NCBI GenBank assembly: GCA_030448025.1
Contig: JAUJNQ010000005.1
Coordinates: forward strand, 262,228 to 298,163
Reading direction: 5' to 3'
DNA: 35,936 nt
DNA from: Acidimicrobiales bacterium
GTDB lineage: Bacteria; Actinomycetota; Acidimicrobiia; Acidimicrobiales; GCA-2861595
Shown: in pieces, positions 1 to 35,936 of the stretch
Numbering within the stretch: the stretch's first letter is position 1
Layout: every line of letters begins with the position of its first letter
Program-made: the position numbers and the translations under genes
The notes under the pieces: generated by a model
Told to the model about the DNA's origin: nothing
Databases searched by the model: none
Seen by the model: the letters and a program-made list of their open reading frames with translations, nothing else

Positions 1-131
1 TGCGCCACCAGTGGCCGCTCGTCGCGCACCGCCTGCGCCACCGCCTCGGCCATGGCAATCTGTCCGGCCCGGACCTCACCGCCGCCCTCGAGCCTGGCCG
101 CCAGGGTCTCCAGGATGACCTCGGCGCCCAT
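1..131 (-). CDS. DinG-family ATP-dependent helicase, N-terminal fragment
   Basis: The reverse strand encodes 43 residues before the window edge. They contain RAGQIAMAEAVAQAV, which matches the Q-motif-like segment (R-x-GQ-x-xMAxAV) just ahead of Walker A in DinG/XPD-type superfamily 2 helicases. The Walker A motif itself would lie just outside the window. In this family the protein unwinds DNA in repair and replication-conflict settings. The ATG at 131 is the simplest start; an in-frame GTG at 140 is also possible, and neither has a clear ribosome binding site. It diverges from moaA across about 130 bp. The family call rests on a short stretch only. Confidence 0.62.
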   Translation of the reverse strand, partial: MGAEVILETLAARLEGGGEVRAGQIAMAEAVAQAVRDERPLVA

Positions 132-265
132 CGGTGACACTTCGGCACGTCGGAGCGCGCCCGAGCGGCACCGGCCCGCCATCTATGGTTCTGGCCTGGA
201 CTTGTTCGCATGACTGACTCCACCCGGAAACACGCCGGCAAAGCACCTGTAGGAGGATCACGACC

Positions 266-1249
266 GTGACGGCGCTCGTCGACGGGTTCGGCCGGGTAGC
301 CGACGATCTGCGCGTGTCGGTTACCGACCGCTGCAACTTCCGGTGCACCTACTGCATGCCCGCAGGGGGCCTCGAGTGGCTACCTCGCTCAGAGGTGCTG
401 TCGTTCGAGGAGATCACCCGCCTCGTCGGCGTCTTCGTCGGCCTCGGCGTGCGCACCGTTCGCCTCACCGGTGGCGAGCCGCTGCTGCGCCGGGGCCTCG
501 ACGAGCTGGTGGCCCAGCTGAGCGCTGCGGGCGTGACCGACCTGTCCATGACGACGAACGGGTTCCTCCTGGCGAGCAAGGCCAACGCTCTGGCCGCGGC
601 CGGGCTGCGGCGCATCAACGTCAGCGTCGACTCGCTCCTCCGGCACCGCTTCAAGGCGATGACCCGCCGTGACGCCCTGGACTCGGTGATGGAGGGCCTG
701 GCCGCCGCCGGGCGGGCGGGGATGGCGCCCATGAAGCTGAACTGCGTCGTGATCCGGGGCACCAACGACGACGAGATCCTGGACTTCGCCCGCTTCGCCC
801 GCACGACCGGATACGAAGCCCGGTTCATCGAGTTCATGCCCCTCGACGCCGACGAGGACTGGAGCCGGGACCAGGTGGTCCCGTCGGAGGAGGTGCTGGC
901 CGCCATCGACCAGGCCTACCCGCTGGTCGCGGTGGGCACGTTTGCAGAGCCGGCCCAGGTCTACCGGTTCGCCGACGGAGCACCCGGGAGCGTCGGGGTC
1001 ATCCCCAGCGTCACGGCCCCGTTCTGCGCCAGCTGCAACCGGGTCCGGATCACCGCCGACGGGCAGTTCCGCACCTGCCTCTTCTCGCTCGGTGAGACTG
1101 ATCTGCGCGCCATGCTCCGCGCCGGCGCCGGCGACGACGAGATCGCCGAAGCGATCAGGCACGCAGTGGGCGGGAAGTGGGCCGGACACGCCATCGGGGC
1201 GGCGGAGTTCACCCGGCCCGCCCGCAGCATGTCCATGATCGGCGGCTGA
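266..1249 (+). CDS. moaA: GTP 3',8-cyclase MoaA
   Basis: A radical SAM enzyme that converts GTP to 3',8-cyclo-GTP, the first committed step of molybdenum cofactor synthesis in the cytoplasm. The radical SAM cysteines are C23, C27 and C30 (CNFRCTYC), followed by the GGEP motif at 69-72. The second cluster is C254, C257 and C271 (CASC and RTC), and the protein ends in the Gly-Gly tail that MoaA needs for activity. Its 327 residues are normal for the family. The GTG start at 266 is fixed by a strong AGGAGG at 251-256, nine bases upstream. The stop codon directly abuts the moeA start, so the two genes are surely co-transcribed. MoaC, which acts next, is not in the window. Confidence 0.96.
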   Translation: MTALVDGFGRVADDLRVSVTDRCNFRCTYCMPAGGLEWLPRSEVLSFEEITRLVGVFVGLGVRTVRLTGGEPLLRRGLDELVAQLSAAGVTDLSMTTNGFLLASKANALAAAGLRRINVSVDSLLRHRFKAMTRRDALDSVMEGLAAAGRAGMAPMKLNCVVIRGTNDDEILDFARFARTTGYEARFIEFMPLDADEDWSRDQVVPSEEVLAAIDQAYPLVAVGTFAEPAQVYRFADGAPGSVGVIPSVTAPFCASCNRVRITADGQFRTCLFSLGETDLRAMLRAGAGDDEIAEAIRHAVGGKWAGHAIGAAEFTRPARSMSMIGG

Positions 1250-2530
1250 GTGACCGACGCCGCCGACGTGGCTCCGCGCAGGGACCCTCCGCTCACGGTG
1301 TCACCGCGCACGGTATCGGCCGAGGAGCTGGCCACGCCGCTGCTGGCTTACGAGCAGGCGCGGGCCGTGGTCATCGAGGCGTTCCAGCCACTGCCGCCGG
1401 TGGCGGTGCCTTTGGTCGAGGGCCTCGGCCGGCGAATCGCCGAGCGCGTCATGGCCGAGGTGGACGTGCCCGGATTCGCCAACTCGGCCATGGACGGCTA
1501 CGCCATCCGCTCCGCCGACACCGCCGGGGCCTCGCCCAACGAACCGGCGCTCCTGCATCTCGTCGAAGACCTCCCTGCGGGTCGGGCGCCGTCGGTTCCG
1601 CTCTCGCCCGGCCTGGCGGCCAAGGTGATGACGGGCGCCCCCATCCCGGACGGCGCCGACGCCGTCGTGCCCTGGGAGGACACGACCCCGGGCCCCGGCA
1701 CCGCGTCCGTGCTCACCGAAGTCCCGCCCGGTGCGCACGTCCGGCCTCGGGGACAGGACATGACCGCCGGGCAGGTGGTGATGGAGGCCGGCCAGACGCT
1801 GGGTCCCGTCCACCTCGGTGTGCTTGCCTCCCTTGGTCGGACCCACGTGCGGGCTCGCGTCCCCAGGGTGGCCGTGCTGTCCACCGGCAGTGAGCTGGTC
1901 TCACCGGGCCAGGAGCTCGCCGCGGCCCAGGTCTACAACAGCAACGCCACACTGCTGTCGGCAGTGTGCCTGGTGGCCGGCGCCACGGTGAGCGCCACGG
2001 GGATGGTTGGCGACGACCCCAACGTGGTTGCGGACTGGGTCAACGTCGCCAAAGGCGAAGCCGACCTGGTGGTCACCAGCGGCGGGGCGTCGGTGGGTGA
2101 GCACGACTGGCTGCGCGAGGTGCTCTCCCGCGAGGGCCAGCTCACGATGTGGCGGGTGGCCATGAAGCCGGGCAAGCCGGTGGCCTTCGGCCGCATTGGC
2201 GGTGTGCCGGTGCTGGCGTTGCCCGGCAACCCGGGCAGCGCCCTGGCCTGCGCCCACGCCTTCGTTGCCCCCGCCATCCGCGCCCTCGCCGGCGGCGATC
2301 CCGAACCGGCCTGGTTGGCGTCCGAGCTCGCCGCAGATGTGGCCGGCCAACCCAACCGCACCTTGCTCTGTCCGGTGAAGATGCAGGCAGGCCACGGTGT
2401 CGGCCGGGCCACTCCCCTGCCCGTGCTCTCGGGCGCCCTGTCCCACCTGCTCCAGTTCGACGGGTTCGCCATCGTCCCTCCGGGTGGCCTGCCCGCAGGG
2501 GCGCCGGTTCGAGTGGAGCTGGTCGGCTGA
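1250..2530 (+). CDS. moeA: Molybdopterin molybdenumtransferase MoeA
   Basis: Inserts molybdenum into adenylated molybdopterin at the end of Moco synthesis. The 426-residue protein has the MoeA motifs in order: MDGYA (81-85), TGAPIPDGADAVV (128-140), RPRGQDM (165-171), VAVLSTGSEL (207-216), TSGGASVGEHD (276-286), and the MKPGKP plus LPGNPGS segment (305-330) typical of the MPT-binding MogA-like domain. The GTG start at 1250 begins on the base after the moaA stop, which implies translational coupling. A C-terminal beta-barrel domain follows up to residue 426. No frameshift is seen. Confidence 0.95.
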   Translation: MTDAADVAPRRDPPLTVSPRTVSAEELATPLLAYEQARAVVIEAFQPLPPVAVPLVEGLGRRIAERVMAEVDVPGFANSAMDGYAIRSADTAGASPNEPALLHLVEDLPAGRAPSVPLSPGLAAKVMTGAPIPDGADAVVPWEDTTPGPGTASVLTEVPPGAHVRPRGQDMTAGQVVMEAGQTLGPVHLGVLASLGRTHVRARVPRVAVLSTGSELVSPGQELAAAQVYNSNATLLSAVCLVAGATVSATGMVGDDPNVVADWVNVAKGEADLVVTSGGASVGEHDWLREVLSREGQLTMWRVAMKPGKPVAFGRIGGVPVLALPGNPGSALACAHAFVAPAIRALAGGDPEPAWLASELAADVAGQPNRTLLCPVKMQAGHGVGRATPLPVLSGALSHLLQFDGFAIVPPGGLPAGAPVRVELVG

Positions 2531-2602
2531 TGGCGGACCCGGACTGGGTGACTCGGACTGATGGATGACCCGGCCTGATGGCGGCCCAGGATTGATGGCC
2601 CA
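2525..2602 (+). repeat. Degenerate short repeats between moeA and moaE
   Basis: Between the moeA stop and the likely moaE start the sequence repeats units of about 14-17 bases built on G-G-N-C/T-T-G-A-T-G-G followed by a GACCC or GCCCA segment, roughly five diverged copies. Three of them carry an ATG, so the repeats multiply possible moaE starts (2530, 2561, 2565, 2595). Confidence 0.4.
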
Positions 2603-3038
2603 TGTTGGCGGGCCGATCATCGTCACTGGCCTCGAGCACGATCCACTCGACGTGGCCGGGCTCGTCCAGGCCATCCGCCGGCCCGACTGTGGCGGCCTGG
2701 TGGTCTTCGAAGGCACCGCTCGGGCCCAGAGCGATGGCAGGATCGTGCTGAGGCTGGAGTACGAGGCCTACGAACGTCGGGCCCTCACCCAGCTCCGGGC
2801 GCTGGCCGAGGACGTGGCGGAGCGCTTCGCCCTCGGCGGCGTGGTGGCCGTGCACCGCGTGGGAGCCGTCGACGTGTGCCAGCCGGCGGTGGTGGTCGCC
2901 GCCGCTGCCGCCCACCGCTGCGAGGCCTTCGCCGCCGCCCAGCAGCTCATCGACCGGACCAAGAGCGAGGTGGCCATCTGGAAGAAGGAGGTCTTTGCCC
3001 AGGGCCACGATTCCTGGGTGGGGAACGGCGACACCTGA
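2595..3038 (+). CDS. moaE: Molybdopterin synthase catalytic subunit MoaE
   Basis: The large subunit of molybdopterin synthase, which transfers sulfur from MoaD thiocarboxylate to precursor Z. The 147-residue protein shows the MoaE pattern: GGLVVFEGTAR near residue 33-43, LEYEAYE near 54-60, VHRVG with H87-R88, and TKSEVAIWKKE (122-132), which holds the conserved lysines of the active site. I chose the ATG at 2595 because the family normally starts just ahead of this beta-strand; an in-frame ATG at 2565 would add ten residues and neither site has a good ribosome binding site. The stop overlaps the cysG start by one base. No moaD gene is in the window, so its partner must be encoded elsewhere. 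Confidence 0.92.
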   Translation: MAHVGGPIIVTGLEHDPLDVAGLVQAIRRPDCGGLVVFEGTARAQSDGRIVLRLEYEAYERRALTQLRALAEDVAERFALGGVVAVHRVGAVDVCQPAVVVAAAAAHRCEAFAAAQQLIDRTKSEVAIWKKEVFAQGHDSWVGNGDT

Positions 3039-4486
3039 TGGCCTTCGGCTACCCGGTGTCGCTGGAGCTGGAGGGGCGGCGGTGTGTGGTGATCGGCGGC
3101 GGCGACGTCGCCGAGGACAAGATCGCCGCCCTCCTGGACGCGGGTGGAACCGTCACCGTGGTGGGCGCCCCCGTGACCGAGGGAATCCGTCGGCTGGCGG
3201 CAGAGGCTCGACTGCAGCTGGTGGAGCGACCCTATGCCGACGGCGACCTGGAAGGCGCCTTCCTGGCCATCGCCGCCACCGAAGCAACCTGTGTCAACGC
3301 CGAGATCTTCGCCGAGGCCGAGCGGCGCGGCGTGCTCCTCAATGCCGTGGACGACGTCGACCACTGCCACTTCTCCGTTCCCGCCGTGGTGCGCCGGGGC
3401 GAGTTCGTGCTCGCCGTCTCCACCGGTGGCAAGGCTCCCGCGCTGGCCAAGCGCCTCCGCATGGGCCTGGCCGATCAATTCGGGCCCGAGTACGGAACCC
3501 TCGTCAACCTGCTGGGCGAGGCCCGGGCGGAGGCCATCGCCGACAGAGAGGGCGACTTCGCCTCCTGGGCCCGCCGCTGGCAGGACGCCCTCGACCACGA
3601 CCTGGCCGGCCTCGTACGCCAGGGCCGCGTGCACGAGGCCAAGCGGTTGGTCCTTCATGCCCTGCGGGGAGCAACGTCGACCCCGCCGCCGGGGCGGGTG
3701 TGGATCGTGGGTGCCGGACCGGGTGACCCCGGCCTCTTGACCGTTCGGGGCAGGGCGGCGCTGCTCGCCGCCGACGTGGTGGTCTACGACCGCCTGGTTC
3801 CGGCCGAGCTGATCGACGGCATGGAGGCCGTGTACGTGGGCAAGCGCGCCGGTGACCATGCCGTCCCCCAGGCCGACATCAACAAGCTCCTCGTGGACCT
3901 GGCCCGCAACGGCAAGCGGGTGGTTCGCCTCAAGGGAGGTGACCCGTTCGTGTTCGGCCGGGGAAGCGAGGAGGCCGAAGCCCTGGCCGCCGAAGGCGTC
4001 GAGTTCGAGGTCGTGCCCGCCCCCAGCTCGGCCATTGCCGCGCTGGCCTACGCCGGCATCCCGGTCACCGACCGGCGCTTCGCCTCCTCGGTCGCCGTGG
4101 TCACCGGTCACTGCTCGCCGGAAAAGACCGTCGACTGGCGAGCTCTGGCCACCGCCGTCGACACCATCGTGGTCCTCATGGGCCTGGCCAACCTCACTCA
4201 CATCGTGGATGAGCTGCTGGCCGGCGGTCGGCCCCCCAACACGCCGGCGGCGGTCATCCAGGACGGGACCCTTCCCACCCAGCGCGTGGTGGATGCCGAC
4301 CTCGGCCACCTTCGCGATGCGGTGGCGACCGCGGGGATCGGTTCCCCGGCGATCGTGGTCATCGGGGACGTGGTGCGGCTGCGGGAGCGGATCGGCTGGT
4401 TCCCGCTCGACCGCCCGGAGGCCGGGCGTCAGGCGGCGCCCGTCAGCGCGGCGACGGCGGCCACGAGGCGGTCGACCTCCTCGTAG
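3038..4486 (+). CDS. cysG: Siroheme synthase CysG (precorrin-2 dehydrogenase plus uroporphyrinogen-III methyltransferase)
   Basis: A 482-residue fusion that makes siroheme from uroporphyrinogen III. Residues 1-210 are the Met8-like dehydrogenase/ferrochelatase half, with an NAD-binding GGGDVAEDKI (20-29), NAVDDVDHCHF (102-112) holding the conserved Asp, and STGGKAPALAKRLR (128-141). From residue 221 the SUMT methyltransferase half starts with VWIVGAGPGDPGLLT and continues with LKGGDPFVFGRG. The usual PGVTS-like loop reads PAPSS here, a modest departure. The start ATG overlaps the moaE stop, so siroheme and Moco synthesis share one transcript. The last 58 bases overlap, tail to tail, the aminotransferase gene on the other strand. 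Confidence 0.93.
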   Translation: MAFGYPVSLELEGRRCVVIGGGDVAEDKIAALLDAGGTVTVVGAPVTEGIRRLAAEARLQLVERPYADGDLEGAFLAIAATEATCVNAEIFAEAERRGVLLNAVDDVDHCHFSVPAVVRRGEFVLAVSTGGKAPALAKRLRMGLADQFGPEYGTLVNLLGEARAEAIADREGDFASWARRWQDALDHDLAGLVRQGRVHEAKRLVLHALRGATSTPPPGRVWIVGAGPGDPGLLTVRGRAALLAADVVVYDRLVPAELIDGMEAVYVGKRAGDHAVPQADINKLLVDLARNGKRVVRLKGGDPFVFGRGSEEAEALAAEGVEFEVVPAPSSAIAALAYAGIPVTDRRFASSVAVVTGHCSPEKTVDWRALATAVDTIVVLMGLANLTHIVDELLAGGRPPNTPAAVIQDGTLPTQRVVDADLGHLRDAVATAGIGSPAIVVIGDVVRLRERIGWFPLDRPEAGRQAAPVSAATAATRRSTSS

Positions 4487-5586
4487 GTGTTGTAGCCGTG
4501 GGGCGAAAGGCGCACGCCACCGCCGCGCGCCGAGCACACCACGCCCCGGGCCGCAAGGAGCTCGTTGACGGTGACGGGGTCCTGACCGTCGACGATGAAG
4601 GTGACGATGCCGGACCGGCCGTGCGCCGAGCGGTCGCAGGTCACCGTGGCCCCGACGGACGCCAGGCCCGCGCATGCCCGGTCCGTGAGGTCCGAGACGT
4701 GATCCCATACCGTCTCGATGCCGGCGCCCAGCAGAAGGTCCAGCGAGGCGCCCATGCCGTGGATGCCCACCATGTTGGGGCTGCCGCCCTCGAAGCGGCG
4801 CGCCGAGTCGTCCCACACGAGGTCGAGGTTGTCCCACTGCTCGCGGTGGACCACCGAGGCCCATCCCGGCTCCAGCGGTCGCAGGTCCTCCAGGCACGAG
4901 CGGCGCACGTACAACACGCCGATGCCGAGCGGACCGAGCAGCCACTTGTGGGCATCGGCCATGGCGAAGTCCACGCCCCAGGCCTCCAGGTCGGCGGGCA
5001 CCACCCCGAGGCCCTGGATGACGTCGGCGCACAACAGGGCTCCGGCGTCGTGACACACCGACGCCAGGCCGGCCAGGTCGGTGCGCCAACCCCTTGCGAA
5101 CTGGACCCAGCTCGTGGCCACCACCTTGGGAGGCGGCCCGGAGGCGATGGTCTCGGCGAAGGCACCCACGGGCAGGCAGCGACCGGTTCCCACCGGCGGC
5201 ACCAGATCGACCACCACACCCTGGTCCCGCAACCCCAGCCAGGGGTAGATCGTGGAAGGGAACTCCAGATCGGGCACCACCACCCGGTCACCCTCCCTCC
5301 ATGCCAGTCCGTTGGCCACGAAGCCCAGCCCTTCGGTGGTGTTCTTCACGAAGGCCACGTCGTCGGTCGGAACGCCCATGAGGGCCGCCGCACTGGCCCG
5401 CACCTCCTCGGCCCTCTCGGCGTGGCCGGCATAGGACAGGCCCCCGTCGCTCACGAGGTCTCGGGCGCATCGGTGCTGGGCGTCCAGCGCCGGAGCAGGG
5501 AGGGCCGTGATGCCGGCGTGGTTCAGGTAAGCCCAACGATCGGTGACGGGGAAGTCGGCACGGTCGAGCGGTGGTGTGGAGGACAT
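4429..5586 (-). CDS. Class V aminotransferase (cysteine desulfurase / isopenicillin-N-epimerase-like)
   Basis: A fold-type I PLP enzyme of 385 residues. It has LNHAGITALP near the N-terminus (21-30), the PLP phosphate region KNTTEG (81-86), the pyridine-contacting ADVIQGLG with D188 and Q191, and the Schiff-base lysine K214 in DAHKWLLGPLG. This set is typical of the class V group that includes cysteine desulfurases and epimerases. I do not see the flexible active-site Cys loop of SufS, so the substrate is open. The ATG at 5586 fits the family N-terminus; the open frame runs about 96 codons further upstream but that part lies antisense to the neighbour. It ends inside the 3' end of cysG. Confidence 0.85.
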   Translation of the reverse strand: MSSTPPLDRADFPVTDRWAYLNHAGITALPAPALDAQHRCARDLVSDGGLSYAGHAERAEEVRASAAALMGVPTDDVAFVKNTTEGLGFVANGLAWREGDRVVVPDLEFPSTIYPWLGLRDQGVVVDLVPPVGTGRCLPVGAFAETIASGPPPKVVATSWVQFARGWRTDLAGLASVCHDAGALLCADVIQGLGVVPADLEAWGVDFAMADAHKWLLGPLGIGVLYVRRSCLEDLRPLEPGWASVVHREQWDNLDLVWDDSARRFEGGSPNMVGIHGMGASLDLLLGAGIETVWDHVSDLTDRACAGLASVGATVTCDRSAHGRSGIVTFIVDGQDPVTVNELLAARGVVCSARGGGVRLSPHGYNTYEEVDRLVAAVAALTGAA

Positions 5587-5624
5587 AGGGTGCGGTGTGC
5601 TTGCTAGCGCTCGGCCGCACCCTA
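5586..5624. promoter_or_regulatory. Perfect 10-bp inverted repeat between divergent genes
   Basis: TAGGGTGCGG at 5586-5595 is mirrored exactly by CCGCACCCTA at 5615-5624 with a 19-bp spacer. The left arm touches the start codon of the aminotransferase. It could be an operator shared by the two divergent genes, or a hairpin in the leader of either transcript. Function is inferred from position only. Confidence 0.45.
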
Positions 5625-6265
5625 CGTCCTCGCCTTCGGTCAGGGACGTGTTCCTCGAGGCAGTCACCGTCGGCGGAGGACTGCTTCGCACGCCCGAGGT
5701 GGCCCGCAGATGGGCGGAACCCAGCGCCCTGCCCGAGCTCTCCGTCCGAGGGTTGGCCGGGCACCTGGTGCGCTCCCCGGTCCAGGTCCAGACGTACCTC
5801 GACCGCCCCGAGCCCAACGGCCCCACCATCAGCGCCGCCGAGTACTTCGCCACCGTCGTCGACACCGACGACATCTCGGCACCGGTGCACCGGGCGGTAC
5901 GGGAACGGGGAGAAGAGCGCGCCGCTGCCGGCCACGCCGCGCTGGTTGACGAGCTCGACGCCGTGACGGCGCGGCTCTCCTACCGGCTCGGTGCCGAGCC
6001 CGAGGGGCGGCGGGTCCGCGTGGCCTATGACCTGATCCTGCTGCTCGACGAGTACCTGCGTACCCGAATCGTCGAGATCGCCGTCCACGTCGACGACCTG
6101 GCGGTGAGCGTGGGAGTGGAGCCCCCCCGGCTGGGAGCCGGCGTCACCGACGTGGCCATCGCCACCCTGGTCGGGGTGGGGCGCGTTCGCCACGGCGACG
6201 GCGCCGTCCTGCGGGCGCTGGCCCGCCGGGAGCGCGACCCGGTCCACGCACTACGGGTCCTGTGA
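5597..6265 (+). CDS. DinB-fold protein of the mycothiol-dependent maleylpyruvate isomerase type (TIGR03083-like)
   Basis: About 222 residues with the layout of actinobacterial DinB-superfamily proteins related to mycothiol-dependent enzymes: VRDVFLEAV at the start, then LSVRGLAGHLV with a likely metal-ligand His, and RIVEIAVHVDDLAVSVGV with Glu and His that usually complete the metal site. The C-terminus (RALARRERDP) also fits. Mycothiol use is a family inference and the substrate is unknown. The start is uncertain: GTG 5597 keeps the conserved VRD segment and has GGAGGA at 5578-5583, but leaves only 10 bp to the divergent gene; GTG 5648 gives a roomier intergenic region but trims the family N-terminus. 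Confidence 0.75.
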   Translation: MLASARPHPTSSPSVRDVFLEAVTVGGGLLRTPEVARRWAEPSALPELSVRGLAGHLVRSPVQVQTYLDRPEPNGPTISAAEYFATVVDTDDISAPVHRAVRERGEERAAAGHAALVDELDAVTARLSYRLGAEPEGRRVRVAYDLILLLDEYLRTRIVEIAVHVDDLAVSVGVEPPRLGAGVTDVAIATLVGVGRVRHGDGAVLRALARRERDPVHALRVL

Positions 6266-6525
6266 GCCACGTGGTCTCCAACCTCTTGCACCTGGCCGGC
6301 TATCCCGTGTCGTTGGTCGTCATCGCCCGCTGGGTCCCTGTGGTGCGAGAGCGGCGATGGCGATGGTTTGCCGCCCATCAGGTGGGCGTGGCCGCGGTGG
6401 TCGTCGGCTGGCTGCTCCGTGGCAGAGCCGGCCCCGTCGCCGTCAACGGGGGCTGGCTGGTGGTGGCCGCAGTCTGGTACGCCCTCGGCGGACGAGCGAC
6501 AGGGAGTCGCTTGACAAGAGCCTGA
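6262..6525 (+). CDS. Small membrane protein of unknown function
   Basis: An 87-residue protein whose GTG start overlaps the stop of the upstream DinB-type gene (GTGA), so it is translationally coupled. It is rich in Val, Ala, Trp and Leu with two or three hydrophobic stretches (about residues 5-25, 38-51 and 62-76) separated by Arg-rich turns such as RERRWRW. I do not recognise a family. Its 3' end contains the -35 element of the promoter I propose for the next operon. Confidence 0.65.
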   Translation: MSHVVSNLLHLAGYPVSLVVIARWVPVVRERRWRWFAAHQVGVAAVVVGWLLRGRAGPVAVNGGWLVVAAVWYALGGRATGSRLTRA

Positions 6526-6538
6526 TCATCCTTAAGCT
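6511..6538 (+). promoter_or_regulatory. Probable sigma-70-type promoter for the MmpL-tetR operon
   Basis: A consensus TTGACA at 6511-6516 is followed after 16 bp by TAAGCT at 6533-6538 (TANNNT). The expected start of transcription, about 6545, lies inside the palindrome at 6536-6564 and upstream of the transporter start codon at 6581. Confidence 0.6.
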
Positions 6539-6564
6539 AACGGCGATAGGTTGTCGTTGTTAGC
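6536..6564. promoter_or_regulatory. Imperfect palindrome, candidate TetR operator
   Basis: GCTAACGGCGA (6536-6546) and TCGTTGTTAGC (6554-6564) form 11-bp inverted arms with two mismatches and a 7-bp spacer. The site overlaps the proposed -10 element and start of transcription, where a repressor would block RNA polymerase. The TetR gene at the end of the same operon is the natural candidate to bind it; that link is inference. Confidence 0.5.
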
Positions 6565-6580
6565 GAACAAGGAGGCCGTG

Positions 6581-7092
6581 ATGCTCGATCGACTGGGACG
6601 TTTCACCGTCCGGCGCCATCGGCGATCCTGCTGGCCACCCTCGTGGCCTTCGCCGTGGCAGGGGCCGTCGGCGGCGGGGTCGCCGACCACCTCTCCTCCG
6701 GTGGCTTCGAGGACCCGAGCGCCGAGTCCATCAGGGCCAAGCGAGTGGTGGAGAACAAGTTCGGCGCCGGCGACCCCAACTTGGTGTTGTTGGTCACGGC
6801 CCGTAGCGGGAGCGTGGACGACCCCGCCGTGGCCGCTGGCGCAGCCGCTCTCACCCAGGAGCTGGCCAACACCCCGGGCATCCAGCAGTCGGTGTCCTAC
6901 TGGACCCTCGGGTCGCCACCACCCCTCCGGAGCACCGACGGCAGCCAGGCGCTGGTGCTGGCTCGCATCAGCGGCGACGAGGACACCGTCAACGCCCGGG
7001 TCGAGGAGCTGTCGCCGGCCCTCACCCGCCAGAACGACGCCTTCTCCGTCGGGGTGAGCGGGTACGCCGAGGTGTTCCGCCAGGTGGGGTGA
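6581..7092 (+). pseudogene. MmpL-family RND transporter, N-terminal part, frameshifted
   Basis: The gene starts at ATG 6581, well placed behind AAGGAGG (6569-6575), with MLDRLGRFTVRRHR. After codon 14 the frame is lost: the expected first membrane helix (ILLATLVAFAVAGAVGGGV) continues in the next frame from about 6622, as if one G were missing in CGG-CG. That frame carries the first periplasmic domain (FEDPSAES, DPNLVLLV, GSQALVLARI, SGYAEVFRQVG) up to a stop at 7090. There the frame breaks again, as if one G had been added in the GGGG run at 7085-7088, and the protein continues from about 7093. With both bases repaired, 6581-8752 is one open frame of 723 residues, a normal length for this family. 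Confidence 0.75.
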
Positions 7093-7111
7093 GACCATCG
7101 AGACCGATCTG

Positions 7112-8752
7112 GTGAAGGACGAGGGCATCGCCCTGCTGATCACGCTGGTGCTGCTGGTCGTGGTGTTCGCCAGCGTGGTGGAGGCCGGCCTGCCGGTTGG
7201 CATCGGTGTGCTTTCGATCGTGGGCACCTTCTTCGTGCTGCGGGTGCTGGCCGAGCTGACCCAGGTGTCCATCTACTCGCTCAACCTGACCACGTTCATG
7301 GGTCTGGGCCTGGCCATCGACTACAGCCTGTTCGTCATCTCGCGCTATCGAGAGGAGCTGCGGCGGGGCCTCGAGCCGGCCGATGCCGTGGCGCGCTCGG
7401 TGCAGACCGCAGGCCGCACGGTGCTCTTCAGCGCCGGGACGGTGGCCGTCTCCCTGGCCGCCCTGCTGGTCTTCCCCCTCGCCTTCCTGCGCTCGTTCGC
7501 CTACGCAGGGATGGCCGTGGTGGCGGTGGCGGCCGTGGCCTCGGTGGTGGTGCTGCCGGCGGCGCTGGCCGGGCTCGGGCGCAACATCGACCGCCTGGCC
7601 CTCTTCCACCGCCCCTACAAGGACGTGGGTGAGGGCTTCTGGCATCGCATGGCGGTCAGAGTCATGCGTCGGCCACTGGTGACGGTGGCCGCCGTCGTCA
7701 CCCTCCTCCTCCTGCTCGGGCTTCCATTCCTCCACATCCGGTTCGGGAACCCCGACGACCGGGTGCTGCCGCCGAACATCAGCAGCCGCCAGGTCCAGGA
7801 CGAGGTCAGGCGGAACTTCTCGTCGCGGGAGGCGGGGGCGGCGCTGGTCGTTGCCACCGGCACCGGTTCCTCGGCCTCCCGCCAGGCCGACGTGGGCGCC
7901 CACGCCGGCAGCCGCCTGGTAGCACCACCCGGACCGGCGTCGGCCCGCTTCAGCTCCGGCGACGGCACCTGGTTGTCCGTGGTGCCCTCGGTGGAACCGG
8001 TCTCGGCGCGGGGCGAGCGGTTGGTGAAGGACATCCGCGCCGCGCCCAGTCCGTTCCCGGTGTCGGTTGCCGGCCTCTCCGCCGAGCTGGTGGACAGCAA
8101 GGCCGCCATCCTCGGGCGGCTGCCCCTGGCCGCCGGCATCATCACCGTGATCACGTTCACGCTGCTGTTCCTGATGTTCGGCAGCGTGCTGGTCCCGCTC
8201 AAGGCGGTGGTCCTCAACCTGCTCAGCCTCACGGCCACCTTCGGGGCCATGGTGTGGATCTTCCAGGACGGCCACCTGGCCGGCTTCCTCGACTTCACCC
8301 CCACCGGCTCCATAGTCGTGGCCATGCCCATCCTCATGTTCTGCATCGCCTTCGGCCTCTCCATGGACTACGAGGTGTTCCTCCTGTCACGCATCAAGGA
8401 AGAGCACGACCGCACGGGTGACAACGAACGATCGGTGGCCATCGGGCTCGAGCGCACCGGGCGCATCGTGACCGCAGCCGCCGCCCTGCTGGGCGTGGTG
8501 TTCCTGGCCATGGCCACCTCGCGCGTGTCGTTCATGAAGCTGTTCGGCGTCGGCCTTACCATGGCGGTGCTCATGGACGCCACCCTCATCAGGGCCACGC
8601 TCGTGCCGGCCTTCATGAAGCTGGCCGGCGAGGCGAACTGGTGGGCGCCCGGTCCCATGCGGCGGTTCCACGAGCGGTGGGGTTTGCGCGAGGCCGCGGC
8701 CGCTCCCGACGACCTCGCCGGATTGGCCCCCACGGCCGAGCGGGTGCCGTAA
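7112..8752 (+). CDS. MmpL-family RND transporter, main part
   Basis: This carries most of an MMPL-type membrane exporter. It holds the first sterol-sensing-like bundle with GLAIDYSLFVISRYREEL, whose Asp-Tyr pair is the proton-relay signature, then the second periplasmic domain and the second bundle with FGLSMDYEVFLLSRIKEEHD. In actinobacteria such proteins export lipids or small hydrophobic compounds across the cytoplasmic membrane, driven by the proton gradient; the substrate here is unknown. The second periplasmic domain looks short. The frame opens at GTG 7112 only because of the upstream break at about 7087; the natural protein begins at 6581. The stop is two bases before the tetR start. 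Confidence 0.85.
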   Translation: MKDEGIALLITLVLLVVVFASVVEAGLPVGIGVLSIVGTFFVLRVLAELTQVSIYSLNLTTFMGLGLAIDYSLFVISRYREELRRGLEPADAVARSVQTAGRTVLFSAGTVAVSLAALLVFPLAFLRSFAYAGMAVVAVAAVASVVVLPAALAGLGRNIDRLALFHRPYKDVGEGFWHRMAVRVMRRPLVTVAAVVTLLLLLGLPFLHIRFGNPDDRVLPPNISSRQVQDEVRRNFSSREAGAALVVATGTGSSASRQADVGAHAGSRLVAPPGPASARFSSGDGTWLSVVPSVEPVSARGERLVKDIRAAPSPFPVSVAGLSAELVDSKAAILGRLPLAAGIITVITFTLLFLMFGSVLVPLKAVVLNLLSLTATFGAMVWIFQDGHLAGFLDFTPTGSIVVAMPILMFCIAFGLSMDYEVFLLSRIKEEHDRTGDNERSVAIGLERTGRIVTAAAALLGVVFLAMATSRVSFMKLFGVGLTMAVLMDATLIRATLVPAFMKLAGEANWWAPGPMRRFHERWGLREAAAAPDDLAGLAPTAERVP

Positions 8753-8754
8753 CC

Positions 8755-9393
8755 ATGGGCGCCCCGGCGCGCCGGCGGCGGGCGCCCAAGGGAGAGGGCG
8801 ACCGCCTCCGCGACGAGATCCTCGCCGCCGCCGAACACCTGCTGATCGAGACGGGGGACGAGGCAGCCGTGTCCATTCGCGCCATCGCCGATGCCGTCGG
8901 AGTGACACCCCCGTCCATCTACCTGCACTTCGCCGACAAGGATGAGTTGGTCTTCGCCGTCTGCCAGCTCGAGTTCGCCGAGCTCGGCCGTCGCATGGAG
9001 GAGGCGGGCCGGGGGGTGGAGGACCCGGTGCAGGCCCTCAAGAACCTTGGACGGGCGTACATCGCGTTCGGAACCGAGCACCCCGCCCAGTACCGCATCC
9101 TCCTCATGGGCAAGCGGGAGCTATCCCGGGAGGACTTCGAGTCCGGAACCCTGCCGGGCATGGAGGCCTTCGGCCAGGTCGTCGCCAGCGTGCAGGCGTG
9201 CATGGAGGCTGGAGCCTTCGCCCCGGGGGACCCCTTCCTGGTGGCCATGGGCCTGTGGGCGGTCGTGCACGGGGTCACGTCGCTGCGGATCACCGTTCCC
9301 GGCTTCCCCCTGGTCGATGCCGAGGTCCTCATCGACCACGTGCTCGAGGTGCAGTCTCGAGGCCTGACTGCACGCGATGGGCAGAACGAGTAA
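8755..9393 (+). CDS. TetR/AcrR-family transcriptional regulator
   Basis: A 212-residue repressor. The N-terminal helix-turn-helix is classic: RDEILAAAEHLLIETG, then SIRAIADAVGVTPPSIYLHF and the ADKDELVFAV helix. The C-terminal ligand domain includes RAYIAFGTEHPAQYRILL, a pattern of the TetR_C_33/WHG group. I start it at ATG 8755, two bases after the transporter stop, because the frame upstream overlaps the transporter. Being last in the same operon, it most likely represses the transporter and itself through the palindrome at 6536-6564, released by a transporter substrate. The ligand is unknown. Confidence 0.9.
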   Translation: MGAPARRRRAPKGEGDRLRDEILAAAEHLLIETGDEAAVSIRAIADAVGVTPPSIYLHFADKDELVFAVCQLEFAELGRRMEEAGRGVEDPVQALKNLGRAYIAFGTEHPAQYRILLMGKRELSREDFESGTLPGMEAFGQVVASVQACMEAGAFAPGDPFLVAMGLWAVVHGVTSLRITVPGFPLVDAEVLIDHVLEVQSRGLTARDGQNE

Positions 9394-9413
9394 GCATGGG
9401 GCCGCATCCTGGG

Positions 9414-9471
9414 ACACCAGCATTCGAACACCAGCATTCGAACACCAGCAATCGGTACACCAGCATTCGGG
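9414..9471. repeat. Four tandem copies of a 14-15 bp repeat
   Basis: ACACCAGCATTCGA occurs at 9414-9427 and 9428-9441, then as 15-bp variants at 9442-9456 (one change inside, ends GGT) and 9457-9471 (ends GGG). The array fills nearly the whole gap between the tetR stop and the ribosome binding site of the Cys-rich gene. It may be a regulator-binding array or a slipped-strand expansion. Confidence 0.85.
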
Positions 9472-9486
9472 ACAAAGGAGCGCACC

Positions 9487-9651
9487 ATGACCGACGCGGT
9501 CGAAGGCGTCTGCGAGAAGTGTGGAGCCGGCGTGAGCATCGGTGAAGAGGGCACGCTCGTGTGCGACGGCTGCAACGTGGCCACCGGTGTGTGCACGTGC
9601 GAGGGCCGTGCGGCCACCACGTGGGCGCCGCCGGATCGCGAGAACACATAG
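9487..9651 (+). CDS. 54-residue Cys-rich protein, metallothionein or zinc-ribbon-like
   Basis: A short gene with a strong AAAGGAG (9474-9480) six bases before ATG 9487. The product has six cysteines: C9 and C12 (CEKC), C26 and C29 (CDGC), and C36 and C38 (CTC). The two CxxC knuckles 17 residues apart are what a single zinc ribbon needs; the CTC pair adds metallothionein character. No signal peptide. It lies between a four-copy repeat and the hypothetical gene that starts five bases after its stop, so it probably shares that transcript. I do not recognise a named family; metal binding is inferred from the cysteines. Confidence 0.75.
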   Translation: MTDAVEGVCEKCGAGVSIGEEGTLVCDGCNVATGVCTCEGRAATTWAPPDRENT

Positions 9652-9655
9652 CGCA

Positions 9656-10441
9656 GTGGACGATCGGGAGGTGGTGCGGGCCTTCGTCGCCGACGGGGCC
9701 CGGCAGGGGTTCGGCCTGACCTTGAACATCGAGAGGGACGCTCTCCTCCTCGACGGGTGGTGGCACGCCGCCCTTCGAGTCGCACCCGATACCTTCATGG
9801 TCCGCACCGATGAGCCGCCCCGCCACACCGGCACGCTCGAGGATCTCGTCGCCGAGCTCACGGCTCGTGGACTTGTCCACGTGGCCGACGACCTGCCGTT
9901 GACCACGGCGCTGGCGTACGCCCAGCTGCAGCTCAGCACCGGCGTGACCTGGGGCCTGTGGGCCACCGACCGCGCCTCGGGGGAGTCGACCCTGGCGGCT
10001 CGGGTGGACCCTGACTCATACGTGCAGGACAGCGAGCTGATGGAGGTCGTAGAACCGGAAGAGATCACGGACCTGAGCGCCGAGCTCGAGGGAGCCCGGC
10101 GGCTGGCCGGGCTGCCGCCCTCGGTGATCGTGGGCGTCGGTCTCGACCCCGTCGCTTTCCGCCAGCTCCAGCCGGCCATCCCCGAGTGCCGCTGGGAGGC
10201 GGTGCCCCTGGGCGCGGGGCCGGGAGCGTGTGGCCCCCTGAGTCCCGCCCTGGTCCTGGTGGATGCCACGAGCGAGGCGGGCAAGGAGTTCATCATGGAG
10301 TTCAGGGCCGACGCCTGCGGTCGCTTCCTCCCCGTGGTGGCGCTGACCAACGAGGAGTTGCCCCTCGGTGCGGACGAGACCCTGAGCCCCGACCTCGAGC
10401 CCTTGCAATGGGTGGAGCCCATCCGCAAGCTCCTGCCGTAG
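9656..10441 (+). CDS. Hypothetical actinobacterial protein, possible degenerate receiver-like C-terminus
   Basis: 261 residues from GTG 9656, four bases after the preceding stop. The N-terminal half is soluble with no motif I know. The C-terminal third (ALVLVDATSEAG, then FLPVVALTNEELPLGADE and a last helix WVEPIRKLLP) alternates strands and helices rather like a response-regulator receiver without the usual phospho-acceptor setting. That likeness is weak. No transmembrane segment or signal peptide. Function unknown; the close spacing ties it to the Cys-rich protein. Confidence 0.7.
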   Translation: MDDREVVRAFVADGARQGFGLTLNIERDALLLDGWWHAALRVAPDTFMVRTDEPPRHTGTLEDLVAELTARGLVHVADDLPLTTALAYAQLQLSTGVTWGLWATDRASGESTLAARVDPDSYVQDSELMEVVEPEEITDLSAELEGARRLAGLPPSVIVGVGLDPVAFRQLQPAIPECRWEAVPLGAGPGACGPLSPALVLVDATSEAGKEFIMEFRADACGRFLPVVALTNEELPLGADETLSPDLEPLQWVEPIRKLLP

Positions 10442-10506
10442 CCGGGCCGGCTTCGACAGGCTGCGCAAGTCGTTCGACCGACCCTGCGCGGACACCCTCC
10501 CGACGC

Positions 10507-10512
10507 TACGTT
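10507..10512 (+). promoter_or_regulatory. Candidate -10 element for a leaderless transcript
   Basis: TACGTT fits TANNNT and ends seven bases before GTG 10520, the spacing expected if transcription starts at the start codon. No ribosome binding site precedes 10520 or the alternative TTG at 10511, which agrees with a leaderless message, common in actinobacteria. No clear -35 is seen. Confidence 0.4.
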
Positions 10513-10519
10513 GACCGGC

Positions 10520-11971
10520 GTGAGGCGTGGCTACGACCTGGTGATCGTGGGGATGGGGTCGGGCGGGATGGTGGCGTCGGAGTTCGCCGCATCCCTCGGG
10601 CTCAGGGTGGCCACGGTCGAGCGAGGGCGCGTCGGAGGCGACTGCCTCTGGACCGGCTGCGTCCCTTCCAAGGCACTCCTGGCATCAGCCAAGGTGGCCC
10701 ATCATCTCCGCACCGCCGACCGGTGGGGCCTGCCGGCACTGGACACGCTGGACATCGACACGTCGCTGGTGTGGAAGCGCATCCGTGAAACCCAGGCCCA
10801 GATCGCCGCCACCGACGACAACCCCGAGCGCTACCGAGCCCTCGGAGTGGAGGTCGTCCACGGTGACGCCCGCCTCACCGGCCCTCACAGCGTGGAGGTC
10901 GACGGCCGGACACTCTGGACGCGCTACATCCTGATCTGCACCGGGAGCCGGCCGGCCCAACCCCCCATCGAGGGTTTGGAGGAGGCGGGCTATCTCACCA
11001 GCGAGAACATCTTCGAGCTGGAACGGGCCCCGAGGAGCGTGGTGGCCATCGGCGGTGGCCCCATTGCCATCGAGATGGCCCAGGCCCTACGGCGCCTGGG
11101 GCTCGGCGTCACCGTCCTCCAGAGGGAGGACCAGATACTCGGCAAGGACGAGCCCGAGCTGGTTGCCCTGCTGACCCAGGTCCTGAGGGAGGAGGGCGTC
11201 GACCTCCAGCTCGGCGTCGCCGTCGACCGGGTGACGGTGGAGGACGGGCAGAAGGTGGTCCATGGTCACCGGGGGAGCGATGAGGTGCGCTTCGTCGCCG
11301 AGGAGCTCCTGGTGGGCGTTGGTCGCAAGCCCAACGTCGAGCACCTGGGCCTAGATGCCGCCGGTGTCAGCGTGGGCAGCCGAGGCATCGAGGTGGACGA
11401 GCGCATGCGCACCAACGTGGACTCGATCTATGCCGGCGGTGACGTCGCCGGCCGCTTCCTGTTCACCCATTCAGCCGGGCACGAGACGGTGCGGGCCGTG
11501 AGGGACATGTTCTTCCCCGGAAAGGGCGTCGTCAGCGAGCTGGTGCCGTGGTGCACGTTCACCGATCCGGAGCTGGCCCACGTCGGCCTCACCCAGACCG
11601 AGGCCCGCAAGATCCACGGCGACAGGATTCGGGTGCGCCGGCTGGACCTGGCCCACTCCGACCGGGCCCGCGCCGACGGCGAGTCCTTAGGGCGCTTCAT
11701 GGCCGTGTGCGGGCCGGGCGACCGTCTGCTGGGCGCCCACATCCTGGCCCCCCACGCTGGCGAGATGATTCACGAGCTGGCCTACGTCGTGAGTCGCAAG
11801 GGCCGGCTGAGCGAGCTGTCCAAGCTCATCCACGTGTACCCCACGCTGTCGACATCGATCGGCCAGCTGGCCGCCGAGTCCAGCTTCGACAACGCCCAGC
11901 GCTTCCGCTGGCTCACCACGCTGTCCCGCCTCGGAGGAACCGGGGCGTTCCCCTCTAGCCGAGACGCCTAG
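10520..11971 (+). CDS. FAD-dependent pyridine nucleotide-disulfide oxidoreductase (mercuric-reductase-like)
   Basis: 483 residues with the full class I fold: an FAD-binding GMGSGG (11-16), redox cysteines C42 and C47 (GGDCLWTGCVPSKALL), a NAD(P)-binding GGGPIAIEMA near residue 180, a second FAD motif IYAGGDVAG near residue 305, and a dimerisation domain. The C-terminal motif reads HVYPTLST, where lipoamide dehydrogenase has HAHPTLSE; the catalytic His is Tyr and the Glu is Thr. That points away from lipoamide dehydrogenase toward the mercuric-reductase-like branch. No N-terminal metal-binding domain or C-terminal Cys pair for Hg is present, so mercury is not supported. It shares a transcript with the DUF2269 gene. 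Confidence 0.88.
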   Translation: MRRGYDLVIVGMGSGGMVASEFAASLGLRVATVERGRVGGDCLWTGCVPSKALLASAKVAHHLRTADRWGLPALDTLDIDTSLVWKRIRETQAQIAATDDNPERYRALGVEVVHGDARLTGPHSVEVDGRTLWTRYILICTGSRPAQPPIEGLEEAGYLTSENIFELERAPRSVVAIGGGPIAIEMAQALRRLGLGVTVLQREDQILGKDEPELVALLTQVLREEGVDLQLGVAVDRVTVEDGQKVVHGHRGSDEVRFVAEELLVGVGRKPNVEHLGLDAAGVSVGSRGIEVDERMRTNVDSIYAGGDVAGRFLFTHSAGHETVRAVRDMFFPGKGVVSELVPWCTFTDPELAHVGLTQTEARKIHGDRIRVRRLDLAHSDRARADGESLGRFMAVCGPGDRLLGAHILAPHAGEMIHELAYVVSRKGRLSELSKLIHVYPTLSTSIGQLAAESSFDNAQRFRWLTTLSRLGGTGAFPSSRDA

Positions 11972-11980
11972 GAGGCAACG

Positions 11981-12448
11981 ATGTCCATCTACGAGCTGCT
12001 CCTCTTCGTGCACATCATGGCCGCCATCGTGTGGGTGGGTGGGGCCGTCGCCAGCCAGATCATCTCCTTTCGGGTCCTGAATGCGGGCGACGCCGGTCGG
12101 AAGGCCGCCCTCGCCGGCGACCTCGAATGGATGGGCACCCGAGTCTTCACGCCGGCGTCGGGGATCCTGCTCCTGTTCGGCATCTTCCTCGTGCTCAACG
12201 CCAAGTGGAGCTGGGGGGAGCCCTGGATCGGGGGCGGCATCGCCATCTGGCTCGTCTCCACCGTCCTCGGCATCGCCTTCTTCGGCCCCGAGCTGGGGCG
12301 TATCCAGAAGCTGACCGAAGCCGAGGGACCGGAGTCCCCCGCGGTGATGACTCGGGTCAACAAGCTGATCCTGGTCTCGAGGGTGGAGCTGGGCCTGTTG
12401 ATCCTCGCCGTTTTCCTGATGTCGACCAAGCCCGGCACCAACTTCTGA
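11981..12448 (+). CDS. DUF2269-like integral membrane protein
   Basis: 155 residues, starting at ATG 11981 behind AGGAGG (11970-11975) that overlaps the upstream stop. Four hydrophobic segments are visible (about 4-28, 56-73, 80-101 and 128-147). LLLFVHIMAAIVWVGGAV, with a His in the first helix and a following WVGG, is the hallmark of the DUF2269 family of predicted bacterial membrane proteins. The conserved His may bind heme or metal, but the function is not established. It ends only 10 bp from the convergent GH15 gene. Confidence 0.8.
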   Translation: MSIYELLLFVHIMAAIVWVGGAVASQIISFRVLNAGDAGRKAALAGDLEWMGTRVFTPASGILLLFGIFLVLNAKWSWGEPWIGGGIAIWLVSTVLGIAFFGPELGRIQKLTEAEGPESPAVMTRVNKLILVSRVELGLLILAVFLMSTKPGTNF

Positions 12449-12458
12449 GCACGTCGCT

Positions 12459-14447
12459 TCAGCCGCCGTCCTCGAGGTTCGAGCGAGCAGGACGGAAGCC
12501 TTCGGACGGCCGGCGGGTGTGGGCGCTGGCGTCGGCACGGATGACGTGCATCACGGCGTTGATCTGCGCCAGGTGGGTGAAGGCTTGGGGGAAGTTGCCG
12601 AGGTGGCGCCCCGAGCGAGGGTCGATCTCCTCGGCGTAGAGGCCGAGCGGGCTGGCGTAGTTGAGCAGCTTCTCGCAGAGCTGGCGGGCTCTGCGCATCT
12701 CGCCGATCTCGGCCAGCGCCGACACCAGCCAGAACGAGCAGATGGCGAACGAGCCCTCCTCGCCCGAGAGGCCGTCGTCGGTCTCCTCCACCCGGTAGCG
12801 CAGGACCAGGCCGTCCACGGTCAGCTCCTCGGCGATGGCCAGCACCGTGCTGCGGACCCGTTCGTCGTCGGACGCCAGGAAGCGGACCAGCGGCATGAGC
12901 AGCAGGGAGGCGTCGAGGGCCTCGGTGTCGTAGTGCTGGGTGAACACGCCCCGTGCGTCCAGGCCATTGGCGCAGATGTCGGCGTGAATCTCCTCGGCCG
13001 CCGCCCCCCAGCGAGCCGCCCGCTCCTCGTCGCCGCGCATCTCGGCCAGTCGGGTGCCCCGATCGGCGGCCACCCAGCACATGAGCTTGGAGGAGGTGAA
13101 GTGCTTCGGCTCGCCCCGCACCTCCCAGATGCCGCGATCGGGTTCGCGCCAGTGGGCCAGCGCCGCCTCCACCTGGCGTTCGAGGATGGGCCACACTCGC
13201 TCGGGCAGGTGGTCCCGCGACTTGGTGTGCAGGTAGACCGAGTCCAGCACCGCCCCCCACACGTCATGCTGATCCTGGTCGTAGGCGCCGTTGCCCGCCC
13301 GCACGGGTCGGGCCCCCTCGTAGCCGGACAGGTGGTCGAGGATCACCTCGTCGAGCTTGCGCTCCCCGCCCACGCCGTACATGACCTGGAGAGCCTCGTC
13401 GTGCTCGCACACGTCGGCGACGAAGTAGAAGAAGTCGTTGGCCTCCCAGTCGAAGCCCAGGGTGTACAGGCCCCACAGCATGAACGTGGAGTCCCGGATC
13501 CAGGTGTAGCGGTAGTCCCAATTGCGCTCGCCGCCCGGGGTCTCGGGGAGTGACGTGGTGGACGCCGCCAGCATGGCCCCGGTTGGGGCGTAGGTGAGGC
13601 CTCGGAGGGTGAGGGCGCTGCGCTGGAGGTAGGTTCGCCACGGGTGGTCCGGGAAGTCGCCGTGGTTCAACCACTCACGCCAGTAATCCGAGGTGCGCTC
13701 CATGTGGTCGAAGGCTTCCTCGTAGCTCGCCGGCGGCGCCAAGTCGCCCCAGGAGAGGGCGGCAAACACGTTGTCGCCTTCGCGCAGCGTGGTGCGGGCG
13801 CTCGCGCGCCGGCCCTCGAAGCCGAGGCGCAGGTCGCTCACCAGCCGCAGCTCGAGGTCCACGCCGGGTGCCGTGGCTCGGCCCACCCCGTACCCCTCAC
13901 CGTGGTAGTCCCATCGGGCCGCCACGCGCCCATAGTCGAACACTGGCTCACAGTCGAGGCTGACCTCCACCGTGCCGTGGACACACTTCATGGTGCGCAC
14001 GAGCAGGCTCTCGGCCTCGTTGTCCGTGGGAACCCGCCGCTGGTTCCCCACTCGGTCGCGCCGGTGATACCAGGGCCCGACGCACAGGGCATCCCGCACG
14101 ATCAGCCAGCCCGTCCTCGTCTGCCACGTGGTCTCCAGCACCATGGTGCCGGGCAGGTACCGGCGGCCGGCGGGCACGTCCACGCCGGCCGGCGCGAAGC
14201 GGAACCCGCCTGCGGCCCGATCGAGTATGGCGCCAAAGACGCTGGGCCCGTCGGGTCGCGGCAAGCAGAGCCACTCCACGTTGCTGCTCGGCGCCACCAA
14301 GGCCATGACCTCGCAGTCGGAGAGGAACCCGTACTCGGCGATGGGCGGGAAAGGGCTGGCGCCGGCCGCCCTGTCGGTGACGAAGGCACCCAGTTGCTGG
14401 TCTCCGGCGCCGGAAACCGAGGTCGCCCTACCCCCGACCTCGCTCAC
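12459..14447 (-). CDS. Glycoside hydrolase family 15 protein (trehalase or glucoamylase type)
   Basis: A 662-residue protein with the two-part GH15 architecture: an N-terminal beta-sandwich (PPIAEYGFLSDCEVMALV, WLCLPRPDGPSVFGAILD) and an (alpha/alpha)6 barrel with NWDYRYTWIRDSTFML. The expected catalytic acid is the Glu in GIWEVRGEPKHF (about residue 440) and the base is in YAEEIDP (about 605), followed by LGNFPQAFTHLAQINA. In actinobacteria this layout is best known from trehalases that split trehalose to two glucose; glucoamylase or dextranase activity cannot be excluded. No signal peptide, so intracellular. GTG 14447 starts it 10 bp after the glucose dehydrogenase stop; the frame upstream is overlap with that gene. 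Confidence 0.9.
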   Translation of the reverse strand: MSEVGGRATSVSGAGDQQLGAFVTDRAAGASPFPPIAEYGFLSDCEVMALVAPSSNVEWLCLPRPDGPSVFGAILDRAAGGFRFAPAGVDVPAGRRYLPGTMVLETTWQTRTGWLIVRDALCVGPWYHRRDRVGNQRRVPTDNEAESLLVRTMKCVHGTVEVSLDCEPVFDYGRVAARWDYHGEGYGVGRATAPGVDLELRLVSDLRLGFEGRRASARTTLREGDNVFAALSWGDLAPPASYEEAFDHMERTSDYWREWLNHGDFPDHPWRTYLQRSALTLRGLTYAPTGAMLAASTTSLPETPGGERNWDYRYTWIRDSTFMLWGLYTLGFDWEANDFFYFVADVCEHDEALQVMYGVGGERKLDEVILDHLSGYEGARPVRAGNGAYDQDQHDVWGAVLDSVYLHTKSRDHLPERVWPILERQVEAALAHWREPDRGIWEVRGEPKHFTSSKLMCWVAADRGTRLAEMRGDEERAARWGAAAEEIHADICANGLDARGVFTQHYDTEALDASLLLMPLVRFLASDDERVRSTVLAIAEELTVDGLVLRYRVEETDDGLSGEEGSFAICSFWLVSALAEIGEMRRARQLCEKLLNYASPLGLYAEEIDPRSGRHLGNFPQAFTHLAQINAVMHVIRADASAHTRRPSEGFRPARSNLEDGG

Positions 14448-14457
14448 GGAGCCTCGG

Positions 14458-15552
14458 TCATGGCGCCTGGGCTGCGATGTCGACCACCTGCTTGATGCCG
14501 CCGGCGCGCCCCGCGAGCAGCTCCTCGTAGGCCTCCATGGGGTGATGCGAGACAAGGCCTTCCACCGCGTCCGGCCAACGCCGGTCGAGCTCGCCAAGGT
14601 CGCGGATGGCCGCTTCGAAGGCGCCCTTGCCGGCGTTGACGCTTCCCAGCACCACCTGGTTGCGGAGAACGAGGTTGCGCATGAGCCGGTCGGTGTCGAC
14701 CTCGATGGGCGCCTTGCGGCCGGGCACGCCCGTGAACACGAAGACGCCGTTGGTACCGAGGATGCCAAGGACGTCGAAGGCCAGCTTCGACGCGCCCACC
14801 GCCTCGTAGACGAGGTCGATGTTGCCCACCTCCTCACCCAGCTGATCGGTCGAGTGGGTCTCGGAGCTGAGGTAGCGGGCACCGACCGCCTCGGCCACTT
14901 CGGAGGCGTCGTTGGGGGCCGGCGAGCGTGAGTACACGACGGTCTCGAACCCGGCCACGACCAGGGCCATGGCGCCCAGCAGGCCGACCGGTCCGGCTCC
15001 GAGCACCACCGCGGTGTGGTCCTCTGTGCCCCAGGGCAGGCGCCGCTGGATGTGCTCGACCTGCTCGAGTGCCTTCTCGGCGATGGTGAGGGGCTCCACC
15101 AGCACGGCCACGTGGCGGAGCGCCTCCGGGACCGTGTTCATGTACTCCTGGTCGTCCACCACCAGCTCGGCCATGTACCCGTGCTCCTGCTTGATGCCCC
15201 GCTCCCTGAAGTCACCGGTGGAGCAGAAGTCCTGGCGGCCCGACCGGCACGGCCGGCAAGAAGCGTGGGGACAGGGCCGGCGGACCATGGGGACGACCAG
15301 GTTGCCGGGCTGCAAGGACGTGACCCCCGGGCCCACGTCCACCACCTCGGCCAGGGACTCGTGACCAATCACCAGGTGATCGCATCCCGCCGGTGGCTCA
15401 CCGTACTCGAAGGCGGCGATCTCCCGGTCGGTGCCACAGACCCCGACCTCGAGCATCCGGAGGAGCACCTCGGTGGCCGAGGCGACCTCCGGCACATCGT
15501 GCTCGACGATGGCGACGAAGCGCCTGCCGGGGTTCACCGCGATGGCCCTCAC
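14458..15552 (-). CDS. Zinc-dependent glucose 1-dehydrogenase (MDR superfamily)
   Basis: A 364-residue medium-chain dehydrogenase. Catalytic-zinc ligands are C39 (GVCGTDREI), H64 and E65 (GHE), with E153 in LVEPL; C94, C99, C102 and C110 form the structural-zinc site. The nucleotide site is GAGPVG (185-190). The GTDREI segment and the RNQVVLGSVNAGK region are those of archaeal-type glucose dehydrogenases, which oxidise D-glucose to gluconolactone with NAD(P)+. GTG 15552 is the start; no ribosome binding site precedes it. The GH15 gene follows after 10 bp, so glucose release and oxidation are probably expressed together. Confidence 0.88.
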   Translation of the reverse strand: MRAIAVNPGRRFVAIVEHDVPEVASATEVLLRMLEVGVCGTDREIAAFEYGEPPAGCDHLVIGHESLAEVVDVGPGVTSLQPGNLVVPMVRRPCPHASCRPCRSGRQDFCSTGDFRERGIKQEHGYMAELVVDDQEYMNTVPEALRHVAVLVEPLTIAEKALEQVEHIQRRLPWGTEDHTAVVLGAGPVGLLGAMALVVAGFETVVYSRSPAPNDASEVAEAVGARYLSSETHSTDQLGEEVGNIDLVYEAVGASKLAFDVLGILGTNGVFVFTGVPGRKAPIEVDTDRLMRNLVLRNQVVLGSVNAGKGAFEAAIRDLGELDRRWPDAVEGLVSHHPMEAYEELLAGRAGGIKQVVDIAAQAP

Positions 15553-15652
15553 GGAGGATCAGCTTCGCGCCCTGTACCAGGCCGCGCACGGCGCGAGGCC
15601 GGCCGGACCCGATCTCTACGCCCTGGCGCGGCCCCTTGTGGCGGCGCGGTAG
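15542..15652 (+). CDS. Possible 36-residue protein, uncertain
   Basis: ATG 15542 opens a short frame reading MALTEDQLRALYQAAHGAR and ending ALARPLVAAR. Third codon positions are mostly G or C and the N-terminus looks helical, which suggests coding. Against it: no ribosome binding site, and overlap with the glucose dehydrogenase start on one side and the 3' end of the GlsB-type gene on the other. It may be chance. Confidence 0.25.
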   Translation: MALTEDQLRALYQAAHGARPAGPDLYALARPLVAAR

Positions 15653-15891
15653 ATCAACAGCGCGATCACGGCACCGATGATCGACCCGATCAGGCCTGAC
15701 GGTTGGAGTGCGCCCTTACCGAAGTCCTTGCCGAAGAGCACGTAGCCGAGGAAGCCGCCAACGAAACTCCCCACGATGCCGAGCAGGATGGTGCCGGCGA
15801 TGCCTATGGGGTCCGGTCCGGGCACGAGGAGACGGGCCAAGGCTCCGGCCACCAGACCAAGAATCAACAAGAGGAGCAGCAGCGTGATCAT
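15616..15891 (-). CDS. GlsB/YeaQ/YmgE-family stress-response membrane protein
   Basis: A 91-residue, glycine-rich membrane protein with three hydrophobic helices (about 2-22, 30-52 and 64-84). GLVAGALARLLVPG near the start and GTILLGIVGSFVGGFLGYVL in the middle are signatures of this family, also named transglycosylase-associated proteins. The family is linked to acid and envelope stress, but its biochemical role is not known. ATG 15891 diverges from the PhoD-like gene across 65 bp. Confidence 0.88.
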   Translation of the reverse strand: MITLLLLLLILGLVAGALARLLVPGPDPIGIAGTILLGIVGSFVGGFLGYVLFGKDFGKGALQPSGLIGSIIGAVIALLIYRAATRGRARA

Positions 15892-15941
15892 GGATCGCCT
15901 ATGCCCACGAAGGGCAATCTGAAAACGTCGTCTCCTGCCGG

Positions 15942-15947
15942 TATCCT
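15942..15947 (+). promoter_or_regulatory. Candidate -10 element for the PhoD-like gene
   Basis: TATCCT fits TANNNT and lies nine bases before ATG 15957. No ribosome binding site is seen, so the message may be leaderless or nearly so. Confidence 0.35.
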
Positions 15948-15956
15948 CGGCTGGGG

Positions 15957-17972
15957 ATGGACCTTCGTGACGTCCTCGCCGGGCCCATCCTTCGGCGGGC
16001 CGAGCCGGAGAGAGTCTGCATCTGGCTCGCCACGAGCGCCGCTGATGACGTGAGCGCCGAGGTGTTCTCTCTCCAGTCCGGGCACCCTCGCCGCGTTGGG
16101 GGCGGCGGCGCTCACCGCGTGCGCCTGGGGCCCAGCCTGTACGTGCACCTCGTCATCGCCGTTCCCGACACCGAGCGCTTCCCTGTCGACGAGCTGCTCG
16201 GGTACGACATCGAGGTAGCCGGCGACGGGCCGCCCCGCCGCCTGGCCGACCTCCATCTGCTGAGCGGCCGGCGCTCGATTGCCTACTCGGGCATGCCGCT
16301 GCCCACCTTCTTCCTGCGCGGCGAGTCGACGCCCGCCCTCCACCTGCTGCACGGCTCCTGCCGGCTGCTGCACGGCAAGGGCGAAGATGCCTTCCCCGCC
16401 GCCGACGACGCGCTGGCGGCGACGGCGCGCGACCTCGCCGAGCGGCCGTCGGTGATGTTCCTCACGGGTGACCAGATCTACGGCGACGACGTGGCCGGCC
16501 CGCTGATCGGGCACTACACCCGGCTGGGGGCGGCGCTCCTCGGACCGGATGACGACGACGCCATCCCCGCCGTGCCTCCGCTCTCCGACGTCCCCATCTA
16601 CGGGCGCCAGGACCTGGCCGGGGAGAAGGCCTGTTTCACTTCGGAGAAGGCGTCGAACCACCTCTTCAGCCTGGGCGAGTTCGCGGCCGCCTACCTGGTG
16701 GCGTGGGACGAGGCCAACTGGCCGGCACGCTTTACTCCCGCCGAGGAAGCGGTGCCCGAGGACCGGGCCGAAGGACGGGAGTTGGCCCGGCTGCGACGCA
16801 AGTACCGGAGCGAGGTCGGATGTCTGCAAGCGGCTCGCCGGGCGTTGCCCGCCGTACGCCGAGTGCTGGCCAATGTGCCCGTCTACATGATCTGCGACGA
16901 CCATGACGTGACCGACGACTGGAACATCACCGCCGAGTGGCGGCGAAGGATGGAGGGGTCGCCGACGGGCCGGCGGGTGGTGGCCAACGCCCTGGGCGCC
17001 TATTGGGCCTTCCAGGGATGGGGAAACGATCCCGGGGAGTTCGACGACGGCTTCGTGAACGCCGTGGCCGGAGGACCGGAGGCGGGCTCGACACGAGACG
17101 AGTCGTTCGACGACGCCCTGCTGTCGTTCGATCGCTGGAGCTACTGCGCGCCCACCGACCCCCCGACCATCGTGCTCGACACCCGGACAAAGCGCTCCTA
17201 TGACAGCGATCGGGGCGCGGCCCGGCTCATCGGCACTGACGAGCTGACCCGGGTGAAGTCTCTGGTGCGGGAGGCCGGAGTGGCGCCATCGGGTCCCGCC
17301 ATCTTCGTCTCACCGGTGCCCGTGTTCGGGCTCGAGCTGCAGGAGCGTCGCCAGAAGTTCCTCGAGGGCAAGCTCGGTCCCTACGAGATCGACTTCGAGG
17401 AATGGCACTCGAACCTCAAGGGCCTGACCGACCTCATGCGCTGCCTGGCGGCGGACATCGGCCTCACCCGTTGCCTGATGCTCTCGGGTGACGTCCACTA
17501 CGGGATGAGCGTGGACATCACGTTCAAGGTGGGCGATCACGAGCTGCGGATGGCCCAGCTGGTGAGCAGCTCGTTCAAGCACAGCGGCGCCCTGGCCAAG
17601 CACGGCCTTCACCTGCTCGGCCGCCTCGCGCGGCGCCGGCACCGCCGGATCGGCTGGGAGCACGCTCCGAGCTGCGAGGGAGCGGCCAACCTGGGCGAGC
17701 GTCTCCTTCGCCGCCCGGTGAACACTGACGATTGGGGGGACTCTCCCGTCTTCCTGTCCCCCCGGGTGGCGGGCTGGCTCAAGATCGACCAGCCCCCCGA
17801 CTACGAGGAAGTCCGTCATTACGCCCCCCCGCAGGAACGACCCTCGATGCTCATCGTCGGTGAGGCCAACGTGGGCCTGGTGTCGGTCCACCACGACCGC
17901 GTGGTGCAGCGCCTGCTCGGCCGTACCGGACCGGACCAGACCGTCACCTACACAAGCACCATCACCATGTAA
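15957..17972 (+). CDS. PhoD-like metallophosphatase
   Basis: A 671-residue protein of the PhoD/alkaline-phosphatase-D metallophosphatase group, which hydrolyses phosphate mono- or diesters with a metal pair. Metal-site motifs are GDQIYGDD (171-178), CDDHDVTDDW near residue 312 and LSGDVHYG near 510. The first 130 residues form the N-terminal beta-domain common in PhoD-like proteins. Unlike secreted PhoD enzymes there is no Tat or Sec signal, so it probably works in the cytoplasm. Long inserts between the metal motifs, including an Arg-rich RRRHRR stretch near residue 560, make it longer than usual. The substrate is unknown. Confidence 0.85.
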   Translation: MDLRDVLAGPILRRAEPERVCIWLATSAADDVSAEVFSLQSGHPRRVGGGGAHRVRLGPSLYVHLVIAVPDTERFPVDELLGYDIEVAGDGPPRRLADLHLLSGRRSIAYSGMPLPTFFLRGESTPALHLLHGSCRLLHGKGEDAFPAADDALAATARDLAERPSVMFLTGDQIYGDDVAGPLIGHYTRLGAALLGPDDDDAIPAVPPLSDVPIYGRQDLAGEKACFTSEKASNHLFSLGEFAAAYLVAWDEANWPARFTPAEEAVPEDRAEGRELARLRRKYRSEVGCLQAARRALPAVRRVLANVPVYMICDDHDVTDDWNITAEWRRRMEGSPTGRRVVANALGAYWAFQGWGNDPGEFDDGFVNAVAGGPEAGSTRDESFDDALLSFDRWSYCAPTDPPTIVLDTRTKRSYDSDRGAARLIGTDELTRVKSLVREAGVAPSGPAIFVSPVPVFGLELQERRQKFLEGKLGPYEIDFEEWHSNLKGLTDLMRCLAADIGLTRCLMLSGDVHYGMSVDITFKVGDHELRMAQLVSSSFKHSGALAKHGLHLLGRLARRRHRRIGWEHAPSCEGAANLGERLLRRPVNTDDWGDSPVFLSPRVAGWLKIDQPPDYEEVRHYAPPQERPSMLIVGEANVGLVSVHHDRVVQRLLGRTGPDQTVTYTSTITM

Positions 17973-18003
17973 GGCGGGCCGGCGTGGGGTGAACTGCGAC
18001 GGC

Positions 18004-18726
18004 TCAGCGCCCGAGCAGGCCGCCCAGCGCCGCGCCGCCACTGCCGCCGGTCTGGCCGGGCATGATCTGCTTTATCCACGCCTCCAGAGCGGCGGGGTTC
18101 CTGGTCTGGGTCATCACCCAACCCGGCCCGGTGAAGTCGAACACCAGCCCCTCGCCCGACTTGAGCGTCTGGATCACACCGCCGGCGACCTTTCGTATCT
18201 GGCTGTTCACCGTCTCCCCGAAGGCCACCACATGACCGGTGTCGATGGTCACAGACTCCCCCTCGGCCAAGACGACTGTGTCCAGAGCGCCATAGCAGGC
18301 CAGCAGGATGGTGCCGCTGCCCGTGGCGCGCACAAGGAAGCCCCCCTCCCCACCGAAGAGGTTCTTGAAGCCTCCCCACTTGGTGTCCAGCTCGACACCG
18401 GCCGACGACGCCAACCAGGAGCCCTTGGTGACCGACATGGGCTCGCTGGGTGTGACTCCGGCCACGACGATGTCGCCGGCCAGGTGGTGGGCGACATCGA
18501 CCCATCCACCCGAGGCCGGTGCCGTGAAGCTGGTGATGAAGAGGCTCTCGCCTCCGAGCACCGAACGCTTCAGCCCCTTGAGCACCCCACCCTGGGTGCT
18601 GGCCTGGATCGAGACACCGGAGGAGGTCGCCATCATGGCGCCCGACTCGGCTCTGACCTGCTCGTTGGGCTCGAGACTGATTCGAGCTGCGGCGAAGGAA
18701 GGGTTGTGGCGAAGGTCGACGTTCAC
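18004..18726 (-). CDS. TIGR00266/AIM24-family protein
   Basis: 240 residues of mainly beta structure: LEPNEQVRAESGAMMATSSG, GLKRSVLGGESLFITSF, and VKGSWLASS-like repeats ending in FDFTGPGWVMTQTRNP. These are signatures of the TIGR00266 family, related to mitochondrial AIM24 and to double-psi or TRAP-like folds. The molecular role is unknown. The C-terminal tail is Gly-rich (GGSGGAALGGLLGR). It is the last gene of a long same-strand series, 28 bp after the lipid kinase stop. GTG 18726 is the start. Confidence 0.85.
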   Translation of the reverse strand: MNVDLRHNPSFAAARISLEPNEQVRAESGAMMATSSGVSIQASTQGGVLKGLKRSVLGGESLFITSFTAPASGGWVDVAHHLAGDIVVAGVTPSEPMSVTKGSWLASSAGVELDTKWGGFKNLFGGEGGFLVRATGSGTILLACYGALDTVVLAEGESVTIDTGHVVAFGETVNSQIRKVAGGVIQTLKSGEGLVFDFTGPGWVMTQTRNPAALEAWIKQIMPGQTGGSGGAALGGLLGR

Positions 18727-18754
18727 GGCCCAACGCTACCGGCACCCGGTTCGG

Positions 18755-19564
18755 TCAGGGCATGAGCAATGACCAGGCCGAGGGGACCACCCGGTACGTC
18801 CGGTCCGAGAGCTCTCCGCCGATCTCACCGTCCACGTTGTGACGGACGGGGTCGCCACTGATGCGCACCTCGCGGCCCCGGGCGTGGTGCACGTCGTCGC
18901 GTCCAAGGTGCCGGCCCTTGCGCAAAGCGCTGGCGAAGGCCACCCGCGATGCGGGGCCGGTGGCGTTGACCACCACCACGTCGAGGAGGCCATCGTCTGG
19001 GTTCGCGTCCGGGCACAGAGGGGTGCCGCCGCCGATGGTCTTCCCGTTCCCCACGCCAACCATCAGCTCGGCGTCACCTCCGACGGCGGCGCCGTCCACG
19101 CTCACCTCCAGCTCCCAACCCTGATCTCGTACGGCGGCGATCAGCGCTCCGACGGGATAGGCCACGGGCCCGAGCCGCTTCTTCAGCGCCTTGGCGTCCT
19201 CTGCGGCCTCGGCTCCGAGGCCGGCGTGGGCCATGTTCACCACCACACCCCCGTCGTCGCCCACCAGGACGTCCAGCCGGCGAGCCTTACCGGTGGCGGC
19301 CACGGAGGCGGCCTCCCGTGGGTCGAGGGGGAGGCCCAGGCCACGGGCGAAGTCGTTGCCAGTGCCCAGCGGGACCAGCCCAAGGGTGACCTCGCCCAGC
19401 TCGCCGCGGTCCCACAGCCGCTGCACGGCGAAGTGCAGGCTTCCGTCGCCTCCGGCGACCACGAGGGTCCGGCCGTCCAAGCGGTCCAGGGCGCGGTCCA
19501 GCTCCTTGGCCTCGGCGATACGCACCAGCTCGGTCTTCCCGTGGCCGGCGAGGACGCCGGTCAC
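18755..19564 (-). CDS. Diacylglycerol-kinase-family lipid kinase (N-terminus in another frame)
   Basis: The readable frame gives 269 residues with TLVVAGGDGSLHFAV (GGDGS nucleotide loop), LGLVPLGTGNDFARGLGL (GTGNDFA signature), and LCPDANPDDGLLDVVVV. The family phosphorylates lipids such as diacylglycerol, sphingoid bases or undecaprenol-type lipids with ATP; the substrate here is unknown. The normal first strand is missing from this frame, but just upstream ATG 19638 opens MDAMEYLVVASGKAGSTVN in the neighbouring frame, which is the expected family N-terminus. One missing base near 19573 (AGG-TCG) would join them into 294 residues. I read 18755-19638 as the true gene. Confidence 0.82.
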   Translation of the reverse strand: MTGVLAGHGKTELVRIAEAKELDRALDRLDGRTLVVAGGDGSLHFAVQRLWDRGELGEVTLGLVPLGTGNDFARGLGLPLDPREAASVAATGKARRLDVLVGDDGGVVVNMAHAGLGAEAAEDAKALKKRLGPVAYPVGALIAAVRDQGWELEVSVDGAAVGGDAELMVGVGNGKTIGGGTPLCPDANPDDGLLDVVVVNATGPASRVAFASALRKGRHLGRDDVHHARGREVRISGDPVRHNVDGEIGGELSDRTYRVVPSAWSLLMP

Positions 19565-19583
19565 GGCTTCGACCTGGTGCCGT

Positions 19584-20549
19584 TCACCGTTGAGCCGGCC
19601 TTGCCGCTGGCCACCACCAGGTATTCCATCGCGTCCATTGTGACCGGGAAGCAGGGGCCCGCCTACTCCTGGCCCGGGGGTTGGCGGCCTCGGCCTGGAC
19701 CGCCGTCACGGTGAGATCCTCGGCCCCGGCGACGGTGATGGCGCCGGCCCCGTAGCGCCTGCGCTGGCGGATCTCGAGGCGACGAGCCACCCGGCTCAGC
19801 ACGAGGTTCACCAAGATGTAGAGGAGGGCAGCAGCGAAGTACGACTGCAAAGGGTTCTGATAGAACTCGCCGGTGTTGCGAGCCCGGCGAAGCAGCTCGG
19901 GGAAGGCGATCACGAATCCCAACGACGTGTCCTTGAGCAGCGTGATCAGCTGGCTCACGATGGCCGGCACCATGCGGCGGGCGGCCTGGGGGACGACCAC
20001 CGTCAACATGGCCTGCCAGTAGCTGAAGCCCAACGCATGGGCGGCCTCGGTCTGTCCCTTGTCCAGCGACAGGATGCCGGCTCGGAAGATCTCTCCGAGG
20101 ATCGCGCTGTTGTAGACGACCAGAGCCAGAACGAGGTACCAGAAGACGGGCAGGTCGAGGCCGTACTTGGGCAGGGCGAGGCCGGCGAAGAGCACGAGCA
20201 ACAGGAGCGGGAACCCCCTGAAGAACTCGACGTAGGCGCCGGCCACCAGTCGTAGGACCGGGGTCCTGGCCAGGCGCCCGAGGGCCAGGGCCGCCCCGAT
20301 CACCATGGCCAGTGCCATGGCCACTGACGCCACCTGGAGCGTGGCGAGCAGGCCGTTCAGGAGGAAGCGGATCACCGCTCCCTCTGTCAGCGGCTCCCAA
20401 CGTGCGGCGTCCAGCTGGCCGGTGTCGGCCAGGCGTCGAAAGGCGATGACGAGGACGGCGGCGATCACCGCCATGGCGCCCACCGAGACGAGCCTCACGC
20501 GTCGCCGACCGCGAGGGCCGAGCGCGTCCGCCAGCATTGGGACGGTCAC
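19584..20549 (-). CDS. gluD: Amino-acid ABC transporter permease, GluD type
   Basis: A membrane permease of the polar amino-acid (HisM/GltK) family. It has about five to six helices and the EAA loop EAAHALGFSYWQAMLTVVVPQA, which docks the ATPase, plus AYVEFFRGFPLLLLV. GTG 20549 (or ATG 20537) lies 24 bp after gluC. The natural C-terminus seems to end soon after RRLEIRQRRR and AVQAEAANP; beyond that the frame is Arg/Trp-rich and overlaps the lipid kinase start. If one base is missing in the G run 19676-19680, the gene would stop at 19663 after PPGQE, giving 295 residues and leaving a clean 24-bp gap to the kinase start. With gluC it forms the membrane pore. Confidence 0.85.
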   Translation of the reverse strand: MTVPMLADALGPRGRRRVRLVSVGAMAVIAAVLVIAFRRLADTGQLDAARWEPLTEGAVIRFLLNGLLATLQVASVAMALAMVIGAALALGRLARTPVLRLVAGAYVEFFRGFPLLLLVLFAGLALPKYGLDLPVFWYLVLALVVYNSAILGEIFRAGILSLDKGQTEAAHALGFSYWQAMLTVVVPQAARRMVPAIVSQLITLLKDTSLGFVIAFPELLRRARNTGEFYQNPLQSYFAAALLYILVNLVLSRVARRLEIRQRRRYGAGAITVAGAEDLTVTAVQAEAANPRARSRRAPASRSQWTRWNTWWWPAARPAQR

Positions 20550-20573
20550 GGCCGGCTCTTCATCGCTTGCCCC

Positions 20574-21218
20574 TCATCGCTTGATGGCCACGCGTCGCTC
20601 GAGGACGCCCACCAAGAAGCCGGACGGGAGGGTGAGCAAGAGGTAGGCCATGCCGGCCCCCAGGAAGACGGCCACCGGCCGCGCCGTCTCGTTGTTCAGG
20701 CGGTCGGCCACCTCGGTGAGCTCCACCACCGAGATGATGGATGCGATCGAGGAGTTCTTGATGAGGGCGATGAAGACGCTCCCGAGCGGGGCCAGGACCG
20801 TCCGGAAGGCCTGGGGAAGGACCACGCGTCCGAGCACCTGCGGAAAGGTGAGGCCGAGCGATCGGGCCGCCTCGGCCTGGCCCTTGGCCACGGCGTTGAT
20901 GCCCGAGCGCACTGTCTCGGCCACGAAGGTGCTGGTGTAGGCGGACAGCACGATCACCGCCGAGGTGAAGGCCGAGTACTGGATCCCGAGCTTGGTGAAC
21001 CCGAAGAAGAACAGGACCATGAGGACGGTGAGGGGCGTGTTCCGTACGGTCTCCACCCAGAGCGTTCCAGCCGTCCGCAGCGGTGGCACCGGACTGACCC
21101 TGAACGCCGCAACCACAGTCCCGATCACGAGCGCGGCGGAGAACGACACCAGGGTCAGCGCCACCGTCATCGCCATTCCGGCCAGGTACTGGCCGGCGTT
21201 GTCGACGACGACCCCCAC
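20574..21218 (-). CDS. gluC: Amino-acid ABC transporter permease, GluC type
   Basis: 214 residues, partner of GluD. MTVALTLVSFSAALVIGTVVA forms the first helix; VETVRNTPLTVLMVLFFFG and the EAA loop QAEAARSLGLTFPQVLGRVV are diagnostic of this permease family. GTG 21218 fits the family length; the open frame extends upstream but there it is only antiparallel reading of the Ser/Thr codons of gluB. It starts 20 bp after the gluB stop. Confidence 0.9.
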   Translation of the reverse strand: MGVVVDNAGQYLAGMAMTVALTLVSFSAALVIGTVVAAFRVSPVPPLRTAGTLWVETVRNTPLTVLMVLFFFGFTKLGIQYSAFTSAVIVLSAYTSTFVAETVRSGINAVAKGQAEAARSLGLTFPQVLGRVVLPQAFRTVLAPLGSVFIALIKNSSIASIISVVELTEVADRLNNETARPVAVFLGAGMAYLLLTLPSGFLVGVLERRVAIKR

Positions 21219-21238
21219 GGTCCGACCTGCGAGGACTG

Positions 21239-22285
21239 CTAGGGCTTCGGGGTGGTACTCGGGGTGCTCGTGCTGGTGCTGGTGCTCGTAGAGGTGCTGG
21301 TGCTGGTGGAAGTGCTCGTCGTCGAAGCGGTGGTGGCGGTCGAACCGCCGGCGCCGGTGGGAGTGCTGGTGCTGGTGGGACTGCTGGTACCGGCCGAGGC
21401 GTAGCGGTCCACCTTCGGCGGCGGTTCCCTCTTGAGCCCCAGCGCGCCCAGCGTCGAGTCGAACGCCGCCTGCCACTCGCCGTTGGCGTAGATCTCCTCC
21501 AGCACGTCGTTGAGGAAGCTCCTGAAGACGTCGTCGCCCTTCTTGAGGCCGATGCCGTAGGGCTCCTCGCTGAAGGGCGCCTCAACCAGCTTGAAGGCAC
21601 GGTCGGACCTGCTGACCAGGCCGGCGAGGATGGGGGCGTCAGTGGTGACGGCCTGAACCCGTCCGTCCCGAAGAGCCTCACCGCACTGCGAGTAAGTGTC
21701 GAAGAGCAAGACCTCGGCCTGCGGGGCCTTGGCCCGGAGGTTCTTCTCCGACGTGGACCCCTTGACCGTGCACGCCTTCTTGCCGTTCAGGTCGGTCACG
21801 GACTTGATGCTGCTGTCGTCGGACTTCACCATGAGGTCCTGCTTGGCCACGAAGTAGGGGCCGGCGAAGTCCACCTCCTTCTTGCGGGCGTCGTTGATGG
21901 TGTACGTAGCCACCACGATGTCCACCTTGCCGTCCTGGATGAAGGGCTCCCGGTTCTTGGAGACCGTCTCCACGGGCTCGATCTTGGCCTCCGCGCTCTT
22001 GACGTCACCACCGAAGATGGCGACGGCGATCCGCTTGGCGATCTCGACGTCGAAGCCCTCCACCTTGCCGGTGGTCGGGTTCTGCTGGCCGAAGCCGAGC
22101 TGGTCGTACTTGGTGCCCAGGGCCAGCTTTCCCTTGGCCTGGATCCTGGCCATGGTGCTCCCGGCCGGATGAGTGGGCGGTGGCTTGGTCTCACTGGTGC
22201 CGCTCGGTTCGCTGTCGCTCCCGCACGAGGCAGCCAGCACCGCCGTCAGGATCAGGGCCACCAGATGTCCGCGTCGCTTCCTCAT
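21239..22285 (-). CDS. gluB: Amino-acid ABC transporter substrate-binding lipoprotein, GluB type, with Ser/Thr tail
   Basis: A 348-residue lipoprotein. A short signal ends in LAASC, so C21 is lipidated and the protein sits on the outer face of the membrane. Residues about 45-285 are a family 3 binding domain: LALGTKYDQLGFG, VEGFDVEIAKRIA, KNREPFIQDGKVDIVVATYT, KDLNGK-like DLNGKKACTVKGS and EEPYGIGLKKGDD, which match glutamate/aspartate-type binders. From about residue 296 the protein turns into a Ser/Thr/Pro tail of over 50 residues with alternating Ser-Thr, absent in typical family members. ATG 22285 has AGGAGG (22290-22295) in front. It follows gluA by 25 bp. Confidence 0.92.
   Translation of the reverse strand: MRKRRGHLVALILTAVLAASCGSDSEPSGTSETKPPPTHPAGSTMARIQAKGKLALGTKYDQLGFGQQNPTTGKVEGFDVEIAKRIAVAIFGGDVKSAEAKIEPVETVSKNREPFIQDGKVDIVVATYTINDARKKEVDFAGPYFVAKQDLMVKSDDSSIKSVTDLNGKKACTVKGSTSEKNLRAKAPQAEVLLFDTYSQCGEALRDGRVQAVTTDAPILAGLVSRSDRAFKLVEAPFSEEPYGIGLKKGDDVFRSFLNDVLEEIYANGEWQAAFDSTLGALGLKREPPPKVDRYASAGTSSPTSTSTPTGAGGSTATTASTTSTSTSTSTSTSTSTSTSTPSTTPKP
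21242..21400. repeat. Low-complexity GTGCTG/GTGCTC tract coding the GluB tail
   Basis: On the forward strand this stretch is built largely of GTGCTG, GTGCTC and GTGGTG hexamers and reads on the reverse strand as Ser-Thr alternation. Such a tract can change length by slippage. Confidence 0.7.
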
Positions 22286-22310
22286 GTTCCCTCCTGTTGT
22301 CGCAGTCGAA

Positions 22311-23051
22311 TCAATGAGCCAGGACCTTGCCCAGGAAGTCCCTGGCGCGGGCGCTCTCGGGGTCGTGAAAGAACTGCTCGGGCGGTGCCACCTCGACGAT
22401 CCGGCCTTCGTCCATGAACGCCACCCGTCGAGCGGCCGAACGGGCGAACCCCATCTCGTGGCTGACCACGATCATGGTGGTTCCCTCGTGGGCCAGCTCC
22501 AGCATGACGTCGAGGACCTCCTTGATCATCTCCGGGTCGAGTGCCGACGTGGGCTCGTCGAAGAGCATCACCTTGGGGTCCATGGCCAGCGCTCGGGCGA
22601 TCGCAGCTCGCTGTTGCTGGCCGCCCGACAGCTCGGCCGGGTAGCGATCGGCCTTCTCGGCGATGCCCACTCGCTCGAGCAGCGCCATGGCCCGCTCGCG
22701 GGCTTCCCTCCTGGGCATCTTGCGCACCTTCTCAGGACCGAGGGTCACGTTCTGGAGCACGGTCTTGTGGGCGAAGAGGTTGAAGGACTGGAACACCATC
22801 CCCACGTCGGAGCGGAGCTTGGCCAGCGCCTTGCCCTCCTCGGGAAGGCCCACCCCGTCGATCTCGATGGTTCCGCTGTGGATGGGCTCCAGGCGGTTCA
22901 GGGTTCGACAGAGCGTGGACTTCCCGGACCCGGATGGGCCGAGCACCACCACGACCTCACCCTTCTCCACGGTGAGGTCGACGTCCTTCAGGACATGCAG
23001 GGGACCGAACCACTTGTTCACCTTCGTGGCGACGACCAGGGGTTCGACCAC
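22311..23051 (-). CDS. gluA: Amino-acid ABC transporter ATP-binding protein, GluA type
   Basis: 246 residues with every ABC motif: Walker A GPSGSGKST (38-46), Q-loop FQSFNLFAHKTV, signature LSGGQQQR, Walker B VMLFDEPTSALDPE and switch His in VVSHEM. The set and length match the polar amino-acid uptake ATPases GluA/GlnQ. It powers import by GluC-GluD of the ligand delivered by GluB. GTG 23051 starts nine bases after the YibE/F-like stop, so the transporter is probably transcribed with that gene. The gene order A-B-C-D equals the corynebacterial glutamate uptake operon. Confidence 0.95.
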   Translation of the reverse strand: MVEPLVVATKVNKWFGPLHVLKDVDLTVEKGEVVVVLGPSGSGKSTLCRTLNRLEPIHSGTIEIDGVGLPEEGKALAKLRSDVGMVFQSFNLFAHKTVLQNVTLGPEKVRKMPRREARERAMALLERVGIAEKADRYPAELSGGQQQRAAIARALAMDPKVMLFDEPTSALDPEMIKEVLDVMLELAHEGTTMIVVSHEMGFARSAARRVAFMDEGRIVEVAPPEQFFHDPESARARDFLGKVLAH

Positions 23052-23060
23052 GGCCGGAGG

Positions 23061-24311
23061 CTAGTTCAGCTCCTGTTCGACGTCACTCGATCCTGGTCGT
23101 CTCGGCGAGATGCAGGTGGCGGCCAGCCACGTGGTTATGGGTACGGAGGCAACGAGCCCGATGCTGCCCACCAACGTTCGTACCAGCTCGATGGCAACCA
23201 CCTCGCCGTTGGCCACCGAAGCGAGGGACTGCTTGCTCAGCACGAACAGCACCAGCAAGGGCATGGACGCCGCGGCATAGGCGAGGACCAGCGTGTTGAC
23301 GGTGGACGCCACGTGGTCACGGCCGATGCGGATGCCCGCCAGGTACAGCCGTCGCCTCCCCATGGTGGGGTTGGCGGCGTGGAGCTCGGCGATGGCGGAT
23401 GCCTGGGTCACGGTCATGTCGTCGATGGCACCCAGGGCGCCGATGACCACACCGGCGAGCAGCAGGCCGCGCAGGTCGATCGACCCCGCGGTGGCGGCGA
23501 GGAAGGTGGCCTCCTCGCTGGCGAAACCGGAGAACTGAGCGAGCTCCACGAACAGAACGGCCAGGAGGGCGGTGAGGCCCAGGCTGGCCAGTGTTCCGAG
23601 CAGGGCCACGGTAGTCATGGCCGTGAACCCGTGGGCGAGGTAGAGGGCGAAGTACGAGATGGCGGCGGCGCTCACCACGGCCACCCCGATCGGCGTGTTG
23701 CCGTCGATGATGGCGGGGACGGCGAAGGCCAGGAGCACCACCAAGCTGGCGCCCAGGCCGGCCAAGGCGGTGAAGCCGCGCAGGCGGCCGAGGATCACGA
23801 CGGCCAGCGCGAACAACGCTGCCAACCAGAAGAGCACGGGCTTTCGTTGGCGGTCGGCGAACTGGTACTGGAAGCCGCTCGGGGCCGACGGGGTGTAGCT
23901 GAGCACCAGCTTGTCCCCGCGGCTCACATCGGGGGTGGTCTGGGACTGGGGGAAGTCGACGTCGATCGACTGCCCCTCGTCCGGTCCCTCCAGCAGCCGG
24001 AGGGTCACCAGATCGCACTCGATGCCCGACTCCGGCGGCGTGCCTTGGCACGCGCCGCCGCGCAGCCCGACGACCTCGGCGTCGTAGAAGCTCGACGGGG
24101 CCCCGGCCTGTTCGATGTTCGGTCGGGCCGCTCTGCTCCCCGGACGCCAGACCACGAGGCCGAGCAGGGTCATCACCGCCAGCACCGCGGCCACGACGTT
24201 CAGTGTCTGGAGCGTCCGTTTGGGGACCGGCAGGTCGTGGTGGGCGGCCACTGGCTCCGCTCCCATGCGGCCAGTGCCGTCGCCCGGAGCGGGGGGCTCT
24301 TCTTCGTTCAC
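23061..24311 (-). CDS. YibE/F-like integral membrane protein
   Basis: 416 residues. One helix at about residues 35-52 is followed by an outer domain of about 90 residues with two cysteines (GGACQGTPPESGIECD), then a bundle of seven or eight helices with ILGRLRGFTALAGLGASLVV, GALGAIDDMTVTQASAI, MGRRRLYLAGIRIGRDH and the STVNTLVLAYAAAS segment. This order is that of the YibE/F family (PF07907), whose function is unknown in general. I start at GTG 24311 because the frame upstream lacks family-like sequence. It heads the long reverse-strand operon. Confidence 0.85.
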   Translation of the reverse strand: MNEEEPPAPGDGTGRMGAEPVAAHHDLPVPKRTLQTLNVVAAVLAVMTLLGLVVWRPGSRAARPNIEQAGAPSSFYDAEVVGLRGGACQGTPPESGIECDLVTLRLLEGPDEGQSIDVDFPQSQTTPDVSRGDKLVLSYTPSAPSGFQYQFADRQRKPVLFWLAALFALAVVILGRLRGFTALAGLGASLVVLLAFAVPAIIDGNTPIGVAVVSAAAISYFALYLAHGFTAMTTVALLGTLASLGLTALLAVLFVELAQFSGFASEEATFLAATAGSIDLRGLLLAGVVIGALGAIDDMTVTQASAIAELHAANPTMGRRRLYLAGIRIGRDHVASTVNTLVLAYAAASMPLLVLFVLSKQSLASVANGEVVAIELVRTLVGSIGLVASVPITTWLAATCISPRRPGSSDVEQELN

Positions 24312-24487
24312 GAGGCCATTGTTGCCGGGGTCGTGAGCCGATCCGGGGATGTCCCGACGGTATGGGACTGGCCACCGCGAGCCAAAGCGCCAGGATCGGC
24401 GGGTCAGGGTCGGGCGATGGGACAGTCCCGCTTCGCTGCGGCCGGGGTGGGAGGTTGGCCACGCCGTTCTCGGGTAGGACTCACCGG

Positions 24488-24934
24488 ATGCGTCGTGCGA
24501 TCTACCGGGCCGCAAGGGGAGCAGGAGCCGGGCTCGTTGCCACTGTCCCCATGAGCCTGGTCATGTTCGCCGCCCAGCGCCTGGGACCGGTCGACGAGTT
24601 GGACCCGGAGATCATCACCGAGGCCGGCCTCGAAGCTGCAGGCGTCGAGGCGCCGGAGAGGAGCCAGAACTTCCTTTCCTCCCTGGCCCACGTCGGCTTC
24701 GGTACCGGAGTCGGCGCTCTCTACGGGCTGGTGAGCCCCCGCCTGCCACGAGTACCGTTCCTCACCGGGCCGCTCTACGGGTTGGCTGTGTGTGGCGCCA
24801 GCTACCAGGGGTGGATCCCGGCCATGGGCATCGCGCCGCCCTTGAGCCGGAGAGGCCCGGCCCGGCGCTCGATGCAGCTGCTGTCGCACGTCGTGTACGG
24901 GGCGGTTCTGGGCCGGCTGACCGGCCGTCGCTGA
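24488..24934 (+). CDS. Conserved-looking membrane protein of unknown function
   Basis: 148 residues from ATG 24488, with a helix GAGAGLVATVPMSLVMFAA near the start and glycine-rich membrane segments (VGFGTGVGALYGLVS, LTGPLYGLAVCGASY, SHVVYGAVLGRL). The pattern is like small bacterial membrane proteins related to YagU or DUF6789, but I cannot fix the family. No ribosome binding site. It diverges from the YibE/F-like gene and lies 21 bp before the FAD-Rieske gene, possibly in one operon. Confidence 0.65.
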   Translation: MRRAIYRAARGAGAGLVATVPMSLVMFAAQRLGPVDELDPEIITEAGLEAAGVEAPERSQNFLSSLAHVGFGTGVGALYGLVSPRLPRVPFLTGPLYGLAVCGASYQGWIPAMGIAPPLSRRGPARRSMQLLSHVVYGAVLGRLTGRR

Positions 24935-24955
24935 CGAAGGAGGCATGGCCAGGCA

Positions 24956-26506
24956 ATGGCGTCCGCGGGTGATGACACAGGGCAGGCGGGTGGGGACGGA
25001 GGCGGCGGGTCGCTGTGGCTCGACACGACGCCGGACACGGCGTACCCGCCGCTGGTCGGAGACGTCCGCTACGACGTGGTCGTCGTCGGCGGCGGGATCA
25101 CCGGCCTGACCACCGCCTATCTGCTCAAGCAGGCAGGCAGCCGGGTCGCGGTGATCGAGCGTCACCGCGTCGCCACCGGCACCACGGGGAACACCACGGC
25201 CAAGGTCACGTCGCTCCACTCCTTGACCTACGCCCAGCTCGTCGACAAGCGCGGTGAGGAGGTGGCCCGGCTCTACGGCGAGGCCAACCAGGCCGCCATC
25301 GCCAAGATTGCCTCCCTGGTCGACCAGCTCGGCGTCGACTGCCAGTTCGAGCGAGCCGCGGCCTACACCTACACCGAGAGCGCAGACAACGTCGGCCAGG
25401 TGGAAGCGGAGGTGGAGGCGGCCGTGCGGCTCGGGCTGCCCGCTTCGTACACCGACCAGACCGACCTTCCCTATCCGGTGCGCGCCGCGGTGCGCTTCGA
25501 GAACCAGGCCCACTTCCACCCCCGGCGGTACTGCCTGGCCCTTGCCGCCGCCATCGACGGGGACGGCTCCACGGTCTTCGAGCAGACCGACGCTCTCGGC
25601 GTGGACGAGCAGCAGGACGGGGTGGTGGTGCGGACCTCGAACGGTGTGGTCAGCGCCAACCAGGTGGTGGTGGCCACCCTCCTGCCCTTCGTGGACAGGG
25701 GTGGCTTCTTCGCCAAGGCCCATCCCATGCGCTCGTACGCCATGGCCGTCAGGATCGGCGGTGACGTCCCTCGGGGCATGTACCTCTCCGTCGACTCACC
25801 CACCCGTTCTCTGCGGCCGGCTCACTACCAGGACACCACGGGCTTGGTGCTCGGAGGGGCCAGCCACCAGACCGGCCGCGAAGAGCAGACCTCCGGCTAT
25901 TACCAGGACATCGAGGACTGGGCCCGGGCCACCTTCGACGTCCGGGCGGTGGACTACCGATGGTCGGCTCAGGACTACACGACGCTCGACTCGGTCCCCT
26001 ACGTGGGCCGCTCGCCTCGGGCCGCCCGCACCTTCGTGGCCACCGGGTTCAAGAAGTGGGGCATCACCAACGGCACCGCCGCCGCCATGTTGCTGACCGA
26101 CACCATCGGTGGGCGGGACAACCCATGGACCGAGGTCTTCGATGCCACCCGGATCGGAGGCGCCCAGAGCATCGCCAAGGCCGTCAAGCAGAACCTGCAG
26201 GTCGGCAAGGACTTCGTGAAGGACCACGTCGCCCGGCGCCAGGCTCCGTCGGTCGACGATCTGGTGCCCGGCCAGGCCGGCGTGGTGAAGATCGAAGGCC
26301 GTTCCGTCGGCGCCTACAGGGACGGGGCCGGCGCCCTGCATGTCGTCAACATCACCTGCACCCACTTGGCATGCACGTTGCGCTGGAACGACGCGGAGAC
26401 CACCTGGGACTGTCCCTGCCACGGGTCCCGCTTCAGCGCCGAGGGCCGGGTCCTCGAAGGGCCGGCTGTCAAGGACCTCGATCGGATCGAGGTGGAGGGC
26501 GAATAG
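24956..26506 (+). CDS. FAD-dependent oxidoreductase with C-terminal Rieske domain
   Basis: 516 residues in two domains. Residues 38-400 are a DAO-type flavoprotein: YDVVVVGGGITGLTTAYLL with GGGITG at 45-50, an IERHRVATGTTGNTTAKVTS segment, and ATGFKKWGITNGTAAAMLL at the end. Residues about 430-516 are a Rieske [2Fe-2S] domain with C468, H470, C486 and H489 (CTH and CPCH). This fusion is known in many bacteria, but its substrate is not. Electrons presumably pass from the flavin-bound substrate to the cluster. The start ATG 24956 sits 12 bases behind AAGGAGG (24937-24943), a rather wide gap. A closer ATG at 24944 is in another frame. Confidence 0.9.
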   Translation: MASAGDDTGQAGGDGGGGSLWLDTTPDTAYPPLVGDVRYDVVVVGGGITGLTTAYLLKQAGSRVAVIERHRVATGTTGNTTAKVTSLHSLTYAQLVDKRGEEVARLYGEANQAAIAKIASLVDQLGVDCQFERAAAYTYTESADNVGQVEAEVEAAVRLGLPASYTDQTDLPYPVRAAVRFENQAHFHPRRYCLALAAAIDGDGSTVFEQTDALGVDEQQDGVVVRTSNGVVSANQVVVATLLPFVDRGGFFAKAHPMRSYAMAVRIGGDVPRGMYLSVDSPTRSLRPAHYQDTTGLVLGGASHQTGREEQTSGYYQDIEDWARATFDVRAVDYRWSAQDYTTLDSVPYVGRSPRAARTFVATGFKKWGITNGTAAAMLLTDTIGGRDNPWTEVFDATRIGGAQSIAKAVKQNLQVGKDFVKDHVARRQAPSVDDLVPGQAGVVKIEGRSVGAYRDGAGALHVVNITCTHLACTLRWNDAETTWDCPCHGSRFSAEGRVLEGPAVKDLDRIEVEGE

Positions 26507-26521
26507 GGGCCGACATCGCTT

Positions 26522-27328
26522 TCAGCCGAGCGCCCAGGAGACCGCAGCCCGGCTGATCTCGGCCGGAACGACGTGTCCTCCCTCGAACTCCTCAAAGCGC
26601 ACCTCGTGGCCCTCACCGCGAAGCCGCGGCACCAGGCGCCGGCTGGTCCTGTCGATGGGCAGCACTGGATCGGCGGTGCCGTGGCTGATGAACAGGCCGG
26701 GCGAGCCCCGAGACCGCCCTGGCGCGGCGAAGCCCGGTGAGAAGGCGATCACCGCCTTGAACAGGTCGCCGTTGGTGATGCCGAGGGAGAGGGCGTACGA
26801 AGCGCCGTCGGAGAAGCCGGCCACGAGCACCCGGTCCGGGTCCACGGCGTGACGCTCGAAGACCTGCGTCAAGGCACGGTCGACGAACTCGACGTCGGGC
26901 CCGAATCCCCCCAGCACGCCGTCCCAGGTTCGTCCCCGGGACTCGGGAGCGAGCAGGAGGAGCCCTGTCTCGTCCGCCTGGGCCATGAGTGGAGCCAGAC
27001 CACCGCGGGCGTCACCACCCGCTCCGTGCAGCGCCACCACCAGGGCGGAAGGCTCGCCCTCCTGCCGGACGCGCGGCACGTAGACCAGGCCGTCTCGGGC
27101 CCCGCCCAGCCCGAGGGTCTGCAGACCGGGCGTCGCCGTCATCGCCACCCGATGGTCCCCGGGGCGGGCGTTGAGGCGTCCCCGTTCGGCCATGTCGTCA
27201 TCCTCCTTGCGGTCGGCGGCCCGTGGCTCCCCGGTTCCCGGACCGCCGGGTAGCCGGCAGGCGGCCAGTCCGGCGAAGGTGCCCGCGCCCATGGCCAGCG
27301 TCCTCCGTCGGGACCAGACCGGCGTCAT
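26522..27328 (-). CDS. Alpha/beta-hydrolase esterase, Tat-exported lipoprotein (PHB-depolymerase/phospholipase-like)
   Basis: 268 residues. The N-terminus SRRRTLAMGAGTFAGLAAC joins a twin-arginine-like motif to a lipobox, so C24 is probably lipidated after Tat export. The mature part is an esterase of the LpqC/PHB-depolymerase type: ALHGAGG (oxyanion region, 99-105), nucleophile S173 in GFSDG, D220 in HGTADPVLP and H252 in GGHVVP complete the triad. It should act on esters at the cell surface; the natural substrate is unknown. ATG 27328 was chosen because it starts the signal sequence. It converges on the FAD-Rieske gene with a 15-bp gap. Confidence 0.85.
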   Translation of the reverse strand: MTPVWSRRRTLAMGAGTFAGLAACRLPGGPGTGEPRAADRKEDDDMAERGRLNARPGDHRVAMTATPGLQTLGLGGARDGLVYVPRVRQEGEPSALVVALHGAGGDARGGLAPLMAQADETGLLLLAPESRGRTWDGVLGGFGPDVEFVDRALTQVFERHAVDPDRVLVAGFSDGASYALSLGITNGDLFKAVIAFSPGFAAPGRSRGSPGLFISHGTADPVLPIDRTSRRLVPRLRGEGHEVRFEEFEGGHVVPAEISRAAVSWALG

Positions 27329-27534
27329 TGAGCCGGACCCGCGTCGCCAGGCCGGAGACCCGTCTTGCCTCCCGCCGGCCACAGTGTTAGCCCTGGCACG
27401 ACTACGAGGAGGCGAGCGGTGGCCGGCGCCGAACCAGGGGAAGAGGTCAAGCTGCCATGGTGCACCTGTCACGGCGCCACGTCACCTTCCCCCATTGACG
27501 GCACGAAGCGGGGCCGACGTCCCTGACTGCGAGA

Positions 27535-28161
27535 GTGAGCAGAACGAGGCGGTACGAGCTCGAAGGCAGCATCTGCAGCGCCGCCTTTGCATCCGGGGAT
27601 CGTTTCGTGGTCGGCCACTGGCGCACTTCACCACTCGGGCCGATGAGCGACGTCATGTGGGCGCGGCCTGACGGAGAGCGAGTCCTGCTGGCTGGCAGGC
27701 AGGACGTGGCTGACTTCGTGGGTGGCGTCTACCACTTCGACCGCGTCGAGGTCGTGGCCCTGACCGCCACCTTCGACGGGCGAAGTCTGGAGCTCGAGGC
27801 CGGTGACGTGGCCGTCACCATGCGGGGAGGGGCCGGATGGCGTCTGCCGTTGGCCGGCATACGCCCACCCTGGTTCACGCGATGGGTGGAGGGATGGATC
27901 GCCCGACCACTGCTGGGCGTCCGCACCTACGGGGTCAGCGCCACCGGAGTTCGCCAGTGGTACCGGGCCCAGGAGTACCGCCCGGTGGTAGAGGCTCGAG
28001 CCTCGCTGCATGGGATCGATCTCGGACCGCAGCGGCCCTTCATCGCGCCCGTGCGTTTTGGGTTCAGCGGTCCGCCCCGCCGGCCGTCCATGGTCAGGCT
28101 CCGATCGCTGCTGATCGATCCTCTCGGCCGCCTGGACGGTGTGGCCCAGCACCCGCCCTGA
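27535..28161 (+). CDS. Hypothetical protein
   Basis: 208 residues starting at GTG 27535. The sequence is soluble, rich in Arg, Val and Gly, with no signal peptide or membrane helix. Recognisable stretches such as GVYHFDRVEVVAL, FDGRSLELEAGDVAV and PPWFTRWVEGWIARPLLGVRTYG suggest a beta-rich fold, and GVSATGVRQWYRAQEYRPV a conserved surface. I do not recognise a family. It converges on the sortase gene with a 47-bp gap that holds no clear terminator. The call as a gene rests on the open frame and GC-rich third positions. Confidence 0.65.
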   Translation: MSRTRRYELEGSICSAAFASGDRFVVGHWRTSPLGPMSDVMWARPDGERVLLAGRQDVADFVGGVYHFDRVEVVALTATFDGRSLELEAGDVAVTMRGGAGWRLPLAGIRPPWFTRWVEGWIARPLLGVRTYGVSATGVRQWYRAQEYRPVVEARASLHGIDLGPQRPFIAPVRFGFSGPPRRPSMVRLRSLLIDPLGRLDGVAQHPP

Positions 28162-28208
28162 GGAAACCGACCTGAGCAAGCCCAACCTCACGGCGGCTGA
28201 GGCTCGAA

Positions 28209-28946
28209 TCAGCCCGTTCGGGTGGCGTAGACGACGAGTCGGTGGTCGTGGGTGCCGTTCCTGAACCTCCCCGCGCAGGTGATGAGCGTCAGGTGGGACA
28301 AGCCGTCAGCGGAGGGTTCGGGCCGGGTGCCTGCGACGGGGCCGGCGCCGTAGATCCGGCTCAGGACGGCCGGATCGGCCGCTTCGTCGAGCGAATAGGT
28401 CTCCGAGTTGGTGACGGAGAAGCGGACGTCAAGTCCGCTGCGCGTGTCACGGACCACGATCGAGTCGCCAGGCCCGAGCCTGTCGATCTGAGCGAAGACG
28501 GCCGGGCGGCCACCGGGGCCGCTGATGTGGCCAGCGATCAAAGCGTTGCTGAGCGCCCCGGGGACAGCGCCGCCTCGATACCAGAACGCCTGCTGCCAGA
28601 CGGGGTCCTTGGCCGGACCCATCGGCGCGTCCATGACGTCGTTCGCCGTGATCCCTACCCCCGCCACGGAGGCACGCACGCCGAGCGACGGCAGCTGCAG
28701 CTCCAATGCGACGGGCACCGGCCCGGCCCGCAGGTCGAGTTCGGGGTCGACCAGCGAGGCTGGAACGGCGAGGGGCGCGACGGGCTGCGGCCCGTCGGTT
28801 CGCGCGGTCGGCGCTGAAGGAGCGGGCGCACGAGCGCCCTTCGCTCGCGGTGAGGCCACCGGCCCGGTCAGGAGCGCCATCCCGATTACCACGACGATCA
28901 GGACCGTGAGGCGGCTCCCGGTCGATGTCAGCCGCCTCGTTGCCAC
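28209..28946 (-). CDS. Class F sortase
   Basis: 245 residues. A short basic N-terminus, one membrane anchor (about 13-30), a Pro/Ala-rich spacer, then a sortase domain from about residue 75. Catalytic residues are H140 in IAGHISGP, C224 in LITCAGRF and R236 in HDHRLVVYA, the class F arrangement. Sortases join a surface protein to the cell wall or pilus after cutting an LPXTG-like signal. The gene starts seven bases after the stop of the DUF3494 protein, which itself ends in a PPRTG-type signal, so this is very likely its dedicated enzyme. GTG 28946 is the start. Confidence 0.92.
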   Translation of the reverse strand: MATRRLTSTGSRLTVLIVVVIGMALLTGPVASPRAKGARAPAPSAPTARTDGPQPVAPLAVPASLVDPELDLRAGPVPVALELQLPSLGVRASVAGVGITANDVMDAPMGPAKDPVWQQAFWYRGGAVPGALSNALIAGHISGPGGRPAVFAQIDRLGPGDSIVVRDTRSGLDVRFSVTNSETYSLDEAADPAVLSRIYGAGPVAGTRPEPSADGLSHLTLITCAGRFRNGTHDHRLVVYATRTG

Positions 28947-28953
28947 GAGCGGC

Positions 28954-30165
28954 TCAGCGCTCCACCAGCGCCGGGCGGCGAGATCGCGCCTGCCGCCTCA
29001 GGGTCGCGCCTACCGTGGCGATCCCACCGAACAAGCTGGCGAGCAGCACCGCCACCCACGGGAAACCCTCCGCTTGCAACGGCGCGGCGCCGGTCCGAGG
29101 TGGGCCGACGACCCTCGGGAAGGCGGGACCCCCGGTAAGGGCAACCGGCACGGCCGGACCCCCGGAGATGGCAACCGGGGCGTCGGGAACCGGCGGGACC
29201 GGGGCAACCGGGACGCCAGGCGTCAACGCAGTGGGAATGTCCGGGAGCGCGACTGCCGTCGGCGTGCCGCCGCTCGGCGTGGTTCCGGTGGCGGCGGCAG
29301 GCGGCGCCGTGGTCGTCGTCGTCGGCTGCGTGGTGGTGGTGGCAGGCGGCGCCGTGGTGGTGGTGGTGGCAGGCGGCGCCGTGGTCGTCGTCGGGGGCGC
29401 CGTGGTGGTCGTAGTCGGGGGCACCTGCTGGGCGCAGGTCGGCGTGGTGAAGGTGTCGTTGTCCAGCGTCACCGCACCATTGCGGGCGAGGGCCCTCCCG
29501 TGCACGGTCACACCGCTCTCCACGGTGACTGAGGTCAGGGCCAGGATGTTCCCCCTGAAGACCGAGCCGGAACCGAGCGTGGCGGAGCTGCCGACCTGCC
29601 AGAACACGTTGCACTCCTGGGCACCGTTGATCAGGTTCACGGTGCTCCCGGACCCGGTGATGAGCGTCGAGTTGGTCTGGAAGATGAACACCGAGCTCGG
29701 GTCGCCCGCCCCATCGAGGGTCAGTGGTCCCGTGAGGCCGAGTGCTCCCTTGCTGGGTCCGGCGTACACGCCTCCTTGGAGGTTGAGGTTGACCAGATCG
29801 GCGGTGGTGGTGGCGTTGAGCGGCCGGCCGGCGGCATCCACGTAGGCGGCAGTCAGGTCGGATTGTGCCTGCTGCGCGGCCGCGTTGGTCGTGTCAGTCG
29901 TTGCCGGAGGAACCACGATCCCTGGTGGAAACCCCGTGATCGATGTTCCCGGCCAGAGCCCGAGACTGTTGTTCAGGACGGTGGCGTTGGTGTTGGTGAC
30001 CGTCGAGGCTCCCAGGACCGAGTAGTTGGCCGCGGTCGCCAATGGAACGGTCGGCACGATCGCCGCGTTCGCACCGGTTCCGACCAGGAGCAGTACCGCC
30101 GCCACTACCGTGAATGCGATCAGGGCTGCGCTCTTCCGGCGGGCCACTGCAACGTGCGTAGTCAT
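28954..30165 (-). CDS. DUF3494 (ice-binding-like) surface protein with sorting signal
   Basis: 403 residues. Signal peptide 1-34 (ALIAFTVVAAVLLLVGTGANA), then a DUF3494 domain at 40-245: LATAANYSVLGASTVTNTN, LTAAYVDAAGRP, GGVYAGPSKGALG, LTLDGAGDPSSVFIFQTNS, ECNVFWQVGSSATLGSGSVF and a final repeat-like GRALARNGAVTLDNDTF. Residues 249-290 are a Thr-Pro linker; 355-359 is PPRTG, followed by a membrane helix (about 368-388) and an RRQARSRR tail, a cell-wall sorting signal. DUF3494 is the fold of known ice-binding proteins, but most members are untested, so ice binding is only possible. ATG 30165 fixes the signal peptide; the ribosome binding site is weak. Confidence 0.9.
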   Translation of the reverse strand: MTTHVAVARRKSAALIAFTVVAAVLLLVGTGANAAIVPTVPLATAANYSVLGASTVTNTNATVLNNSLGLWPGTSITGFPPGIVVPPATTDTTNAAAQQAQSDLTAAYVDAAGRPLNATTTADLVNLNLQGGVYAGPSKGALGLTGPLTLDGAGDPSSVFIFQTNSTLITGSGSTVNLINGAQECNVFWQVGSSATLGSGSVFRGNILALTSVTVESGVTVHGRALARNGAVTLDNDTFTTPTCAQQVPPTTTTTAPPTTTTAPPATTTTTAPPATTTTQPTTTTTAPPAAATGTTPSGGTPTAVALPDIPTALTPGVPVAPVPPVPDAPVAISGGPAVPVALTGGPAFPRVVGPPRTGAAPLQAEGFPWVAVLLASLFGGIATVGATLRRQARSRRPALVER

Positions 30166-30299
30166 CAAAGAGCTCGTTTCGTACGAAGGAGGGCTGGGCA
30201 TCGCCACCAGCAGCACCGCCGTCGAAGGGGGACTTGTCCCACCTACGTGACGATCTGTTGACCTGGTCCGACCAAGGCCGCCCGAGAAGCTCTCAGGCA

Positions 30300-30428
30300 T
30301 CATCCGTGAACCAGCACGAGGGTGGGATGTCGCCACCCTTCCGGTGTTGTCGGCACGTAGGCGCCGAACCTGAGTTCCCTCCCGTACCCGTGGAAAGCTT
30401 CAGTGGTCGCCACCGGTATCCGATCCGT
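30300..30428 (-). pseudogene. Possible alpha/beta-hydrolase N-terminal remnant
   Basis: The reverse strand reads TEAFHGYGRELRFGAYVP and then PEGWRHPTLVLVHG before a stop at 30300. This resembles the start of an esterase domain, where a YVP strand and the first core strand end in the oxyanion HG motif. The rest of the enzyme (nucleophile elbow, acid, His) is absent, so at best it is a fragment. Low confidence because the match is short. Confidence 0.35.
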
Positions 30429-30562
30429 TGCCCCCGCCCACCCACGCTGTGCGCTCTGTCGATGTTGTCTTGGTGTCCAGCAAGGGCGTTGGGCACCGGC
30501 GAAGCCCAGGCGCGGAGGGGGCCCGGAGCGTGACAACCCGGGTGGCGGGACGACGGTTTTCC

Positions 30563-30568
30563 TACACT
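30563..30568 (+). promoter_or_regulatory. Candidate -10 element for the vapB-like gene
   Basis: TACACT fits TANNNT and is followed by a GGAG (30570-30573) and ATG 30579. No good -35 is seen at the usual distance. Confidence 0.35.
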
Positions 30569-30578
30569 TGGAGACGCG

Positions 30579-30701
30579 ATGACGAAGCTCACGATCGAGG
30601 TCGACGACAAGGTGGCCGGGCGTGTCAAGGAGCTGCGCCGGGAGCTGGCCGGGGAGAAGATGCAGAAGATGGCCGACGAGCGCCGCTCACGTGAGGGATG
30701 A
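30579..30701 (+). CDS. Short VapB-like antitoxin, probably truncated
   Basis: Forty residues: MTKLTIEVDDKVAGRVKELR at the start, then a charged helix ending in ADERRSREG. The opening strand followed by a helix is like the ribbon-helix-helix N-terminus of VapB-type antitoxins, but the usual toxin-binding tail is missing or very short. The stop overlaps the ATG of the next gene (ATGA), the classic layout of an antitoxin-toxin pair. GGAG lies five bases before the start. Confidence 0.55.
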   Translation: MTKLTIEVDDKVAGRVKELRRELAGEKMQKMADERRSREG

Positions 30702-30895
30702 GCGCCGGGCGGGTCCTGGTCGACACCGGCGTGCTCGTGGCTGTGGCCGACGCCGACGACCGCTGGCATGACCAGGCCAGCCCATGCTCGAGGTCCGCTC
30801 AGCTGACCAGCTCGTGCTCCCCGGCCCCGTGGCCGCCCAAGCGGCACCTCGGCAGGGTCCCTCTGCCGCATTGGCGCCTGACGTCGGCTTCTCCA
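30698..30895 (+). pseudogene. VapC-type PIN toxin, frameshifted and truncated
   Basis: ATG 30698 opens RVLVDTGVLVAVADADDRWH, a PIN-domain N-terminus with the first metal-binding Asp. After HDQAS the frame slips: the expected MLEVRSADQLVLPGPVAA continues one base off from about 30783. The likeness to PIN proteins stops near 30845, well before the other acidic residues, so the nuclease cannot be active. PIN toxins cleave RNA. The break lies just before the tRNA fragment at 30897, so loss of the 3' part may date from the integration event. Confidence 0.6.
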
Positions 30896-30896
30896 G

Positions 30897-30943
30897 TGGG
30901 CCGTGAGGGAGTCGAACCCCCGACCTCTTGCGCGTCATGCAAC
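30897..30943 (-). other. 3' part of a tRNA-Val(GAC), likely attachment site
   Basis: The reverse strand carries a tRNA from the anticodon stem to the discriminator base. The anticodon arm is TTGC-ATGACGC-GCAA (anticodon GAC), the variable loop AGGTC, the T arm GGGGG-TTCGACT-CCCTC with the invariant TTCGA, and the acceptor strand ACGGCCC with A73. Pair 27-43 is G-G, so the match ends at position 28. No D arm or 5' acceptor strand (expected GGGCCGT) lies next to it. Such a 3' piece is what remains at one end after an element integrates into a tRNA gene; the whole tRNA should lie at the far, right-hand end, outside the window. Confidence 0.6.
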
Positions 30944-31057
30944 CACGAGCCGTGTCGTCCTGTGGTGTCCAGTGTCGGAACGTGCCGCTGAGCAGGGCTT
31001 TTGCTGTCTTCCTTGTCCGGCTGATGCCGCCTGGTATCGCCCCTTTACCGGCAGTTG

Positions 31058-31077
31058 GTGATCATTCTGTGATCATT
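31058..31077. repeat. Two direct copies of GTGATCATT 11 bp apart
   Basis: GTGATCATT at 31058-31066 and 31069-31077, one helical turn apart, lies 115 bp inside the presumed element end. Each copy holds the palindrome TGATCA. It is a plausible binding site for an integrase or excisionase, or for a regulator; position is the only support. Confidence 0.5.
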
Positions 31078-31099
31078 GGGCGGTGTGCGTGTGTGTTAG

Positions 31100-31515
31100 T
31101 TAGGTGGCCGGTTCGGGGATCAGTTCGAACGCGTCACAGTGGGCGGGGCGCACCACGCGGAAGTCGCGGTGGTCGAGCGTCGCGATGGCGGTCTGGTGGT
31201 GGCGTTCGGCGATGACGCTGGCGTCGGCGGCGTCGAGGCCCAGGTCGGCGTAGGCGGTGATGAGCTCGCTGATGCGTGCCCAGTCCTGGCTGGTGAGGGC
31301 ATCGACCTGGATTTCGCCATCCGCGATGGAGCGGTAGAAGCCGCTTCAGCGGTGGCGTCAAGCTCTCGGCGAATCAGCCAACCGGCCTCGGTGACCACGA
31401 GTGAGGTGGTAACGAGCGGGCCGGGGTGGGCTTGGAGCAACGCCAGGCACTTCTGGTGATCGGGGTCGGCCTTGTCGGCGGTGGCGACGAGGGGGCCGGT
31501 GTCAACGATCGGCAC
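31100..31515 (-). pseudogene. vapC: VapC-type PIN-domain toxin, one frameshift
   Basis: GTG 31515 opens VPIVDTGPLVATADKADPDH with the first PIN Asp (D5), followed by HPGPLVTTSLVVTEAGWLI with the conserved Glu. After LDATAEA the frame breaks at about 31349; in the next frame GFYRSIADGEIQVDALTSQD leads to LGLDAADASVIAERHH and IATLDHRDFRVVRP, the third and fourth acidic clusters of a complete PIN domain. One missing G in GCGGC explains it: repaired, the gene has exactly 139 codons. So this is either a very recent pseudogene or a sequencing error. Its start overlaps the antitoxin 3' end by 14 bp. Confidence 0.75.
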
Positions 31516-31747
31516 TGTCGATGCCGAACCCGCCCTCAGCCAGGGTCTGCTCGGCATCCGCGGCCCGCCGGCCCGACGTAGACGATCCGAGCGCCGCGAA
31601 GCTGAGCTTGCGTCGTGGCTGCCCGAAACGTTCGGTCAGTACTTCGACCGCAACCTGCTCAGCGGTGACGCCACGGACTTAAGCTTCGGCGGCGAGACGC
31701 CCGGCGAGCGGCTCGGGAACCTCGACGGTCATGCTCATGGGCTCCAT
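31502..31747 (-). pseudogene. vapB: VapB-type antitoxin interrupted by an in-frame stop
   Basis: ATG 31747, four bases behind GGAGG, opens MEPMSMTVEVPEPLAGRLAA. Codon 23 is TAA (31679-31681), yet the same frame continues as VRGVTAEQVAVEVLTERFGQ and ends GGFGIDSADR at 31502, an antitoxin-like tail. This is a nonsense change rather than a frameshift. Only the N-terminal DNA-binding strand would be made unless the stop is read through. The toxin gene starts inside its 3' end, the normal order for these modules. Confidence 0.6.
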
Positions 31748-31989
31748 TGTGCCTCCGATCGGGCTTGCGTTCACCATGGCTGCCCGTCCTTCGGACACCC
31801 CGAGGTGGCGGAGGACATCGGGGTGGGGGCGGCGGATGGCTTGCTGGTCCGAATCGGCAACGGCCCGGAGAGCTGACCAGCGCCGGGTTGATGGACGCGC
31901 AGCAGCAGCCGGAAGTGGCGGTAGGCGGATAAGGCGAGCGGCTCGTTGTCGGGGAGCTCGTCGGGCCGAGCGCCGACCAGGACGCGCAT
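31748..31989 (-). pseudogene. Unrecognised gene remnant
   Basis: ATG 31989 opens MRVLVGARPDELPDNEPLAL and SAYRHFRLLLRVHQPGA, then coding-like sequence moves to another frame with LRAVADSDQQAIRRPHPDVL and RHLGVSEGRAAMVNASPIGG, which runs in phase into the antitoxin. It looks like a small gene with one indel near 31875. No family recognised. Confidence 0.35.
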
Positions 31990-32033
31990 GGCGAGCTACC
32001 CAACGATCACCTGCACCGTTCAGAGCCGTCGGG

Positions 32034-32175
32034 TCAGGCGTCGTCGTCGGGGCCGTGCCCACCGAGGGCCGGGTCGGCAGCCAGGTCGGCGTCGAGGGTG
32101 GCCTGGAACTCGTCCACGAGGTCGCCGGTGGTCATCCGCAGCAACAGCTCCCGGCCTTCGGGGGTGATGCGCGGG
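32034..32175 (-). pseudogene. C-terminal fragment of an unknown gene
   Basis: The reverse strand reads RITPEGRELLLRMTTGDLVD, then EFQATLDADLAADPALGG and an acidic end DDDA before a stop at 32034. It is a coherent C-terminal tail, but its upstream part is replaced at about 32175 by the traA-like sequence on the opposite strand. It therefore marks a rearrangement junction. Family unknown. Confidence 0.4.
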
Positions 32176-34665
32176 TCATCGACGGCATCCCCGAGGAGGC
32201 CCTCGACGTCCACTCCAAGCGGGCTGTCGAGATCAACGCCGCCGTGGCCGCCAAGGGATACGACACCTACCAGGCCCGTCAGGTGGCGGCCCGAAACACC
32301 CGCGGGACCAAGGCCCACACCCCGGTTGCCGACCTGGTCTCGCACTGGCAGGCCGAGCTGGGCGACGCCGGCTACCCCGTGGCCGAGCTCCTGTCCTCCG
32401 TGGAGCGGGCCGGAGCCGAGCGAGACCTGCGCCCCGAGCGCCTCAGGCAAGCGGAACTGGCCGAGCTCGTGGCCGAGGGCCTTGCGCCAGACGGCCCCCT
32501 CGCCACCCGCAAGGTGTTCTCCCGCAAGGACGTCATCGTGGCCGTGGCCCCCGCCTTGTTCGGCGCCCAGCCACTGAGCTCGACCGGGTGGTCGACGCCG
32601 TCGTGGCCGACCCCGAGACCATCCCCCTGCTGCACGTGGCCGGGGCCCAGGGAGCGGGCCTATGCGTGCGCCTCGGTCATCGCCGTCGAGGCCGCCATCG
32701 CGGACAGGGTGGCCGCCCAGGCGGGGCGATGCGACGCCGCCGCGGTGGCCTTCCCCGTCCTGGACCGGGCCATGTCCGAGGCCGAGGGTGCCCTCGGGGG
32801 TCGGGCACTGACCATGGGCCAGAGCGACGCCGTCATCGCCATGTGCACCTCGGGGCGGGGCCTGGACCTGGTGGTGGGGGTGGCCGGCTCGGGCAAGACC
32901 ACCACCCTCAACGTGGCCCGGGCCGCCTTCGAGGCGGCCGGCTATGAGATGGTGGGCACCTCAACCTCGGGCCAGGCCGCTCGCACGCTGGGCCGCCAGG
33001 CCGGGATCTCCGAGTCCCGGACCCTGGCCTCGCTGCTGTGGCGCCTGGACCACGGAAGGCTTCGCCTCAGCGAGCGCTCCGTGGTCATCCTGGACGAGGC
33101 GGCCATGACCGACGACGCCGACATGTTGCGCCTCCTTGTGGCCACCGAGGTGGCCGGGGCCAAGGTGGTCATGGTGGGAGACGACCGCCAGCTGGGCTCG
33201 GTGGGACCGGGCGGAGCGCTGGGCGCCCTCCTCGAGCGCCACCCCGACGCCGTGCATGTACTCCATGAGAACGTGCGCCAGGCCGACCCCGAGGAGCGCT
33301 CCGCCCTGGCCGAGCTGCGCTCCGGGGGGGTGGAGGCAGCCGTGGCCTGGTACGAAGCCCATGACCGCATCCTGGCCTGGCCCACACGCGACCAGGCCCT
33401 CGACGCCGTGGTCGAGGCCTGGGCCGCCGATGTGGAGGCCGGGGCCGATACCGCCATGCTGGCCTGGCGGCGGGCCAACGTGGCCGAGCTCAACGCCCGG
33501 GGCCGGGAAGCCATGGCATCCAGGGGTTACCTGGGAGAGACCGAGGTGGAGGTGGGGGAGCGCCACTACGCCACCGGCGACTGGATCGTGACCCTCGCTC
33601 CGGGCGCGGAGGGTCAGCTGGTCACCAGTGAGCAGGGGGAGGTCATCGCCGTCGATCCCGCCAACCACTTCCTCACCGCCCGCATGGACGACGGGAGGGT
33701 CCAGGCCTTTGGTCCCGAGGACCTGGCACCGGACCGCCTGGCCCATGGTTACGCCCTTACCGTACACCGCAGCCAGGGAGCGACGGTGGACACGGCGCAT
33801 CGCTTCGAGGACGGCGGGGGACGAGAGCTGGCGTATGTGGGCATGAGCCGGGCCCGGGAGCGCTCGGTGGCCTACGTGGTGGCCGACGACGTCGACCAGG
33901 CCCGAGAAGACCTGGTCCGGGACTGGAGCGCCCAGCGCCGCCAGCGCTGGGCCATCGACTCGGGCACCCCGGCCACCCACCCGCTGGCCGTGGAGCGAGA
34001 CGAGGCGGCCCCGGCCGAGCTTCGCACGTCACTCAAGCGGGCTCGCCTCGGCGCTGAGCGCCACGCCGTGGCGGCCGCCATCCCCGCCGATGCGAGCTCC
34101 GAGCTGCTCGGGGTGGAGATCGACCTGGCTGCTGCCGAGCAGGCCGGCAAGGATCTTCGGGCCGGCCGGGGCCGCTACGAGCGGACCGACATAGGCCGGG
34201 CTGCCGCTGAACTAATGACGGCCCGGATCAACCGAGCACACGCCGAGCGCCTACGCCGCTTTCCCGAAAACCGGATGGCGCGAACGGCGCGCCTACCGGC
34301 GGGAGGCTGAGATCCGCTCCGAGCGGGAGGCTGATGCCTCTGAGCGCTTCGAGCGCCTGGCTGGACGCGAACGCGACCGCCTGGCTGGCGAGGTTGCCCG
34401 ACTGGAGGAGCGCTGTGACGAGCTGACCTCGGCCAAGGTCGAGCGGGAGGACTGGCTGGAAGCCCACCCCGAGGCCAGCCGCCGCCTGGACCGCCTCGAC
34501 GCGGAGCTGGCTGCCCTGGATTCGCAGCTCCCAGTAAACGGCGTCGATCTGGCCGACGGGTTCGACCTGCGCACCATTGAACTCGGGCTTCGCCCTGCTC
34601 CGGGGCTCGAACTTGGCCCCGACCTCGGCCCCGACCTTGGTATGGATCTCGGCATCGACCTGTAA
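32175..34665 (+). pseudogene. TraA/MobF-type conjugative relaxase-helicase lacking the relaxase domain
   Basis: The protein matches TraA-like conjugation enzymes from the linker VIDGIPEEALDVHSKRAVEI onward. The RecD-like helicase is intact: Walker A GVAGSGKTTT (about 32878-32907), Walker B VVILDEAAMTD, VGDDRQLGSVG, TVHRSQGATVD and YVGMSRARE near 33840. A coiled-coil tail (EIRSEREADASERFERLAGR and onward) ends in repeated DLG at 34665. The N-terminal relaxase with its His triad and catalytic Tyr is missing; the frame just runs in from unrelated sequence. Three single-base indels are apparent: one lost near 32575, one G gained near 32653 and one A gained at 34267-34270; repaired, it has 830 codons exactly. 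Without the relaxase it cannot start transfer. Confidence 0.8.
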
Positions 34666-35054
34666 CGGTGCCTGATCACCGTGTGTCGCTGCTCTCAACG
34701 TCACAGTATGGTGGCGACTTCCCCCGTCGCCGCCAGTCGCTGGCACCGGTGAGCGACCCGTTCCTGCAGGCGAGAACGCTCCAGGGCATTCCGCGCTCCT
34801 CGGGGGGAGTGATGTCGGGCAGTGGGGGACTCAGTGTCTACGGTGCCGAATCGGGCGCGATGGTGTCCCCTCTGCCACCCGCCCGCCGCACGTCATTCTC
34901 GCGACTCAGCGCCATGGGGCCGAGGATGGCCCGCGGGTCATCGAGGACCTCGTCTGTTATCGGGTCCGAAGAAAGTTATCGGGTCCGAAGAAAGTGCCGT
35001 TCCCGAGCGCTCTCGAGTCGGCGCTCGCGCCAGGCGGCTGGCAAGCTGAAGCAC
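34666..35054. other. Stretch without an intact gene, possible gene remnant
   Basis: No complete gene. Coding-like pieces appear in two forward frames: RARWCPLC with a CxxC knuckle at 34849-34875, then HVILATQRHGAEDGPRVIED and LVCYRVRRKL at 34889-34978. They could be one broken small protein. The 19-bp duplication at 34957-34994 falls in the second piece and shifts its frame. Confidence 0.4.
34957..34994. repeat. Perfect tandem duplication of 19 bp
   Basis: TTATCGGGTCCGAAGAAAG occurs twice without gap at 34957-34975 and 34976-34994, about 60 bp before the next gene. It is either a slippage duplication or a pair of binding sites for a regulator of that gene. Confidence 0.9.
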
Positions 35055-35747
35055 GTGCGTGCGGCTGACCTTGCGAGAGAGCTCGGCGTCGATCCGAAGC
35101 GACTACGTCAGTGGCTCCGGGACAACTTTACTCACGAGCACAACGCTCCGTGGGATCTCACACCCGAGCAAGAGGCGCTGGCTCGCGAGAGATTTAGCGA
35201 CAGGCGTGGCGCCCCATCTCGGCGTCCCGCGGCCTCGGACGACCATCCGTCGCGTCCTCGTAGTCGCGATCGAAGCGATGAGGCATACGTCATCGACCTC
35301 TCTGACGAGCTCCTCGGACGGAGAGCTCTTCGGCAACACCGGTTCTCATGGCTTGTCGGCGACCCCGGCAAGTCAGGCGTTCGTGCTTGCCTACCGGTCG
35401 ACGCCTACTACCCCGATGAGGCCCTTGTCATCGAGTATCGGGAGCGCCAGCACTACGAAGCGACCCCGTTCTTTGACCGGCGCGAGACCGTAAGCGGTGT
35501 CGGGCGCGGGGAGCAACGGCGACGCTACGACGCTGTGCGAGAACGTGAGCTTCCCCTGCACGGGATCCGGCTCGTTGTGATCCGATCGACGGACCTGCAT
35601 TGCGGTCGGCGCGGGCGCCTGCTTCGCGACCGTCGAGCCGACACCACTGTTCTCCGGGGCCTGCTCGTGCCCGGCGCAGCGCTGAGGTCGGCCGCGTCAC
35701 CTTCGACGAGGTGCGCACCTAGCCGAACCGCGTGGGGACGGCGCTGA
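35055..35747 (+). CDS. Helix-turn-helix protein with a restriction-endonuclease-like domain
   Basis: About 230 residues from GTG 35055. The first 50 residues, RAADLARELGVDPKRLRQWL and PWDLTPEQEALARERF, form a small DNA-binding helix-turn-helix of the kind found in actinobacterial Lsr2-like tails. After an Arg/Ser/Pro-rich linker comes a compact domain with FSWLVGDPGKSGVRACLPVD, AYYPDEALVIEYRERQHYE, GVGRGEQRRRYDAVRE and HGIRLVVI. The D, then E-Y-R spacing on adjacent strands resembles a PD-(D/E)xK nuclease core with Arg in place of Lys; that is inference. It could be a defence or DNA-maintenance enzyme. The start is uncertain, with no good ribosome binding site; upstream sequence is not family-like. 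The last 30 residues look less conserved. Confidence 0.65.
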   Translation: MRAADLARELGVDPKRLRQWLRDNFTHEHNAPWDLTPEQEALARERFSDRRGAPSRRPAASDDHPSRPRSRDRSDEAYVIDLSDELLGRRALRQHRFSWLVGDPGKSGVRACLPVDAYYPDEALVIEYRERQHYEATPFFDRRETVSGVGRGEQRRRYDAVRERELPLHGIRLVVIRSTDLHCGRRGRLLRDRRADTTVLRGLLVPGAALRSAASPSTRCAPSRTAWGRR

Positions 35748-35784
35748 ATTCATGCGCTGCAACGGTGCCGGAGTGGGGCGATCG

Positions 35785-35936
35785 TCACATAGCGAGCTGT
35801 TCGATGGCCAAAGGCGGAGCGGCAGCGGCACGCTCGACGCCCAAGGAGCCGTTTCCGCCCCACCAACCCTTCTTACGCGGGATGTATTGGTACCAGAAGT
35901 CTTGCCCGTAACCGGAACGGTCGGCCAAGGTGTTGA
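35785..35936 (-). CDS. C-terminal part of an unrecognised protein
   Basis: The frame is open from the window edge to a TGA at 35785 and gives 49 residues: NTLADRSGYGQDFWYQYIPR, then KKGWWGGNGSLGVERAAAA and PPLAIEQLAM. The aromatic, lysine-rich stretch and lower GC at third positions (TTG, GGT, CAA codons) differ from the core genes to the left and suit transferred DNA. The rest lies beyond the window and I cannot name a family. Confidence 0.45.
   Translation of the reverse strand, partial: NTLADRSGYGQDFWYQYIPRKKGWWGGNGSLGVERAAAAPPLAIEQLAM

Follow-up and report, generated by a model that had tools for sequence, protein, structure and literature searches.

Does the half tRNA near the right end of this stretch of DNA mark the end of an integrative element, on which side does that element lie, and where is its other end? 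The window, meaning the whole stretch of 35,936 nucleotides that was analysed, corresponds to G000:C12:262228-298163 in an assembly of 13 contigs. Contig C12 ends at 298163, and the right edge of the window (35936) is therefore the end of the contig.

The tRNA-Val(GAC) fragment

The question turns on a single feature:

30897..30942 (-), probable attachment core, the 3' part of tRNA-Val(GAC) (100% match to the tRNA of G017; without an ARAGORN call)

It had been proposed from the letters alone that this is a tRNA running from the anticodon stem to base 73 without a 5' half, and this reading was right. The minus strand from 30942 to 30896 (TTGCATGACGCGCAAGAGGTCGGGGGTTCGACTCCCTCACGGCCCAC) comprises 47 nt, all of which (100%) match the 3' part of the complete tRNA-Val(GAC) of G017, a relative from the same order. 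Since the match has an E value of 3.6e-18 in a search of one genome, it is not due to chance. The fragment covers everything between the 5' strand of the anticodon stem and base 73 but lacks the 5' half; ARAGORN called no tRNAs in the whole window.

Islander describes tRNA-gene islands with a displaced 3' tDNA fragment, for which crossover in the anticodon loop is one main subsite (site A) (PMC4383910). A 3' tDNA fragment with a breakpoint of the recombination type is present here, and the window fragment is an element end of the signature type described by Islander. Broken genes abound around the core, and the 5' half could instead have been lost by deletion or rearrangement with no involvement of integration. 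We consider this highly improbable, since the breakpoint in the anticodon stem recurs at this place in fragments of other tRNAs and of other genomes, and since an arm-like motif is found at a conserved spacing of 70 bases (see below). We propose that the core is very probably the attachment-site scar at the distal end of a decayed integrative element that used tRNA-Val(GAC) and that lies to the right. That a degraded element has its left end here had already been proposed in the sequence-only reading; it is supported by the fragment and its orientation as well as by the damaged conjugation gene on the right.

A candidate integrase arm motif

The 3' flanks of 14 other tRNAs in this genome have in common a motif around AAAGCCCAGGTCA, and these flanks, without the window, were used to build a matrix by eye. 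Two matches of this matrix flank the core:

30989..31002 (-), candidate P arm (integrase arm-type site), AAAAGCCCTGCTCA; 17.1 bits, the top matrix match in the window
30879..30892 (-), decayed candidate P' arm, AGAAGCCGACGTCA; 11.5 bits, the third-best matrix match in the window

The candidate P arm lies 46 bp 5' of the core and 70 bases from the T-loop GGTTC. This is 46 bp inside the right-hand side, where the element should be; its placement to the right is as predicted. The decayed candidate P' arm lies 4 nt 3' of the core, a position that agrees with that of P' arms elsewhere. P arms tend to contain CAGCTCA or CTGCTCA and P' arms CAGGTCA, and the right-hand arm of the window is of the P type.

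The P arm is the only match of at least 15 bits in the 36-kb window. A further 13 such matches were found in 432 kb of other stretches of the genome, which lie near contig ends, tRNAs and integrases and are not a random sample, and nine of the 13 were at a tRNA or tRNA fragment. Wherever an integrase was found directly downstream at the tRNA loci examined, the motif was present; the two apparent exceptions, with an integrase and no motif, were tRNAs just upstream of a motif-bearing tRNA. As an independent check, intact tRNA-Val(GAC) genes with an adjacent integrase were taken from relatives, and all four were found to carry the motif (11.4-22.9 bits). The integrases of this group appear by eye to start with a short arm-binding-like domain. 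Judging from position and conservation, it is probable that the motifs are integrase arm-binding sites; a literature search with the motif string gave no match.

The same anatomy at other loci

The strongest evidence for an attachment-site scar is that a candidate arm site is found exactly where other element ends of the order carry one. The end of the P arm is exactly 70 bases from the T-loop GGTTC in the window, on contig C10 of this genome, in the family relative G003 and in most of the tRNA-Met fragments tested, while the spacing is 65-69 bases in several other fragments and a few are without a good P arm. The tRNA-Met fragments with arm geometry like that of the window are found in other families.

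For tRNA-Val(GAC) itself, the complete gene with an integrase directly downstream was found in the relatives G017, G003, G005 and G033, and both the complete gene and the fragment in G003 and G017. In G003, the complete tRNA-Val and integrase are on C120 and the matching 3' fragment is on C168, with an identical 14-mer, GAAACCGCAGGTCA, at both ends. In the present genome, C10:737-782 is a 3' fragment of tRNA-Pro(GGG) with the motif 47 bp upstream and 2 nt downstream, and C9 starts with a complete tRNA-Pro(GGG) and an integrase. The two tRNA-Pro(GGG) copies differ in the T-stem with pairing kept, as would result from the delivery of a new 3' part by the element. Taken together, G000:C9:1-5086 and G000:C10:1-790 resemble the opposite ends of a single tRNA-Pro(GGG) element interrupted by an assembly gap.

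A complete tRNA-Met is followed by 3' fragments of tRNA-Met(CAT) in tandem, several of which have an integrase of their own, and these series form unusually long element arrays (G001:C265 (L203), about 6476-6600; G268:C1:4065777-4261576; G209:C1:872884-1008462; G092:C1:404357-639751). In G268 the complete gene is followed by six downstream matches over 196 kb; in G209, where the series is similar, there are four fragments besides the complete tRNA-Met, with an integrase 3' of each.

Across 298 genomes of the order, a pattern of motif, spacer and T-loop gave 62 matches, whereas the mirrored control matched in 16 genomes. Inspected by eye, about 18 of these 62 places hold truncated tRNA genes (Met, Pro, Arg, Ala, Cys, Val). 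BLAST confirmed 8 of 30 fetched places as tRNA 3' parts, one of which was still a full tRNA by ARAGORN. Phylum genomes outside the order gave a handful of pattern matches, none of them a truncated tRNA by eye and one a complete-looking tRNA-Pro. With some reserve, we incline to the view that lineage-restricted integrases with many tRNA targets (Val, Pro, Cys, Met, Leu, Arg, Ala) keep one arm motif and a fixed 70-base T-loop geometry, resulting in a common, searchable end signature and in tandem pile-ups (about six tRNA-Met fragments in a row, G268/G209).

Element ends can be identified by a short arm motif that stands at a constant distance from a half tRNA, without an integrase or full tRNA and even in incomplete genomes, and the signature also ties together the two contig ends C9 and C10. 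With it one can further test directly whether an arm-binding specificity is common to integrases that differ in their tRNA targets. The arm-motif geometry and the tandem arrays at tRNA-Met, which are by-products of this analysis, are of more interest than the locus itself.

Genes to the right of the core

A VapBC pair, a TraA-type helicase, rearranged gene ends and short repeats had been claimed as right-hand neighbours of the fragment, and these neighbours are real:

31103..31550, approximate boundaries (-), vapC relic, frameshifted, PIN domain over two frames (PIN profile)
31502..31747 (-), vapB relic with an in-frame TAA (six-frame reading)
32177..34511 (+), traA relic, MOBF-type relaxase/helicase without the N-terminal relaxase part (Pfam, NCBIfam, sister-gene identity)
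34668..35747 (+), element gene, an open frame whose helix-turn-helix match is weak (HTH_Tnp_1, E 0.0079, below cut-off)
34956..34995 (+), perfect 19-bp tandem repeat GTTATCGGGTCCGAAGAAA, 2.1 copies (TRF score 80)

The vapBC relic occupies about 31103-31747 (-). Its vapC is read as frameshifted since the PIN matches, which are weak and below the Pfam cut-off (E 0.014 and 0.019), cover profile positions 2-54 and 62-117 of 120 in different frames. The traA relic matches AAA_30 with an E value of 8e-51 and TIGR02768 (TraA_Ti) with an E value of 1.7e-73, the latter below the TIGR02768 cut-off, and changes frame near 34.2-34.3 kb. Only the last ~65 residues of the TrwC relaxase domain are left (profile positions 216-284 of 286), and the intact TrwC-type relaxase domain that characterises MOBF elements is therefore missing from this copy.

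A second traA at the left end of C7 in the same genome (C7:1-3089) keeps relaxase profile positions 17-285. The window copy has 62% protein identity to C7:636-2705 and 72% DNA identity over 32177-34511. The sister gene belongs to a tRNA-Cys element whose integrase adjoins tRNA-Cys. It faces the integrase/tRNA end and the window copy faces away from the fragment, so that, with the tRNA-Val fragment as the distal end, the order would be the same in both. A search of the named genome collection for TraA relatives gave one partial match, in an Acidimicrobiia MAG; going by this relative alone, the organism probably belongs to the class Acidimicrobiia. From its domains and its sister gene, the window traA is taken to be a relic of a MOBF conjugative or mobilisable element. 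The tRNA-Cys element itself (G000:C7:1-9200, L130) contains a MOBF relaxase, an AriA-like ATPase followed by one gene, a dCTP deaminase and the integrase, and may carry phage-defence cargo.

A contig from the viral collection (IMGVR_UViG_3300006876_000002, 11437-11562) has a tRNA-Val(GAC) 3' core between two arms, with P' inverted and an integrase adjoining. Phages may therefore use attP sites of this layout, and the window fragment could derive from a prophage rather than from a conjugative or mobilisable element. This is improbable, as the sole recognisable gene of the element is the MOBF relaxase/helicase and no phage genes were recognised in the right end of the window.

The predicted integrase end

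No integrase was found in the 5 kb visible to the right of the core; 17 integrase matches were found elsewhere in the genome, several of them beside tRNAs. The complete tRNA-Val(GAC) and adjacent integrase predicted for the other end are not in this assembly, the tRNA being absent from its 46 tRNA matches, but the two were found together in relatives, as described above. Also absent from the assembly is tRNA-Gly(GCC). In the nine long open frames of the window, GTC accounts for 170 of 470 Val codons and GGC for 269 of 526 Gly codons, and with codons this common both tRNAs must exist in the cell. The missing tRNA-Val(GAC) is thus best read as an assembly gap, and since both missing tRNAs must exist, the integrase end of the element is probably in the unassembled part. 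The absence from the genome of a tRNA-Val(GAC) with this 3' sequence, which the sequence-only reading would have counted against an element, is consequently a formal absence, for which an assembly gap is the likelier explanation. Metagenome assemblies frequently break inside mobile elements, leaving one end visible. Contig G000:C13 stops exactly at the end of a tRNA-Gly(CCC) (L127, 4002-4073), which is probably another assembly break at an integration site.

The left side of the core

A comparison with empty sites was sought on the left. The left flank shares no genes with the surroundings of tRNA-Val in family relatives, and no empty site was found among them. Synteny with the same-genus contig G001:C442 extends over about 19.7-28.2 kb; it breaks off at 28.16 kb and does not reach the core. 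The next gene past this break did not date the junction, because it has several homologues in this genome. Beyond the break there is also a gene for an ice-binding-like protein at 28954-30336 (-) (PF11999, E 1.2e-53). One further relic was noted on this side:

30580..30780 (+), vapB and vapC start-like relic (reading frames, by eye)

Pfam gave no matches for 30580-30780.

Because a decayed copy of the other arm is present on the left, the fragment may not form a clean border with undisturbed chromosome, and may instead adjoin an older element of which most has been lost. The decayed P' motif points either to an earlier use of the target or to an older element that formerly came next. In its fullest form, this reading makes the core a junction inside a tandem array, with the distal end of one element on the right and, on the left, the integrase-side end of an older, largely deleted element in the same tRNA. 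It is a refinement of the attachment-scar explanation and not its opposite, and we hold it as a tentative possibility. Both arms are present, as at the array junctions of G268, G209 and G092, the P' copy on the left is where it would be expected, that side also has a vapBC-like relic, and 28.16-30.9 kb is without a match in G001:C442. However, the left side, in contrast to the G209 junctions, showed no recognisable remnant of an integrase, and the P' motif is also found 3' of tRNAs without a detected integrase, such as Phe and Ala(CGC), so that it may be a relic already in the target site.

Proposed origin and related elements

If the core is the scar of an integration, a tyrosine integrase would have recombined the attP of the element with the tRNA gene, the crossover falling in the anticodon loop. 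At the integrase end the gene would then have been made whole by the tRNA 3' copy that the element brought along, and its original 3' part would have been displaced to the far end, where it forms the window fragment. The element would span from 30943 rightwards past the contig end. The P arm, 46 bp inside, would probably be the binding place of the N-terminal domain of the integrase, and the left 14-mer is probably a decayed P' arm left by a previous occupant of this tRNA. The present element was probably once mobilisable or conjugative by means of its MOBF relaxase (TraA). Since it has decayed, with TraA lacking its catalytic part, its own transfer start would now be lost, and any remaining ability to excise would depend on the integrase of the unassembled end.

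As in Islander-type islands, the 3' fragment starts from the anticodon stem, the element is on the 5' side of the fragment, and the integrase is beside the complete tRNA in relatives. Unlike in those islands, the complete tRNA and integrase fall here in an assembly gap, and candidate arm sites at fixed distances, common to several tRNA targets, are an addition. With the actinobacterial T4SS-type or mobilisable MOBF (TrwC/TraA) elements (PMC3218068), this element shares a TraA-like relaxase/helicase, a tRNA target and, in the sister elements, a tyrosine integrase. It differs from them in having lost the catalytic part of the relaxase, and no coupling protein or VirB4 gene was seen in the 5 kb of element available. 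AICEs are likewise small tRNA-targeted elements with a tyrosine integrase, but neither an FtsK/SpoIIIE-type Tra translocase nor a Rep gene was matched by Pfam in the open frames scanned, the element being visible for only 5 kb. The Acidimicrobidae were described as devoid of AICEs (PMC3218068).

Several other loci of this genome were noted. At G000:C4:361479-364412 (L140, 9480-12413), a tRNA-Leu(TAA) with an integrase is followed 2.8 kb downstream by a 22-bp repeat of its 3' end with an inverted arm motif, and represents a very short element or a remnant. Two trios of adjacent tyrosine recombinase genes (G000:C4:476854-479197 and G000:C7:272925-275268) have equal scores, are apparently identical and resemble recombinase-trio transposons. 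Finally, a selenocysteine tRNA is predicted at about G000:C7:169204 (L143, 1205-1298).
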